A model generated the notes under the pieces. It worked only from the letters and a program-made list of their open reading frames with translations, made no database searches and was not told the DNA's origin. Both the position numbers and the translations under genes were made by a program. DNA of 64,000 bases from Zafaria cholistanensis (GTDB taxonomy: Bacteria > Actinomycetota > Actinomycetes > Actinomycetales > Micrococcaceae): the NCBI RefSeq assembly GCF_008580665.1, contig NZ_BKDJ01000014.1, positions 1 through 64,000 on the forward strand. The letters run 5' to 3'. Positions 1-64,000 of this stretch are shown here, piece by piece (the first letter of the stretch is position 1; each line of letters opens with the position of its first letter).

Positions 1-80
1 TGCCGGCCGGACCGCGCCCGGCCGGCGGCTGGACCCTGCAGCTGCCTAAACCTTGCCGCAGCCTGGCCCTGCCGCAGCGC

Positions 81-908
81 CTAGCTGATGGTGATGTCCT
101 TAGTGTCGTGCCGGTAGTGGATCGTGATCGTCCCGCCGCCGTGGTTGAGCTCGTGGTTGGCCCCGTCAAAGCTGCCAAAGGCGCCGTAGTTCTCCGCCCA
201 GGACCGGTTTACCGCGATCTTGAAGCTGTAGGTGCCGGCCGGCAGGTCCACGGTGCGGACCCAGCTGAGCGTCGGGGCGTGGAACTCCATCTGCACCTCG
301 TCCAGTTCGGGGGCCCAGTCGGCCGCGCCACCCAGCAGTGCGGCGAAGTCGCCGGCAATCGCCACGGACTCCGGCTGCCCGGAGCGGTCCTCGGATGCCT
401 CCGGCTCGGATGCCTCCGGCTCGGCTGTTTCCTGCTCCGCTGCGGGCTCGCCGGCAGCCTCCGGCTCGGCCGCGGGTTCGCCGGCCGCCTCGGGCCCGGC
501 TGTTTCCGGCTCAGCTGCGGGCCCGGCAGCCTGCGGCTCCGCTTCCACGGGGGCCGGGAGCTCGATGTCGGCCGGCACCGGGGTACCCGCCGCCAGCGCC
601 GCGCCCAGTTCCTCGGCGGTGGGGAATGCCACCAGGGCGCGCAGCCCCTCCTCGGTGATTGCCCAGCCGCCGCGGCCCTTGACCATCCACCCGGCCTTGA
701 CCAGCTTTGCGGTCGCGGTGGTGAGCGCCTTGTACCCGCGCGGAACGCCGCCGGAAAGCAGGTGCGCTTCCTGTTCGTCGAAGGGGTGCGCCGCCACGGC
801 CATGGACAGCACCGTCCCCGCGTTCGCGTTGCCCCCGTCCTGGTCCGCCGCGGCCAGCCCGTCGAGAACCGCTTTCAGCCGTGCCTCGAGTTTCGAGTCC
901 TTCGCCAT
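81..908 (-). CDS. X25-like beta-sandwich domain protein with winged-helix-like N-terminus
   Basis: 275-aa protein; ATG start preceded by AAAGGGG. Three parts are visible. Residues 1-95 look like a small winged-helix-type fold. Residues about 110-180 are a low-complexity Ala/Glu/Pro linker built from short EPEAAGEPAAE-type repeats. Residues about 185-275 resemble the X25/pullulanase N-terminal immunoglobulin-like domain that binds or flanks alpha-glucan enzymes (LPAGTYSFKIAVN, then GGTITIHY near the end). No signal peptide or catalytic domain is seen, so it is probably cytoplasmic and could bind carbohydrate or act as a regulator. The domain reading is family knowledge; the role is unknown. 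It lies downstream of sucCD but is separated from it by a strong terminator. Confidence 0.75.
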   Translation of the reverse strand: MAKDSKLEARLKAVLDGLAAADQDGGNANAGTVLSMAVAAHPFDEQEAHLLSGGVPRGYKALTTATAKLVKAGWMVKGRGGWAITEEGLRALVAFPTAEELGAALAAGTPVPADIELPAPVEAEPQAAGPAAEPETAGPEAAGEPAAEPEAAGEPAAEQETAEPEASEPEASEDRSGQPESVAIAGDFAALLGGAADWAPELDEVQMEFHAPTLSWVRTVDLPAGTYSFKIAVNRSWAENYGAFGSFDGANHELNHGGGTITIHYRHDTKDITIS

Positions 909-1005
909 ACCATCCCCTTTTCACAGAACAACACAGGGCACGCTCCCTGAACGGACCCGGAACCTAGCCTGCCTCAGCAAGGTTTCGATTGGAAGTCGGG
1001 AATGT

Positions 1006-1064
1006 ATAAAAAGAACGACGGCGGCAGGTGTACCTTCCCGTGGGGAGGATCCTGCCGCCGTCGT
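1006..1064 (-). terminator. Intrinsic terminator of sucCD
   Basis: On the minus strand a perfect 14-bp stem (arms 1015-1028 and 1051-1064, ACGACGGCGGCAGG and its complement) closes a 22-nt loop. A U-rich tract follows, seen as ATAAAAAG at 1006-1013 on the plus strand. It lies 84 bp past the sucD stop. Confidence 0.85.
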
Positions 1065-1147
1065 GCTATAAGGGGGCACGGGGCAGGCCCTTTCGCGCCG
1101 ACTTCGTCGCCACGAAAGGGACCCGGCTGCCCCGGGCTGGCCGGGCC

Positions 1148-2068
1148 TTAGAGGTTGGACGGCTCTTCGTGCTCCGGGTAGACCTCGCGCAGCAGGTGCG
1201 CGGTCTCGGACGGGGTCTTGCCGACCTTCACGCCCGCGGCCTCAAGGGCCTCCTTCTTGGCCTGCGCGGTGCCGGAAGATCCGGAGACGATGGCGCCGGC
1301 GTGGCCCATGGTCTTGCCCTCCGGGGCGGTGAAGCCGGCCACGTAGCCGACGACCGGCTTGGTGACGTTGTTCTTGATGAACTCGGCCGCGCGCTCCTCG
1401 GCGTCGCCGCCGATTTCGCCGATCATGACGATCGCCTTGGTGTCCGGGTCCGCCTCGAACGCAGCCAGGGCGTCGATGTGGGTGGTACCGATGATCGGGT
1501 CACCACCGATGCCGATGGCGGTGGAGAAGCCCAGGTCACGCAGTTCGTACATCATCTGGTAGGTCAGGGTGCCGGACTTGGAGACCAGGCCCACGCCGCC
1601 CTTGCCGGTGATGTTGGCCGGGGTGATGCCGACCAGGGACTCGCCCGGGGTGATGATGCCGGGGCAGTTCGGGCCGATGATGCGGGTGACCTGCTTGCCT
1701 TCGGCGTCCACCTTGGACTGGGCCAGGGCCCAGAACTCGGCGGCGTCCTGCACCGGAACGCCCTCGGTGATGACCACGACGAGGCCGATCCCGGCCTCGA
1801 TGGCCTCCACCACGGCGTCCTTGGTGAATGCCGGCGGCACGAAGACGATCGAGACGTCCGCGCCGGTCTCCGCCATGGCTTCCTCGACGGAGCCGAAGAC
1901 CGGCAGGGTCTTGGCGCCGTGGGTGACGGTGGTGCCGGCCTTGCGGGCGTTCACGCCGCCCACGATGTTGGTGCCCGCGTGCAGCATGCGCGCGGTGTGC
2001 TTGGAGCCTTCGCCGCCGGTGATGCCCTGGACGATGACCTTGGAATCCTTGTTGATAAAGATAGACAT
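1148..2068 (-). CDS. sucD: Succinate-CoA ligase [ADP-forming] subunit alpha
   Basis: 306-aa alpha subunit of succinyl-CoA synthetase, which makes succinate and ATP (or GTP) from succinyl-CoA in the TCA cycle as a complex with SucC. It starts at the ATG of [15 protein letters not shown], the family's usual N-terminus; the open frame upstream is not protein-like. The CoA-binding Rossmann region holds [24 protein letters not shown] and the phospho-histidine motif [10 protein letters not shown] are present. Length matches the family. It follows sucC by 20 bp and so is in one operon with it. Confidence 0.97.
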
Positions 2069-2088
2069 GTTATTTTTCCCCTGAATCC

Positions 2089-3252
2089 TTAGGCGTTCGC
2101 CAGCTCGGCGGCCTTGTCGGCGCCCTCGTCCATGCCCAGCGCCAGGGTCACCAGCGGGTGGTTGGCCTTGGCCAGGATGTGGCGGCCCTCTTCGACGTTG
2201 TTGCCGTCCAGGCGCACGACGAGCGGCTTGGTGGCCTTGTCGCCCAGGATCTCCAGGGCCTGCACGATGCCGTTGGCGACGGCGTCGCACGCGGTGATGC
2301 CGCCGAAGACGTTCACGAACACGGACTTGACCTGGGAGTCGTTCAGGATGATGTCCAGGCCGTTGGCCATGACCTCGGCGGACGCGCCGCCGCCGATGTC
2401 CAGGAAGTTGGCCGGCTTCACGCCGCCGTGGTTTTCGCCAGCGTAAGCGACGACGTCCAGCGTGGACATGACCAGGCCTGCGCCGTTGCCGATGATGCCG
2501 ACCTCGCCGTCCAGCTTGACGTAGTTCAGGTCCAGTTCCTTGGCGCGCGTCTCGATCGGGTCGGCGGCGGCCTTGTCCTCGAGCGCCGCGTGCCCGGGCT
2601 GGCGGAAGCCGGCGTTCTCGTCCAGGGAGACCTTGCCGTCCAGGGCGATGATGTCCCCGGCGCCGGTGCGGACCAGCGGGTTGACCTCGACCAGGGTGGC
2701 GTCTTCCTTCTTGAAGACGTCCCAGAGCTTGACGATGGTGTCGGCGACCTTCGGGGCCAGCTCGGCGGAGAAGCCGGCCGCCGCGACGATTTCCTCGGCC
2801 TTGGCCTGGTCAATGCCCACCAGCGGGTTGATGGCGACCTTGGCGAGGGCCTCGGGGCGCTCGACGGCGAGCTGCTCGATTTCCATGCCGCCCTCGACGG
2901 AGCACATGGCCAGGTAGTTGCGGTTCGCGCGGTCCAGCAGCACGGAGAAGTAGAACTCCTCGGCGATGTCGGCGCCCTGGGCGATCATGACCTTGTTGAC
3001 GGTGTGGCCCTTGATGTCCATGCCAAGGATGGCGGAGGCGTGCTCGAAGGCTTCGTCCGCGTTCTTGGCAACCTTCACGCCACCGGCCTTGCCGCGGCCG
3101 CCGACCTTGACCTGCGCCTTGACCACAACGACGCCGCCGATCTTCTCGGCTGCGAGCTTGGCTTCTTCCGGGGTGTACGCCACGATGCCGGCAAGCACGG
3201 GAACGCCGTGTGCCTCAAACAGATCGCGCGCCTGGTACTCATACAGGTCCAC
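2089..3252 (-). CDS. sucC: Succinate-CoA ligase [ADP-forming] subunit beta
   Basis: 387-aa ATP-grasp subunit that binds nucleotide and succinate. I place the start at the GTG of [16 protein letters not shown], because that is the family N-terminus and GAAGGA lies about 9 nt upstream. An ATG 72 bp further up would add residues not found in the family. Visible features are the ATP-grasp lysines ([16 protein letters not shown]) and the C-terminal flavodoxin-like domain with GNGAGLVM and DIGGGA. First gene of sucCD. Confidence 0.97.
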
Positions 3253-3523
3253 GTGCTTGTGTCCTTCTACGTCGAAGTAGTTCTTGACTGCGGAGGGCAC
3301 CGACGGGGTAGCCGGCCACTCCATGGGGAACTTTAGCCCCTAGGCGCGGGGCGCCCCATTCAGAGTATCCCTTTAGTGATGAAGCGCACAGTTCTACAAA
3401 AGGTAGAGACTTAACCTTGAAAATCCGCGTAAAACCGCGGAAGTTCGGGACGGGGAATCCCTGCCGCCGGCTGGTTCCGGCCGCTGACGGGCCGGCGGGC
3501 CAGCCCAGCTGGGGCCCGTCGGG

Positions 3524-5920
3524 CTAGGCCAGCTTGGTCAGCGGTGCGTAACGCAGCAGCAGGCGCTTTTCCGCATCCCCAAACTTCACCTTGGCCACGG
3601 TCTTGTCTCCGGTACCCTCAAGCGCCAGCACCACGCCGTTGCCAAAGCTCGCGTGGCCAACCTTGTCACCGACGGAAAGGGCAATGATCTCCTTCTGCGG
3701 CTGGACGCGTCCGGCGGCACGGGCGGTCGGGGCGGTGCTCAGCGTCGCCGCCTCCGGGTCGCCGGCACGGCGCCCGCCGGCCCCGGACCCCCAGTGGGAG
3801 CCCTTGTCGTAGCGGCTGGTCGCGAAGTCCCGCTGCAGGGAGCCGCCAAACCCGCCCAAGGGGGTGCGGGCGCGGCCCTCGCGCTTCCAGTCGATCAGCG
3901 GCGCGGGGATCTCCTCCAGGAACTGGCTTGCCGGGTTGTACTGCGACTGGCCCCACAGGCTGCGGTACTCGGCCCGGGTGACGTAGAGGCGCCGGCGGGC
4001 CCGGGTCAGCCCCACATAGGCCAACCGGCGTTCCTCGGCGAGCTCCTTCTCATCCGTCATGGATCGCTGGTGCGGGAAGATCCCGTGCTCCATGCCGGTC
4101 AGGAACACCACCGGGAACTCCAGTCCCTTGGCGGTGTGCAGGGTCATCAGGGTGACCACTCCCTCCCGCCGGGCCATCTCCGCACCCTCCTCGTCGGTGG
4201 GGGAAGCGGGGATCTGGTCGGCGTCGGCCACCAGGGAAACCTGCTCCAGGAAGTCGGACAGGGACCCCTCCGGGTTGTCGCGCTCATAGTCGCGCACCAC
4301 CGCGACCAGCTCCGCGAGGTTCTCCACCCGGGACTCGTCCTGCGGGTCCTCGCTCTTGCGCAACATCTCCAGGTAACCGGTCTGCTCCAGCACGGCCTCC
4401 AGCGAGGCCGCGGCGCCGGAGCCTTCGGCAACGACGGCCAGGTCGTCGATGATCTTCACGAAGGCGGCGATGGCATTGAGGCTGCGGGTCGCCAGCCCGG
4501 GGGCGTCCCCGGCGCGGCGCAGGGCGGCCATGAAGCTGCTGCGGTCGCGTTCGGCGAGCGCGGCCACAGCGTACTCGGCGCGCTCTCCGATACCCCGCTT
4601 GGGTTCGTTGAGGATGCGGCGCACGTTGATGTCATCGTCCGGGTTAACCAGCACGCGCAGGTAGGCCAGCGCGTCCTTGATCTCCTTGCGGTCGTAGAAG
4701 CGCGTGCCGCCAACAACCTTGTACTTCAGGTCCACCCGCATTAACTGCTCCTCGAGGGAACGGGACTGGGCGTTGGTGCGGTAGAAGACGGCGACGTCGC
4801 CGGGGCGGATGCCCTCCTCGTCATTGAGCCGCAGGATCTCGTCGGCGATCCAGCGGGCCTCGTCCTGCTCGGATTCGCCGACGTAGCCCACGATCCCCGC
4901 CCCGTCCCCCTCCGCGGTCCACAACCGCTTCTCCGGCCGGTCCGGGTTGCGGGAGATCACCGCGTTAGCCGCGGACAGGATGTTCTGGGTGGAACGGTAG
5001 TTCTGCTCCAGCTTGATGGTCCGGGCGTCCGGGTAGTCCTTGGCGAACTCCACGATGTTGCGGATGTCGGCTCCGCGGAAGGCGTAGATGGACTGGTCGG
5101 AGTCGCCCACCACGGTCAGTTCGCCCGGCGGGGTCTGCCCCTCGGGGCCGGTAAGCTCGCGCACCAGGGCGTATTGGGCGTGGTTGGTGTCCTGGTACTC
5201 ATCCACCAGCACGTGGCGGAACCGCCGCCGGTAGGAGTCGGCGACCGCGGGAAAGGCGCGGAAGATGTGCACCACCTGGGCAATCAGGTCGTCGAAGTCC
5301 ATGGCGTTGGCCTGGCGCAGCCGCTGCGTGTACCCGCGGTAGACCGCCGCCACGGCCGAGGAGAACGGGTCGTTTCCGGACACGGTCGAGGCAAAGTCCT
5401 CGTCGTCGACCAGCTCGTTCTTCAGCGCCGAGATCTTGTGCTGCATGGCCTTGGGGCTGAACCGCTTCGGGTCCAGGTCCAGCCCCTTGGCCACCAGGGT
5501 GATCAGCCGCAGGGAGTCGGCGGAGTCGTAAATGGAGAAGTTCGACTTCAGGCCGACGGCGGGCGCCTCGCGGCGCAGGATTTTCACGCAGGAGGAGTGG
5601 AAGGTGGAGATCCACATGCGGTCGGCGGCATCCCCCACCAGCGCTCCAATGCGTTCGCGCATCTCGGCGGCGGCCTTGTTGGTGAACGTGATCGCGAGGA
5701 TCTCATGCGGGCGGGCCCTGCCGGTGGCCAGCAGGTAGGCGATCCGGTGGGACAGCACCCGGGTCTTGCCGGAGCCGGCGCCGGCGACGATCAGCAGGGG
5801 CGACCCCGCATGCCTGACCGCCTCTTCCTGCTGCGGGTTCAGCCCCTCCAGCAGCGCGGCGGCATCGGGCAGCGCGGGACGGCGGGCCGGGGCGGTGAAG
5901 TCGTCGAAGAGGAAATCCAT
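3524..5920 (-). CDS. pcrA: ATP-dependent DNA helicase PcrA/UvrD (superfamily 1A)
   Basis: 798-aa 3'-5' DNA helicase of the UvrD/PcrA family, for nucleotide-excision repair, replication restart and removal of RecA or stalled complexes. Helicase motifs in order: Q-motif LNPQQEEAV, Walker A GAGSGKTR, motif Ia FTNKAA, motif II VDEYQDTN, motif III VGDSDQSIYAFRGAD, motif IV QNYRS, motif V TLHTAKGLEF, motif VI VGLTRARRRL. The last 60 residues form the Tudor-like domain (VGDKVGHASFGNG) that PcrA uses to contact RNA polymerase. ATG start; full family length. The neighbouring GTG-start membrane gene is divergent, 71 bp away. Confidence 0.96.
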   Translation of the reverse strand: MDFLFDDFTAPARRPALPDAAALLEGLNPQQEEAVRHAGSPLLIVAGAGSGKTRVLSHRIAYLLATGRARPHEILAITFTNKAAAEMRERIGALVGDAADRMWISTFHSSCVKILRREAPAVGLKSNFSIYDSADSLRLITLVAKGLDLDPKRFSPKAMQHKISALKNELVDDEDFASTVSGNDPFSSAVAAVYRGYTQRLRQANAMDFDDLIAQVVHIFRAFPAVADSYRRRFRHVLVDEYQDTNHAQYALVRELTGPEGQTPPGELTVVGDSDQSIYAFRGADIRNIVEFAKDYPDARTIKLEQNYRSTQNILSAANAVISRNPDRPEKRLWTAEGDGAGIVGYVGESEQDEARWIADEILRLNDEEGIRPGDVAVFYRTNAQSRSLEEQLMRVDLKYKVVGGTRFYDRKEIKDALAYLRVLVNPDDDINVRRILNEPKRGIGERAEYAVAALAERDRSSFMAALRRAGDAPGLATRSLNAIAAFVKIIDDLAVVAEGSGAAASLEAVLEQTGYLEMLRKSEDPQDESRVENLAELVAVVRDYERDNPEGSLSDFLEQVSLVADADQIPASPTDEEGAEMARREGVVTLMTLHTAKGLEFPVVFLTGMEHGIFPHQRSMTDEKELAEERRLAYVGLTRARRRLYVTRAEYRSLWGQSQYNPASQFLEEIPAPLIDWKREGRARTPLGGFGGSLQRDFATSRYDKGSHWGSGAGGRRAGDPEAATLSTAPTARAAGRVQPQKEIIALSVGDKVGHASFGNGVVLALEGTGDKTVAKVKFGDAEKRLLLRYAPLTKLA

Positions 5921-5991
5921 GGTCCTTCCAGTCTACGGTTCGGCGCCGGTTCCGTTCCGGCCGGGCCGGCCCGCCCGCTAGGATCGACTCC

Positions 5992-6660
5992 GTGTCCAGG
6001 AAGTCCGGCAAGCGCCGCCCCCAGCAGAGCCGGCGTCCGGCGCCGTCCCGTCCGCAGCGGCCCGGGCACCGGCGCGTCCCTGCCCCGGCGCAACAGCCAC
6101 CCCGGCAGCCCGCGTCGAACCCGGGCCTGATCCTGCTGGCCGGGTTCTGCGCGGCACTTTTGCTGTTCTGGTACTACCACCTGCTGGTGCTGAACCAGCT
6201 GACCGGACTTTCCGCCGGCCTCGCGATGCCGGACCAGCTGATCGGCGGCTTCGACGCAGCCCATGTCCAGGCCCTCCGGGCAGCCATGGACGCGGACGCG
6301 GCGGGCCAGCTGAACTACGTGCACAAGACCGCCGGCGTGCTGTTCACGCTGTTCCTGGCATCGGCGACGCTGCTGGCGGTCGCCCTGCACGTGCGGCGCC
6401 GGGTCCTTCGCTGGGTGCTGTTCGCGGTGCCGCTGGGCTTCGCCGTGGTCCGCCTGTGGGGCCAGGCGGCCATTGATGCGCTGCTGCATCCCGAGGCGGC
6501 CGGGTCCCCCGTCGATGCGGGGGACGTTGCGCTGGCCAGCGCCCTCACCGTCGCGGGCTGGGTCCTGCTGTTCGGCACGGTGGCGCTCGCCGCCGCCGTG
6601 GTCCTGGCCTCCCTCGCGCGGAGCTTCCGGCGCAAGCACACGGAGGCCGGAATCGACTAG
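5992..6660 (+). CDS. Four-TM membrane protein of unknown function
   Basis: 222 aa with GTG start. A very basic, Pro-rich N-terminus (about 40 residues) precedes four predicted membrane segments, near residues 44-65 (GLILLAGFCAALLLF), 110-128, 132-150 and 183-207. The positive N-terminus suggests a cytoplasmic N-end. I recognise no catalytic motif. It is divergent from pcrA and ends 67 bp before a tRNA gene. Codon use fits the genome. Confidence 0.8.
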   Translation: MSRKSGKRRPQQSRRPAPSRPQRPGHRRVPAPAQQPPRQPASNPGLILLAGFCAALLLFWYYHLLVLNQLTGLSAGLAMPDQLIGGFDAAHVQALRAAMDADAAGQLNYVHKTAGVLFTLFLASATLLAVALHVRRRVLRWVLFAVPLGFAVVRLWGQAAIDALLHPEAAGSPVDAGDVALASALTVAGWVLLFGTVALAAAVVLASLARSFRRKHTEAGID

Positions 6661-6727
6661 CCGGGCGCTCAGGTTGGATGCACGGGCCTGGCTGTGATTA
6701 GTATTGGGGGTCCGCTCACGCGGGCGC

Positions 6728-6801
6728 GCCCCTGTAGCTCAGTAGGATAGAGCGACCCTCTCCTAAAGGGTAGGCCATCGGTTCGATTCCGGTCAGGGGC
6801 A
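6728..6801 (+). tRNA. tRNA-Arg (anticodon CCT)
   Basis: Cloverleaf read directly. Acceptor GCCCCTG pairs with CAGGGGC, with discriminator A. The D arm contains TAGCTCAGTAGGATAGAGC. The anticodon stem ACCCT/AGGGT closes loop CTCCTAA, so the anticodon is CCT (reads AGG). The T arm contains GGTTCGATTCC. CCA is not fully encoded. Confidence 0.95.
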
Positions 6802-7229
6802 CCGTGACCCTGACCGCCGCCATGCTGCCGAAAAGCCGGGCGTGGCCTGCCTGGAAGGCCCGCCTTGCGAAACAGGCGGGCACAAAAGAGGCCGCCGGCC
6901 GGAGTGGCGGAGACGGCTCCCTTTAAACATCCCCACTCACTCCGGCACGACGGCCAGGCTTGGCCCTGTCCCCCGACAGCCGAACCGCCGTTCCCCCATC
7001 AAACCGGTGGCGGCCCCTGAGACTCGCACGCGACCCCTGATGGGCAGCTCGGATACCGCAGGACCAATACGTATTATCTAAAGCCATTCGAATTAGCAAG
7101 TCAATACAATGAACAACTGTTTCGACAAGTGTCTGCTCATGAAGCACTCCGCCCGGTACTTATTGACGGCAAAGCCAATTCCCCGCAGGGGCGCGGATTT
7201 CCCGCGCTCTTCCCAGCGCAACAGCAGGA
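6802..7229. other. Gene-poor stretch between tRNA-Arg and the IS481 element
   Basis: 428 bp without a convincing gene. The part from about 7060 to 7165 is clearly richer in A/T than its surroundings, such as around AATTAGCAAGTCAATAC. A 41-codon frame (7109-7234) exists, but it has no ribosome binding site, no recognisable sequence and ends in the IS target duplication. Before the IS insertion this stretch lay just downstream of the ROK gene. Confidence 0.6.
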
Positions 7230-7235
7230 CCTAGC
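7230..7235. repeat. IS481 target-site duplication, left copy
   Basis: CCTAGC directly before the left terminus, identical to 8321-8326. It matches the NCTAGN target and 6-bp duplication known for IS481-type elements. Confidence 0.92.
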
Positions 7236-8320
7236 TGTAGTTCCCACGGAGGTTGTGAACAGCGTGGCGTGATGTGAACGGGAAGGACCTCCGGTATCGA
7301 TTTGGGTTACCACACTCAAGTTCGACGCACCGGAGGTCCTCTTGTCCTACGTTACCCATGCCAATGCCGCCCTGTCGTTCCAGGGGCGCCTGAAACTGGC
7401 CCAGCTCGTCGTCGAGGAGCATTGGCCGGTGCGCCGGGCCGCCGAACGGTTCCAGGTGTCCCCGGCCACGGCCAAGAAGTGGGCCGACCGGTACCGCGCC
7501 CATGGACCGGACGGGCTGCTGCATGGGTCCTCGGCACCCAGGACCAGCCCGCGGCGCACCCCGGCCCGGCGCGAGCGGCGGATCCTCGCGCTGCGCTTCA
7601 CCCGCCGCTGGGGCCCGCACCGGATCGCCGCGCACCTTTGCATGGCCCGCTCCACCGTCTGGAAGGTCCTGACCCGGTACCGGATGCCGCCGCTGGGCTC
7701 GCTGGACCGGGCCACCGGGCTGCCCGTGCGCCGTGCGGTACCGCGCCGGTACGAACACGCAGCGCCCGGGGACCTGGTGCACGTGGACATCAAGAAGCAG
7801 GGACGGATTCCCAACGGGGGCGGGCACCGGATCCACGGGCGGGCCTCGGCCCAGCACCGCGCGGCCGGGCGGCAAAGGCCCGGCTACGCCTTCCTGCACC
7901 ACGCGGTCGATGACCACACCCGACTGGCCTATTCCGAAATCCTCGGCGACGAGCGCAAGGACACCGCCGCCGGGTTCTGGCAGCGGGCCCGGGCCTATTT
8001 CGCCGGTTTCGGCATCACCATCAAGGCCGTGCTCACCGACAACGGCTCCTGCTACCGCTCCCACGCCTTCAACCAAGCCTTAGGACCTGGCGTGAAGCAC
8101 CGCTTCACCCGCCCCTACCGGCCCCAAACCAACGGTAAGGTCGAACGCTTCAACCGCTCACTGGCCACCGAGTGGGCCTACGCCCGCCCCTACCGCTCCG
8201 AAGCCGAACGAGCCGCCGCCTACGCCCGGTGGCTGCACCACTACAATCATCATCGACCCCACTTCGGCATCGGCGGCCAAACCCCCATCAGTCGCGTTCA
8301 CAACGTCAATGGGAATTACA
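7236..8320 (+). mobile_element. Complete IS481-family insertion sequence, 1085 bp
   Basis: Both ends are visible. Left inverted repeat 7236-7260 (TGTAGTTCCCACGGAGGTTG...) pairs with right inverted repeat 8296-8320, 21 of 25 positions matching, and both begin TGT. The element is flanked by a 6-bp duplication, CCTAGC. It carries one transposase gene. The intact ends, intact transposase and perfect duplication suggest a recent and possibly active copy. Confidence 0.95.
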
Positions 8321-8325
8321 CCTAG
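7342..8325 (+). CDS. IS481-family transposase (DDE integrase fold)
   Basis: 327 aa. TTG start with GGAGG 5 nt upstream. The N-terminal helix-turn-helix (residues about 15-50, with WPVRRAAERFQVSPATAKKW) is followed by a second winged-helix region (HRIAAHLCMARSTVWKVL). The rve catalytic core carries DDE candidates in VHVDIKKQG, LTDNGSCYRS and NGKVERFNRSLATEW. The reading frame has no stop inside the element. Its TAG (8323-8325) lies in the duplicated target CCTAGC, so the host site supplies the stop codon. Confidence 0.95.
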   Translation: MSYVTHANAALSFQGRLKLAQLVVEEHWPVRRAAERFQVSPATAKKWADRYRAHGPDGLLHGSSAPRTSPRRTPARRERRILALRFTRRWGPHRIAAHLCMARSTVWKVLTRYRMPPLGSLDRATGLPVRRAVPRRYEHAAPGDLVHVDIKKQGRIPNGGGHRIHGRASAQHRAAGRQRPGYAFLHHAVDDHTRLAYSEILGDERKDTAAGFWQRARAYFAGFGITIKAVLTDNGSCYRSHAFNQALGPGVKHRFTRPYRPQTNGKVERFNRSLATEWAYARPYRSEAERAAAYARWLHHYNHHRPHFGIGGQTPISRVHNVNGNYT

Positions 8326-8326
8326 C
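8321..8326. repeat. IS481 target-site duplication, right copy
   Basis: CCTAGC directly after the right terminus. It serves two genes at once: TAG on the plus strand ends the transposase, and TAG on the minus strand (8322-8324) is the stop of the ROK gene. Confidence 0.92.
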
Positions 8327-9566
8327 GCAGCAGCAGGGCGCTGGCCTTGGGGGAAAGCAGCGCGTCCATCACCGCGCAGGCGCCCCCGATGGCGCCCACC
8401 TGGTGCCCCAGGTCCGAACTGACCACGCTGATCCCATGCAAGTCCCGGGCGACGAACCCGCCGTTGATGACCTCCGCCACGGTCGCCAGGTGGCGGCCGT
8501 CGAGCGCGGCCCACAGCGGTCCCCCGAAAATCACCTCGTCGACGTCCAGGGCGTTGGACAGGCGGCTGGCCACCTGGGCGACCATCCGCGCACCCCCGCG
8601 GACCAGGGCCGAGGCTTCACCGTTGCCGCCCAAGGCCAGTTCCACGAGGCGGTTCATGCCGGCGGCGCGGCCGGCGACCGTGGCCTCCAGCTCCTCCGGC
8701 AGGTCGATCCCGCGGCGGCGGGCCGACGCGGCCACCCGGGCGAAGGAGAAGGCGACGGCCAGGCAATCCAGCCTCCCGCATTCCCTGCACGGCTCCGCGC
8801 CCTCCTCGACGAAATCCATCCCGACCGAGAAGTGCCCCACCTCGCCGGCATTGTTGCTGACCCCGCGCAGCACCTCCCCGTTGACCACGATGCCCGCCCC
8901 GATGCCCGCCCCCAGATACATGAACACGAAGTTCTCGCGCCCGCGCTCGGGGCCCTTCCACAGTTCCGCGAGGGCCGCCGCGATCGTGTCCTTCTCGAGG
9001 AGGACGTCCATGTCCAGGCGCCTGCGCAGCGGTTCAACGATCTCCACGTAGTTCCAGCCGTCCAAAAGCGGCGGGGCGGCCAGGAAACCGCGCTCCCGGT
9101 CCATCGGCCCGGGGGCCACGACCCCCACGCCGAGGATGCGCCCGCGGGGCCGCCCGGACGCCTCGATGAGTTCCTCCACGGCACTGGCCATCGCCTCAAG
9201 GGCGCGTTCCGGGTCCTCAAGGGAGGGCTCGTCCACGCGCTTGGAGACTACGACTTCCCCGCGCAGGTCCAGCATGACCACGCTCACCATCCCCGGGTCC
9301 ACGTGGACGCCGAGGCTCAGCAGGCGGTCGGCCTCCAGTTCCAGGACCGTGCGCGGCTTGCCGGGCCCCAGCACGACCGTGCGGTCCTCGCGGACCAGCC
9401 CCTCGTCAAGCAGGCGGCGCACCACGTTGGAGATGGTCTGCGGGGACAGCCCCGTCGACTCCGCGAGTTCAACCCGGCTGACCCCGCCTGCGGCGCGGCG
9501 AATGGATTCGAAAATCACCGCCTGGTTGAAATCCCCGAGCCGGCCTAGGTTGGTGCCCCGCTGCAT
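8322..9566 (-). CDS. ROK-family transcriptional regulator (NagC/XylR type)
   Basis: 414-aa sugar-responsive repressor. The start is the ATG of MQRGTNLGRLGDFNQ, with GGAGA about 7 nt upstream; an in-frame upstream extension is not family-like. An N-terminal MarR-like helix-turn-helix (SRVELAESTGLSPQTISNVVRRLL) is followed by the ROK sugar-kinase fold with GAGIGAGIVVNGEVLRG. The structural zinc motif CRECGRLDCL (CxxCxxxxC) is present. The kinase-like fold normally senses a sugar or sugar phosphate; the ligand is not predictable here. The stop codon coincides with the IS481 target, so the insertion left the protein unchanged but may have changed its terminator. Confidence 0.92.
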   Translation of the reverse strand: MQRGTNLGRLGDFNQAVIFESIRRAAGGVSRVELAESTGLSPQTISNVVRRLLDEGLVREDRTVVLGPGKPRTVLELEADRLLSLGVHVDPGMVSVVMLDLRGEVVVSKRVDEPSLEDPERALEAMASAVEELIEASGRPRGRILGVGVVAPGPMDRERGFLAAPPLLDGWNYVEIVEPLRRRLDMDVLLEKDTIAAALAELWKGPERGRENFVFMYLGAGIGAGIVVNGEVLRGVSNNAGEVGHFSVGMDFVEEGAEPCRECGRLDCLAVAFSFARVAASARRRGIDLPEELEATVAGRAAGMNRLVELALGGNGEASALVRGGARMVAQVASRLSNALDVDEVIFGGPLWAALDGRHLATVAEVINGGFVARDLHGISVVSSDLGHQVGAIGGACAVMDALLSPKASALLLR

Positions 9567-9725
9567 GCTGTCTCCAAAACGTTGTCGATTGCTTGTAAAG
9601 CTATCAGGTCCGCACGCTTCCCGGAGCCATCCCGCGTACCGGAAATTTCCCGGACAGCCCATGGTTGAGGAGGTTCACGAAGTTCGTCAAGTGCCCGACA
9701 GGTGACGGATTGGTAGGGTGGGCCC

Positions 9726-10190
9726 ATGCCTTCGATCCTCACGGTGTCCGCCGTCCGCCTGCTGGACCCGGACGGCCGCATCCTGCTGGTCCGCAAGCGC
9801 GGAACCACCGTGTTCATGCAGCCCGGCGGCAAACCCGAGCCCGGCGAGTCACCCGCGGACGCGGCCAGCCGCGAACTGGAGGAGGAGCTCGGCCTGCGGG
9901 TTCCCGCCGCGGATCTGGAGCCGCTGGGGACATGGACCGGACCGGCGGCCAACGAGGCGGACACGCTCATCGACGCCCACCTGTTCGGCGCCCCGCTGCG
10001 CGGCGAACCCAAGGTGGCCGCCGAGCTGGAGGAAATGCTCTGGGAGGACCCGGCGGCGGCGCTGGCCCGTACGGACATCGCCCCGCTGCTGCGCGAGCAC
10101 GTGCTGCCCGAACTGCTGGGCACTCAGGCAGCCCCACGCCGGGCAGCCCTACCGCCGGGGGCAGCCAGACGCCCGGCAGCCAGCCCCTAG
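9726..10190 (+). CDS. NUDIX hydrolase
   Basis: 154 aa. The Nudix box GGKPEPGESPADAASRELEE, followed by ELGL, is complete, with all metal-binding glutamates (GX5EX7REXXEEXG type). Such enzymes cleave nucleoside diphosphates linked to another moiety, including oxidised dNTPs; the substrate is not evident. It is divergent from the ROK gene. The last 20 residues are low-complexity Ala/Pro/Arg. Its stop overlaps the stop of the convergent ABC transporter gene by 4 bp. Confidence 0.92.
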   Translation: MPSILTVSAVRLLDPDGRILLVRKRGTTVFMQPGGKPEPGESPADAASRELEEELGLRVPAADLEPLGTWTGPAANEADTLIDAHLFGAPLRGEPKVAAELEEMLWEDPAAALARTDIAPLLREHVLPELLGTQAAPRRAALPPGAARRPAASP

Positions 10191-12061
10191 GCGGCTGTCC
10201 CGCTCGGGTCGGCGAACTGGGTCCGGTACAGCTGGGCGTAGCGGCCGCCCGCGGCGAGCAGTCCCGCGTGGGTGCCGCGTTCGGCGATCCGCCCCTCCTC
10301 GACCACCAGAATTGCGTCCGCCGAGCGGATGGTGGAGAGCCGGTGGGCGATGACGACGGCGGTGCGTCCGGCAAGCGCCTCCGCCAGGGCCGCCTGGACC
10401 TCGGCTTCGCTGGTCGAGTCCAGGGCGGCGGTGGCTTCGTCGAGGATGACCACGCGCGGGGAGGCCAGCAGCAGCCGGGCAATGGTCATGCGCTGGCGTT
10501 CGCCGCCGGAGAGCCGGTAGCCGCGCTCTCCCACCATGGTGTCCAGCCCCTCCGGCAGGGAACGCACCAGCGCCTCCAGCCGGGCCCGCCGCAGGGCGTC
10601 CCAGAGGCGGTCCTCGTCCGCGGAGGGGTCCGCCAGCAGCAGGTTGGCACGGATGCTCTCGTGGAAAAGGTGCCCGTCCTGGGTGACCATCCCGACGGTG
10701 GATCGCAGCGAAGCGAAGGACACCGAGCGCACGTCCGTGCCGGCCAGTTCCACGGCGCCGGAGTCGACGTCGTACAGGCGCGCCAGCAGTTGGGCGATGG
10801 TGGATTTGCCCGCGCCCGAGGAGCCCACGAGGGCCACCGTCTGCCCGGGCGCGACCTCGAAGTCGATCCCGTGCAGGACCTGCTGCCCGCCCCGGCCATC
10901 CAGCATCGCGACCTCCTCGAGCGAGGCCAGCGATACCCTGTCCGCGCTCGGGTAGCTGAAGTCCACGTCGCGGAAGCGTACGCCCACCGGGCCTGGCGGC
11001 ACCGCGACGGCGTCCTCCTTTTCGCGGATGAGCGGAACCAGGTCCAGGACCTCGAAGACGCGGTCGAAGCTCACCAGTGCGCTCATGATCTCCACCCGGG
11101 CGTTGGCCAGCCCGGTCAGCGGCGCGTACAGGCGGGTCAGCAGCAGGGCCAGCACGACGACGTCGCCGGGGGCCAACTGCCCGCGCAGCGCGTAGACGCC
11201 TCCGAGCCCGTACACCAGGGCCAGCGCCAGGGCGGCGACCAGGGTCAGCGCCGTCACGAAAAAGAACTGCCGCATTGCGGTCTTGACGCCAATGTCACGC
11301 ACGCGGGCGGCGCGCACCGCGAATTCGGCAGACTCCGCCTCCGGGCGGCCGAACAGCTTCACCAGGGTGGCTCCGGGGGCGGAGAACCGCTCGGTCATCT
11401 GGGTGCTCATCGCCGCGTTGTGGTTGGCCGCCTCGCGCCGCAGCGTGGCGAGGGTGGCCCCCATGCGGCGGGCCGGAATGAGGAAGACCGGCAGCATCAC
11501 CAGCGCCAGCACGGTCACCTGCCACGAGGTGCCGAGCATGACCACCAGCGTCAGGGCCAGCGCGACCACGTTGCTCACCACCCCGGACAGGGTTCCGGCA
11601 AAGGCGGCCTGGGCGCCGATGACGTCATTATTCAGCCTGCTGACCAGCGCGCCGGTCCGGGTCCGGGTAAAGAATGCGACCGGCATCCTCTGCACGTGGT
11701 CGAAGACCGCGGTGCGCAGGTCGTAGATGATGCCCTCCCCCAGGTTGGACGAGAGCCAGCGGATCACCACGGAAACGGCAGCGTCCACGACCGCGACCAG
11801 CGCAATCAGCAGGGCCAGGGCGATGACCGTGGATTCGGGGGAACCGGCGACGATCGCGTCGACCACCCGCCCGGCCAGGACCGGGGTGGCCACGGCCAGC
11901 ACTGCGGAGACGATTGAGACGGCAATGAACGCGGCCAGCCGCCCGCGGTAGCGCTGCGCGAAGGCGACCACGCGCTTCACCGTGCCCGGGGCGAACGCCC
12001 GGCCCTTGTTGGTCATCGACATCCGCCACAGCGAATCCCAGGCGGCCCGTTCCATGCTCAT
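10187..12061 (-). CDS. ABC transporter with fused permease and ATPase (multidrug/lipid exporter type)
   Basis: 624-aa half-transporter. The start is the ATG of MSMERAAWDSLW, with AGGA 7 nt upstream. The N-terminal six-helix exporter domain spans about residues 45-330. The nucleotide-binding domain has Walker A GSSGAGKST, signature LSGGERQRM, Walker B VVILDEATAALD and H-loop VIAHRLSTIR. It likely works as a homodimer in the membrane exporting a hydrophobic substrate. The single-gene organisation supports this; the substrate is unknown. Confidence 0.93.
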   Translation of the reverse strand: MSMERAAWDSLWRMSMTNKGRAFAPGTVKRVVAFAQRYRGRLAAFIAVSIVSAVLAVATPVLAGRVVDAIVAGSPESTVIALALLIALVAVVDAAVSVVIRWLSSNLGEGIIYDLRTAVFDHVQRMPVAFFTRTRTGALVSRLNNDVIGAQAAFAGTLSGVVSNVVALALTLVVMLGTSWQVTVLALVMLPVFLIPARRMGATLATLRREAANHNAAMSTQMTERFSAPGATLVKLFGRPEAESAEFAVRAARVRDIGVKTAMRQFFFVTALTLVAALALALVYGLGGVYALRGQLAPGDVVVLALLLTRLYAPLTGLANARVEIMSALVSFDRVFEVLDLVPLIREKEDAVAVPPGPVGVRFRDVDFSYPSADRVSLASLEEVAMLDGRGGQQVLHGIDFEVAPGQTVALVGSSGAGKSTIAQLLARLYDVDSGAVELAGTDVRSVSFASLRSTVGMVTQDGHLFHESIRANLLLADPSADEDRLWDALRRARLEALVRSLPEGLDTMVGERGYRLSGGERQRMTIARLLLASPRVVILDEATAALDSTSEAEVQAALAEALAGRTAVVIAHRLSTIRSADAILVVEEGRIAERGTHAGLLAAGGRYAQLYRTQFADPSGTAA

Positions 12062-12204
12062 GTTCGTTCCTGTTCCCCGCACCGACCGGTGGGCCATATC
12101 CCGCCGGGCCCTTGCAACCGTATCCAGCGCACGAGTCTACTCCCGCCGGGGCCGCCGGGACTGCCGTCCAGGCTGGCGCCCGGGCGGACAGCGGGTGCCG
12201 CGGT

Positions 12205-12918
12205 TCAGCCCCTGCAGCGTGCGTCGGCGCGTTCGACGGCGGCGGCCACCTCCGCGGGCGCCTCCAGTGGCGGGGTGTGGCCGACGCCGGGAAGCAGCTT
12301 GAAGCACGCCGCGGGGAACAGTTGCGTCCAGGCGCGCGAATCCACCGGGCGGCGCTTGGGGTCCCGCTCCCCGTGGAGCAGTTCCACCGGCAAACCCTCC
12401 AGCGGCGGGCGGCGCAGGAAATCCTCGCTGGCCTGGCTCTCCAAGACGCTCAGGGCCGGGCCTGCGCCGACCTCGCGGCTGAACCCGACCATTTCCCGGA
12501 TCCAGGCCTCGCGCTGGGCCGCGTCCCCGGAGGAGACGTTCAACTCGGCGTACCGGCGCCAGTCAGCGTCTGAGCTGGCGCCCCGCAGGCCCTCCAGCAT
12601 GGGCCCGATCGAGGCATGGGACGCCATGTTCGGCCCCCCGTCGACCAGAACCAGCGCCCCGACCCGGGCCGGGTGCAGCACGGCGGCCATGGCCGCGATC
12701 GCGGCCCCGGTGGAATGCCCCACCAGGATCGCGGGCGGCCCTTCGCCGGTGAGCGCCGCCACGTGGTCGGCCACCCGGACCAGCGTGGGTTCGGGCACCT
12801 CCCGCATCCATTCGACCGGCACCGGGCGGAAGTTCCCCGTGCGTTCCAGGAGGGGGACCACGGCGTCGAACACCGAGGCGGGAACCAGGGTCCCCGGCAG
12901 TAGCAGGACCGGTCGCAT
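12205..12918 (-). CDS. Alpha/beta-fold hydrolase
   Basis: 237 aa. Features of a serine alpha/beta hydrolase: oxyanion strand LLLPGTLVPAS, nucleophile elbow VGHSTGAA, and a late catalytic histidine in LLPGVGHTPPLEAP. HGERDPKR holds a plausible acid. The substrate cannot be told. It stands 101 bp downstream of the molybdo-oxidoreductase gene, beyond a large hairpin, so it is probably separately expressed. Confidence 0.88.
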   Translation of the reverse strand: MRPVLLLPGTLVPASVFDAVVPLLERTGNFRPVPVEWMREVPEPTLVRVADHVAALTGEGPPAILVGHSTGAAIAAMAAVLHPARVGALVLVDGGPNMASHASIGPMLEGLRGASSDADWRRYAELNVSSGDAAQREAWIREMVGFSREVGAGPALSVLESQASEDFLRRPPLEGLPVELLHGERDPKRRPVDSRAWTQLFPAACFKLLPGVGHTPPLEAPAEVAAAVERADARCRG

Positions 12919-12960
12919 CGGGCGGCTCCTTTGTGGTGCGGGTGGCGGTGCTGGTGGATG

Positions 12961-13018
12961 GTCCCGTCCGGCCGGGGTACCGCGCCGGACCGGCGCGGTA
13001 CCCCGGCCGGGGCGGGAC
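12961..13018 (-). terminator. Very long GC hairpin after the YdeP/FdhF-like gene
   Basis: Perfect 21-bp arms at 12968-12988 and 12990-13010 around a single base, extended outward by GTCCCG/CGGGAC. It starts directly after the stop at 13019. No clear U tract follows, as is common for actinobacterial hairpin terminators. Confidence 0.7.
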
Positions 13019-15382
13019 TCAGCTGGGCGGGAACTCCGCGGTGGCCCGCAGCGGCTGCTCCCGTTCGTCGAAGGCCGGGTCCGGTTCCCCGGTGTGCGGG
13101 ACGAACCGCACCATCATGGCCTTGTACCCGGGGGTGTTGGATTCGCGGGCGACCAGTTCGCGGTGGACCAGCGCGTTGGCCTCCGGGAAGTAGGCCGCCG
13201 CGCAGCCGCGCGCGGTGGGGTAGGCGACCAGCCGGAAGCGGTTGGCGCGCCGTTCGGAGCCCTGGAAGGTGGAGATCACGTCGACCAGGTCGCGGTCCTG
13301 CAGGCCAAGCTCCTCCAGGTCCTCCGGGTTGACCAGGACCACGCGGCGGCCGTGGGAGATGCCGCGGTAGCGGTCGTCCAGGCCGTAGAACGTGGTGTTG
13401 TACTGGTCGTGGCTGCGCATCGTCTGCAGGATCAGGTGTCCTGCGGGGGCGCTGAGGTACTCCAGGGGCCTGACCGAGAACCGGGCGCGCCCGATGTCCG
13501 TGCCGAAGGTGCGGGTGTCCCGCGGCGGGTTGGGAAGCACGAACCCGTTGCGCTGGCGCACCCGGCGGTTGAAATCCTCGAAGCCGGGCAGCACGCGCGA
13601 AATGTGGTCGCGGACGACGTCGTAGTCCTCGGCCATCGCCCGCCAGTCGACGGGATGCCCGGGCCCCAGGACCGCTTCCGCCATCCGGGCCACGATCACC
13701 GGTTCGGCAAGCAGGTGGTCGGACACCGGCGCCAGGCGGCCCTGGGTGGTGTGGACCACGGACATCGAGTCCTCGACGGAGAGGAACTGCGGTCCGCCCG
13801 GGTGCTTGTCGTCCCGGTCGGTGCGCCCCAGCGTGGGCAGGATGAGCGAGGTGCGACCGTGCACCACATGCGAGCGGTTGGGTTTGGTGGAGATGTGCAC
13901 GGTCAGCCCCACGCGCTCCATTCCGGCCTCGACCACCGCGGTGTCGGAGGAGGCCAGGGAGAAGTTCCCGCCCATGGAGACGAACACGTCCACGGCGTCG
14001 CGTTCGAAGGCCTCAAGCGTTTCCACCGCGTCGTAGCCGTGCGCGCGCGGGCTGTGGATGCCAAACTCCGCATCGATCGCGGCCAGCAGGTCCTCGGTCG
14101 GCTTTTCCCAAATGCCCATGGTGCGGTCGCCCTGGACGTTGGAGTGGCCCCGGACCGGGCAGGCGCCGGCACCGGGCTTGCCGAAGTTGCCCTGCAGCAG
14201 CAGGACGTTGATGATCTCGCGCAGCGTGTCCACCGAGTGCGGCTGCTGGGTCACCCCCAGGGCCCAGCAAATGATGGTGGCCTTGGACTTGGCGAGCAGC
14301 TGCGCGATCGAGGCGATTTCCAGCCGGGAGAGCCCCGTGGCCTCCTCGGTCCGCGCCCAGTCGATCGTTGCGCGGGCGGAACGGTAGGCCTCGAACCCGT
14401 CGGTCTGGGCCTCGACGAACGCCCGGTCCACGATCGTGCCCGGGGCGCGTTCCTCCTCCTCGAGCAGCAGGTGCCCGAAGGCCTGGAACAGGGCCAGATC
14501 GCCGCCGACCTTGATTTGCAGGAACTCATCGGCAATCTGGTCGCCGCTGCCCACCACCCCGTTCACCGACTGCGGGTCCTTGAACGCCAGCAGGCCGGCT
14601 TCCGGCAGCGGGTTCACCGCCACGACCTTCGCCCCGTGCTTGCGCGCATCGGCCAGCGCCGAGAGCATCCGCGGGTGGTTGGTTCCCGGGTTCTGCCCGA
14701 CGACGAAGATCAGCTCGGCGTGCTCGAAGTCCTCCAGGGACACCGTGCCCTTGCCGATGCCGATGGTGGGCCGCAGTGCCGAACCTGACGATTCGTGGCA
14801 CATGTTGGAGCAGTCCGGCAGGTTGTTGGTACCCAGCGAGCGCGCGAACAGCTGGTACATGAAGGCGGTCTCGTTGGCGGTGCGTCCCGAGGTGTAAAAG
14901 ACGCAGCGGTCCGGGGTGGTGGCCCGCATGTGGTCTGCGATGGTGCCGAACGCCTCGCTCCAGCTGATCCGCCGGTAGCGGTCCTCCCCCGGCCGCAGGA
15001 TGACCGGCTCGGTGATCCTGCCCTGGTTGCCCAGCCAGTATTCGGTCTTGTTGCGCAGCACCTCGATGGGGTGCTTTTCCCACCATTCCGGGGTGACCGT
15101 GCGGGTGGTGCTTTCCTCGGCCAGGGCCTTGGCCCCGTTTTCGCAGAACTCGGCCGGCTTGCGGGCCCCGGTAATCGACTCGGGCCAGGCGCAGCCCGGG
15201 CAGTCCACGCCTCCGCGCTGGTTGACCCTCAGCATGGACCGCACCGTGCGGGAGACGCCCGCCTGCGCGATCCCGCGCTCCAGGGCCACCATCACCGCCT
15301 TCACCCCGGCCGCCGAGGTCTTGGGCTTGCCGACCCGGAGGTCCTCCTCGTTGATGTCCTCCACTGGTGCGAGGCGGTTCAT
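13019..15382 (-). CDS. FdhF/YdeP family molybdopterin oxidoreductase
   Basis: 787-aa bis-MGD enzyme of the YdeP branch of the formate dehydrogenase alpha-subunit family. The family is linked to acid or formate stress and its true substrate is uncertain. The reduced Fe-S motif VDCPGCAWPE (Cys61, Cys64), then Cys80, is typical of this branch. Other landmarks are YTSGRTANETAF, CHESSGSAL, the molybdopterin loops VGQNPGTNHPRM and GACPVRGHSNVQG, and SHGRRVVLVN near the C-terminal MoCo domain. Its ATG overlaps the fdhD stop by 4 bp, so the sulfur-inserting partner is co-translated with it. Confidence 0.92.
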   Translation of the reverse strand: MNRLAPVEDINEEDLRVGKPKTSAAGVKAVMVALERGIAQAGVSRTVRSMLRVNQRGGVDCPGCAWPESITGARKPAEFCENGAKALAEESTTRTVTPEWWEKHPIEVLRNKTEYWLGNQGRITEPVILRPGEDRYRRISWSEAFGTIADHMRATTPDRCVFYTSGRTANETAFMYQLFARSLGTNNLPDCSNMCHESSGSALRPTIGIGKGTVSLEDFEHAELIFVVGQNPGTNHPRMLSALADARKHGAKVVAVNPLPEAGLLAFKDPQSVNGVVGSGDQIADEFLQIKVGGDLALFQAFGHLLLEEEERAPGTIVDRAFVEAQTDGFEAYRSARATIDWARTEEATGLSRLEIASIAQLLAKSKATIICWALGVTQQPHSVDTLREIINVLLLQGNFGKPGAGACPVRGHSNVQGDRTMGIWEKPTEDLLAAIDAEFGIHSPRAHGYDAVETLEAFERDAVDVFVSMGGNFSLASSDTAVVEAGMERVGLTVHISTKPNRSHVVHGRTSLILPTLGRTDRDDKHPGGPQFLSVEDSMSVVHTTQGRLAPVSDHLLAEPVIVARMAEAVLGPGHPVDWRAMAEDYDVVRDHISRVLPGFEDFNRRVRQRNGFVLPNPPRDTRTFGTDIGRARFSVRPLEYLSAPAGHLILQTMRSHDQYNTTFYGLDDRYRGISHGRRVVLVNPEDLEELGLQDRDLVDVISTFQGSERRANRFRLVAYPTARGCAAAYFPEANALVHRELVARESNTPGYKAMMVRFVPHTGEPDPAFDEREQPLRATAEFPPS

Positions 15383-16374
15383 GCGGTCTCCTGTTCGTGC
15401 TTCGAATGCGGGGTGGCGTCCAATGCGGCCTGCCCGCGGGCGGGCTGCCTTGATGCTTGATGCCGGGGATAGGGGTCTTCAGGTACGGCCGGTGGTGCGG
15501 GGGCCGCGGCGGGCGGGCCCGCCGCACCCGCGTCCGAAGCGGCGATGCGCCCAGGGTGGGTGTAGACGTTCACGGTGCTGCCGCGGCTGAAACCCGCCAG
15601 CGTCATTCCTGCGCGCTGGGCAAGCTCGACGGCGAGGGAGGAGGGCGCGCTGACCGCGGACAGCACGGGGATCCCGGCCAGCCAGGCCTTCTGGACCAGT
15701 TCGAAGGAAGCCCGTCCGGACACTTGGAGCACGGTGTCGGCCAGCGGCAGCCGGCCTTCGCGCAGCGCCCAACCGACCACCTTGTCCACGGCGTTGTGCC
15801 GGCCGACGTCTTCGCGCAGGCACAGCAGCTCCCCCTCCGTGGTGAACAGGGCGGCCGCGTGCACGCCCCCGGTCTTGCCGAACAGCGCCTGCCCCGCGCG
15901 CAGCGTCTCCGGCAGCCGCAGCAGCACCGGCAGTTCCACCCGTCCGCGTTCCGGGTCCAGGGCGAAGCGGGAAGTCTTCGCCACCGCGTCGATCGAGGCG
16001 GTCCCGCAGATCCCGCAGGAACTGGTGGTGTACACGTGCCGGTCCAGCGAGGGGTCCGGCACGGCGGCCCCCGGTCCCAGCTGGGCCTCGACCACGTTGA
16101 AGGTCTGCCGCCCGTCCTCGTCCTCCCCGGCGCAAAAGCGCAGGCTGAGCAGGTGTTCTGCGGCGGAGACCACGCCCTCTCCCACCAGGAATCCGCCGAC
16201 CAGGTCGAAGTCGTCCCCCGGAGTGCGCATCGTGACGCTGAACGGGCGGCCTCCCAGCCGGATTTCCAGCGGCTCCTCCGCCGCCATGGTCTCCTCACGG
16301 GTGCGCGGCGCCTCCCCCAGGGAGAAGCGCACCACGCGCTGCCGCCGGGTCAGCCTGCCCATTGCCGCCTCCAT
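15379..16374 (-). CDS. fdhD: Formate dehydrogenase accessory sulfurtransferase FdhD
   Basis: About 331 aa (ATG at 16374; the in-frame ATG at 16362, MGRLTRRQRV, is equally plausible). FdhD carries sulfur from IscS to the Mo cofactor of formate dehydrogenases. The CxxC motif lies in TTSSCGICGTAS. MTRPGDDxDLxxGFL-type pterin-binding sequence is seen as MRTPGDDFDLVGGFLVGEG, and REDVGRHNAVDKVVG is strongly conserved. The Pro/Ala-rich last 50 residues are an unusual extension. Confidence 0.95.
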   Translation of the reverse strand: MEAAMGRLTRRQRVVRFSLGEAPRTREETMAAEEPLEIRLGGRPFSVTMRTPGDDFDLVGGFLVGEGVVSAAEHLLSLRFCAGEDEDGRQTFNVVEAQLGPGAAVPDPSLDRHVYTTSSCGICGTASIDAVAKTSRFALDPERGRVELPVLLRLPETLRAGQALFGKTGGVHAAALFTTEGELLCLREDVGRHNAVDKVVGWALREGRLPLADTVLQVSGRASFELVQKAWLAGIPVLSAVSAPSSLAVELAQRAGMTLAGFSRGSTVNVYTHPGRIAASDAGAAGPPAAAPAPPAVPEDPYPRHQASRQPARGQAALDATPHSKHEQETA

Positions 16375-16410
16375 CTCCGGTCCAGTTCCCGGTCCGCTGT
16401 TTACTGTTTG

Positions 16411-16479
16411 CCGTGCACCGTGTTGCCGTGCACGGTGTTGGCCTGCACGGTGTTGGCCTGCACGGTGTTAGCCTGCACC
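16411..16479. repeat. 15-bp tandem repeat, about 4.6 copies
   Basis: Units CCGTGCACCGTGTTG, CCGTGCACGGTGTTG, GCCTGCACGGTGTTG, GCCTGCACGGTGTTA and a partial fifth copy, in the 194-bp gap between moeA and fdhD. Each unit includes a GTGCAC or TGCACGGTG core, so the array also folds into short hairpins. Confidence 0.9.
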
Positions 16480-16568
16480 CTGCCGCGGCGCGCCTCAGGC
16501 GCCGGACCCCTGGCCCGCCGCCCTGTGCGCGCTTCCGCGCGGTGTGTCCCAGATCTCTTCGCCTGACG

Positions 16569-17819
16569 CTACCACGGGAGGGGAAGCCAGCAGGCGTCCG
16601 CACCCTCCCGGAGTCCCTCGGGCGGGATGACCAACAGGGCATCGGCCAGGGCCAGCCCGCGCATCATGGCGCTGCCGACGTGCTCGGCCGGGGCCAGGGC
16701 CCGGTCGGCGCCGGAGCCGATCCAGCGCGCGGGCACCAGCCTGTGCCGCCCCGGCAACGGCGGCGCGTCCCCGGCCGCACGGCAGGGCACCGGGGACGAC
16801 GCCGGTTGCCCCGCGGCCGCCCGCAGCGCCGGTTCCAGCAGGGTCGCCACCGCCACCAGCGCGGCCAGCGGGTTCCCCGGCAGCGCCAGCAGCAGCCTCC
16901 CGTCGGGGAAACGCGCCAGCAGGGCGGGGTGCCCGGGGCGCATCGCGATGCCGTCGATCAGGAATTCGGCGCCGAGCGCGCGCGCCGCCGGGCGGACATG
17001 GTCCGCCGGCGAGGCCCCGGTCCCGCCGGTGGTGACCAGGATGCGGGCGCGGCGGGCCGCGGTCCCGTCCAGGGCCTCCAGGGTGGCCTCGAGGCTGTCG
17101 CCAATCCGCGCGGTGGAGTCCACGGTGCCGCCGAGCCCGGCGACGCAGGCAGGCAGCACGGGGCCGAACGCATCGCGCACCTGCCCGGGCGCCGGTATTC
17201 CGGAGGTGACGACCTCGTCGCCGGTGAACACCAGCCGGACAGGGACCGGGGCGGCGACCGGCACCGTGTCGGCGCCGGCGACCGCGGCCACTGCCACGGC
17301 CCCGGGCACCAGGCGCGTTCCGCGCGGCAGCAGCAGGTCGCCTTCCCCCGCCTCGGTGCCGGCGGGCCTGATGTCGGTCCCGTCAGGAAGGGCGCTGCCC
17401 CCGGTCACGGTCAGCACGTCTTCGGATACCGTGCCACGTTCGCGGCGCAGCACCGCCGTCGTGCCTTGGGGCAGGGCGCCGCCGGTCAGGATCGGCACTG
17501 CCTGCCCCGCCGCCAGCGGCGGGGGCTCGCCATGGCCGGCGGGTGTGGCCGGCGGAAGCCTCCACGGGCCGGGGCCGGCCACCGCCCACCCGTCCATGGC
17601 GGAGGAGGCGTAGTGCGGCAACGCGTAGCGGGCCCGCAGGTCAGCGGCCAGGACGCGGCCGGCCGCGGCCGGCAGCGGGACGGTCTCGGGGCCGGGCAGG
17701 TGCGCCGCCAGGTGCGCGCCGGCTTCCCAGGCCGCGGCCCGGGCCGCAGGCCAGGAAAGGTCGTGTCCGGGGGACCCGTGCAGAAGGCGGCCCGGCTGTG
17801 TGGGGTGCACCAGCGTCAA
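16569..17819 (-). CDS. moeA: Molybdopterin molybdenumtransferase MoeA
   Basis: 416 aa. MoeA inserts molybdate into adenylylated molybdopterin. Conserved motifs: SSAMDGWAV near residue 70, PVLTGGALP-type sequence (PILTGGALPQGT), TTGGTGASPADHV and ALPGNPLAAL. The TTG start overlaps the upstream TGA in the string TTGA, which indicates translational coupling to the DUF6457 gene. Together with MobA and FdhD it forms a molybdenum-cofactor block. Confidence 0.94.
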   Translation of the reverse strand: MTLVHPTQPGRLLHGSPGHDLSWPAARAAAWEAGAHLAAHLPGPETVPLPAAAGRVLAADLRARYALPHYASSAMDGWAVAGPGPWRLPPATPAGHGEPPPLAAGQAVPILTGGALPQGTTAVLRRERGTVSEDVLTVTGGSALPDGTDIRPAGTEAGEGDLLLPRGTRLVPGAVAVAAVAGADTVPVAAPVPVRLVFTGDEVVTSGIPAPGQVRDAFGPVLPACVAGLGGTVDSTARIGDSLEATLEALDGTAARRARILVTTGGTGASPADHVRPAARALGAEFLIDGIAMRPGHPALLARFPDGRLLLALPGNPLAALVAVATLLEPALRAAAGQPASSPVPCRAAGDAPPLPGRHRLVPARWIGSGADRALAPAEHVGSAMMRGLALADALLVIPPEGLREGADACWLPLPW

Positions 17820-18100
17820 TCGGCGGACCGGCCGGCCTCGGCGCGGCGGCTCAGCACCGCGCGCACCACGCGGTCCGCGGCCCGCACGGAATCGGCCTCC
17901 GAAGCCTGCCCGCTTCCGGCGGCGAGGCCCGCGGCGAAACCGGCGATGTAGGTGGTGAGCGGGGCGGCGGGACGGACAATCTGGTGGGCAGCCACCCCGG
18001 CCAGGGACAGCACCGCGTCGATGTCGATGGGAGCATCGGGGATCTCGAATGCCTCCAGCAGTTCGTTAACCCACGGTTCCAGTTCCGGCTGTTCCGCCAC
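17816..18100 (-). CDS. DUF6457 domain protein
   Basis: 94 aa with GTG start. The sequence matches the small actinobacterial DUF6457 family (WVNELLEAFEIPD, then APLTTYIAGFAAG), which is typically found beside molybdenum-cofactor genes. It is mostly helical with no catalytic motif. It overlaps mobA by 35 bp at its start and moeA at its stop, so all three are translated together. A role in Mo-cofactor assembly is inference from position. Confidence 0.85.
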   Translation of the reverse strand: MAEQPELEPWVNELLEAFEIPDAPIDIDAVLSLAGVAAHQIVRPAAPLTTYIAGFAAGLAAGSGQASEADSVRAADRVVRAVLSRRAEAGRSAD

Positions 18101-18827
18101 GTGTTCCTCCTGATGCGGTCCCGTCCGCGGGCCGCTTGTTCCGTTCCGGCCGGCCGATGCCGTGCCTCCCGGCGTCGGCCCAGGTGTCGACGTCGTTGAA
18201 TTCGACGCCGTCCAGGGCCAGCCGGACTATGTGCACCTTAGCAAGCAGGAGCATCATGCTGGAGTGGGCCAGCCCTCCGGGGCCGGCCTCGGCGGCCTCC
18301 ACCGCGGCCCGCAGGGCATCGGTGGCCACGGCGCAGCTGAGCGGCTGGAGCCGGCCGGTGGCGTCGACCGGGACCCAGGCCGAGCCGGGATCGAACCCGC
18401 TCCGGGCGGCGGCCACGACCCCGCCGACGGCGGGCCCGGGGTCCAGCAGGTCCGCGGCCAGGATGACGGTCAGCGGCGATTCGCCCCGGGCTTCGGGTTC
18501 CGGATCGTCGGATTCTCCCGAGGCGTTGGCGGCACCGGTATCTTCCGCCAGGGCATGCAGCCCGGCGGCAACGGCGGCGGCAGGGCCGCCAAAGGCGGGA
18601 TGCTCCCGGGTGAGCAGGATCAGCTGCCGGGGATCGGCCGCGGCCGCGAAGCGTGAAACCGCGGCCGACAGCTCCGGGGGGCCCACAACCGCGATGCGGG
18701 CCGCCTCCGCAAGCGCCTCCAGCGAGTGCTCAAGCAGCGTCTTTCCGTGATGGACCAGCAGCGGCTTGGGCTCCCCGCCGAGCCGGCTGCCGCGGCCGCC
18801 CGCGACGACCACGGCGTCGAAGTTCAT
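18066..18827 (-). CDS. mobA: MobA-like nucleotidyltransferase
   Basis: 253 aa. The start is the ATG of MNFDAVVVAGGRGSRLGG, overlapping the HNH gene stop by 4 bp. MobA adds GMP to the Mo cofactor to form (bis)MGD. The N-terminal nucleotide-binding loop VVAGGRGSRLGGEPK deviates slightly from the standard LAGGxSxRMGxDK (Pro-Lys replaces Asp-Lys). DLLDPGPAVGG holds the metal-site Asp region. The last 40 residues are low-complexity Gly/Thr. The context next to moeA supports the assignment. A related sugar-nucleotide or CTP:molybdopterin transferase is the alternative. Confidence 0.85.
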   Translation of the reverse strand: MNFDAVVVAGGRGSRLGGEPKPLLVHHGKTLLEHSLEALAEAARIAVVGPPELSAAVSRFAAAADPRQLILLTREHPAFGGPAAAVAAGLHALAEDTGAANASGESDDPEPEARGESPLTVILAADLLDPGPAVGGVVAAARSGFDPGSAWVPVDATGRLQPLSCAVATDALRAAVEAAEAGPGGLAHSSMMLLLAKVHIVRLALDGVEFNDVDTWADAGRHGIGRPERNKRPADGTASGGTRGGTAGTGTVG

Positions 18828-19321
18828 GCGGCCCCGCTCCGCAGGAAGTCGGTCCAGGCGGGCGCCGGGCGCTCCAGTTCGGTGATGTACCACTGGGGCC
18901 CGTGCGGGCGGGTTGGAACGGTGCGCAGCGTCCACCCCAGTTGGCGCAGGGTCTTGTTGCCCTTGGCGTTGTTGCAGGCAAGGCAGCAGGCCACCAGGTT
19001 CTCCCATGTGTCTTGGCCCCCGCGCGAGCGGGGCTGGATGTGGTCCACGGTGGAGGCGTGGCGGCCACAGTAACCGCAGCTGTGTCCGTCCCGGCGCAGG
19101 ACTCCCCGCCGCGTGACGGCCGCCGCCTCCCGGTACGGGACCTTGATGTAGCGGTGCAGCAGGATCACCGAGGGACGGCCCAGCACCTCGCGCGGGCCGA
19201 CCACGGGATCGCCGTCCTCGGCCAGCACGCTGGCCTTGTCCGTCAGCACCAGCAGCAGGGCGCGGCGGAAGGTGACGACCGCAAGCGGTTCATATCCAGC
19301 ATTCAGTACCAGGGTTCGCAT
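18824..19321 (-). CDS. HNH endonuclease domain protein
   Basis: 165 aa. The start is the ATG of MRTLVLNAGYEPL, with GAGGAA upstream. The HNH/zinc region holds CGYCGRH (first CxxC), VDHIQPRSRGG (HNH histidine), WENLVACCLACNNAKGNKT (second Cys pair and catalytic Asn/His region). This family is widespread in actinobacteria and not part of a restriction system here. Its role is unknown. It heads the molybdenum gene block but has no obvious link to it. Confidence 0.9.
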   Translation of the reverse strand: MRTLVLNAGYEPLAVVTFRRALLLVLTDKASVLAEDGDPVVGPREVLGRPSVILLHRYIKVPYREAAAVTRRGVLRRDGHSCGYCGRHASTVDHIQPRSRGGQDTWENLVACCLACNNAKGNKTLRQLGWTLRTVPTRPHGPQWYITELERPAPAWTDFLRSGAA

Positions 19322-19539
19322 CAGCGTTCCTCGTTGTCCTGACGGGCCGCGGGCCCTTCGGTGACGCAGCGCTCGCGGCATCCAGCATGGGCTATCGGGT
19401 CCTAGCCTAGTCCCCGCGCCCGTTCGCGACACCTGCTGGCCGCCTCCCGGGGACGTGTCGCGGGAAACTTTGCCGGGTTTTCGCCCGGCTCGGGCCCCTG
19501 CCGCCCCGTCCCAAGGCCCCCAATCGCCGGGACGCCGAG

Positions 19540-19618
19540 CCGGGATACCCAGCCCGGACACCCAGATTGGCCGCCCAGCCAGGACACCAACAGGGTCCCG
19601 GACACCAACAGGGCAGGG
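19540..19618. repeat. Degenerate GGGACACC-type short repeats
   Basis: The 305-bp gap between the HNH gene and the nlpC terminator holds no gene. It contains short imperfect repeats such as CCCGGACACC and ACACCAACAGGG (two copies), similar in wording to the tandem array at 28240-28302. Confidence 0.6.
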
Positions 19619-19621
19619 ATG

Positions 19622-19662
19622 CAAAAAGGCAGGACCTCCACCCAAGGGTGGGGGTCCTGCCT
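19622..19662 (-). terminator. Intrinsic terminator of the NlpC/P60 gene
   Basis: On the minus strand the stem AGGCAGGACC...GGTCCTGCCT, with a near-complete inner extension (CCACCC/GGGTGG), is followed by TTTTTGC. It lies 21 bp past the stop. Confidence 0.88.
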
Positions 19663-19682
19663 CATGGCTGGTGGTGCTGGTG

Positions 19683-20501
19683 CTAGCCGCGCAGGGTGTA
19701 GTAGCCGTACAGCGGGTTGCGGGTGACGTCGTGGATCATGGTGTCCACGGTCGGGTTCTGGGCGCCGATCATCTTGCCGCCACCGAGGTAGATGCCGACG
19801 TGGCCGCCACCGTTCTGGAAGACCAGGTCGCCGGCCTTCGGAGTGCTGGTGCGCACGAACTGGCCGGAAGCCAGCAGGGCGGAGGTGCCGCGGGCCACGT
19901 TGATCCCGTGCTGGGCGTAGACGTACTTGACGAAGCCGGAGCAGTCCCAGCCAGCCGGGGTGTTGCCGCCCCACACGTAGGGAACGCCGGAGTACTTGGC
20001 GGCGGTGGCCGCGATGCCGCCGAGCTTGGAGGTGTCCACGGAGGCGGAAACCTTGGCTGCTGCGGAGACCTGGGCAGTGGAAGCCGTGGCGGCGCCACCG
20101 GCGCTGGTGCGCGTGGTCGGGGCCAGCGCGTCGGCGGAGGCGTTGCTGCTGGAAACGGTGTTTGCGACGGCGGCGACAACCGGGGCCGGAGCCGGGGTGG
20201 AGGTCAGCTCGGCACGCTCGATGGAGAACTTCTTGACCGCGTTCTTCGAAACCGCGACGGCCTTGACGGCGACGCGCTCGGTGTTCAGGCCCTCGGCGGG
20301 AACGGCCGAGGCCTCACGGGAAGCGGTGGTGTTCTGGGCCGGAACGCCCAGGGTCAGCACCAGGCCGGAAGCGGCGGCGATCACGGCGGCCTGGCGGCCA
20401 ACAGAGCCGGCGTTGGACGCAACGGCCTTCGAGATCGTTTCTAGCGGGTTGGTGCGGACGGGAGTCGCGCGGTGGCGACCCAGTACTTGGCTCTTGGACA
20501 C
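19683..20501 (-). CDS. C40 family NlpC/P60 peptidoglycan endopeptidase
   Basis: 272 aa. I choose the GTG of VSKSQVLGRHRATPVRTN, which lies behind GGGAGAGG and directly downstream of a riboswitch; longer frames would run through that RNA. A membrane or signal segment (AAVIAAASGLVLTLGVP) is followed by an Ala/Thr-rich linker and the NlpC/P60 domain. Catalytic Cys is in WDCSGFVKYVY, His in GGGHVGIYLG, and the third polar residue lies in IGAQNPTVDT. It cleaves D-gamma-glutamyl-meso-DAP-type bonds in the wall. The riboswitch indicates control by c-di-AMP. Confidence 0.93.
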   Translation of the reverse strand: MSKSQVLGRHRATPVRTNPLETISKAVASNAGSVGRQAAVIAAASGLVLTLGVPAQNTTASREASAVPAEGLNTERVAVKAVAVSKNAVKKFSIERAELTSTPAPAPVVAAVANTVSSSNASADALAPTTRTSAGGAATASTAQVSAAAKVSASVDTSKLGGIAATAAKYSGVPYVWGGNTPAGWDCSGFVKYVYAQHGINVARGTSALLASGQFVRTSTPKAGDLVFQNGGGHVGIYLGGGKMIGAQNPTVDTMIHDVTRNPLYGYYTLRG

Positions 20502-20521
20502 GGTAGTTAGGCCTCTCCCAA

Positions 20522-20690
20522 TGCCTGCGAGGTAAGCTGTCGGGTTCGAGTGGGAGTCACTCGGCATCCACCCGTTTCCGGGCCGGACACTTAACCCCAA
20601 GGATCCCTGCGGATCCGAAATGTGGGTCCCCCGCCACTGCCAAGCGATTCTGCGAACGGACCTCGGTCGGTGGCAGTGTTCGGCACTCCG
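20522..20690 (-). ncRNA. c-di-AMP riboswitch (ydaO-yuaA type) before the NlpC/P60 gene
   Basis: Read on the minus strand, the leader holds the conserved blocks of this class. CTTGGGGTTAAGT lies at about 20588-20600, then ACTCGAACCCGACAGCT and TACCTCGCAGGC, ending about 20 nt before the GTG start. The 5' boundary is approximate. In actinobacteria this class precedes cell-wall hydrolases and usually turns them off when c-di-AMP is bound. Confidence 0.88.
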
Positions 20691-20788
20691 CCCGAGGGTG
20701 TTGGATCCTTGCCGATCCAGCACACGTACAACGGTAACGGAAAATCACCCAAAAGTCACATTCTGGTCACGGAACGATATTTTCGCCG

Positions 20789-21871
20789 TTACAGCCAGCC
20801 CGAGGGGTCCACTGCAGTGCCATTCACGAGGACCTCAAAGTGAAGGTGGCAGCCCGTGGAATTGCCCGTGGTTCCGCTGAGCGAAACCACATCTCCACGC
20901 TTAACTTTTGCGCCTACCGAAACTTTGAGGCTGGTGTTGTGGTTGTAAGTGGTCTGCAGCCCGTTCCCGTGGTCGACCACCACGCGGTTACCCGAGTGGC
21001 CCGCCCAACCGGCCTGGACGACGGTCCCCGCGGCCGCGGCCTTTACCGGGGTGCCGCACTGGGCGCCGTAGTCCTGTCCGATGTGGGTCACGGTTCCGCC
21101 GCCGCCCCAGGGGTCCGGACGGACCCCGAAGCGGGAGGTAATCCGCACCTCGTCGAGCGGCTGGGCCAAGGCCCCGGCCGTCTCCACCGTGGTGACGTCC
21201 CCGCCGGCCGCGGACATCATCCGCGACAGCTGCTGATCCTTGGAAACCGTGCTGGTGAGGGCGGTGCGCTCGACGGCATACCCGTCCCCGGCCGGCACGG
21301 TGACATCCGCCACGGCGGCCGTGGCCTTAGCCACGCGCTCCTCGGCGGCGTCGTCCATGGCCGGGTACGCGGCCGCCAGCGCCAGGCCAGAGACGGCCGC
21401 CACGGCGGCGATTTTGTGGCTCAGGCCGAGCGTGTCCCGCTGCACCCGCTGCGGGAAAGCAACAACGTTCTCCGTCCTCGCGGCGGCGGGGCCGGCGGGC
21501 GTCTCCGGAAGAAGGACCGGAAGCTCCGCTTCCACTGCCGGAGGCAGCCCGGGAGCCGGTTCCGGCAGGGTTTCGGGGTTCCGCACGCTGTAGCGCAGGG
21601 ACGTGGTGTAGCGGCGCCCGATGTACCCGTCGGCGTCCGCGTCCATCGTAGGCACCGCGGGCCGGACCACCGGCTGCGCGGCACGGCGGGATCCGCCCCG
21701 CGGGCGCTGGGGCGCGGCCGCGTCGGGGGCCGCTGCAGCGGCGGGCCCGGCTTCCACAGCGGTGCTGGGAACCGCGGGCGCCTCGCGGCGGACATCGGGC
21801 GCGGGAGCCGGACGCGCCGCATCCGCGGGCCCGGCCGCCCGGCGGCGGCCGGAAACCTTTTGTTCCGTCAA
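20789..21871 (-). CDS. M23 family (LytM) metallopeptidase
   Basis: 360 aa. TTG start with GAGAGG about 9 nt upstream, placed just after a riboswitch. A long disordered Ala/Pro/Arg-rich N-terminus (about 150 residues) is followed by one membrane segment (KIAAVAAVSGLALAAAYPA). The LytM domain carries zinc ligands in THIGQDYGA (HxxxD) and HLHFE. The enzyme cuts stem-peptide cross-links, or acts as an activator if inactive; all ligands are present. It is probably anchored with the catalytic domain outside. Confidence 0.93.
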   Translation of the reverse strand: MTEQKVSGRRRAAGPADAARPAPAPDVRREAPAVPSTAVEAGPAAAAAPDAAAPQRPRGGSRRAAQPVVRPAVPTMDADADGYIGRRYTTSLRYSVRNPETLPEPAPGLPPAVEAELPVLLPETPAGPAAARTENVVAFPQRVQRDTLGLSHKIAAVAAVSGLALAAAYPAMDDAAEERVAKATAAVADVTVPAGDGYAVERTALTSTVSKDQQLSRMMSAAGGDVTTVETAGALAQPLDEVRITSRFGVRPDPWGGGGTVTHIGQDYGAQCGTPVKAAAAGTVVQAGWAGHSGNRVVVDHGNGLQTTYNHNTSLKVSVGAKVKRGDVVSLSGTTGNSTGCHLHFEVLVNGTAVDPSGWL

Positions 21872-21888
21872 GTCGACAACCTCTCAGG

Positions 21889-22050
21889 CGCCGGCGAAGT
21901 TAGCTGTCGGATTCGGGTCTGAGATCAACCCGGCCGAGCCCGTAGACGGACCCGACTTCACCCCAAGGCTGCGGCAGGGAATACCGCAGACCGGAATTTG
22001 TGGATCCTCCGCCCCTGTCGGTCATGCGTGAACGGATCCGGTTCGCCGAC
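21889..22050 (-). ncRNA. c-di-AMP riboswitch (ydaO-yuaA type) before the M23 gene
   Basis: The minus-strand leader holds CCTTGGGGTGAAGTCGGG, then ACCCGAATCCGACAGCTAAC, then TTCGCCGGCGCC. These are the hallmark blocks of the class and end about 17 nt before the TTG start. The wording is closer to consensus than in the neighbouring copy. The 5' boundary is approximate. Confidence 0.93.
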
Positions 22051-22138
22051 AGGGTTAGGCGTTCGAACCGGATGAAGGAAACGAGTCTCCTCCGCTATCT
22101 AAGATAGCGACCGTTGCGTGAAAGTAATAATTCCGTTA

Positions 22139-22834
22139 TCAAGCGGCGCAGGAAACGAAGACATGCATGCTGACTTCGGAGGGAAGTTCCAGCGCCCCCT
22201 CGATGCCCTCGACCCGAACCACCACGTATTCCCCGGCCCGTTCCAGCGTCACCGTCGCACCCGGACGGATCCCGCCCTCGTCCAGCTGCGCCAGCAGTTC
22301 CGGGTCGACCTGGATGGTCTCGGCCAGCCGCGCCACCACGACCGGTCCGGTCACGCCGCGCGCCAGCGCCCTGTCCAGGTTCTCGACCCCGTTGGCGAAC
22401 CCGGTAACGGCGGGTCCGCCCAGGGCCTCAAGGCCCGGGATCGGGTTGCCGTACGGCGAATCGGCGGGGCGGCCCAGCAGCTCGTACAGGCGCTGCTCGA
22501 CGCGCTCGCTCATCACGTGTTCCCAGCGGCAGGCCTCGTCGTGCACGTATTCCCAGTCCAGGCCAATCACGTCGGCCAGCAGGCGCTCGGCCAGGCGGTG
22601 CTTGCGCATCACCTCGGTGGCCAGGCGGCGGCCGGCCGGGGTCAGTTCCAGGTGCCGGTCCTCGGTTACCACCAAAAGCCCGTCGCGCTCCATGCGCGCG
22701 ACGGTCTGGGAGACGGTGGGACCCGAGTGGCCCAGGCGTTCGGCGATGCGTGCGCGCAGGGCGGTGATCTGCTCCTCCTCGAGTTCGAGGATGGTCCTCA
22801 GGTACATCTCGGTGGTATCGATCAGATCAGACAC
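22139..22834 (-). CDS. DtxR/IdeR-family metal-dependent regulator
   Basis: 231 aa. The start is the GTG of VSDLIDTTEMYLRT with AGGAG 8 nt upstream, matching the family N-terminus. An N-terminal winged helix (GHSGPTVSQTVARMERDGL) is followed by the dimerisation and metal-site region (MRKHRLAERLLADVIGLDW, EACRWEHVMSERVE) and a C-terminal SH3-like domain. Such proteins repress iron or manganese genes when loaded with metal. The DNA-reading and metal residues look intact. It is divergent from serC. Target genes are not in this window as far as I can see. Confidence 0.93.
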   Translation of the reverse strand: MSDLIDTTEMYLRTILELEEEQITALRARIAERLGHSGPTVSQTVARMERDGLLVVTEDRHLELTPAGRRLATEVMRKHRLAERLLADVIGLDWEYVHDEACRWEHVMSERVEQRLYELLGRPADSPYGNPIPGLEALGGPAVTGFANGVENLDRALARGVTGPVVVARLAETIQVDPELLAQLDEGGIRPGATVTLERAGEYVVVRVEGIEGALELPSEVSMHVFVSCAA

Positions 22835-22914
22835 AGCTGGAACTCCTGTAGGGATCAATGGGGATCAACAGATGGCAGCCGGCAGGCAGCCTCCCCTAAC
22901 TGTAGTGCCCGTAA

Positions 22915-24150
<1,236 letters not shown>

Positions 24151-24200
24151 GCGGTCCCGGGAGTCGGGGCCCCGCCCCTGTGCGCTTCCCAAGGGACCGG

Positions 24201-24695
24201 TCAGGCGTCCGCCTCGGCCAGGTCCTGTTCGGTGATCCCCTGTTGGGTGATGCCCTGTTCGGTGATCACCTGCTCAGCAGGATCCGGCTCGGCCGGGTCC
24301 CCGTCGTGCCCGTTCTCGTGCCCGTACCCGGCGTCGTGCTCGGCCTGCAGCGCGGCCTGCTCGGCGGCCTGCTGTTCGGCCAGCTCCTCGGGCTTCACGC
24401 GGTCAGCCCACGGAACCCACTCGGGGGCGAGCAGCGCGCCCGGGCCCGGCAACAGGCCGACCTCACACACCGAGGCCTCCTTGCCGCGGGGGATGCGCGA
24501 CAGCGTGGCGTACCATTCCCAGCCGGCATAGCCGGCCACGTTTGCCGTGAAACGGTGGGTGACCAGGCGGTCGCCGTCGGCGAACGCCCCGGCGTGGGCG
24601 CCGACCGCCTCGGCCGGGGCGATCTCCAGCACCGCGGCGCGGGCGGCATCGACCGCTGCGGCGAGCATCGCATCCAGCTTGGGTCTGCGGGCCAT
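24201..24695 (-). CDS. DUF3027 domain protein (short form)
   Basis: 164 aa. The first 110 residues match DUF3027 (VTHRFTANVAGYAGWEWYATLSRIPRGK, read in parts), a family common in actinobacteria. Usual members are about twice as long, so this is a short version. The C-terminus consists of acidic repeats written ITEQGITQQGITEQ, encoded by a 15-bp tandem repeat. It follows the cold-shock gene by 2 bp and is clearly in one operon with it. Function unknown. Confidence 0.85.
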   Translation of the reverse strand: MARRPKLDAMLAAAVDAARAAVLEIAPAEAVGAHAGAFADGDRLVTHRFTANVAGYAGWEWYATLSRIPRGKEASVCEVGLLPGPGALLAPEWVPWADRVKPEELAEQQAAEQAALQAEHDAGYGHENGHDGDPAEPDPAEQVITEQGITQQGITEQDLAEADA

Positions 24696-24697
24696 GG

Positions 24698-25081
24698 TCA
24701 GGCTTCCAGATCGTCCGCTACGCGGCGCAGCGCCGCGGCAATGCGGGCCCCCTGGGCCTTTTCCGGGTAGCGGCCCTTGCGCAACCCTGCGGAGATCCCC
24801 TCAAGAACCGTGGCCAGGTCCTGGATGATCACCGCGTTCTCCTCCGCAGGCGTGCGCTTGGCCCGGGCCACGGAAGGAGCCGCCTCGACGATGCGGGCGT
24901 TCAGGGCCTGCGCGCCCTTGCGGCCTTCGGCGATGCCGAACTCCATGCGGGTGCCGGCCCGGAGCTCAGTCACGCCCTTGGGCAACACCGACCCGGGCAG
25001 GTAGACCTGCTGCCCGTCGTCGGTGACCAGAAAACCGAACCCCTTGCCGGAGTCGTAAAACTTGACCTTGCCCAATGGCAC
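24698..25081 (-). CDS. Cold-shock-domain protein with C-terminal extension
   Basis: 127 aa with GTG start. Residues 1-67 form a cold-shock (OB-fold) domain: GKVKFYDSGKGFGFL carries the RNP1-like motif. The RNP2 position reads QVYLPGSVL instead of the usual VFVHxS, so nucleic-acid binding may differ from CspA. Residues 70-127 form a helical extension typical of the longer actinobacterial members. Probably an RNA-binding protein; co-transcribed with the DUF3027 gene. Confidence 0.9.
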   Translation of the reverse strand: MPLGKVKFYDSGKGFGFLVTDDGQQVYLPGSVLPKGVTELRAGTRMEFGIAEGRKGAQALNARIVEAAPSVARAKRTPAEENAVIIQDLATVLEGISAGLRKGRYPEKAQGARIAAALRRVADDLEA

Positions 25082-25240
25082 TTCGTTTACCTCGCTCTAA
25101 CGTCGCTGCGGCGCGGGAGGATCCCCCCTGGCCGGCCGGGTTCCCGGCGCTCCGAAGCCGTCCGCGCGTGGGCCGGCCGGACGCGGACGCCGGGGAAGTC
25201 TGTTCCTCTAGGGTACGACATGGCCCTGCCCCACAGGACT

Positions 25241-25269
25241 TTGGTGCGTCGCGCGTCCGCTGTTAGTTT
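25241..25269 (+). promoter_or_regulatory. Probable sigma-70-type promoter, leaderless transcript
   Basis: TTGGTG (25241-25246), 17 bp, TAGTTT (25264-25269). The next gene's GTG begins 7 bp after the -10 box, so transcription would begin at the start codon. Confidence 0.55.
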
Positions 25270-25276
25270 TGGAGGC

Positions 25277-25504
25277 GTGAACTCGCCTAAGGAATCAAGC
25301 CCGCTGCGCCGGATCGTCCTGGTTTCCACCGCCACGGTGGCCCTCGCGTCCCTGCTCAGCCTCGCGGCGATCCTGGCGTTCTACGTCGCCGGCGCCACCC
25401 CGTGGACGGGACTGTTCGCCGTGGGCCTGTGGGGGCTTCCCCTGGCCTTCCTCCTGCTGCTCGTCCTGTTGGCAATGTCGTGGCAGGAGCGCCGCCGCGC
25501 CTGA
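25277..25504 (+). CDS. Small two-TM membrane protein
   Basis: 75 aa from the GTG at 25277 (VNSPKESSPLRR). GGAGG lies only one base before this GTG, too close to act as a normal ribosome site, and a promoter sits so that the message would be leaderless. An ATG at 25220 would add 19 residues. Two membrane helices (residues about 14-37 and 45-66) and a basic tail are visible. No family recognised. Confidence 0.65.
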   Translation: MNSPKESSPLRRIVLVSTATVALASLLSLAAILAFYVAGATPWTGLFAVGLWGLPLAFLLLLVLLAMSWQERRRA

Positions 25505-25572
25505 CCGAAGCCGCGAATACTCATTCACGCAACGTCCAGCCAATTCACAGCGTACGGTCGCACACTGGACAG

Positions 25573-26283
25573 ATGAATCCCAAAGTTCCGGAAGCCAAAC
25601 TCCTGGTCGTCGACGACGAGCCGAACATCCGTGAGCTGCTGTCCACCTCCCTGCGCTTCGCCGGGTTCGAGGTGGTCGCGGCCGCCAACGGGCGCGAGGC
25701 CCTTGCCGCGGTGGAGGCCGACCAGCCTGACCTCGCCGTGCTCGACGTCATGCTGCCGGATATGGACGGCTTCACCGTGACCAGGCGCCTCCGGGCTGCG
25801 GGCCGGCATTTCCCGGTCCTCTTCCTGACCGCCCGCGACGACACCGAGGACAAGGTCACCGGACTGACCGTCGGCGGGGACGACTACGTGACCAAGCCCT
25901 TCAGCCTCGACGAGGTCGTGGCCCGGATCCGCGCGGTGCTGCGCCGCACCCAGCCGGTGGGGGAGAACGACGCCGTGATCCGCGTCGACGACCTGGAACT
26001 GGACGACGACGCCCACGAGGTCCGCCGCGCCGGCGAGGTGGTGGACCTCTCCCCCACCGAGTTCAAGCTGCTGCGCTACCTGATGATGAACCCCAACCGG
26101 GTCCTCTCCAAGGCCCAGATCCTCGACCACGTGTGGGAGTACGACTTCAACGGGGACGCGTCCATCGTGGAGTCCTACATCTCCTACCTGCGCCGCAAGA
26201 TCGACTCGCGCGAGGACTGGCCCGCCATGATCCAGACCAAGCGCGGCGTGGGCTACCTGCTGCGTTCCGCGGACCGCCGCTAG
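25573..26283 (+). CDS. OmpR/PhoB-family response regulator
   Basis: 236 aa. The start is the ATG of MNPKVPEAKLLVVDDEPN, the family-like N-terminus. In the receiver domain the acidic pocket is VVDDE, the phospho-acceptor Asp is in AVLDVMLPDMDG, the switch Thr in FLTARDD, and the Lys in DDYVTKPFS. The C-terminal winged helix has DLSPTEFKLLRYLMMN and SYISYLRRKID. Closest in style to actinobacterial TrcR/TcrA-like regulators. It is 12 bp ahead of its histidine kinase. Confidence 0.94.
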   Translation: MNPKVPEAKLLVVDDEPNIRELLSTSLRFAGFEVVAAANGREALAAVEADQPDLAVLDVMLPDMDGFTVTRRLRAAGRHFPVLFLTARDDTEDKVTGLTVGGDDYVTKPFSLDEVVARIRAVLRRTQPVGENDAVIRVDDLELDDDAHEVRRAGEVVDLSPTEFKLLRYLMMNPNRVLSKAQILDHVWEYDFNGDASIVESYISYLRRKIDSREDWPAMIQTKRGVGYLLRSADRR

Positions 26284-26295
26284 GAGGGCGCCCCG

Positions 26296-27783
26296 GTGCA
26301 CCGACTTGCCCGGCTCCTCCGACAGGTCTCGCTGCGCTCAAAGCTGGTGGCCCTCATGGGGCTGCTGATGGTCTGCGCCATCGTGGCCACCGCCATCGGC
26401 ACCTCGCAGTCGCTGAGGCTGACCCTGGTGGCCCAGACCGACGCCGACCTCGCGGGCAACAGCGGGGCCCTGGCGGACATCATGTACACCGAATACTCCA
26501 ACGCGGGCACCTCGGGCGGGCTGTCCAACATCGACCTTCTGCGCTTCCACGGAACCCTGCGCGACGCCGACGGCAACAGCCTGTACGTCCTGCCCAGCAC
26601 CTCCGGCCCCGACGCCCCCCTCCTGCCCCAGCGGACCCTGGACGACGTCCGCAACGACAACGGGCGGGCCTTCGATCTCCCCGGCACGCAGCTGGGTTCC
26701 AGCGGGTGGCGGGTGCGGATGGTGGCGCTGAAGAACGGCACCGGCTACATCACCATTGCCCTGCCCCTGAAATCGGTGAACGCGATCACGGCGCGGGCCG
26801 CCGCCCTGATCATGTCCACCGGCATGCTGGCTACCCTGGTGATGTCCATGGTTGCCTACGGCATCACCAGCCGCGCGCTGCGCCCGCTGCAGCGGGTGGA
26901 GCGGACCGCCGCGGCAATCGCGGCCGGTGATCTGTCCCGCCGCGTCGAGGAGTACCCCCCGGAGACGGAAGTGGGCCGGCTGTCAAGGTCGTTGAACGCG
27001 ATGCTCGCGCACATCGAGCACGCCTTCCGGGCCCGGGCCGCCTCGGAACGGAAGATGCGCCGGTTTGTCCAGGATGCGTCCCACGAGCTGCGTACCCCGC
27101 TCGTGACGATCCAGGGGTACTCCGAGCTGTACCGGCACGGCGGCCTGACCGAGCGGGAGCAGATCTCCACCGCCATGGGCCGCATCGAGGGCGAGGCCAA
27201 ACGGATGGGCCAACTGGTGGAAGACCTGCTGACGCTGGCCCGGCTGGACGAGCAGCGGCCGCTGGACCGGCGGCCGCTGGACCTGATGCTGCTGGCCATG
27301 GACGCGGTGGCCGATGCCCGCGTGAACGCTCCCGAGCGCCAGGTGCGCCTGGTGGGACTGGACGGGGGCCCGCCGCGGAACGCGCCGACCAGCGGGGACG
27401 AAGCCAGGTTGCGCCAGGTGGTCGCCAACCTGATGACCAACGCCCTGCGCTACACCCCCGCCGGGAGCCCGATCGAGATCGCGGTCGGCGTGATGCCAGT
27501 CCTGGACGGACGGTCCGATGCGGTCCTTGAGGTGCGCGACCACGGGCCCGGCATCTCCGAGGATGACGCTGCCCGCGTGTTCGAGCGCTTCTACCGGGCG
27601 GACAGCTCGCGGCAGCGCGAAACCGGCGGCACGGGGCTGGGCCTGGCGATCGTTGCCGCCATCGCCGCGCAGCACGACGGATCCGTGCGCCTCACCGAGA
27701 CTCCCGGCGGCGGTGCGACGATGGCGGTCCACCTGCCGATGGTTCCGTTCGACCCGCCCTCCCCCGAGCCGGACGAGGACTAG
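26296..27783 (+). CDS. Sensor histidine kinase (HAMP, HisKA, HATPase)
   Basis: 495 aa with GTG start. TM1 (KLVALMGLLMVCAIVATAIG), an extracytoplasmic domain of about 130 residues, TM2 (ALIMSTGMLATLVMSMVAYGI), then HAMP. The HisKA box FVQDASHELRTPLVTIQGY contains the phosphorylated His. HATPase has N-box NLMTNALRYTP, G1 DHGPGISED, F-box VFERFYR and G2 GTGLGLAIV. It phosphorylates the preceding regulator. The stimulus is unknown. Confidence 0.94.
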   Translation: MHRLARLLRQVSLRSKLVALMGLLMVCAIVATAIGTSQSLRLTLVAQTDADLAGNSGALADIMYTEYSNAGTSGGLSNIDLLRFHGTLRDADGNSLYVLPSTSGPDAPLLPQRTLDDVRNDNGRAFDLPGTQLGSSGWRVRMVALKNGTGYITIALPLKSVNAITARAAALIMSTGMLATLVMSMVAYGITSRALRPLQRVERTAAAIAAGDLSRRVEEYPPETEVGRLSRSLNAMLAHIEHAFRARAASERKMRRFVQDASHELRTPLVTIQGYSELYRHGGLTEREQISTAMGRIEGEAKRMGQLVEDLLTLARLDEQRPLDRRPLDLMLLAMDAVADARVNAPERQVRLVGLDGGPPRNAPTSGDEARLRQVVANLMTNALRYTPAGSPIEIAVGVMPVLDGRSDAVLEVRDHGPGISEDDAARVFERFYRADSSRQRETGGTGLGLAIVAAIAAQHDGSVRLTETPGGGATMAVHLPMVPFDPPSPEPDED

Positions 27784-27919
27784 GCTTCGCCGGATTTTCC
27801 ACAGCCGTGCCGGGCCCGGGCACCGGCCGTCCGGCCCGCGCCTAGGCTCGGTTCCACGGCGCCGCCCGGTGCCGCGCGGCCGCGGTCCGGTCGCCTCCGA
27901 ACCCATCAGAGGGAACGCC

Positions 27920-28210
27920 ATGAGCAGTTTCAGCACCAACACGGCCGAGATGCGCGCCAAGGGCCTCGCCGTGCAGGGAACCATCGAACGCCTGCGGGCG
28001 GAGGTGGACACCATGCAGTCCGGCCTGCGCGAGCTGGAGTCCACGTGGCAGGGGGCCGCGGCAGGCAGCTTCCAGGCCGTGGTCGCCGACTGGCGGGCCA
28101 CCCAGCTTCGCGTCGAGGAGTCCCTGGCGGCCATCAACACCGCCCTGGCCCGCGCCACCCAGCACTACGAGGACGCCGAGCAGGCCAACACCGCCATGTT
28201 CACCTACTGA
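27920..28210 (+). CDS. WXG100 (ESAT-6-like) protein
   Basis: 96 aa, ATG after GAGGGAACGCC. Two helices with the WXG turn in ESTWQGAAAG at about residue 43, preceded by an MRAKGLAVQGTIERL-type helix. Such proteins are substrates or partners of type VII secretion. No EccC, EccD or partner WXG100 gene is visible in the window, so this is an orphan copy. It follows the sensor kinase by 137 bp. Confidence 0.88.
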   Translation: MSSFSTNTAEMRAKGLAVQGTIERLRAEVDTMQSGLRELESTWQGAAAGSFQAVVADWRATQLRVEESLAAINTALARATQHYEDAEQANTAMFTY

Positions 28211-28239
28211 CCGGGGTCCTTTTCCGCGCAGCCCCACCC

Positions 28240-28302
28240 TGTCCCGACACCCAGTCCCGACACCCAGTCCCGACACCCAGTCCCGACACCCAGTCCCGAC
28301 AC
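28240..28302. repeat. 13-bp tandem repeat, 4.8 copies
   Basis: Unit CCAGTCCCGACAC, four exact copies (28251-28302) preceded by a partial copy TGTCCCGACAC. It sits in the gap between the WXG100 gene and the DUF4031-HD gene. Confidence 0.95.
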
Positions 28303-28354
28303 TCCCGGCCCGCCGCCCGTCGCCCGAGTCCGGTGGCGGGGCTACGCTGGCGGC

Positions 28355-29254
28355 GTGGCAATTCTCATCGACCCCCCGTTCTGGCCGGCGCACGGGACCA
28401 TTTTCTCGCACCTCATCTCCGATGCCTCGCTGGAGGAGCTGCACGCGTTCGCCCGGGCCGCGGAGTTGCCCGAGGGCGCGTTCGACCGGGACCACTACGA
28501 CGTGCCCGAGCGCCGGTACGCGGACCTGGTTGCCCGCGGAGCGGTTCCGGTGCAGGCCAACGAACTGGTGCGCCGGCTGCTGCGCAGCGGGCTGCGTGTT
28601 CCCGCCCGGCAACGTCCGGAAAAGCTGGACGGGATCCTCGCCGCCGCCTGGGAACGGCTTGCCCCGGGGCAGGGCGCGATCGGTGCCGAGTTGATTGAAC
28701 GCTGGTCGGAGCCCCACCGCCACTACCACGACCGGACGCATCTGCTCGCCGTCATCCAGGCCCTGAACCTGCTGGCCTTGCGGCATGGAGAGGACCCCGG
28801 GGACGAGCCCCGGGTTCCATGGCTGGCGGCGTGGTTCCACGATGCCGTATACCGGGGCCAGGCCGGCCGGGACGAAGAGGAGTCCGCCGGCCTGGCTTCC
28901 CGTTTACTGTCCGGCGCCGGGTTCCGCCCGGCGGAGGTCGACGGAACCGTCCGGCTGGTGTTGCTGACGGCGGGCCACGCCCCGGGGCCCCACGACCCCG
29001 CGGGGCGGCTCCTCTGCGACGCGGACCTGGAGGTGCTGGGCCGCTCCCCCGCCGACTACCTGCGCTACGCGCAGGCCGTGCGCCGCGACTACGCCCACGT
29101 GCCGGATCCGGCCTTCGCAGCGGGCCGGGCCGCAGTGCTGCGGGCACTGCTGGACCTGGATCCGCTCTACGGCACGGGCACCGCCCGGCGGCTGTGGCAG
29201 GAGCGGGCCCGGGAAAACCTTGCCGGCGAGCTCGAGTCGCTTGGCGGGAGGTAG
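28355..29254 (+). CDS. DUF4031-HD phosphohydrolase fusion protein
   Basis: 299 aa with GTG start. Residues 1-85 match DUF4031 (ILIDPPFWPAHGTIFSHLISD, read in parts). Residues about 110-290 form an HD-superfamily metal phosphohydrolase domain: HYHDRTHLLAV, AAWFHDAVYRG (HD), EEESAGLASRLL, TAGHAPGPHDPAGRLLCDADL (late His/Asp). The two parts also exist as separate proteins elsewhere. The substrate is probably a nucleotide but unknown. It converges with groEL. Confidence 0.88.
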   Translation: MAILIDPPFWPAHGTIFSHLISDASLEELHAFARAAELPEGAFDRDHYDVPERRYADLVARGAVPVQANELVRRLLRSGLRVPARQRPEKLDGILAAAWERLAPGQGAIGAELIERWSEPHRHYHDRTHLLAVIQALNLLALRHGEDPGDEPRVPWLAAWFHDAVYRGQAGRDEEESAGLASRLLSGAGFRPAEVDGTVRLVLLTAGHAPGPHDPAGRLLCDADLEVLGRSPADYLRYAQAVRRDYAHVPDPAFAAGRAAVLRALLDLDPLYGTGTARRLWQERARENLAGELESLGGR

Positions 29255-29273
29255 CGCCCGCGAAAAGCGCGAG

Positions 29274-29321
29274 GCCGCGGCCCCCGGAAGGGGGCCGCGG
29301 CCCCCGGAAGGGGGCCGCGGC
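29274..29321. terminator. Duplicated bidirectional hairpin terminator
   Basis: Two overlapping perfect hairpins, 29274-29301 and 29294-29321, each with 12-bp arms GCCGCGGCCCCC and its complement around a GGAA loop. They arise from a 20-bp tandem duplication and separate the convergent DUF4031-HD gene and groEL. Confidence 0.8.
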
Positions 29322-29349
29322 CTTGTGGTGCGTTGGGGACTAAGGAGGC

Positions 29350-31104
<1,755 letters not shown>

Positions 31105-31143
31105 TCACCCGCCATGCCGCAGCGACGGCCTTCCCACCGGGGG

Positions 31144-31170
31144 TTAGCAGTCGGGGCACGTGAGTGCTAA
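31144..31170. promoter_or_regulatory. CIRCE operator (HrcA site), proximal
   Basis: TTAGCAGTC-N9-GAGTGCTAA; one mismatch to the canonical TTAGCACTC-N9-GAGTGCTAA. It lies about 165 bp before the groEL start. Confidence 0.92.
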
Positions 31171-31179
31171 CACCAATTA

Positions 31180-31206
31180 TTGGCACTCTAGGCCAAGGAG
31201 TGCAAG
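31180..31206. promoter_or_regulatory. Second CIRCE-like operator, distal
   Basis: TTGGCACTC-N9-GAGTGCAAG: same 9-9-9 geometry with a more diverged outer part. The two elements are 9 bp apart, a common double-operator layout in actinobacterial groEL promoters. Confidence 0.75.
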
Positions 31207-31234
31207 CTTTGGGTTCCGCCGGGGGTGAACCGCG

Positions 31235-31909
31235 TCAGCCGTAGCTGCGCCCCAGGACCACGGAGATCTCGGCCGGGATGTTGGCGGTCTGGTAGACCGT
31301 AGCGATGCCCAGAAGGCGGGCGGTCTCCAGCGCCGTGGCGCGCGAGGCGTCGCTCTTGTAGTAGACCACCGAGGCGTCGACCTTCTTGGTCCAGTTGCCG
31401 GCCGTGACCGAGGTGAATCCACCCCCCTGCAACTTGGTGAGCCCGCTGCCGGCCAGGCCGCTGATGCTCGACCCGTTGTACACGCCCACGGCGGCTGCGT
31501 AGTCGACCGGCCCTGCCTCCGCCTCCTCCGCCGCCGTTTCGCTCGGCGTGGCCGAAACGCTGGGGGATTCGGAAACCTCGGGAGCGGAGGAGTCCGAGGA
31601 TTCGGAGTCCGCGGACTCGGAGGGTTCGGACTCTGCGGAGGACTCGGCCGGATCGCTGGAGGAGGCCAAGGCCGGGGAAGAGGCGGCCGCCGTCGTCTGC
31701 GGGGCAGCCACGGCGGTGGCGTCGGCACCCAGGAGGCGGGGCAGGACCAGGAAGGACAGCAGTCCGACGACCAGCGCCAGGATGCCCACGCCCATCAACA
31801 GCCCGAGCCCGGAGCCCCCGCCCTTCACGGCGGGCTGTTCCCTGTGCACGCCTTTGCGGTCGGTGAACTCGGGAGTCCTGTCGAATTCGTCGCGGGGGTA
31901 CTTGCTCAT
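31235..31909 (-). CDS. LytR C-terminal domain membrane protein
   Basis: 224 aa. The start is the ATG of MSKYPRDEFDRTPEF, with AGGACAGG upstream. A cytoplasmic N-terminus is followed by one membrane helix (LGLLMGVGILALVVGLLSFLVL, read in parts), a Ser/Glu/Pro-rich stalk of about 70 residues, and a LytR_C domain (VGVYNGSSISGLAG, ISVVLGRSY). Many LytR-CpsA-Psr proteins carry this domain for wall attachment, but the LCP catalytic domain is absent. It is probably a cell-envelope protein. Confidence 0.88.
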   Translation of the reverse strand: MSKYPRDEFDRTPEFTDRKGVHREQPAVKGGGSGLGLLMGVGILALVVGLLSFLVLPRLLGADATAVAAPQTTAAASSPALASSSDPAESSAESEPSESADSESSDSSAPEVSESPSVSATPSETAAEEAEAGPVDYAAAVGVYNGSSISGLAGSGLTKLQGGGFTSVTAGNWTKKVDASVVYYKSDASRATALETARLLGIATVYQTANIPAEISVVLGRSYG

Positions 31910-32054
31910 ACCTGTCCTTGCTCGTGGTTCATTCCCGGAGTGCATGCCCGGGGTGCACGTCCCCGGACGCGGGCCCGTCGAACGAAGCCCTCAGAACAAA
32001 GCCCCCGAACGAAACCCCCGGAACAACGTGTCGGGGGCACCCGGGACGCCGGCG

Positions 32055-32351
32055 CTACGCCTCGGGGGCGGAGCGCCGGGCCGTGCGGGCCCGATGCCTG
32101 GTTGATCGTAGTCTACGCAATCTCTTCACCAGCATCGGGTCGTAGGCCAGCGCGGCGTCCGTGTCGATCAGCGCATTGAGCAGCTGGTAATAGTTCGCGG
32201 AGGACAGCCCAAAAAGCTCGCGGATGGCCTGTTCCTTGGCGCCCGCGTACTTCCACCACTGCCGTTCCAGGGCCAACATCAACTGCGCCCGTTCGTCGAG
32301 TTCACTGGATTCGTCGTACTCGAAATCCAGCTCGATCGCTGCTGCAGCCAC
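32055..32351 (-). CDS. DUF3263 domain protein
   Basis: 98 aa. The GTG at 32351 is chosen over the adjacent GTG at 32354 because it puts GAGGGG 6 nt upstream. The sequence [21 protein letters not shown], then [14 protein letters not shown], is the DUF3263 signature, a small helix-turn-helix-like actinobacterial family. The tail is very basic ([15 protein letters not shown]), suggesting nucleic-acid binding. Divergent from ung. Confidence 0.88.
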
Positions 32352-32459
32352 CACGTTCCCCTCGTATTGCCCCCGCTGAATCCTTTCCGCCCATGGTACG
32401 AGCCCCGAATCGGGGTTGTCATATGGGCCCCGGACGGCCGGCAGGCAAGAATGGTCCCC

Positions 32460-33275
32460 ATGAGCGACGCGCAGGAGCCCCTCTTCACCTTCGACGGCAC
32501 ACCGGGCGATTCCGGTGACGGATCCGGCGGCGGTTCCGGCGGCGATTCCGGCGGCAGTTCCGGCACGACGCCGTGGCCCTTCGCCGCCGGCGTGGAGGCG
32601 GCGGTCCAAGCGGGCGCGGTGCATCCGAGCTGGGCCGGGCCGCTGGCGCCGGTGGACGGGCTGCTGCGGTCCATCGCGGCGGAACTGGAGGCGCGCCGCA
32701 CCGCCGGCGAGCGCATCCTGCCCGCGCCCGGCCGGGTCCTGCGGGCCCTGTCCACGCCGTTGGACCGGGTGAAGGTGCTGATCGTGGGCCAGGACCCCTA
32801 CCCCACGCCGGGCCACGCGGTGGGGCTGAGTTTCGCGGTGGACGCGCACGTGCGTCCCCTGCCGCGCAGCCTGGCGAACATCTACCGGGAGTTGGCCGCC
32901 GACGTCGGCGTGGAACCGCCGGCGCACGGGGACCTCTCCGCGTGGGCTGACCAGGGGGTGCTGTTGCTGAACCGGGTGCTGACCGTCGGGGCCGGTGCCA
33001 GCGGTTCGCACCGCGGGCTGGGCTGGCAGAAGGTCACGGACGCCGCCGTCGCGGCCCTGGCTGCCCGGGGCGGGCCGCTGGTTTCCGTCCTGTGGGGCCG
33101 GGACGCGCAGGCCCTGGCCCCGGCGCTCGCGGGAACCGCCGTGATTACCAGCGCACACCCTTCCCCGCTGTCGGCCAGCCGCGGCTTCTTCGGCTCCCGC
33201 CCCTTCAGCCGCACCAACGAACTGTTGGCTGAGCAGGGCGCGGCTCCGGTGGACTGGCGCCTGCCGCCGGCGTAG
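32460..33275 (+). CDS. ung: Uracil-DNA glycosylase, family 1
   Basis: 271 aa. ATG of [10 protein letters not shown] Gly/Ser-rich stretch (residues about 17-37) lies before the catalytic domain. The water-activating Asp is in [12 protein letters not shown], uracil-pocket residues in GLSFAV and LLLNRVLTV, and the catalytic His loop reads [11 protein letters not shown]. It removes uracil from DNA in base-excision repair. The Gly/Ser insert near the N-terminus is unusual. Confidence 0.96.
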
Positions 33276-33345
33276 CCGGCCCCGGCCGGCCGCCTCCGGG
33301 CGGGACCGGCGGCGGCCGGCGGCAGGCAGGTCAGGGGCGGCCAGG

Positions 33346-35055
33346 TCAGCGGCGGCGGATGCGCCGGCGTTCGTTGCCGTGCCAGCCGCGGGTGAGCGGA
33401 CGGGCCACGGTGTCTCCGAAGACCACTCCGCCGGCGATCGCCAGAATGATGGCGAACGCGTTGAACATCTCCACCAGCCCGGTAGTGACGTCCCCGGGCT
33501 GGATCGCGATCCCGTACATCGCCCGGAAAATCATCAGCCCCGGCAGCAGGAACACGATCGCCGGGACCGCGACCACCAGCTGGGGGGCACCCATCCGCAG
33601 CGCCGTCCACCGCCCGGCGGCGCCGATGACGACGGCGGCCAGCGCCGGAGCCAGCCGGTCCCCCACTCCCAAGGCCAGTACACCGAGGTAGACCAGGTAT
33701 CCCAGCAGCGCGACCCCCGCCGTGGGCACCAGCATCCGTCGCGCGGTCTGCTCGGAGACGGCGCCGAAAACGACCGCAAGCACCATGAGGACCGCCAGCA
33801 GCCACCCCGGATAGGGCACCGTGTCGATCGAGGCGACATTCAGCACCGGGGCTCCGGCCAGCGTGCCGAACACCAGCGCGGTCATGATGCCGGCGACGAT
33901 GGCCGCATAGATGATCATGGCGGAGAAGAACCGGCCCGCGGCGGTGACGGGGAAGCCGTTGATGGCATCCTGCACGGAGGAGACGAAGCGCGAGGACGGC
34001 AGCAGCAGGATAATGCCGCCGGCCACCACCGTGGCCGGGGAGATCGGCACCTCCAGCACCCACAACAGCAGGGCGATCCCGGTGACCACGAAGGCTCCCG
34101 CCGCGGTGGCGAAAAACTCCGGGATCCGCCAGCGCCCGGCGAGCTTCGCGACTTGGGAGACCACCAGCGAGGACAGGAACGCCGTGGCGGCCCCCTGCCA
34201 GGTGCCGCCGATGAAGAGCACGAACATCGCGGCGAACGCAGCCCCGGCGGCGGTGACCATCCAGCGCGGAAAGGGCTTGGGGCGCCGGACGATTGCATGC
34301 AGACGTTCGGCCGCCTCGCGCCGGGTCACTCCGCCCGCGACGATGTCCGTCACCAGCTGGTGGACCAGGGCCAGGCCCGCATAGTTATTGGTCCGCGAAC
34401 GGACCACCCGCAGAAGGCTCATTGGAACCGCATCGTGCGGGGCGTAGTTCAGGTGGATGGACTGGTTGGTGATGTCCACCTCGACGTTGCGCAGGCCCAG
34501 CGACGCGGTGACCGCGATGATGCTGGTCTCGGCCTCCAGGGCGCCCGCCCCGTAGCGGAACATGGTTTCGGCCAGGTCCAGCGCGAACTCCAGGGTCTTG
34601 CGGGCGCTCACGTCCTGCCCCCCGACCTGGATGGTGGGATTGGCGTAGGGGCTTCCCACCAGCCGGTCCACGATCGAGAACGCCTGCGTGGGCGGAGACT
34701 CCGAGTTCAGCAGCCGTCCAAGCAGCCGCCGTCCGGGATCCCTGCCGCCGGGATCCCTGCCGCCGGGGTCCTCGGAGGAGGCCATGCCGGATGCGGACCG
34801 GGCGGCGCCGGCCCGGGCCGGGGCACCCTGACGGCGCGGCGGTTTGGACGCGGGCCCCGGGGGCACGATCGGGCGCGCCCCCGTGCTGGGGATGTCGGCC
34901 GGACTGGGGGCGGGCCGCTGGCGGTAGCGCCTGCCGACGCGCTGCAGGGGCTGGGCGCGGGGGTTTGGATCTGCCGCGGGTCCCGGATTCCCGGGGCGTT
35001 GTACGCCCGCGGGGTCCGGGTCTGGGGCGGTGTCCCGGGGCTCTCCTGTGGACAC
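33346..35055 (-). CDS. ThrE-type threonine/serine exporter family protein
   Basis: 569 aa with GTG start. A Pro-rich cytoplasmic N-terminus (about 110 residues) is followed by the DUF1212/ThrE domain: the soluble region with FALDLAETMFRYGAGA and then about ten membrane segments in two halves. ThrE of Corynebacterium exports threonine and serine using proton motive force. The N-terminal domain is thought to form a hydrolase-like channel gate. It is divergent from the flavin oxidoreductase gene. Confidence 0.88.
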   Translation of the reverse strand: MSTGEPRDTAPDPDPAGVQRPGNPGPAADPNPRAQPLQRVGRRYRQRPAPSPADIPSTGARPIVPPGPASKPPRRQGAPARAGAARSASGMASSEDPGGRDPGGRDPGRRLLGRLLNSESPPTQAFSIVDRLVGSPYANPTIQVGGQDVSARKTLEFALDLAETMFRYGAGALEAETSIIAVTASLGLRNVEVDITNQSIHLNYAPHDAVPMSLLRVVRSRTNNYAGLALVHQLVTDIVAGGVTRREAAERLHAIVRRPKPFPRWMVTAAGAAFAAMFVLFIGGTWQGAATAFLSSLVVSQVAKLAGRWRIPEFFATAAGAFVVTGIALLLWVLEVPISPATVVAGGIILLLPSSRFVSSVQDAINGFPVTAAGRFFSAMIIYAAIVAGIMTALVFGTLAGAPVLNVASIDTVPYPGWLLAVLMVLAVVFGAVSEQTARRMLVPTAGVALLGYLVYLGVLALGVGDRLAPALAAVVIGAAGRWTALRMGAPQLVVAVPAIVFLLPGLMIFRAMYGIAIQPGDVTTGLVEMFNAFAIILAIAGGVVFGDTVARPLTRGWHGNERRRIRRR

Positions 35056-35165
35056 TGCTGCTCCTGTTCTGTGTGGTGCTTGGAACCACTGTATCGAAGG
35101 CGCATTCTGGGTGCGGGACCGCCCCCGCCGCTCCGGGGAACGGGGGCTCCTGCCCCGGGATTGGT

Positions 35166-35186
35166 GTATGCGATTGCATATATAGT
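35166..35186 (+). promoter_or_regulatory. AT-rich palindromic site before the oxidoreductase gene
   Basis: TATGCGATTGCATA (35167-35180) is a near-perfect inverted repeat (TATGC/GCATA). It is directly followed by TATAGT, a possible -10 box. It stands out from the GC-rich surroundings and could be a GntR- or TetR-type operator between the two divergent genes. Confidence 0.4.
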
Positions 35187-35216
35187 GTTCAGGAGGAACA
35201 GTGCTTGGGAGGAACC

Positions 35217-36251
35217 ATGGATCAGCTGCTTGAGATCGGCGTAGAGACGTTCGGCGACGTGACGGAAGACGACGACGGCCGCCCGATGCACCATGCCGCG
35301 GTGCTGCGCAACGTCGTGGCCGAAGGCGTCGCCGCAGAGGAAGCGGGGCTGGACTTCTTCGGCGTGGGCGAGCACCACCGCGACGACTACGCCGTCTCCG
35401 CGCCCGAGGTGGTGCTGGCCGCGATCGCTGCCCGGACTGCGCGGATCCGGCTCGGGTCCGCCGTCACCGTGCTCAGTTCCGACGACCCGGTGCGGGTCTT
35501 CCAGCGCTTCTCCACCCTTGATGCCCTCTCCAGCGGGCGCGCCGAGGCGATCCTGGGCCGCGGCTCCTTCATCGAGTCCTTTCCGCTGTTCGGCTACGAC
35601 TTGGGCGACTACGAGGTCCTGTTCGAGGAGAAGCTGGCGCTGTTCGCTCAGCTGCTCAAGGAGGACGCCGTCACCTGGTCCGGCAGCACCCGGGCGGCCC
35701 TGCACAACCAGCGCATCTTCCCGCCCACCGAGCGGGGGATACGGGCATGGGTCGGCGTGGGCGGCAGCCCCGAGTCCGTGATCCGCGCCGCGCGGCACGG
35801 CCTGCCGCTGTTCCTGGCCATCATCGGCGGCAACCCGCTTGCCTTCGAGGGCCTCACCCGCCTCTACCGGCGCACCCTGGAGCAGTCCGGGCACCCCGTG
35901 CAGCCAATCGGCGCACACACCCACGGGCTGGTTGCGGACACGGACGAGGAGGCCCTGGAGATCCTGTGGCCGCACTACAAGCGCACCATGGACCGGCTGG
36001 GCGCCGAGCGCGGCTGGCCCCCGGCCTCCCGGCAGCGTTTCCTGGCCTCGGCCTCCCCCGCCGGAAACCTGGTCGTGGGGTCCCCGGAAACGGTGGCGAA
36101 GAAGATCGCCCACGTCTCCCAGGGCTTGGGGCTGTCCCGCTTCGACATCAAGTACAGCGCGGGAACCCTGCCGCATGCCCCGATGATGCGCAGCATCGAA
36201 CTGCTCGGCACCAAGGTGAAGCCGATGGTGCTGGACATGCTCGCGTCCTGA
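35217..36251 (+). CDS. LLM-class flavin-dependent oxidoreductase
   Basis: 344 aa. ATG after GGGAGGAACC. Luciferase-like TIM-barrel fold: IGVETFGDV, FFGVGEHHRDDY, IRLGSAVTVLSSDDPVRVFQRF, GRAEAILGRGSF and a late FDIKYSAG. It uses reduced FMN or F420 to oxidise an unknown substrate. It ends at a strong terminator. Confidence 0.92.
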   Translation: MDQLLEIGVETFGDVTEDDDGRPMHHAAVLRNVVAEGVAAEEAGLDFFGVGEHHRDDYAVSAPEVVLAAIAARTARIRLGSAVTVLSSDDPVRVFQRFSTLDALSSGRAEAILGRGSFIESFPLFGYDLGDYEVLFEEKLALFAQLLKEDAVTWSGSTRAALHNQRIFPPTERGIRAWVGVGGSPESVIRAARHGLPLFLAIIGGNPLAFEGLTRLYRRTLEQSGHPVQPIGAHTHGLVADTDEEALEILWPHYKRTMDRLGAERGWPPASRQRFLASASPAGNLVVGSPETVAKKIAHVSQGLGLSRFDIKYSAGTLPHAPMMRSIELLGTKVKPMVLDMLAS

Positions 36252-36275
36252 CCTTCCGGCGTTGCCGGCAACGGA

Positions 36276-36305
36276 AAAGGCCCCCGCGGTGCGGGGGCCT
36301 TTCTT
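36276..36305 (+). terminator. Intrinsic terminator of the LLM oxidoreductase gene
   Basis: 12-bp stem AAAGGCCCCCGC/GCGGGGGCCTTT around a GGT loop, followed by CTT. The end of the tRNA-Val gene is only 3 bp away, so the terminator also separates the two convergent transcripts. Confidence 0.9.
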
Positions 36306-36307
36306 CG

Positions 36308-36381
36308 TGGTTCTTAGCAGACTCGAACTGCTGACCTCTCGCGTGTGAAGCGAGCGCTCTAACCAACTGAGCTAAAGAACC
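36308..36381 (-). tRNA. tRNA-Val (anticodon CAC)
   Basis: Minus-strand cloverleaf. Acceptor GGTTCTT/AAGAACC with discriminator A. The D arm holds TAGCTCAGTTGGTTAGAGC. Anticodon loop TTCACAC gives CAC (reads GTG). T arm AGCAGTTCGAGTCTGCT. No encoded CCA. Confidence 0.95.
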
Positions 36382-36505
36382 GGGTTGTCAGCCCGTCGGG
36401 CGTACCTTGAAAGGTTAGCCGAGGGGTGGCCGCGACGCCAAATCGGGGTGCCCCGGCGGCGCGGGGGCGAAAACCGCCGGCGCCGGCACGCCGCGCCGGT
36501 GCCGT

Positions 36506-36534
36506 TTTACAACGCGTAAATCGATGCGTTATCT
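36506..36534 (+). promoter_or_regulatory. Promoter with overlapping palindrome before the GNAT gene
   Basis: TTTACA (36506-36511), 17 bp, TTATCT (36529-36534). The spacer is bounded by the inverted repeat AACGC...GCGTT (36511-36530), a plausible repressor site. The leader before the gene would be about 155 nt. Confidence 0.55.
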
Positions 36535-36694
36535 TCGCTGTGGCTGCCACCGATGCGGCCGAAACTGGGCCCTACAAGGAAGCTGCCGGACTCCACCGGC
36601 ACCGGTCCCCTCCCGGCCAAAGAACCGGCCCGGCGTACACCGGGAACCCCTTCTTTCGTTCGCTCTTAAAGCACCACATAGAGGACCGCTCCCA

Positions 36695-37210
36695 GTGAAT
36701 CCCGCCATCGACTATGCCCTGTCCTATGCCCCGCCCACCGCCGCGGAACGCAAGGCCCTGTCCCTGCTCACCCCCGACGCCGGGCCGCGCTGGCACCAGA
36801 AGCTGGACCACGCCCTGCTGACCGTCACCGCGCTGCATGGGGGAACCCCCGTGGGGCTGGGCGTGCTGCACGTCTCGGTGGTCGCGCCGACCGGAGTCGA
36901 TTCCCCGGTGGAGCTTGGCGCGATGTACGTGCACCCGGCCTACCGCCGGCTGGGGATCCGCGAACGCATTGCCGCTTCCCGCCTGACCTATGCGCTGTCC
37001 ACCGGCGGGACGCCCATCACCGTGATCGACAACCGCAACCCGGCCTCGTGGCGGCACTTCGAGCGCTCCCCCCAGTGGGCCGTGGAGAAGGAGTACATCG
37101 GCTGGCCTACCGGGTGGCCGATGACCATCTGGGTCGCGACCGAATCATCCTGGTACCGCACGCACAAGGCCCCGCCTGTGACGGGCGGGGCCTTGCTGGA
37201 AAGCGTCTAA
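36695..37210 (+). CDS. GNAT-family N-acetyltransferase-like protein
   Basis: 171 aa from GTG, with GAGGA about 9 nt upstream. The acetyl-CoA loop region reads VELGAMYVHPAYRRLGIRERI (read in parts), a GNAT motif A variant in which RRxGxG/A becomes RRLGIR. The last residues overlap an 11-bp hairpin in the coding sequence. Substrate unknown. Confidence 0.75.
   Translation: MNPAIDYALSYAPPTAAERKALSLLTPDAGPRWHQKLDHALLTVTALHGGTPVGLGVLHVSVVAPTGVDSPVELGAMYVHPAYRRLGIRERIAASRLTYALSTGGTPITVIDNRNPASWRHFERSPQWAVEKEYIGWPTGWPMTIWVATESSWYRTHKAPPVTGGALLESV
37166..37194 (+). terminator. Hairpin inside the 3' end of the GNAT gene
   Basis: Perfect stem AAGGCCCCGCC (37166-37176) and its complement (37184-37194) around a 7-nt loop, 16 bp before the stop codon end. 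Its form is that of a terminator, but it lies within the reading frame and only GCTGG follows. Confidence 0.5.
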
Positions 37211-37294
37211 GCGACCAGGTGTCGAGACGTTCAGGCGTCTGGGCGTTCAGGTGCCTGGGCGCCTCAGCCTTTAGGCGCGCCGGCCACCGAAGGC

Positions 37295-37615
37295 TCAGGG
37301 ACTGGTGGTGAATTCCGCCGAACCGGCGGTGGCCACCGCCACCACCATCACGACGACGAAGATCACGATGCCGGCCACGCCAAGGATCGTGCCGATCCAG
37401 CCGGTGACCTTGCCGACGGTCGCGGGGGTGTTCAGCCGCTCGGCCTGCCTGGCCTTGACGATGGCGATCGGTCCCAGGATGACCCCGACGACGAACAGGG
37501 ACAGGATGCCCAGGATCATCGAGGTCTGGGCCAACTGTTGGCCGCGCATCGGGTCTGGTGAGTTGGATGCTTGGGACGGTTGGCCGGGTTGCGGGTGGTG
37601 GGCAGGCTGGGACAT
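37295..37615 (-). CDS. DUF4190-type two-TM membrane protein
   Basis: 106 aa. A Pro/Gln/Ser-rich N-terminus, then two membrane segments (SMILGILSLFVVGVILGPIAIV and GTILGVAGIVIFVVVMVVAVA, read in parts) joined by a short basic loop KARQAERLNTP. This is the DUF4190 pattern found in many actinobacteria. Function unknown. Convergent with the GNAT gene. Confidence 0.85.
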   Translation of the reverse strand: MSQPAHHPQPGQPSQASNSPDPMRGQQLAQTSMILGILSLFVVGVILGPIAIVKARQAERLNTPATVGKVTGWIGTILGVAGIVIFVVVMVVAVATAGSAEFTTSP

Positions 37616-37768
37616 GGTTTCCCCCGATGTCTAGGCATGGAACGGACCCTGAAACCCTATCCGCCCCGCACGCGGTGGCGCCGGACCGGCCGCCCCGGCG
37701 AGTTGCGGCGGGGCCGCCGCTTCACCCCGAGGCTTCACGTGCCCCCGGACCGTTCTGTACGGTAAGCC

Positions 37769-38305
37769 ATGGTTACAATGCGCTCCCGCAGCAACTCCAC
37801 CTTCCCCGCCCGGCTGGTCCAGACCGGCGCCGCAACCGCGGCGGCTGCCGCCGTCGGGGTCCTGGCAGCCGATCCGGACGGCGCGTGGTACCGCTCCCTG
37901 GTACTGCCGTCCTGGCAGCCGCCCCGCGCGGCCTTCCCCATAGTGTGGACCGGGCTCTATGCCGGCCTCGCAGTGACTTCCGCGGCCGTGCTGGCCCGCC
38001 ATGACATGGAGGCCGGCAGCGGCTCGGCGAAGGCCCAGACGCACCGCAGCGGATTCCAGCGCGCGTTCACGGCCAACCTGGTCCTGAACGCCGGCTGGAG
38101 CGTGGTCTTCTGGCGGGTCCGCAACCCCCGCCTGGCCAGCCTGGAGGCGGCCGTGCTGGCTGCCAGCACCATCGACCTGGCCTGCCGCGCCGCGCGGGAG
38201 GATGGCCGCCTGGGGGCCAGCCTGCTGCCGTATGCCGCGTGGACGGTGTTCGCGAAGGTCCTGACCTCCGCCATTGCCAGGCGGAACCCGGACCTCCGCG
38301 GCTAG
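37769..38305 (+). CDS. TspO/MBR family protein
   Basis: 178 aa (ATG at 37769; a second ATG at 37778). Five membrane segments. TspO motifs: WYRSLVLPSWQPP near residue 40, FPIVWTGLYAGLA, LVLNAGWSVVFW and YAAWTVFA. TspO proteins bind tetrapyrroles or sterol-like ligands and modulate stress responses. The C-terminal helix is intact. Function here is inferred from the family. Confidence 0.93.
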   Translation: MVTMRSRSNSTFPARLVQTGAATAAAAAVGVLAADPDGAWYRSLVLPSWQPPRAAFPIVWTGLYAGLAVTSAAVLARHDMEAGSGSAKAQTHRSGFQRAFTANLVLNAGWSVVFWRVRNPRLASLEAAVLAASTIDLACRAAREDGRLGASLLPYAAWTVFAKVLTSAIARRNPDLRG

Positions 38306-38456
38306 TTCCCGCCGGGTTCCCGCGCCCTCCAGGCTCCTCCGCTCTCCAGAATCCCGCGCTCTCCAGGCTTCACCGCGTGGCGGCGCGTGGCCGGCCATCC
38401 GGTCCCCGCTTAGACTTGCCTGTCCACAGATCCCCGCGACGGAAGGCAGGCCCCGG

Positions 38457-39110
38457 TTGGCTACCGTTGCGTTCCCGGATCGGATGCTGCGCGGCTGGGC
38501 CGCCGGCTTCGTGGCCACGCTCTTTGCGGCCATCGGGCACTTCCCGGTTTCGGGTACGCTGCCCGGCTTTCCGGGAATGGTGATGGCGTTTGCCGCGTCC
38601 GGCTTTGTGTGTTCCCTCTTCGCCGGACGGCGCATGGGCCCGGGCCGGGTTACCGCGGCGGTTCTGGCCAGCCAGGGCCCCTACCACCTCCTGTTCTCCG
38701 CCCCGGCGGCAATGGCGGTGGATGCCGCCGCTTACGCACAGCACCAGGCCGGGCACCACGGGCACGGCCAACCGGCAGTACGGGTAGCCCTGGACGCGGC
38801 GTTCGGTGCCGGGGCGGCCGGCGGCGCGGCGATGTGGATGGCCCACCTTGCGGCCGCTGCCCTGACGGTCCTCGCGGTGAGCCGCGCCGAGCGGTTCGTG
38901 TGGATGCTTGCGGGCCTTCTGGGCGTACGGCTGGTCCGGCTGGTCCGCCTCCTGCTCCCGGTTGCGCCGCCTCCACGTCCGGCGCCCGCCTCCCGGCGGG
39001 AGCCGGCCGCCCTGCCCGGCCGCCCCGCGGCCCGTCCCATCGCCAGGCGGGGGCCGCCGTCGTGCGCCGCGCCCCGGCATTCCCCCGCATCGGCACCGGT
39101 ACTCGCCTAG
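38457..39110 (+). CDS. Membrane protein with His-rich loop
   Basis: 217 aa from the TTG at 38457 with GGAAGG about 10 nt upstream (an ATG at 38484 is the alternative). Several membrane segments (GFVATLFAAIGHF, VMAFAASGFVCSLFAG, LAAAALTVLAVS), with the loop QHQAGHHGHG between two of them. The C-terminus is a 60-residue Pro/Arg-rich tail. The His-rich loop and the PepSY neighbour suggest a metal, perhaps copper, connection. That is inference; no family is recognised. Confidence 0.65.
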   Translation: MATVAFPDRMLRGWAAGFVATLFAAIGHFPVSGTLPGFPGMVMAFAASGFVCSLFAGRRMGPGRVTAAVLASQGPYHLLFSAPAAMAVDAAAYAQHQAGHHGHGQPAVRVALDAAFGAGAAGGAAMWMAHLAAAALTVLAVSRAERFVWMLAGLLGVRLVRLVRLLLPVAPPPRPAPASRREPAALPGRPAARPIARRGPPSCAAPRHSPASAPVLA

Positions 39111-39206
39111 CCTCCTGGCCCTGCCGGTTGGCTTTTGGTGTCTATTGGGCATCCCGATCCCCGCGCCCCCCGCTGGCTGCGGAACGGCGATGTCCTTTCC
39201 TCAACC

Positions 39207-39248
39207 GGACCGCTTCGGCCGGACCGCTTCGGCCGGACCGCTTCGGCC
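39207..39248. repeat. 14-bp tandem repeat, three exact copies
   Basis: Unit GGACCGCTTCGGCC three times, followed by GGCC. It lies in the gap between the His-loop membrane gene and the PepSY gene. The unit itself is partly palindromic. Confidence 0.95.
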
Positions 39249-39319
39249 GGCCAGCCTCCACCTGCGGGGGTCCGTGCGGCGCTTTCGTTTCCACCCCCCG
39301 TAAACGGACGAAAGACCCC

Positions 39320-40858
39320 ATGACTTCCAATACCTCAGCGCGCCCGGAAACCGGGCGTGCGGCAACACCGCCTCCCGCCACCCCCGCCCCTGCCACCCCG
39401 GCCCCCGCCCCCGCCACCCCGGCCTCCGCGCTCGCCGGCCCGGCCTCCGGAACCGCTCCCTGGCTGGTGGCCCTCCTGCGCCGGCTGCACTTCTACGCGG
39501 GCATCCTCGTCGGCCCCTTCCTGCTGGCCGCCGCCGTCACCGGCGGCCTCTATGCCGCCGCGCCACAAATCGAGAATCTGGCCTACGCCACCGAACTGAC
39601 CGGTTCGCCCGGGACGCCGCTGCCGCTGGAACGGCAGATCCAGGCGGCCCAGGACTTCCGCGGCTCCACGGCGGTGCCTTCCGCCGTCCGGCCCGGCACC
39701 GACGGCGGCACCACCCGCGTGATGTTTGCCGACAATTCCCTGGGCGAATCTGAATCCCTGGCCGTTTTCGTGGACCCTGCGACCGCGAAGGTCACGGGCG
39801 AACTGACCGCCTATGGCACCAGCGGCTCCCTGCCGCTGCGCGCCTGGATCGACCAGATGCACCGCAGCCTGAACCTGGGCGATGCCGGACGGCTCTACAG
39901 TGAGCTCGCAGCCTCCTGGCTGTGGGTCGTCACGCTCGGTGGGGTGGCCCTGTGGGTGGCCCAACGCGGCAGGTCCCCGCGCCCCCTCACTCCACGCACC
40001 GGCACTCCACGCACCGTCACTCCACGCACCGGCAGCCGGGCACGCCTGCTGGGCTTGCACAAGGCCCTGGGCCTGGCACTGGCCGCCGGATTCGTGGGGC
40101 TTGCCGCCACCGGCCTGACCTGGTCGAAGCACGCCGGCGACAACGTGTCCCAGCTGCGCGCCGCGTTGGGGTGGGATACGCCTTCACTCTCCCGCGAGCT
40201 CGCGGTGGAGGCAGTCCCGGTGCCCGCGTCTCCAGCCCATGCGGGTCATCAGGGCCACGGCGGGCACGCGATGGCGGACCCGGCCTCCGCCGTCCCGAAC
40301 AGCGGGTTCGACGCCGCACTGGCCGCGGCGCGCGGGGCCGGCATTGACGCCGCCAAGGTGGAGATCAAGCCTGGCGCGGCGGGCGGGCAGGCCTGGTCCG
40401 TTGCCGAGATCGACCGTTCCTGGCCCACGCAGGTCGACGCCGTGTCCCTGGACCCCCGGGACATGGCCGTCGTGGACAGCGTCGACTTCAAGGACTTCTC
40501 CGTGCCCGCCAAGCTGTCCCGGTGGGGCATCGACGCCCACATGGGGACGCTCTTCGGCGTGGCGAACCAGGTGGTCCTGCTGGCGCTCGCCTCCGGGCTG
40601 GCCTGCATGGTGGTGTGGGGCTACATGATGTGGTGGAAGCGGCGCCCGCGGGCTGCCATCGGGCTGCGCTTCGGCCCGTTGCCGCCACGGGGAGCCCTGC
40701 GCCGGAGTCCGTGGTGGACGGTGCCGGCGGTTGCCGCCGCCGCGGTGACCGCCGGTGTCTTTGTCCCGCTGCTGGGAATTTCGCTTGCGGGTTTCCTGCT
40801 GGTGGATCTTCTCCGGGCGGCCGTTTCCCGGCGCCGGGAGACGGGTTGTGCCGGGTAG
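39320..40858 (+). CDS. PepSY-associated TM helix protein
   Basis: 512 aa. The start is the ATG of MTSNTSARPETG. The Ala/Pro/Thr repeat-rich N-terminus is followed by TM1 (HFYAGILVGPFLLAAAVTGGLY), a PepSY region, TM2, a second PepSY region with the QMHRSL motif, TM3 and TM4. HAGHQGHGGHAM is a His-rich extracytoplasmic loop. A PRTGTPRTVTPRTGS run reflects a 15-bp tandem repeat in the DNA. The family includes iron/siderophore-uptake-linked reductase-like proteins. The His loop supports a metal role. Confidence 0.9.
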   Translation: MTSNTSARPETGRAATPPPATPAPATPAPAPATPASALAGPASGTAPWLVALLRRLHFYAGILVGPFLLAAAVTGGLYAAAPQIENLAYATELTGSPGTPLPLERQIQAAQDFRGSTAVPSAVRPGTDGGTTRVMFADNSLGESESLAVFVDPATAKVTGELTAYGTSGSLPLRAWIDQMHRSLNLGDAGRLYSELAASWLWVVTLGGVALWVAQRGRSPRPLTPRTGTPRTVTPRTGSRARLLGLHKALGLALAAGFVGLAATGLTWSKHAGDNVSQLRAALGWDTPSLSRELAVEAVPVPASPAHAGHQGHGGHAMADPASAVPNSGFDAALAAARGAGIDAAKVEIKPGAAGGQAWSVAEIDRSWPTQVDAVSLDPRDMAVVDSVDFKDFSVPAKLSRWGIDAHMGTLFGVANQVVLLALASGLACMVVWGYMMWWKRRPRAAIGLRFGPLPPRGALRRSPWWTVPAVAAAAVTAGVFVPLLGISLAGFLLVDLLRAAVSRRRETGCAG

Positions 40859-40889
40859 CTGATTAAGCGGCGGGCCGTCCGGAACCATT

Positions 40890-40936
40890 GTGCAGGAGCT
40901 GCTGGAATGGCCGGTCCATTCCAGCAGCTCCTGCAC
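40890..40936. terminator. Perfect 21-bp inverted repeat between convergent genes
   Basis: Arms 40890-40910 (starting GTGCAGGAGCTGCTGG) and 40916-40936, all 21 positions complementary, around CCGGT. The right arm ends at the first base of the MFS stop codon. It lies 31 bp past the PepSY gene stop. No U tract is present. Either a bidirectional terminator or a dispersed palindromic repeat. Confidence 0.75.
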
Positions 40937-42252
40937 TACCGTTGGGCCGGCTCCGGGAGCCGTGAAGCCCTGTCGGCGAGCGCTCCGGCCAGGACGCACA
41001 GCCCGGCCAGCGCCAGCAGTCCGGCGACGGCCGGGACCGCGCCGAAGGCCCGCTGCAGCGGCGGCAGGTAGTAGGGGTACAGGGCCGGCAGCACGATCGA
41101 AAGGCTGTAGGCCAACCCGTACCCGGTGGAGCGTGCCCCGGCGGGGAAGCGCTCGGTCAGGTAGGCGCCGATGGGGCCGTAGGCCGAAACGGTGACCACC
41201 TGCAGCAGGCCCACCAGCAGGATCACCGCCGCCAGGGGGCCGGCGGAGAAGACACCCAGGTAGGTGGCCGGGGCCAGGAGGGCCGCGGCGGCGCCGAACC
41301 AGAGAAAGAAGCGCCGTCGTCCGGTGCCGGTGGAGAGGTGCCCGGTGGCCACCATCGCCAGGGCCGAGGCCACGGTGGCGCAGAACATGGTCAGGGAGAC
41401 GGCCCTGTCGTCGAGGCCTGCCGTGGCCTTGAGCTGTCCGGCCAGCACAACCACGCCCATGTTGGTGAACAGCCACAGGCCGGTCATCAGGACGAACAGC
41501 TGGGCCAGCGCCCGCCCGCCGCGCCCGGTGAAGGCCTGGCGCAGGGGCTGCGGTGTTCCCGGTTTCCGTTCGGGCAGGGGGTAGTCCCGGACCTGGCGGC
41601 GGTAGTAGAGGTACAGGGCGAAGGTCATGGCCGCCCCAAGCAGGAACGGGATGCGCCAGGCCCAGTGGGCATAGGCGTCCGGGCCCAGGGTGGACAGCAG
41701 CACAAGGACCAGCGCCGCGATGGAGGCGTTGGCCCACGGGGACATGCTCATGATCTGCCCGCTGACCAGTCCCCGGCGGCTTCCGGGCGCCCATTCCATG
41801 GCCAGCGGCACGGCGGCGGTGTAGCCGCCGCCGATGAACGCGCCGCCGAGGAAGCGCAGCACGATGATGGCGAGCAGGGTGGCGTGGCCGAACCCGGCAG
41901 GCACTGCCCCGATCAGCAGGGTCACCACCGCCACGCCGGCGATGCTGATGCGGGTGGTTCGGGTGCGCCCGCTCCTGTCGGCCAGCGGCCCGAAGACCGC
42001 GGCGCCGACCGGGCGCCCGAGCAGGGTGGCGATGAAGATGAACCCGGCCGCGGCCGCGGCGTTCCCCGTGCCGTACAACTGGGCGGCGGCAGGGGCGAGG
42101 GCGATCACGGGAAGGAAGATGTCGAACTGGTCGACGTAGTTGCCCAGGACAGCCCCGCGGATGGCGGGATGGCTGCGGCCTGCAGCCTGAGCGGGGACCG
42201 GCGTGCCGGCAGCGGCCGCCAGGGGGGCTTCGGGAAAGGGGGTTGTTGCCAT
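40936..42252 (-). CDS. MFS transporter of the metabolite:H+ symporter type
   Basis: 438 aa. The start is the ATG of MATTPFPEAPL. Twelve membrane segments. MFS signature loops are GRPVGAAVFGPLADRSGRTRT (loop 2-3, read in parts) and a second one near YYRRQVRDYPLPE. The N-terminal part with VDQFDIFLP is MHS-like. The gene lies 92 bp downstream of thiC with no terminator between, so it probably shares the TPP riboswitch. Import of a thiamine precursor or related compound is inference from that. Confidence 0.88.
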   Translation of the reverse strand: MATTPFPEAPLAAAAGTPVPAQAAGRSHPAIRGAVLGNYVDQFDIFLPVIALAPAAAQLYGTGNAAAAAGFIFIATLLGRPVGAAVFGPLADRSGRTRTTRISIAGVAVVTLLIGAVPAGFGHATLLAIIVLRFLGGAFIGGGYTAAVPLAMEWAPGSRRGLVSGQIMSMSPWANASIAALVLVLLSTLGPDAYAHWAWRIPFLLGAAMTFALYLYYRRQVRDYPLPERKPGTPQPLRQAFTGRGGRALAQLFVLMTGLWLFTNMGVVVLAGQLKATAGLDDRAVSLTMFCATVASALAMVATGHLSTGTGRRRFFLWFGAAAALLAPATYLGVFSAGPLAAVILLVGLLQVVTVSAYGPIGAYLTERFPAGARSTGYGLAYSLSIVLPALYPYYLPPLQRAFGAVPAVAGLLALAGLCVLAGALADRASRLPEPAQR

Positions 42253-42344
42253 GGTGGTGGATGTCCTTCGGGTGCGGACATGCCGGGGGCCGGGAGCACG
42301 CGGAAACGCTTCCGTTGCCCCCGGCCAGGTCCGGGAGTGGCGGG

Positions 42345-44100
<1,756 letters not shown>

Positions 44101-44168
44101 CAGCGCTGGAGCGTAGCACACGTCATCTGCCGCCTTCCAACCCTGTCTGCGGTCTGACGTTGGGTGCG

Positions 44169-45560
44169 TCAGGGCTGCTTCCCGAGTTCCTCCCAGAGAA
44201 AGGCCAACGTCGCGCAGCCGGAAAGCAACATGTCGATGGACAGGCTTTCGTCGCTGTCATGCCAGTTGTCCTCAACCAGCCCTGTCCCGAAGAAAACCAC
44301 CGGAACGCCCAGGGCCTTGGACAGCAGGTCCGCGGGCCCGCCGCCCGCGTTGCCCATCCGGCCGGCCTCCGCCACCCCGAACCCCCTGGCCATGGACCGC
44401 GCCAGAGCGTCGAGGAAGGGCGTCTCCGGGGTGCGGTAGAACTCTTGGGCGGTCTCGCTGGATACCGACAGGCTGTGGCTGTAGCCTTCCCCGATGTTCC
44501 CCTCGACCCAGCGACGCAGCTGTGCGGCAACAGTCTCCACCTTTTGGCCGGCGGCGGTGCGGATGCTGAGGTCGGCCGACGCCATGGAGGGGACGGCGGC
44601 CCGGGCAACACCTACCGGGTCCCCCGCCGCCAGCGCGATGACCTCGACGGCGGGACGCTCCCACAGGCGTTCGAAGACGCTGTAGCCTTCCTCGCCCCCG
44701 ATGCTGCGCGTGTGGGAGCGCTTCAACCAGTCTTCCCTGTCGAAAGGGAGCGCCGCGAGTTCGGCCCGCCGGCGCTCGGAAACCGGCTCGACGTCGTCGT
44801 AGAACCCGGGGAGCGCGATCCTGCCGGCGTCGTCGTGGAGTCCCGCCAACAATCTCGCCAATTCGAACACGGGGTTGGGGGCGGTCCCCGATACGGCACC
44901 GCTGTGGATGTCAGTCAGCGGCCCGTACACCTCGATGCGCGCCCCCAACATCCCGCGGACACTGGTGCAGACGGCGGGATGGTCGGCACGCCACAGCAGC
45001 GTGTCGGAGAAGATCACCGCATCCGCGTCCAGCCGCGACCGGTTCTCCTCCAGCAGCGCTGCCAGCCCGGGGGAACCGGCTTCTTCCTCGCCTTCGATAA
45101 GGACCTTGATGTTCACTGCCGGCGCCGCCCGTCCTGAAGCGTGCAGGTGGGCCCGGAGTCCCCAGAGGTGGGCCAGGACCTGCCCCTTCGCGTCGGAGCT
45201 TCCCCTGCCGTAGAACCGTCCGTCGCGCCCCACTGGATCGAACGGAGCCGTTTGGTCCCAGTTCCCCTCCTTGACCGCGCGCACGTCATGGTGGCTGTAG
45301 ACCAGGACCGTCGGGGCTCCGGGGGCGGCGCACCATTCCGCATACACGGCCGGGGCCTCCGTCCCGTCCCAGATTTCGGTGCTCGGGAAGCCGAAGTTGC
45401 GCAGTTCGCCGGCGAGCCAGTTGGCTGACCGCAGCAAGTGGTGCTTATGCTCGGGGACCTCGGCTACCGAAGGTATACGCACCCACTCGGCGAGCCGGGC
45501 AAGGATGTCGGCGGTATGGCTGTCCAGGTAGGCCCGGACGGCGTCGTCTCCCTGCATCAT
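44169..45560 (-). CDS. M20-family metallopeptidase (dipeptidase type)
   Basis: 463 aa. The zinc-site motifs of the M20 family are visible: YSHHDVRAV (first His/Asp), YGRGSSDAKGQ (bridging Asp), EGEEEAGSP (catalytic and metal Glu), and a late NAGGGPAD and HDSDE. The lid domain is in the middle (ARIEVYGPLTDIHSGAVSG). Such enzymes hydrolyse dipeptides or acylated amino acids in the cytoplasm. Substrate unknown. It points away from thiC's promoter region. Confidence 0.93.
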   Translation of the reverse strand: MMQGDDAVRAYLDSHTADILARLAEWVRIPSVAEVPEHKHHLLRSANWLAGELRNFGFPSTEIWDGTEAPAVYAEWCAAPGAPTVLVYSHHDVRAVKEGNWDQTAPFDPVGRDGRFYGRGSSDAKGQVLAHLWGLRAHLHASGRAAPAVNIKVLIEGEEEAGSPGLAALLEENRSRLDADAVIFSDTLLWRADHPAVCTSVRGMLGARIEVYGPLTDIHSGAVSGTAPNPVFELARLLAGLHDDAGRIALPGFYDDVEPVSERRRAELAALPFDREDWLKRSHTRSIGGEEGYSVFERLWERPAVEVIALAAGDPVGVARAAVPSMASADLSIRTAAGQKVETVAAQLRRWVEGNIGEGYSHSLSVSSETAQEFYRTPETPFLDALARSMARGFGVAEAGRMGNAGGGPADLLSKALGVPVVFFGTGLVEDNWHDSDESLSIDMLLSGCATLAFLWEELGKQP

Positions 45561-46279
45561 TTAGTTCTCCTGCCTGGCCGGGCGTTCATCCGGGACTCCT
45601 GCGGCCGGAGGCGTCGAAGCGCCCCCTCGCCCAAAAGCACGCTCCCCCGCCAACAGGTACCGCCCAAGGTGGTCCTCTTCGCGATGGATGCGGGATCCGC
45701 GTCAAGTCCTACCGCCAAAGGTAGGCCGCGGGCGCCGCGGCCGCCATGGCTGGGCGGCCACGAAAAGGAACCGGCCCGCCCGGCGGCCCCGGCCACGGAA
45801 GAACGGCGGTTGTTTCTTCCCCCAAGAGGCGTCCGGCCCGACTCCCCAGGCAGGCGCGGTGCGTCTCGGAGGCATGGAGCCGCCGGGATGGGTTTCGGTT
45901 CATGCCTGACCCCACGATGCGCTGCCACGCCCCGTTCACGCCCGGGTCCGGGTCGCGGGGACATCCCCGGGCGCAGTCCGGGTCCGCACAAGACGCCGAA
46001 GACGGACGGCTCCGTGTTCCCTGCCCTGCCCTGCCAGGCAGCAGGCCCTGCATCCCGCCTCATTTTTGGGGGGCATCGTCTGGAACGCCTCCAGCGCATC
46101 CCCGCGGAAAGGACCTCCCGGAACGGTTGGTGGAACCGGGACGCCGGACCGGGACCTTTGACCCGCAGGTCCGCCCGGGCGGTAGTTGGGTACCGGTCCT
46201 TGGCCGGTCCGTGCCCGACGCATGCCCCGCGCTGCCCAGGACCCCGGCACACAGGAGAAAGGGCCCCCACGCACGGCCT
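45561..46279. other. Stretch without a recognisable gene
   Basis: About 0.7 kb between the M20 peptidase and the small AT-richer frame. Long open frames exist on both strands, but they are Pro/Arg/Gly-rich with no recognisable family, typical of GC-rich non-coding DNA. I see no RNA gene or repeat here. Confidence 0.5.
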
Positions 46280-46423
46280 CTAGGACAGACGCCGGAAATG
46301 CCCCGGCCCGACCTTTACATGGATCGGCAACGCCATCTGGATAGGGATAATGCCAACGGGATCATCGAGCAGATCATTGATCGAGGTCTGCCCCTCCAGC
46401 TCGCCAGCCTTATCTGCATCCAT
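46280..46423 (-). pseudogene. Short frame of atypical composition, possible gene remnant
   Basis: 47-codon frame starting MDADKAGELEGQTSINDLLD and containing DPVGIIPIQMALPIHVKV. Its amino-acid make-up is protein-like and its codons are lower in GC than its neighbours. There is no clear ribosome site, and the last residues (GPGHFRRLS) look random. It may be the remnant of a transferred gene; I do not recognise the family. Confidence 0.3.
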
Positions 46424-46698
46424 AAACCGACTATAGGCAGGGCTCAGCGTTCAGGACCTCCAGACACGACTGCACAGATCTGATTCTGGAGCGCCTGATT
46501 CCGAAGCGCCACCATGGCTCTCAAGGCAGGTCGGCCGAATCCGAACGGGCCCACGGCGGTCCCGCATTCCAAGGATGGCGAGGCACATATGTCAAGACAA
46601 TGCGCCTGTGCCAGGTACTGGCGTGCCGGCCGTTGTGAATTGGGGAGGGTGAGCGGCGGCGTTTCTGCGGCCGGGCCAAAGAGGTGTGTTCGGGCGGG

Positions 46699-47712
46699 CT
46701 ACCTGCGGGGGGCGCCGCTTGAGGCCCGGGGGATGAGGGTGGGCAGAGCGCGGGTGAGGCGTTCGCTGTTTTCGGGTTCCAGCAGCATTCGCAGGGCCGA
46801 GTCGGCGACTTGGTCGAAGGGGACCCGCACCGAGGTCAGCGGCACGGGCAGCAGCGAGGCGAGGGGGATGTCGTTGTAGCCGACCAGGGCCAGGTCCGGA
46901 CCGATGGCCAGTCTGGCCCTCTGGGCTGCGGCGATGATACCGAGGGCGAGGTTGTCGTTGGCGGCGAAGACGGCGGTGGGCCGGTCGGCGGTCCCGAGGA
47001 GCTCATTGCCGGCTTCGGCGCCGTGTTCGATCCGGTATCCGCGCCCGATGACGCGGTGGGCGGGCAGTTCGAGGCCGGCTTCGGCCAGAGCGCGGCGGGC
47101 ACCGGCCAGCCGGTCCCGGGCGGTGGACGCGAAATCGGGGCCGGTGACTACGGCGATGTCGCGGTGCCCGAGGTCGATGAGGTGTCGGACAGCGAGGTAG
47201 CCGCCGGTTTCATCGTCGCCGAGAGCCGAGGGGCTGGTTCCGTCGGTGCGCAGTACGAGCGCGTGGGGCACATCCCGCTCGCGCAGCGAGGCCGGGAGGG
47301 TGTCGTCGAGGCGGGCGGAGGCGAGGATCAGGCCGTCCACGTTGCGGTCCAGCAGAGTCTCGGCGGCCTTGCGCTCATCGTTCGGGTCATCGCCGCCGGT
47401 GGCGACCACCGCGAAATGTCCGCGGGCGCGGGCCGCGCGCTCCAGGGCTTCGAACATCAAGGCCATGACCGTGTCGCTCAGCCGGGGCACCAGGACCCCG
47501 ATGGTGCCGGTGGACCCCTTGCGCAGTCCTGCAGCGGAGAGGTTGCGGCGGTAGCCCAGTTCCTCTGCGGTCCGCTTGACCCGGGCGGCAGTCGCGGACT
47601 TCGTGGGCGTGCTGCGCGGATCCAGGACACGGCTGACCGTGGAGATGCTGACTCCGCTCGCCTCGGCCACGTCGCGCAGCGTCACCGTGCGCCGCGCCTC
47701 TGTCGTCTCCAT
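46699..47712 (-). CDS. LacI-family transcriptional regulator
   Basis: 337 aa. The start is the ATG of METTEARRTVTLRDVAEA with AGGGGAA upstream. The N-terminal helix-turn-helix (VTLRDVAEASGVSISTVSRVL, read in parts) and hinge are followed by a periplasmic-binding-protein-like effector domain (GTIGVLVPRLSDTV, DGLILASARLDD, TAVFAANDNLALG). It is divergent from the DapA-like and Nramp-like genes and probably controls both through the AACGTT operators between them. The inducer is probably a sugar or sugar acid. Confidence 0.93.
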   Translation of the reverse strand: METTEARRTVTLRDVAEASGVSISTVSRVLDPRSTPTKSATAARVKRTAEELGYRRNLSAAGLRKGSTGTIGVLVPRLSDTVMALMFEALERAARARGHFAVVATGGDDPNDERKAAETLLDRNVDGLILASARLDDTLPASLRERDVPHALVLRTDGTSPSALGDDETGGYLAVRHLIDLGHRDIAVVTGPDFASTARDRLAGARRALAEAGLELPAHRVIGRGYRIEHGAEAGNELLGTADRPTAVFAANDNLALGIIAAAQRARLAIGPDLALVGYNDIPLASLLPVPLTSVRVPFDQVADSALRMLLEPENSERLTRALPTLIPRASSGAPRR

Positions 47713-47795
47713 GGTTCCCCTGTCTTTCCGGTGTCTCATGACCAGTCTAGGCGGGGCCCGAACGGGCGCCGCGTGGCCCACGCCACAATTGCCTA

Positions 47796-47824
47796 TTGAC
47801 AGTGTGCTGCAGCTCACGCAGAAT
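47796..47824 (+). promoter_or_regulatory. Promoter of the DapA-like/Nramp-like operon
   Basis: TTGACA (47796-47801), 17 bp, CAGAAT (47819-47824); predicted transcription start near 47831, inside the operator cluster. Confidence 0.75.
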
Positions 47825-47828
47825 TGAA

Positions 47829-47857
47829 AACGTTCCCGAGAACGTTTGCAGAACGTT
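47829..47857. promoter_or_regulatory. LacI-type operator cluster (three AACGTT half-sites)
   Basis: AACGTT at 47829-47834, 47841-47846 and 47852-47857. The first pair, AACGTTCCCGAGAACGTT, is a LacI-style palindrome just at the predicted transcription start. It would let the divergent LacI protein block the operon. Confidence 0.8.
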
Positions 47858-47889
47858 TGAAAGACCCCGAACAAGGAAGAAGAAGGATC

Positions 47890-48825
47890 ATGACACTCGA
47901 CCTCCGAGGCCTCAGCCCCGCACCTGTCACCCCATTCACCGAAGACGGCGCTGTCGACTTCGACGCGATCCAGCGTCTGGGTTCGTGGCTCGGATCGATT
48001 GACGGCGTGAAGAGCCTCGTCGTCCTGGGGCACGCCGGCGAGGGCACGTTCCTTACCGAAGAGGAGCAGCTGGACGTCATCCGCGCGTTCGTGGCATCCA
48101 CTGACGGCCGCGTGCCGGTCGTGGCCGGCATTACGAAGGAGGGCAACAAGACCGCGGCGCTCGAGGCCAGGAAGGCCGTCGAAGCCGGCGCGTCAGCCGG
48201 TCTCGTCTACCCCTCGCACGGGTGGCTGCGCTTCGGTTACCAGAAGGGCGCGCCCCAGTCGCGCTACCGGGAGATCTACGAAGAGTCCGGTCTGCCGCTG
48301 ATCCTGTTCCAGTACCCCGACAACACCAAGGCAACGTACGACCTGGAAACCCAGCTGGAGATTGCGGGCCAGGAAGGCGTCTTCGCCACGAAGAACGGGG
48401 TCCGGAACATGCGCCGGTGGTACACCGAGATCCCCGCGCTGCGCGCTGCGCACCCCGAACTGCAGGTGCTGTCCTGCCATGACGAGTACCTCCTGCCGAC
48501 GATGTTCGACGTCGACGGTCTGCTGGTCGGCTACGGCAACATCGCCCCCGAACTGCTCGTCGAACTGATCGAAGCCGGCAAGGCCCAGGACTACCCGCGT
48601 GCCCACGCCATTCATGAGCGGCTGCTCCCGGTGACCAAGAACGTTTACCACCGCGGGTCCCACATGGAGGGCACCGTCGCCTTGAAGTGGGGCCTTGTGA
48701 ACCGCGGCATTCTGGACCACGCCACAGTGCGCACCCCGCTCCTGCCCCTGCCCGAGGGCGCCGATACCGAGATTGCGGAAGCCTTCGCCGCCGCAAACAT
48801 CGGCAAGGTCACCGTCAACGCCTGA
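47890..48825 (+). CDS. Dihydrodipicolinate synthase/N-acetylneuraminate lyase family aldolase
   Basis: 311 aa. ATG after GAAGGATC. The TIM-barrel class I aldolase family shows LGHAGEGTFLTEEE (the GTTGE-like motif is changed to GHAGEG), Tyr142 in LFQYPDNT and Schiff-base Lys168 in FATKNGVRN. True DapA acts in lysine synthesis. The altered GTTGE motif, the LacI control and the linked transporter point instead to a catabolic aldolase for a sugar acid or a keto acid. Confidence 0.9.
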   Translation: MTLDLRGLSPAPVTPFTEDGAVDFDAIQRLGSWLGSIDGVKSLVVLGHAGEGTFLTEEEQLDVIRAFVASTDGRVPVVAGITKEGNKTAALEARKAVEAGASAGLVYPSHGWLRFGYQKGAPQSRYREIYEESGLPLILFQYPDNTKATYDLETQLEIAGQEGVFATKNGVRNMRRWYTEIPALRAAHPELQVLSCHDEYLLPTMFDVDGLLVGYGNIAPELLVELIEAGKAQDYPRAHAIHERLLPVTKNVYHRGSHMEGTVALKWGLVNRGILDHATVRTPLLPLPEGADTEIAEAFAAANIGKVTVNA

Positions 48826-48837
48826 GCGCACCACTGA

Positions 48838-48882
48838 CACAGAGGGTGGCGGGGGCCCACACGGAACCCGCCACCCTCTGTG
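48838..48882. terminator. Hairpin between the aldolase gene and the transporter gene
   Basis: Perfect 16-bp stem CACAGAGGGTGGCGGG/CCCGCCACCCTCTGTG around a 13-nt loop, 12 bp after the aldolase stop. It may reduce, rather than abolish, expression of the next gene. Confidence 0.75.
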
Positions 48883-48998
48883 GCACCCACCGGCCCCGCG
48901 GGCCGACCATGGAACCCAAGCACACGACCTGCATTCTTCACCCCCGGTCATCGACGACCCCGCGGCAACGGAGCCGCCGCCTTGAAGGAGGTCTCGCC

Positions 48999-50321
48999 AT
49001 GAGCGAGAGCAAGAAGTCACCGTCCAGCCCGCCCCCGCACACCGGCGCGCTCCTCACCAGCGAAGCGGCCCCCCGGGAAGGAGAGCGCCCCATGGGCCGT
49101 ATGGATACGACCACCGTACGCCGGTCCTTCTGGTCCCGGCTCGCGCTCATCGGCCCCGCGTTCGTCGTCGGCGCCTGGCAGTTCGGCCCCGGCAACCTCG
49201 CCTCCGCCGTCCAGGCCGGGTCCGCCTACTCCTACACCCTCATCTGGGTCATCGCGGTCTCCACGATCCTCATGATCTGCTTCGCCGACATGGCCGTGCG
49301 CCTGGGCATCGCCACCCCCGTTTCCCTGATCACCTCCATCAAGGAACATCTCGGACGGCCCACCGGCTACCTCGCGGGCATCGGCGTCTTCCTCATCACC
49401 CTCATGTTCTCCGTCGGCAACGCCGTCGGTTCCGGGCTCGGCCTGTCCATGATCTTCGGCGGCTCCCCCGTGCTCTGGACCATCCTGTGCACCGTTGCGG
49501 TGGGCTTCATCCTGCTCTTCAAAAACGTCTACGCCATCATCGAAAAGGTCCTCGTTGCCATCGTCGCGCTCATGGCCGTCGGCTTCGTCTCCAGCGCCTT
49601 CGTCTCCCGCCCCGACTGGGTCCAGTCCGTCGAAGGCCTCGCACCGCAGATCCCCGCCGGCAGCGAAATCCTCATCGTGGCCCTGGTCGGCACCAACTTC
49701 TCCATCAACGCCGCCTTCTACAACGCCTACGGCACCAAGGAACGCCGCCGCACCCGCGCCGAATACCGCGACGTCACCCTCGTCGACACCGTTCCCGGCA
49801 TCGTCGCCCCCGGCATCATGACCGCCCTGGTGATCGTCGTCGCCGCCGCCGTTTTGGGACGCACCGGCGGGGAAGCCGCCACCATCACCGGCCTCGCGGC
49901 GATCTTCGAGCCTCTTGCCGGGCCCGTCGGGTCGTTCCTCTTCGCCCTGGGCCTCTCCGGCGCCGCGTTCTCCTCCATGATTGCCAACGCCACCGCCGGG
50001 GGAACCATGCTCTCCGACGCCCTCGGCAAGGGAGCACGCTCCGGATCCCCCGTCGCCAAGACCGTCATGGCCGCCATCCTCGCCTTCGGCGTCACCATCA
50101 CCCTGCTCTTTCAATCCTCCCCGGTGGGGCTGATCATCATCGCCCAATCCCTCACCGTGCTGGTCGCCCCGGTCCTGGGCATCCTGCTCCTGATCATGAG
50201 CAACCGCCGCTCCCTCATGGGAGACCTCCGCAACAAGTGGTGGCACAACCTCCTCGGAACCATTGGCCTCATCGCCATCCTCGCCACCTCTGTCCGGCTC
50301 ATCACCTCCCTCCTCAGCTAG
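48999..50321 (+). CDS. Nramp-fold transporter lacking the metal-site motifs
   Basis: 440 aa. ATG after AAGGAGGTCTCGCC. About eleven membrane segments with Nramp-family organisation. Known Nramp Mn/Fe transporters bind the ion through DPGN in helix 1 and MPH in helix 6. Here helix 1 reads FGPGNLASAV (residues 62-71) and helix 6 reads NFSINAAFYN. Aspartate, methionine and histidine are all absent. It therefore belongs to the non-canonical Nramp-related group and may carry another substrate, fitting its place with an aldolase and LacI regulator. Confidence 0.88.
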   Translation: MSESKKSPSSPPPHTGALLTSEAAPREGERPMGRMDTTTVRRSFWSRLALIGPAFVVGAWQFGPGNLASAVQAGSAYSYTLIWVIAVSTILMICFADMAVRLGIATPVSLITSIKEHLGRPTGYLAGIGVFLITLMFSVGNAVGSGLGLSMIFGGSPVLWTILCTVAVGFILLFKNVYAIIEKVLVAIVALMAVGFVSSAFVSRPDWVQSVEGLAPQIPAGSEILIVALVGTNFSINAAFYNAYGTKERRRTRAEYRDVTLVDTVPGIVAPGIMTALVIVVAAAVLGRTGGEAATITGLAAIFEPLAGPVGSFLFALGLSGAAFSSMIANATAGGTMLSDALGKGARSGSPVAKTVMAAILAFGVTITLLFQSSPVGLIIIAQSLTVLVAPVLGILLLIMSNRRSLMGDLRNKWWHNLLGTIGLIAILATSVRLITSLLS

Positions 50322-50347
50322 ACAGGAACGAACCCCACACCACCCAC

Positions 50348-50388
50348 AGGAGGTGGCGCCCGCACCCGTCGTGCGGACGCCACCTCCT
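50348..50388. terminator. Intrinsic hairpin terminator of the aldolase/transporter operon
   Basis: AGGAGGTGGCG (50348-50358) pairs with CGCCACCTCCT (50378-50388), with inner pairs CCGCAC/GTGCGG. It lies 26 bp after the stop. The next 300 bp to 50687 contain only an unrecognised 60-codon frame on the minus strand (50492-50674). Confidence 0.8.
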
Positions 50389-50687
50389 TGACGTACCCCG
50401 ACACGCATCCCGGCAAAGAAGCCCCTTCAACACACCACTCCCCCGGCCAGGAACCAAACACTGGAAACGCCGCCTGTCTGGATACCGGGATTTACGCGGT
50501 TACGGCCCGCAAAATGGCCTTCGCAGGAGCGCCGCAACCACTGCAGAGCATGTCTTGTAACGGGAGGGCAGTTTCAGAGGGTGGTCGCAACACCCACTTA
50601 ACCCGGTGTTGTTGTGCCAGGAAATCGGCCACCTCTCCGATCCTCCTGAAGGTACGGCGCTCAAGGAGTGACACTGATCTGTTCGAT

Positions 50688-51182
50688 TCAATTTCCGGGC
50701 ATCAAGGTCATCGAAATCGAGGCTGCCGAGACGACGAAACTCAGGATGCAGATGCAGTAGATACCGAGGTTCCGGTCTCGTGGCGTGACGGACTTCTTGC
50801 GCGGCCACCACAGCAGGAACGCGATGAAAAGCATCAGCGGCGGAAACATCAACAAGGCCCACGGGTTAAGCAGTATCGCCAGACAGGCTGCAAACCCTGA
50901 GACCAGCAGCGCCACGGTGCAGAGGGTCTTGACCGCCTCACCCTGCCGATTCTGCGCCCTGCCATAGAGCCACCATCGACCGACCTGTAACAACACGGCC
51001 GCGCTTAATCCCCCTAACGCCGGAATCCAGAAGCGCTCAGCCGGCGGACTCGAGGCACCGTCTGAGGACAGCCAGGGAAAGACGAGTTTGACGGCGCCCG
51101 CCATCAGGCCAAAGGCCACAGGGCCCAAGAACGTTATCCAGAAGGTGGCGCGTCGCTCTTGCGCGCTGCTCTGTTCTTCCAC
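50688..51182 (-). CDS. Hypothetical four-TM membrane protein
   Basis: 164 aa. Four membrane segments, near residues 13-35 (FWITFLGPVAFGLMAGAVKLVF), 50-68, 85-120 (a double segment with LLNPWALLMFPPLMLFIAFLLWW, read in parts) and 140-160. The GC content is lower than the neighbours', suggesting transfer. No family recognised. Confidence 0.75.
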   Translation of the reverse strand: MEEQSSAQERRATFWITFLGPVAFGLMAGAVKLVFPWLSSDGASSPPAERFWIPALGGLSAAVLLQVGRWWLYGRAQNRQGEAVKTLCTVALLVSGFAACLAILLNPWALLMFPPLMLFIAFLLWWPRKKSVTPRDRNLGIYCICILSFVVSAASISMTLMPGN

Positions 51183-51331
51183 GGTCGAACCCTAGCGGAA
51201 CGTGCTTAGTCACGATCGAGCATCCGCATGCTTTCACTCGCGTCTTACTGCAGACATGCAACGCGAATGCTCATAACTCCAGACATGAGACTCCTCTGAC
51301 ATATGCAGGACCGAATCGCTGGACCCGCGCT

Positions 51332-51373
51332 TGTCTCGCAACGGGAGGGATGCAAGACGCCCTTGTCGAGACA
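51332..51373. repeat. 41-42-bp hairpin repeat, copy 1
   Basis: TGTCTCGCAACGGGAGGGAT...TTGTCGAGACA. The ends TGTCTCG/CGAGACA are complementary. A second copy at 62951-62991 has the same core GGAGGGATGCAAGACG and the same ends, in the same orientation. A short hairpin CACTCT/AGAGTG follows directly. Confidence 0.85.
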
Positions 51374-51460
51374 CTCTCCATAGAGTGTGAATCGCGTTCA
51401 GCCTTGTGTACCAGCATGGCCCGAAGTCCAAGCTTTCGGCGCCCTAAACCATGCTTCCAA

Positions 51461-51595
51461 CCGGCAGCATCCTGCCGGTGAAGGATGTAGCGATCCGCTT
51501 GAAGATGGCGCGAGAGGAAATTGGCAGTATATTGCCGTCCCCCTTTACGGGCAGGATGGATGCGGTTAGAGACTGAAGCGGCAAGATCTTGCCGG
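51461..51595. promoter_or_regulatory. Three palindromic operators and promoter of the hip operon
   Basis: CCGGCAGCATCCTGCCGG (51461-51478), TTGGCAGTATATTGCCGT (51521-51538) and CGGCAAGATCTTGCCG (51579-51594) share the pattern GGCA-N6-TGCC. A promoter TTTACG (51544-51549)-17 bp-TAGAGA (51567-51572) lies between the second and third. Such operator series are typical for toxin-antitoxin autoregulation by HipB. Confidence 0.8.
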
Positions 51596-51608
51596 GACGG
51601 GGTGCGGT

Positions 51609-51806
51609 GTGGGCGATGTCGAGGAGCTGGGAGGGCGTATTCGGGCCGCCCGGAAGGAGGAGGGACTGACCCAGTAGGACCTGGCCGACCTGGCCGGAAT
51701 TTTCGAGCGGACAGTCCGGGCCATCGAGACCGGAACCGGCAACCCCGCCCTGGCGGCCGTGGCCGCGGCGGCCAACGTGCTCGGCCTGCACCTGGTGGCC
51801 GAATGA
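51609..51806 (+). pseudogene. hipB: HipB-like antitoxin gene with in-frame amber codon
   Basis: Frame beginning GTG GGC GAT, reading GGRIRAARKEEGLTQ, then TAG (51675-51677), then DLADLAGIFERTVRAIETG and NPALAAVAAAANVLGLHLVAE, ending TGA. The sequence is a HipB/XRE helix-turn-helix protein of 65 codons, normally TQ(x)DLADLAGVSERTVRAIE. The TAG replaces the residue between Gln and Asp at the first recognition helix. The end overlaps the hipA ATG (ATGA). Either a pseudogene, a suppressed stop or a sequence error. Confidence 0.88.
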
Positions 51807-52993
51807 GCCCCGACCTGCAGCGGCTGCGGTTCGTGGCCGCGGCCGACGTGTACAAGGCCGGCCGGCTGGCCGGCCGCATCGAACGCGTCGGGGGCGGGAC
51901 GGCCTTCACCTACGGCGGGACCTATTTGGCCGGCGGCGGCCAGCGGGTGGCCAGCACCCTGCCGGTGTCCCCGGAGCCCGTCGTGTCCCCGGCCGGGGCC
52001 CTGCCGCCGTTCTTTGCCGGTCTCCTGCCCGAAGGTCACCGTCTGAGCGTGCTTAAGGACGCGGTCAAGACCAGCCTGGACGACAAGCTCTCCCTGCTGC
52101 TGGCCGTCGGTGCCGACGCGCCCGGGGACGTGCAGGTCGTACCCGCCGGCGAGATCCCGCTCGAGCCCGAGCCGCTGGCCGATGCCACCGACCCCTCGTG
52201 CCTGGACTTCGGCGACCTGGCCCAGGCGGTGGACCTGCACGCCCTGCCGGGGGTGCAGGACAAGGCCAGCGCCTCCATGCTTAGCGCACCGGTGTCCCTG
52301 CGTGGGCACCGGTACATCCTGAAACTGGATCCGCCCCGGCATCGGCACCTGGTCCAGAACGAGGCCGCGCACCTGCTCGCGGCCAAGGTACTGAAGATCC
52401 CGGTAGCCAAAGCCGCCCTGGTCACCGACCACAACGGGCTGCATGGCCTGCTGGTGGAACGCTTCGACCGCCTTTGGGACGGTACCGAATGGCTGCGCCT
52501 GCCGCTGGAGGACGCCGCGCAGGTGATGGGCATCCCGCCCGCGGCCAAGTACACCGTGGACTCCGAAGCCGTGGTGAACGCCCTGGCCGCGGCCAGCAAG
52601 GCTCCGGCCGTTGCCGCACGCAACCTGTACCTGCAGTTCGTCTTCGCCTGGCTGACCGGCAACGGTGACCTGCACGCCAAGAACGTCTCCGTCCTCGGCG
52701 GCCGCCCCGCAGGACCGGTCATCGCCCCGGTGCACGACGTGCCCTGCACCCTGCTCTACGGCGACGACACCCTGGCCCTGCCCGTGGACGGGAAACTGAA
52801 GAACCTCCGGGCCCGCCACTGGGCAGCCTTCGCCCACAGCATTGGACTGCCCCAACGCGCCGCACTGGCCGCCAACATACTGGCCCTGAAAGCCGCCGCC
52901 TTCATAGACCTCACGGCGTTGCCACTCACCGGCTCCCCTCTGAGCGGGACCGAACGCGAACTGCGCTTCCGCCGCACCCAACTTGAGCCCTGA
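51803..52993 (+). CDS. hipA: HipA-family serine/threonine kinase toxin
   Basis: 396 aa. HipA kinases phosphorylate glutamyl-tRNA synthetase or other targets and induce persistence. Present here are the N-terminal Couple_hipA-type domain (DVYKAGRLAGRIER), the phosphate-loop-like GVQDKASASM, the catalytic loop GNGDLHAKNVSVL (Asp and Asn of the kinase), and the metal-binding Asp in APVHDVPCTLLYG. All catalytic elements look intact while the upstream antitoxin is interrupted. ATGA overlap with hipB. Confidence 0.92.
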   Translation: MSPDLQRLRFVAAADVYKAGRLAGRIERVGGGTAFTYGGTYLAGGGQRVASTLPVSPEPVVSPAGALPPFFAGLLPEGHRLSVLKDAVKTSLDDKLSLLLAVGADAPGDVQVVPAGEIPLEPEPLADATDPSCLDFGDLAQAVDLHALPGVQDKASASMLSAPVSLRGHRYILKLDPPRHRHLVQNEAAHLLAAKVLKIPVAKAALVTDHNGLHGLLVERFDRLWDGTEWLRLPLEDAAQVMGIPPAAKYTVDSEAVVNALAAASKAPAVAARNLYLQFVFAWLTGNGDLHAKNVSVLGGRPAGPVIAPVHDVPCTLLYGDDTLALPVDGKLKNLRARHWAAFAHSIGLPQRAALAANILALKAAAFIDLTALPLTGSPLSGTERELRFRRTQLEP

Positions 52994-53424
52994 CCCGGAC
53001 GCTTCCCGTGCATCCGGAAGCCCCAAATGCGACGCCCACAGGCCCAGGCCCCGGGAGAATTCCACTCCAAGCCCTTTCTCGCAACCAATCCCTGGGAAGC
53101 GTCCTCGGCTGACTCCGAGGAACACCAAAAGGAGGGCACCGAACACGACGCGTTTGGTGCCCTCTCAGATGGTTTCGATACCTTGCCCCGTGCCCGCAGG
53201 TGCACGGCAAAAGCCCACCCGCTCCGCTGCTTTTCCCGCACACAGGTGGACACCGGGACCCATCCGAACGGCGCCGCGGCTATCCGATGTCCGTTTGCGG
53301 CGCCGGCCCGCCATACAGCGGCCACGGTAGATCATCGCCGCCGCATAGGACGGAGCTTCCGGACTACCGGCCCACGAGCCCGTGGACACCAGGCATGCAG
53401 TCGCCGGCCCTCCGGTTGCAGGGC
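52994..53424. other. Gap between hipA and the helical-bundle gene
   Basis: 431 bp without a convincing gene. It holds the hairpin at 53132-53164; otherwise I see no feature. Confidence 0.5.
53132..53164. terminator. Hairpin terminator after hipA
   Basis: GAGGGCACC (53132-53140) pairs with GGTGCCCTC (53156-53164), with inner AAC/GTT pairing. Lies 139 bp after hipA. Confidence 0.6.
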
Positions 53425-53907
53425 TCAGCTGATGAGGATCTGGGTGGCTTCCTCTTTGAGCTTGGCGTGGGCCCAGTGCATTTGGCGCAGCGTGTCGGGG
53501 TGGCAGCGCTGGGCGACGTCGAGCAGGTCGGTGTGCTTGATGCCCTGGGCTGCCTGACCGAGGAGGTCCCAGTCGGCGGAGACGCCGGCGGCTTTCATGT
53601 AGATCTCGCGCAGGTCGCGCAACAGCAACAGGGCCGCGTGGGAGCGCCGGCCCAGCAGTTCCGCCCCCTTTTCGCGGATCCTTTCCGCCCAGGCGCTTTC
53701 GCTCTCCGGTTCCGGGTCCAGGTCCAGGCCGTAGTTCCGTCCGATCTCGGCGATCTGGCGAATGTGCCGGTGGGACCAGCCGGCCAGGTCGCGGCCAAGG
53801 TGGTAAATCTCGTGGTCGGCCTTGTGCCGCTCGGAGACCTGGAGCAGTTCCTGCGCCAGGTCGTTCTCGGCCCGGTGCAGCTCCTCCAGCGCGAGTCCGA
53901 TCTTCAT
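53425..53907 (-). CDS. Small helical-bundle protein coupled to the molybdo-enzyme
   Basis: 160 aa, all helical. The first half holds ELHRAENDLAQELLQVSERHK and HEIYHLGRDLAGWSHRHIRQ, with many His/Glu residues in ferritin-like spacing. The second half holds ALLLLRDLREIYMKAAG, then DWDLLGQAAQGIKH, which recalls DUF892/YciE-type ferritin-like proteins. Its ATG overlaps the stop of the upstream molybdopterin oxidoreductase by 4 bp, so the two are made together. It may be a structural subunit, chaperone or metal-binding partner. Function unknown. Confidence 0.8.
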   Translation of the reverse strand: MKIGLALEELHRAENDLAQELLQVSERHKADHEIYHLGRDLAGWSHRHIRQIAEIGRNYGLDLDPEPESESAWAERIREKGAELLGRRSHAALLLLRDLREIYMKAAGVSADWDLLGQAAQGIKHTDLLDVAQRCHPDTLRQMHWAHAKLKEEATQILIS

Positions 53908-56363
53908 GCCTCACCTCCAGTGACGGAAAAGTCCTCGTCGGCCTCCGAGCCGGGACTTCCGTGGGTGCTCCAGCCGATCGGAGAGACCGGAGCGGAAGCG
54001 GTGTTGGTCGGGGCCTTCGAGGGGCCCTCGCCTCCGGAGACTTTCCGGATCCGAGCCGCGGCGGTCTTGAAGAGGGGCTGCTTGGAAGCGGCATCCCAAT
54101 CGGTGATGGTCAGCTCGTTGGCGGCCCGGCCGGCGCCGTCGGGCTCGTGGCCGGCCGGGGTGTCCCAGTAGCCGTAGTGGAAGGGCAGGAAGAGCACGCC
54201 GTCGCGGATGCCGCTGACGCGCACCTGCGCCCGCACCTTGCCGCGCGGGGTGGTGACCTCGGCGAGGTCTCCTTCGGCCAGGGCGTAGGTGCCGGCGTCG
54301 GCGGCGGACATTTCGACCCACACCTCCGGGGCGGCGGCCTGCAGCTGCAGTGCCCGGCCCGTCTTGGTGCGCGTGTGGAACTGGTAGAGGGTGCGCCCGG
54401 TGGTGAGTTGGAACGGGAAGTCCTCGCTGGGCAGCTCGTGCGGGGGCACGTATTCGGCGGCCCTGATGATGGCCCGGCCTTCCGGGTTCAGGGCCTTGTA
54501 CTCCGGCGCTTGCATCGGGGCCCCCGTGACCAGGTCCCGACCGTAGCTTTCGCAATAGTCCGGCGCGCTCCAGAACTTCCCGTCCACGTAGAGCCGTTCG
54601 GTGCCGTCGGGGTTGTCCTCGTTGCAGGGCCACTGGATGCCGGACCCGCCGCGCAGCTTGGCGTAGCTGAGGCCGGTGTAGTCGCACGGCCGCCCGCGGG
54701 TGCATTCCTTCCACGCTTCGAACGCGGACTCGGCGTCGTGCCACTTCACCAGCGGTTGCCCGTCCTTGTCTTTCAGGTCCATCCGGCGGGCGTAGTCCAG
54801 GAAGATGTCCAGGTCTGCCCTGGCCTGCCCGGGCGGCTCGACGGCCTTTTCGGACAGGTGCACGGTCCGGTCCACGTTGGTGAACGTTCCGGTCTTTTCG
54901 CCCCAGGTCGCCGCCGGGAGAACGACGTCGGCCAGCTGCGCGGTCTCGGACAGGAAGATGTCCTGCACCACCAGGAACAAACGTTCCTGGGACAGGATCG
55001 AGCGGACCCGTCCCAGCTCGGGCAGGGACACGGCCGGGTTGGTGCCGTTGACCCAGAGCATCCGGATCGATCCTTCCTCGGCGTAGCGCATCATCTGCAT
55101 CACGTGGGTGGGCGGGGACATGTGCGGGATGGACATCGGGTCCACGTTCCAGACCCGGGCCAGGTCCTGCACGTGCGCGTCGTTGGACCAGTTGCGGAAG
55201 GCCGGCAGGTCCCCGTCCCCTCCGGCCTCCCGGGTGTTCTGCGCGGTGGGCTGGCCGTTCATCTGCAGGATCCCGCACCCGGGCTTGCCGAGCATGCCGC
55301 GCACGATGTTGATGTTGTTGACCTGCACCGCGGCCGCGGTGGCCTGGTTGGACTGGTAGAAGCCCTGCAGGACGGTGGAGAGCAGGCGTTCGGCGCCGCC
55401 AATGAGGCGCGCGGCCTCCCGGATCCGGTCCGCGGGCACGTCGCAGATCGTGGCCACGGTCTCCGGCGGGTAGTCCTTGACCTGCTGCACCAGGTCCTCG
55501 AACCCCACGGTGTGGGCCTCGATGTAGCCGTGATCGACCCAGTCGTTGGCGATGATCTCGTGGAGCAGCCCGTTCATCAGGGCCACGTTCGTGCCCGGGC
55601 GCGGTGCCAGGTGCACCGTCGCGGCCCTGGCCACCGGGGTGGCGCGGGGATCAACGCAGATAATTGCCGGCGGATTCGGACCCGCCAGCCGGTCCAGGAT
55701 CCGCGCCCAGAGGACGGTCTGGGTTTCGGCCATGTTGTGCCCGTAGAGGGCGATCACGTCCGCGTGGTCGACGTCCGTGTAGGACCCGGGCTGGCCGTCG
55801 CAGGCAAAGGATTCCTTCAGGGCCGCAGCCGCGGTCGCCGTGCAGAGCCGTGTGTTCCCGTCGACGTGGTTGGTCCCCAACCCACCGTGGGCGAGGATGC
55901 CGAGCGTGTAGTACTCCTCGGCGAAGAGTTGGCCGGTGGTGTAGAAGCCGATGGCGCTGGCGCCCTGCTCGGCCAGCAGTTCCCGGGTCCTGCCGGCCAC
56001 CCGGTCCATGGCAGTGTCCCAGTCCGTCTCCACCAGTTTCCCGCCCTCGCGGATCAGCGGTACGGTCAGCCGGTCCGGGGAGGAATTGGCCTGCCACCCG
56101 TACAGGTCCTTCGGGCCCAGGCGCCCGCGGTTGACCCGGTCGACGGCGCGGCCACGCACCCCGGCGATCCGTCCGTCCTTGACCGCGATGTCCAGCGCGT
56201 CCCCGTTGGAGTGCAGGATCGAGGCCGTCTGCACCCACCGGTCCACCTCCCCAGGATCCAAGCCGTCCTCAAGGTGCGTGTCCACCCGCACGGGCCACTG
56301 CCCGCCCGCCGGGTAGGGGGTGCGTGTTCCCCACGGTTGAGCGATTCGGTCCGTGCGCTTCAT
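53904..56363 (-). CDS. Molybdopterin oxidoreductase without N-terminal Fe-S cysteines
   Basis: 819 aa from the ATG of MKRTDRIAQPWGTR, with GGGAGGGAG upstream. The overall pattern is that of assimilatory nitrate reductase/FdhF catalytic subunits. The usual [4Fe-4S] motif CxxCxxxC...GRLCxKG is replaced by VQTASILHSNGDALDI (residues 44-59) and GRLGPKD (80-86): no cluster ligand remains. The Mo ligand Cys174 in GNTRLCTATAAA is kept, as are GHNMAETQTVLWARI, NIVRGMLGKPGCGILQMNGQPTAQN (read in parts) and LTTGRTLYQFHTRT. Substrate and electron donor are unknown. Confidence 0.9.
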   Translation of the reverse strand: MKRTDRIAQPWGTRTPYPAGGQWPVRVDTHLEDGLDPGEVDRWVQTASILHSNGDALDIAVKDGRIAGVRGRAVDRVNRGRLGPKDLYGWQANSSPDRLTVPLIREGGKLVETDWDTAMDRVAGRTRELLAEQGASAIGFYTTGQLFAEEYYTLGILAHGGLGTNHVDGNTRLCTATAAAALKESFACDGQPGSYTDVDHADVIALYGHNMAETQTVLWARILDRLAGPNPPAIICVDPRATPVARAATVHLAPRPGTNVALMNGLLHEIIANDWVDHGYIEAHTVGFEDLVQQVKDYPPETVATICDVPADRIREAARLIGGAERLLSTVLQGFYQSNQATAAAVQVNNINIVRGMLGKPGCGILQMNGQPTAQNTREAGGDGDLPAFRNWSNDAHVQDLARVWNVDPMSIPHMSPPTHVMQMMRYAEEGSIRMLWVNGTNPAVSLPELGRVRSILSQERLFLVVQDIFLSETAQLADVVLPAATWGEKTGTFTNVDRTVHLSEKAVEPPGQARADLDIFLDYARRMDLKDKDGQPLVKWHDAESAFEAWKECTRGRPCDYTGLSYAKLRGGSGIQWPCNEDNPDGTERLYVDGKFWSAPDYCESYGRDLVTGAPMQAPEYKALNPEGRAIIRAAEYVPPHELPSEDFPFQLTTGRTLYQFHTRTKTGRALQLQAAAPEVWVEMSAADAGTYALAEGDLAEVTTPRGKVRAQVRVSGIRDGVLFLPFHYGYWDTPAGHEPDGAGRAANELTITDWDAASKQPLFKTAAARIRKVSGGEGPSKAPTNTASAPVSPIGWSTHGSPGSEADEDFSVTGGEA

Positions 56364-56599
56364 CCTCGGCTCCCTCCCACAAGTGGCATCGGCGGCAGCC
56401 GAGCGGCTCCGCGACCGGTCCACACCGACATTACGGAGACCGCCGGGAGCGGACAACCCGTCCCCGCGGAACCGGTGCCAGGACGAAGCCATACCGGCAT
56501 CGAATGCGCGCCGCTATCGCGTGCGGCACCGGTGATCGTGCACCGAAGCCGTCCCCGCGCACCTCCCCGGCAGCACCGGACCCGGTGCTGCCGGGGACA

Positions 56600-57171
56600 T
56601 CACTTGTCATGCCCGGATGGGGCCGGTTTAGTGCCAAGGAGGATGTTCAGTGTCCATCCGAGCAGGGTGACCAAAACGACCGCCCCCGCCATCGAAGCCA
56701 TCTGCACAGGCGTGCTCAGGATGCCCAGACTCACGATGAGGGTCGTTGCGCCCGCAGGTGGATGGGGCATCCTGATCCAAGTCAACACGAACGTAGTCAA
56801 TGCCACGGACAGGGCCCCGGCCGCAAGGTGCGCCGGGGCCAAGCCGCCGACGGGAGCCGCCGGTACGTTCTGCAGACCGAAGACATACAGGCACAGCGCC
56901 CCGGCCATCAGCGCCACCGCATGGCCGACGAGTGCGTTGGCAGGCCGCGAGGCCTGCTGAGCCGGAGACTCAAAAAACAGCATCACCGTGGGACCCAGGC
57001 TGGGAAAAGCCACGGCAGGTGGGTCAGCAGCCCCACCGCCCCGCTGGCAGCCAGCACGGCCAAACACAGCACGGCCGCATACATGCCAGATCCCAAGCTT
57101 CCCCCAGCCGCAGCCAGCCGCTGCCACAACGGTTCTCGCACCATCCCTCCGCCCTCCGTCCGCAATGACAT
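56600..57171 (-). pseudogene. HPP-family membrane protein, frameshifted
   Basis: The gene would begin MSLRTEGGGMVREPLW. The first part runs to THLPWLF in one frame (stop follows as PAWVPR). The rest, PSLGPTVMLFFESPAQQASRP and ALVGHAVALMAG and HPPAGATTLIVS, continues in another frame. The HPP motif and GH are intact. Restoring one base in the run CTTTTCCC (about 57005-57009) gives WLFPSLGPT and a full HPP protein. HPP proteins are four-TM, often nitrite or anion linked. A true lesion or a sequence error are both possible. Confidence 0.85.
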
Positions 57172-57324
57172 GGCATAGCCTCGCGCTTGCAAGCAGGTCC
57201 CGAGCGCCACCGGACAACAGAACCCAAGCCAAACGCGATCTGCAAGGGTTCAGCCTTCCAAACCGCCCCTGGCAAGGTGGCCCGGAGGCAGGGACCGGGA
57301 CCGGATGGTTGGCCGGCGGGAGCA

Positions 57325-57660
57325 TCAGGACTCGTCCGTTTTCCTGAGGAAGAATGCACCGACCGTGCCGGCGAGGGCCGCGAAAACGGCGACGGAATAG
57401 ATGGCCAGCAGGACCTGGACGATGCGTGAGAAAGTGCCGGCACCGGTGATTCCATTGCCGATGACAGCCGCCATGGACGACAGGGACTGGGCATAGGAGG
57501 CATGCTCCCGGCGGCATACAGGAACTGGCTCGAGACCAGAACCACGATGGCGCTGACGGCACTGACGGCACTGAGCCACCCGAGCCTGCGGGCCCCGCTT
57601 TCCCGGCTCAGGCTTCGCAACCGATCCCTTCGGGCACCCACAACCGAATGGACGGCACCG
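57325..57660 (-). pseudogene. Truncated, frameshifted paralogue of the ion-channel gene
   Basis: It matches the C-terminal half of the intact channel gene at 58605-59363. GWLSAVSAVSAIVVLVSSQFLYAAG parallels GWLAATTAVVILTSSQLLYAAG. After a one-base loss in the G run near 57507-57510 the other frame continues SYAQSLSSMAAVIGNGI and IVQVLLAIYSVAVFAALAG, parallel to KVLQIVLAVYSVAVFATLAG. The first four helices are missing. It lies on the opposite strand to the intact copy, 1 kb away. Confidence 0.85.
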
Positions 57661-57764
57661 CAGAGGCCTAGAGTGGTGCACAAGCCGCACCCCCTTAGGG
57701 TCCCTGGAGTATGGGCCGGCGGGGGCGGCCCCGTGCAGGTTGTATCCGATTCCGAGGAGGACCG

Positions 57765-58592
57765 ATGGAGATCGAGGATTCGATGATTCGCCGCGAGCAG
57801 GTCAGGGTCGCCGGCACCGACCTGTCCTACCTGGCCGCAGGGGACCCTTCCGCGCCACCACTGCTGCTGTTGCACGGGACCTTTTGGAGCAGGGTGTGGC
57901 AGCCCGTCCTGCCCCAGCTCGCGACGGCACGGGCGTGCGTGGCCCTGGATTTGCCCGGATTCGGGCGCAGCGAGGGCGAACTCGACGCCGGGACCGCGAC
58001 CGTCCCGGCACTGGCGGCGGTCGTCCTGGAGGCGGCCGACCTTCTGGGATGGGAGACGTTCGACCTGGCCGGGCACGACATTGGTGGCGGCATCGCGCAG
58101 CATATCGCCGCCCACAGCGGACGGGTCGACAAACTCATCCTCATGAACTCGGTCATGTTCGATTCGTGGCCGGTTCCCGCGGTCGCCCGGTTCCGCGACC
58201 CGCAGCTGCGTGCCATCACCTCGCCCGAGGAACTGCTCCAAGCACGGATGAAGACCATGCAACTGACCGTGGACCGCGAACTGAGCGATGAGGAGATCGC
58301 CGACTACACCTCGCCGTGGCGGAGCCCTGCCCGCTGCCGGTCATGGATGGCGATGGCCGCGGCCGCCGATGCGCACTACACCCTGGACCTGGTCCCGGCC
58401 CTGCGCACAGCGGCCCTCCCCACCCGGCTGATCTGGGGTCGGGATGACGAGTTCCAGAAGATCGAGTACGCGCACCGTTACGTGCGCGAGATCCCCGGCA
58501 GCGACCTGGTCGAGGTCACCGGCAAGCACATTCCCACCGAGGACTCCCCCGACGCCGTCGCCACGGCCATGCTCGAACACCTCGCGTCCTGA
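57765..58592 (+). CDS. Alpha/beta hydrolase with Asp nucleophile (dehalogenase/epoxide-hydrolase type)
   Basis: 275 aa. ATG after GAGGAGGACCG. The nucleophile elbow is LAGHDIGGG with Asp105 in place of Ser, as in haloalkane and haloacetate dehalogenases and epoxide hydrolases. HGTFWSRVW is the oxyanion motif. Acid Asp227/228 is in IWGRDDEFQ and His255 in TGKHIPTED. The catalytic machinery looks complete. The substrate is unknown, but a type II HAD dehalogenase-like gene is 2.8 kb downstream. It is followed at 12 bp by the ion channel gene. Confidence 0.9.
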   Translation: MEIEDSMIRREQVRVAGTDLSYLAAGDPSAPPLLLLHGTFWSRVWQPVLPQLATARACVALDLPGFGRSEGELDAGTATVPALAAVVLEAADLLGWETFDLAGHDIGGGIAQHIAAHSGRVDKLILMNSVMFDSWPVPAVARFRDPQLRAITSPEELLQARMKTMQLTVDRELSDEEIADYTSPWRSPARCRSWMAMAAAADAHYTLDLVPALRTAALPTRLIWGRDDEFQKIEYAHRYVREIPGSDLVEVTGKHIPTEDSPDAVATAMLEHLAS

Positions 58593-58604
58593 AACGGAGG
58601 ACCG

Positions 58605-59363
58605 GTGGGCGGCACAGGACACAGCGGGGCGCGGAGCCGGCTGCAGCACGCGGAAAGCCTCGCCGCCCGCTTGGACCGGCCCATGGGCCTGCTCGGGGTC
58701 CTCTTCCTGCTGGTGGTCCTGGGCCAGCTGCTGGTCCGCGACCCCGGATGGACCCGGGCCTTTACGGTGGCGGGCTGGGTGTTCTGGGTCGTGTTCGTCG
58801 CCGAGTTCCTCCTGCGCGCCTACGTGGCCCGGTTCCAGGCCGCGTTTTGGAAAAGGAACTGGTGGCAGGCCGTGTTCCTGCTCGTTCCGTTCCTGCGCTT
58901 CTTCCGCGCCCTGCAAATCCTGCGCCTGGTACGGCTCGGACGCCTGGCGCGGTTCGGCGGCATCCTCTCCGCCGGGGTCCGGGGGTCCCGCTCGGCCGGA
59001 CGGCTGCTCTCCAACCGGATCGGCTGGCTGGCCGCCACAACGGCCGTCGTGATCCTGACCTCCAGCCAACTGCTCTACGCCGCGGGCTCCCACACCGACT
59101 ACACGGCCGCCCTGCACGAGGCGGCCATGGCCACGATCACCGGCAGCGGCATCACCAGCCAGGATGCGTTCTCGAAGGTCCTGCAGATCGTGCTGGCCGT
59201 CTACTCGGTCGCCGTGTTCGCCACCCTCGCCGGTTCCCTCGGCGCCTACTTCCTGCGAGAAAAGCCACCACCCCCGCCCCACACCACCGCACTGCACACT
59301 CCCGCCCCACCCCCAAGACCGGCCCCAGACGACTCGGAGGACGCCCAGTGGAGATCGAACTGA
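58605..59363 (+). CDS. Voltage-gated-like ion channel protein with unusual pore filter
   Basis: 252 aa with GTG start after CGGAGG. Six membrane helices are suggested. S4-like helix 4 reads RFFRALQILRLVRLGRLARFG, with an Arg every third or fourth residue (read in parts). The pore helix and filter region is MATITGSGITSQDAFSKV, where K+ channels have T-V-G-Y-G-D. The S6 helix VLQIVLAVYSVAVFATLAG is channel-like. Selectivity cannot be predicted. A frameshifted partial copy lies upstream on the other strand. The end overlaps the next gene by 16 bp. Confidence 0.85.
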   Translation: MGGTGHSGARSRLQHAESLAARLDRPMGLLGVLFLLVVLGQLLVRDPGWTRAFTVAGWVFWVVFVAEFLLRAYVARFQAAFWKRNWWQAVFLLVPFLRFFRALQILRLVRLGRLARFGGILSAGVRGSRSAGRLLSNRIGWLAATTAVVILTSSQLLYAAGSHTDYTAALHEAAMATITGSGITSQDAFSKVLQIVLAVYSVAVFATLAGSLGAYFLREKPPPPPHTTALHTPAPPPRPAPDDSEDAQWRSN

Positions 59364-60157
59364 ACGCCGCCCAGAGCGTGGGGATTGCCGCCGTCCCGGC
59401 GCTCGTGCTGACGGGGCTGCACCTGGCCGCTCCGCGCATCCGTTCCCTGCCGCTGGTGCCCGAACACTATCTGGGTTCCTTTGCCGGGGGCCTGGCGGTC
59501 GCCTACGTCTTCCTGCACCTGCTACCGGAAATCGCTGCCGGCAACGAGGCCATCGGCGAGGCCCTCACCGACATCCTGGAACCGACGCCGCTGCTGGAGC
59601 TGGCCATCTTTTTCGTGGCGCTGGCTGGCTTCACCGTGTTCTACGGGCTCGAACGCCTGGCCGCCGCCCACGGCGAACGGGACCGGCCGGCCGGCGGCCG
59701 CCCGAACGGTGATGCGCCGGTGGACGCGTCCGGTCCTGCCGGGGTGTATTGGCTGCATTTGGGCTCATTCATGGTCTACAACGGGCTCATCACCTACACC
59801 ATGGCCCTGCGCGTGCGCACCGGGCTGCTGTTCGCCCTCTTGTTCACGGTGGCCATGGGCCTGCACTTCGTGCTCACCGACCGGTCCCTTCAGGAACACT
59901 ACCCGCGCCGGTTCGGCCGTCACGGGCGGGTCCTGCTCGCCGCCTCCCTCATTGTCGGCTGGGCGCTGTCCGTGGCCTTCGCCCCGACCAGCACGTTGTT
60001 GGTCGCCCTGCTGACCGCCCTGCTCGGCGGATCGGTGCTGCTGAACGTCTTCAAGGAAGAAGTCCCCACCAACCGCACCTCCAGTTTCGGATGGTTTGCC
60101 GTGGGCCTGGTGCTCTACTCCCTCCTGCTCGCACTCGTCACCGCAGTCTCCGAATAG
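59348..60157 (+). CDS. Membrane protein resembling ZIP-type transporters
   Basis: 269 aa from GTG (VEIELNAAQSVG), overlapping the channel gene by 16 bp, so translationally coupled. About eight membrane segments. YVFLHLLPEIAAG recalls the helix 4 motif of ZIP zinc transporters (HxxPE). The later AMGLHFVLTD may be a second His site. A loop rich in Gly/Arg/Asp (residues 115-135) divides the two halves. No family recognised firmly; metal transport is inference. Confidence 0.7.
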   Translation: MEIELNAAQSVGIAAVPALVLTGLHLAAPRIRSLPLVPEHYLGSFAGGLAVAYVFLHLLPEIAAGNEAIGEALTDILEPTPLLELAIFFVALAGFTVFYGLERLAAAHGERDRPAGGRPNGDAPVDASGPAGVYWLHLGSFMVYNGLITYTMALRVRTGLLFALLFTVAMGLHFVLTDRSLQEHYPRRFGRHGRVLLAASLIVGWALSVAFAPTSTLLVALLTALLGGSVLLNVFKEEVPTNRTSSFGWFAVGLVLYSLLLALVTAVSE

Positions 60158-60451
60158 TTTCCCCGGGGAACGCTGTGAGTCCGGGACACGAGCTGCCTGG
60201 ACCTCGAGCGTCGAGGCAGGGTCGGCACCTGCCCAAAAGCGCATAGTGCGCGGCTGGTGTTCAGGGTGTTCTGCCGCGTCCAACGGACCGTTCGCCAAGG
60301 TTATCTCCTGCATCTGACCGCGTGCCGCTGTGGAGGTAGGAGGAGAGGGGCCGGACCTTCACCTGTTCGGGACACCGGAGTAGGGTCGGCTGCGGGGATC
60401 CCCGCCCCGGGGCCCTTCGGAAAAAGACCGCCCAGAACGAAGGAGAGACCG

Positions 60452-60862
60452 ATGACTCACCACGTGACCTCGATGCTGGAGACCCATCCGAGGGGTGTGG
60501 ACGCGCTGGATAAGGAAAAGCTTGCCGCGTGCATTGCCGCATGTTTCGAGTGCGCCGCCACCTGCACCGCCTGCGCTGACGCCTGCCTGGGCGAAGACAT
60601 GGTCGCCGACCTGGTCAGGTGCATCCGCCTGAACGCCGACTGCGCCGACGTGTGCGCCGCAACCGGCGCGGTCCTGTCCCGGCAAACGGAGCGGAACTTG
60701 GATCTCACCCGCGCGATCGTGGAAGCTTGCCGGAGAGCGTGCAAGGCCTGCGGCGACGAATGCGCCACCCACGGTGACATGCATGAACACTGCCGCATCT
60801 GTGCCGACGCCTGCAGGCGCTGTGAGCAGGCCTGCACTGACCTGCTGTCCTCCCTCGGCTAG
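60452..60862 (+). CDS. Four-helix-bundle copper-storage-like protein (DUF326/Csp)
   Basis: 136 aa. ATG after AAGGAGAGACCG. Sixteen cysteines, many spaced CxxxC or CxxC within helices (ACIAACFECAATCTACADACL, read in parts; CRRACKACGDECATHG; CRICADACRRCEQACTDLL). This is the pattern of Csp proteins, which bind many Cu(I) ions in the core of a four-helix bundle. There is no signal peptide, so cytosolic. Probably buffers copper. Confidence 0.93.
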   Translation: MTHHVTSMLETHPRGVDALDKEKLAACIAACFECAATCTACADACLGEDMVADLVRCIRLNADCADVCAATGAVLSRQTERNLDLTRAIVEACRRACKACGDECATHGDMHEHCRICADACRRCEQACTDLLSSLG

Positions 60863-61374
60863 TCCATTCCATGCTGGCGGGACCGGAAACCTTTGGGATT
60901 CCAGGTCCCGCCCGCTGCACGCAGCTACGGGGACCGGGGATCCTTTGCGCTGAACGTTTCCAGCGAAAGAGCACTGACAGGTTTTCCCTTCCCCAGCGTC
61001 TATGCCGCCACCAAGATCGTGATTATCCGGTGTCGGCAGGCGCTGCACGAAACCTCGATGCATGTCGCGACCGCCTACACGGGATGACCGCCGCCGGCAT
61101 GATGAGCACTTCCGCCGCCGGGGAGGACCTGGGCTTTGGCTGCCGCCGTGTGAAGAACGTCGTCGCCGAGATCCTTACCGGCCTGAAAGACGATGAGCAC
61201 GAAATCAACACCGCACTGGCTGCGCCGGAAAACGCAAGTGCTCAACGCCCGGGATCGGTTGGTGGTCGATGCGGACCTGGTCCTGCTCCTGGCGGCAATG
61301 GAGGGAGCCGCCCGTAGCCGCCGCAGTATCTGAACCCCCGCAGTACCAGCCGTGAGAACAGGAGCTGACTTGCC
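60863..61374. other. Gap with decayed coding fragments
   Basis: 512 bp without an intact gene. Protein-like pieces lie in two plus-strand frames: MMSTSAAGEDLGFGCRR, then VKNVVAEILTGLKDDEHE, in one (61098-61206), and RKTQVLNARDRLVVDADLVLL in another (61231-61331, ending in TGA). This looks like one small gene that has lost a base between them. Family not recognised. Confidence 0.45.
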
Positions 61375-62052
61375 GTGATTGACTCCCCCGATGTGATCGT
61401 TTTCGACGTCAACGGAACGCTTTCCGACATGGGACCGTTGGCCGGAGCGTTCATCGAGTCCGGAGCGCCCGGGCATCTGGCCACCCAGTGGTTCGCTACC
61501 GTCCTGCGTGACGGGTTCGCCGTTACGGCCGCAGGCGGCAGCGCGCCTTTCGCGCAGATTGCCCAGGACAACCTGAGCCGTTTGCTGACAGAACACGGCG
61601 TCCCCTCCGTGGCAGACGGAACCGGGCGCATCATGGAAGCCCTGCGCAACCTCGGCGTGCACCCCGACGTGCCCTCCGGCGTGGAGGCGCTGGCCGGGGC
61701 GGCGCAGCTGGTCACCCTGAGCAACGGCTCAGCCCAGGTCGCCCAGACACTGCTGGAAACGGGCGGACTCCTTCGGCATTTCACCCGGTTGCTCAGTGTC
61801 GAGGACGCGCCGGGCTGGAAACCTGCCCGGTCCGCCTACGCATACGCGGCCGTCGAGTGCGGCGTTGCGCCTTCCCGGATGCTCCTGGTCGCCGTGCACC
61901 CGTGGGACATCCACGGAGCCCATGCCGCCGGGCTGAGAACAGCATGGCTGAACCGTTCCGGCGCCGCCTACCCGGGCTACTTCACCAGCCCTGACATCGA
62001 AATTCCGGACCTGCCGGCGCTGGCAAGGCAGCTGGCGACTCCCCGTCCCTAA
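61375..62052 (+). CDS. HAD-superfamily hydrolase, haloacid dehalogenase type II-like
   Basis: 225 aa with GTG start. Motif I FDVNGTLSD has the nucleophile Asp11. Motif II Ser/Asn is in VTLSNGSAQVA, the Lys in GWKPARSAY, and motif III in VAVHPWDIHGAHAAG. HPWDIxGAxxAGxxTAWLNR is characteristic of L-2-haloacid dehalogenases. It may hydrolyse a 2-haloacid. It pairs functionally with the Asp-nucleophile hydrolase upstream. No operon partner is close. Confidence 0.9.
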   Translation: MIDSPDVIVFDVNGTLSDMGPLAGAFIESGAPGHLATQWFATVLRDGFAVTAAGGSAPFAQIAQDNLSRLLTEHGVPSVADGTGRIMEALRNLGVHPDVPSGVEALAGAAQLVTLSNGSAQVAQTLLETGGLLRHFTRLLSVEDAPGWKPARSAYAYAAVECGVAPSRMLLVAVHPWDIHGAHAAGLRTAWLNRSGAAYPGYFTSPDIEIPDLPALARQLATPRP

Positions 62053-62219
62053 ACCACAAGGAGTACGGGAGGAAGCGCCAGGGACGAAACATGGCTCCGG
62101 GCCATACCCGCAACGCCCGAGGACAGGGCTGCGGCGCGCCAACGCCCACTCGACCTCCTCGGGGGTGGCTGCCCTCGCCACGTTCCAGGGTCATCAATCC
62201 CTTCCGACAACCCAACTGG

Positions 62220-62342
62220 CTACTCGTACTCCACCGGCGGTCTGACCCCAACCACCCCCGGACACCATCTGCGACAGCAGGCCTCGTGCCTGCGGTCCAC
62301 CACCACGTCGTAACGGAACTCGTCGGGACAGGACCTCGGCAT
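62220..62342 (-). pseudogene. Remnant of an IS3-type transposase OrfA
   Basis: 40-codon frame starting MPRSCPDEFRYDVVVDRRHEA. The wording follows the MPRPYPPEFRRDVVAVARKxEA start of actinobacterial IS3-family OrfA proteins at about 13 of 21 positions. After HEA the frame shifts: LLSQMV in another frame parallels LSQIA. The rest is lost. The surrounding 62053-63149 has no other recognisable gene. Confidence 0.45.
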
Positions 62343-62950
62343 CTGTTCTCCTCCGGTCCAGGCCGGAAATCAGTGGTCTTGAGCCGTCAGGCATCTCCAA
62401 AGAGACGTTCTTCGACTGCCGGAGGAATCGCCCCGTCCGACCATCCGCCACCGGTATTCCGGGTCCAGATCCGAAGGCTCCTGACCGCCAGAAAGGACCC
62501 GGAACGGTCAATATGTCCACAAATTTGAATTTCTGACAAAACCCAGTGGCGCACATCACATACGCCATGTAGGGTAAAACGCGTGATTGGGGCAGGCTCG
62601 ATGAGGACGCTCCGGTCCAAACGACAACGCAGCCGTCCAGCAACGTAGCTAGGCGGCCGGGACACCCACAAGAAACGGGTTGGACGAAGGGATGCCGTTC
62701 CTGACGCAGACGCTCCTGCAGGTTGGCAGGTGAGCGGTCCACAGGGACCCGCAGACCGGCCAACGCGCAGGAGGAACTATGGAACCGCCCGCCGTGCCCG
62801 TCGCAAAGTCCGCCGGTCACCCCGGCGGGCTTTGCCGTGCCGACCCGGCTATGGGCAGCAACTATGAACCTGGGCCGGCCGGGGTCTGAACCGTTCATCC
62901 GGGACCAGGGCGCCTGAGCCAACAGTCGACCACCCCACCCCCGAAAGCAA

Positions 62951-62991
62951 GTCTCGCAGCCGGAGGGATGCAAGACGATTTTGTCGAGACA
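62951..62991. repeat. 41-42-bp hairpin repeat, copy 2
   Basis: GTCTCGCAGCCGGAGGGATG...TTGTCGAGACA, nearly identical to 51332-51373 and in the same orientation; the differences lie in the arm bases after GTCTCGCA and in the three bases before TTGTCG. Confidence 0.85.
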
Positions 62992-62994
62992 GGT

Positions 62995-63040
62995 GCGACC
63001 ATGGCGACTTTGGACGCTTTGTGGGGTGTTCCATGGTCGC
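62995..63040. repeat. 10-bp inverted repeat next to hairpin repeat copy 2
   Basis: GCGACCATGG (62995-63004) and CCATGGTCGC (63031-63040), 26 bp apart, only 3 bp beyond the hairpin repeat. Confidence 0.7.
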
Positions 63041-63149
63041 TCTGTGCCTTTGGTTGCCGATGACAAGAATGGGTTTGGAACCGGTAAGGCCGGCGCACAC
63101 CGCCGTCGAACGGTCCCGGTCCAAGCGGCTCCCGGCCAGTGAACAGGCA

Positions 63150-63476
63150 CTAGTTGATGATGATCAGGTCGGACAAAGCTGCATGCGGGTGAATGACCGA
63201 GTTGACCTCCAGACCGTTGATGCGCCCATCTTCATGCCAGAGCAGCACCCCGAGGGCACCCGTCCCCTCCTGGACGTCGAAGAAAAGCGGGCACTCCGTG
63301 TTCGCGGGCAGTCTCGGGACATCCACCGCGACGTCAATCTCGAAGCACTCCTGGCAGTGTTCTGACGGCTCGGTCGTGCAGGAGGCGAACTGGGCCTCCA
63401 GCACGGAGGCCAGGTCACCGGCGTGCTCGGCGATTTGGCGCAGGATGGTCCGCTGGGGACCCGTAGGTGGCTCCAT
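63150..63476 (-). CDS. Hypothetical protein with central CxxC
   Basis: 108 aa. N-terminal helix (ILRQIAEHAGDLASVLEAQF), Cys-rich centre CTTEPSEHCQECFEID, and a beta-rich C-terminus with GRINGLEVNSVIHPH. The protein-like composition and lower GC at the C-terminus (LSDLIIIN) support coding. No family recognised. Confidence 0.65.
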   Translation of the reverse strand: MEPPTGPQRTILRQIAEHAGDLASVLEAQFASCTTEPSEHCQECFEIDVAVDVPRLPANTECPLFFDVQEGTGALGVLLWHEDGRINGLEVNSVIHPHAALSDLIIIN

Positions 63477-63530
63477 GCCTCCACCCTAGCCAGATGAATC
63501 CGCGGCCGGGCGGCCGCGGAGGCACCCCGT

Positions 63531-63761
63531 CTACGGCGCCCGGCGTTCTCCCCGGGTGCGTTTCCGGGCCTCCCAAAGGTGCAGAAGCAGCCCGCCAAAC
63601 GCGAGTGCCGCGTAACAACCGAGGACGTCCTTCAAGGCGTCCCCAAAGGAAACCGTCCAGCCCAGCAGGGAATCCACAACGACCAGAACGACGGCGGTCA
63701 ACGGGGCCGCGACGGCAAAGGTCATCACAATGGCTACTGCCACAATGGCCTTGTCTTTCAC
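63531..63761 (-). CDS. Small two-TM membrane protein
   Basis: 76 aa. Two membrane helices (residues 6-32, AIVAVAIVMTFAVAAPLTAVV, read in parts; 43-62, VLGCYAALAFGGLLLHLW) with a basic C-terminal tail. No family recognised. Confidence 0.65.
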   Translation of the reverse strand: MKDKAIVAVAIVMTFAVAAPLTAVVLVVVDSLLGWTVSFGDALKDVLGCYAALAFGGLLLHLWEARKRTRGERRAP

Positions 63762-63824
63762 TCCGATACCTTCCTGAAAGGCCGCCCCATGCGCCGATCC
63801 TATCGGGAGGCGGTTCGAAGGGAC

Positions 63825-64000
63825 TTAGGCCCGCTGCCCATGCCGGGACCCTTTCGGTGGCAGGGGGCCGGCAAGCTCAAGGACCGCGCGGGTGTAATCG
63901 TCGGAGAAGTCGACCCGCGTGAGGTGCTTGAACTTGAATTTGGTCATGAACCCGTCCCAGGTCATGGCTCGTCGAAACCGGACAACCTGCCGGTTGGGGT
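63825..64000 (-). CDS. C-terminal part of an unidentified gene at the window edge
   Basis: The minus-strand frame ends TAA at 63825-63827 and is open to the window edge, reading NRQVVRFRRAMTWDGFMTK, then FKFKHLTRVDFSDDYTRAVLEL. The composition is protein-like. It may continue beyond the window, or begin at the ATG at 63965 (46 aa). Family not recognised. Confidence 0.5.
   Translation of the reverse strand, partial: PNRQVVRFRRAMTWDGFMTKFKFKHLTRVDFSDDYTRAVLELAGPLPPKGSRHGQRA

Follow-up and report, generated by a model that had tools for sequence, protein, structure and literature searches.

The Nap/Nas/Fdh branch of the molybdenum oxidoreductases carries a Cys-ligated metal, and its proximal cluster is viewed as the gate through which electrons reach Mo. 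The DMSO, TMAO and biotin sulfoxide reductases (DorA, TorA and BisC) are bis-MGD enzymes that are active without an Fe-S cluster in the catalytic subunit, and their Mo ligand is Ser, not Cys. Arsenite oxidase (AioA), from a different branch, with no Cys Mo ligand and with a Rieske partner, has a CxxCxxxC motif from which the fourth Cys is gone, and holds a [3Fe-4S] cluster. System-specific chaperones are often small helical proteins encoded beside bis-MGD enzymes. Catalytic subunits of the DMSO-reductase family have also been reported without an Fe-S motif in the catechol dehydroxylases of Gordonibacter (PMC11574389).

The pair of genes described here, A and B, lies in a 64,000-nucleotide stretch of Zafaria cholistanensis DNA, referred to as the window. 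Gene A (53904..56363, minus strand) encodes an 819-aa molybdopterin (bis-MGD) oxidoreductase of the Nap/Nas/Fdh branch with matches to PF00384 (2e-58) and PF01568 (4e-26); PF04879, the Fe4S4 domain with its four Cys ligands, is absent from its Pfam matches. A start at 56363, and not a longer open reading frame from 56492, is supported by alignments of homologues that begin at residue 1. The old cluster stretch reads VQTASILHSNGDALDI plus GRLGPKD. Residues 48-59 (56187..56222, minus strand), once CxxCxxxC, are now S48xxH51xxxD55, and residues 81-86 (56106..56123, minus strand), R-L-G83-P-K85-D86, replace RLCxKG. Cys174, the Mo ligand, is retained and followed by Thr175 (55842..55844, minus strand), and Arg378 (55230..55232, minus strand) aligns with the active-site Arg of NapA. 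Lys85, Arg172, Cys174 and Arg378 show no variation across the 137 sequences aligned. Selenocysteine in place of the Cys at the Mo site was rejected, as the in-frame stops in readable matches map close to the C-terminus (query 781-782) or to 23 and 596, and none to residue 174.

By sequence, the top solved relatives of A are the HDCR FdhF and Desulfovibrio desulfuricans NapA, the latter also having the nearest fold by predicted structure (E 1e-54, 32% identity). With the periplasmic and assimilatory nitrate reductases NapA and NasA/NarB it shares the fold, the domain order, the Mo-ligand Cys in an RLC motif, the active-site Arg and the Lys between cluster site and pterin, and its Mo site (RLC, GQP...R) is nitrate-reductase-like. 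It is distinct from them in having no [4Fe-4S] ligands, a Thr instead of Met behind the Mo Cys, a ferritin-like partner and, in many members, a stress promoter. Its NCBIfam scores are all below cut-off: 406, 355 and 302 bits for NasC, NasA and NapA (cut-offs 1100, 1000 and 904), 450 for Fdh-alpha (666) and 118 for bisC_fam (1018). Formate dehydrogenase activity was rejected since the His behind the Mo Cys that marks those enzymes is not found, C174-T175 being present in 136 of 137 sequences. As Thr175 stands where NapA and a paralogue in the same genome have Met, the substrate may differ. A Nap-like Mo site combined with equivalog scores that all fall short means that A probably functions like the nitrate-reductase branch, yet should not be classed as one of the nitrate reductases. 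The likeness to DorA, TorA and BisC is limited to being an Fe-S-free bis-MGD enzyme, as A has Cys as its Mo ligand and the sequences are distant, while the Gordonibacter dehydroxylases, which also lack the motif, are of another branch with other substrates. A second molybdoenzyme (FdhF/YdeP-like, 13019-15382) lies with FdhD, MoeA and MobA genes in a cofactor-maturation cluster at 13019-19007 of the window, ~35 kb from A-B.

A genome scan recovered at least 80 actinobacterial loci with 72-84% identity to A. The cluster cysteines are missing from all 80 loci among the matches listed, and H51, D55 and Cys174 are common to 81 of 81 close sequences, so their loss is not a sequencing accident. Further relatives, mostly at 57-67% identity and one at 41%, came from plasmid records and more genomes. 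The resulting 137-sequence alignment comprises 119 HD-type members ([STA]xxHxxxD with [GD]PKD), 16 C-type members (CxxCxxxC with GPKG), a Gloeothece sequence with GPKG and a missing N-terminus, and the own-genome paralogue; no intermediates between the two types occur in it. C-type members are found in Deinococcus, Hymenobacter, Halomonas, other actinobacteria (Curtobacterium) and a staphylococcus. Annotated as 'nitrate reductase', they share with HD-type A ~60% identity, the active site, partner B and often an adjacent HPP gene, and differ in keeping CxxCxxxC and in having no SigF promoter found. Both types occur together in one genome (G216), and the family as a whole, HD-type and C-type counted together, is present in 89 of the 396 Mycobacterium genomes sampled.

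Out of 819 columns, only 51 (H/C), 55 (D/C) and 86 (D/G) are fixed within each type yet differ between them, which indicates that the cluster pocket changed as a unit. H51, D55 and D86 are invariant in 119/119 HD-type sequences, as is the Ser, Thr or Ala at 48, and a ligand set of C-C-C-(G)-G has been swapped wholesale for S/T/A-H-D-(G/D)-D. In the C-type, Gly already stands at the position of the fourth Cys (83), so that no more than three Cys could hold a cluster there, a likeness to AioA, and the HD clade lost three ligands relative to the C-type, not four. In a tree built without the ligand stretch the C-type members are basal; a single HD-type origin was not recovered by a fast ML tree and was not rejected either (AU p 0.246). 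The HD-type thus appears to have arisen once or twice, two histories that the tree and the AU test do not separate.

A sequence-only reading of this locus had the coordinates of both genes, their 4-bp overlap, the Cys-free stretch of residues 44-59, GRLGPKD and Cys174 all correct, and its central point, that the Fe-S ligands are really gone from an enzyme with its active site kept, which must then exchange electrons without a proximal cluster, is borne out by the close homologues. Its statement that every [4Fe-4S] ligand had been replaced is accurate in that A has no cluster Cys, and overstated in that the fourth position had changed already. Relatives with all four cysteines were named there as evidence against it; cysteine-bearing relatives do exist, at ~60% identity, with three cysteines rather than four.

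From sequence comparison, then, the cluster ligands are gone, the Mo site is kept, B is co-inherited and a SigF promoter precedes many HD-type genes. The best explanation, with a probability of about 0.55, is that A and B are the two subunits of an Fe-S-free Mo oxidoreductase of the nitrate-reductase branch, under general-stress control in many actinobacteria, with a putative small oxidised substrate reduced at Mo, a presumed direct supply of electrons and a conjectured structural role for B. Candidate substrates are oxyanions (nitrate or chlorate, for example) and N- or S-oxides. An external donor would feed electrons straight to Mo, as in the Fe-S-free DMSO, TMAO and biotin sulfoxide reductases, and B would be a permanent structural or docking subunit and not a replacement redox centre. 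H51, D55 and D86 may stabilise the emptied pocket or hold one metal ion. For an enzyme made during aerobic stress, it would be fitting to do without a cluster sensitive to oxygen and peroxide. Counted in favour of this explanation were the 80/80 adjacency with its 4-bp overlap, the Halomonas fusion, columns 51, 55 and 86, the active site invariant in 137 sequences, the NapA fold, the fold of B, the SigF motif and the HPP and FNT neighbours. Counted against it were the narB deletion without a nitrate phenotype (the gene being unexpressed there), the lack of a strict SigF motif in the window, the sub-cut-off NCBIfam scores, Thr175, and the absence of HPP from most HD-type loci.

The three switched columns also admit a different account, held only tentatively, in which the old [4Fe-4S] pocket is now dedicated to a His-Asp-Asp metal site (H51, D55, D86), a new mononuclear centre that relays electrons in the cluster's stead via Lys85 to the pterin, or that supports different chemistry at the bis-MGD Mo. 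Three potential ligands that appeared together, invariant in 119/119 sequences, are consistent with this, as is Lys85, which is invariant in both types. However, a salt-bridge network filling an empty pocket would equally give His-Asp-Asp, and electrons cannot be passed on by a metal that keeps to a single redox state.

Gene B (53425..53907, minus strand) encodes a 160-aa protein and overlaps A by 4 bp, the TGA stop of A being at 53904-53906 and the ATG of B starting from 53907. Among the matches listed, B is directly downstream of A in 80/80 loci, mostly with the identical overlap. Of the 136 family members collected, 133 have an identified B, which accompanies HD-type and C-type A alike. The two genes are therefore a unit, as had been proposed, and are not mostly apart, which had been put forward as an observation that would count against the proposal. 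Two of the three exceptions (L105, L153) have no B and in the third (L104) B is broken up. L105:5434-8409 is the 41% relative, a C-type gene on a Staphylococcus saprophyticus plasmid with no recognisable B and a 181-aa gene directly upstream. L104, from Gloeothece PCC 7822, has the B region split into two small annotated genes (8138-8559) and an A without a start, and is probably a decaying copy. Elsewhere, L014:1501-1830 is a decayed copy whose single short frame contains parts of A (69-122) and of B (109-160). At L160:3977-4621 a B-like gene occurs as an orphan, with no A; the surrounding stretch includes a large catalase gene.

A natural A-B fusion of ~942 aa is found in Halomonas sp. KO116 (L103:5983-8811), a locus where fdhD and a formate dehydrogenase are close by. 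At three further loci (L145:3966-6878, L147:1212-4139 and L148:2552-5479), all HD-type and actinobacterial, A and B share a reading frame that only a single stop codon (TAG or TAA) interrupts, where read-through would fuse them; modelled as one read-through chain, L145 gave pLDDT 86 and pTM 0.82, figures for the whole chain and not for the interface.

For B, a ferritin-like bundle is predicted. Its AlphaFold model is a confident four-helix bundle (pLDDT 91, pTM 0.85), for which ferritins, bacterioferritins and YciE-like proteins rank first in Foldseek (E only 0.01) and in VIA-align (Z 17-18, 9-14% identity), and its weak sequence-profile matches, DUF892, DUF2383 and COG1633, are of the same superfamily. 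That B might instead be a dedicated maturation chaperone of A, comparable to TorD or NarJ, and not a subunit of the working enzyme, would suit a small helical protein encoded beside a bis-MGD enzyme. We consider this rather unlikely, given a predicted fold that fits ferritin-like proteins, the Halomonas fusion and the three in-frame A-stop-B loci. The structural matches listed for the B model do not include a TorD/NarJ fold.

The residues conserved in B are E14, S/C45xxH48, D98 and Q142xxW145, with a spacing that fits the six ferritin ligand positions E, ExxH, E, ExxH. Mapped by this spacing, three of the six positions would be replaced, by Ser/Cys, Gln and Trp, so that the diiron site appears half eroded; B would thus resemble bacterioferritin, YciE/DUF892 and XCC3681 in its predicted four-helix fold, but with about half of the diiron ligands replaced. 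The sequence-only reading had put B forward as a candidate for the electron route that stands in for the lost cluster, which would make this ferritin-like metal site a replacement redox centre. E14, H48 and D98 of the ligand pattern are conserved, and HD-type B has the extra fixed residues E9, D40, W44, R100, D112 and H136, mostly missing from C-type B, so that an adaptation to the loss of the cluster is possible. However, B also adjoins, or is fused to, A with CxxCxxxC; it therefore predates the loss and did not arise to replace the cluster, and with its seemingly incomplete ligand set we regard such a centre as doubtful, to much the same degree as the chaperone.

Regulation of the pair was approached through the SigF motif GTTT-N14..19-GGGTA, searched upstream of A. 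It is present in 25/32 mycobacterial and 14/87 other HD-type genes, in 0/17 C-type genes and in 0/136 inside-gene controls, and in G216 it is found only at the HD-type copy. A strict motif was not found upstream of the copy in the window. In Mycobacterium smegmatis, expression of MSMEG_2837 (NarB) and MSMEG_2838 is lower in a sigF mutant, with GTTT-N16-GGGTA at 42 bp (PMC4694148). The same N16 motif lies 43 bp before gene A at one of our loci, whose genome (G176) encodes a 99% identical MspA, an approximate figure. On these two matches MSMEG_2837-2838 is almost certainly an HD-type A-B pair, with G176 as its likely genome, and differs from the window pair in having the strict motif. The earlier suggestion that the pair may be uncharacterised was nearly right, the exception being these M. 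smegmatis genes, which are in the SigF regulon and of which narB has been deleted with nitrate use unaffected, narB not being expressed in the media used (PMC7816997). The lost cluster and this lack of a nitrate phenotype might suggest that A has no catalytic activity and is retained for a structural or regulatory function; this is highly improbable with 183 of 819 columns invariant in HD-type A, every Mo-site residue examined among them.

Upstream of A in the window is a gene for an HPP-family membrane protein, a putative anion transporter (56600..57571, minus strand; PF04982, 1.7e-15). HPP adjoins A-B in C-type and early-branching HD-type loci and is absent from most HD-type loci; FNT is also among the neighbours. 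When the neighbourhood beyond A-B was compared, no other cluster occurred in more than 9 of 117 loci. Co-transcription of HPP with A-B in the window was rejected, given a gap of ~240 bp and an inverted repeat between them (56565..56596), read from the sequence as a terminator-like stem with no T run. HPP is an ancestral neighbour of A-B, probably with a separate transcript here. A plant HPP protein transports nitrite (PMC4137279). Beside the HPP gene, a short minus-strand frame (57325-57690) resembles the end of a channel-like protein at 58605-59363 and is possibly a duplicated fragment.

The A-B pair is real and conserved, and is not described as such in the literature searched, where a search for the family by function found nothing specific. 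Its HD-type form occurs in many soil actinobacteria, and on present sequence comparisons it is best read as a variant of the nitrate-reductase branch that is linked to stress, lacks Fe-S and has a putative substrate. 'Nitrate reductase' and 'NarB' cannot safely be used as names for a gene this widespread. The proximal cluster has been lost from a large clade, in one event or very few and with exactly three columns switched. The two types, ~60% identical, with the same partner and sometimes in one genome, constitute a natural experiment, and HD-type A-B is a good target for testing how a nitrate-reductase-like enzyme works without its cluster.
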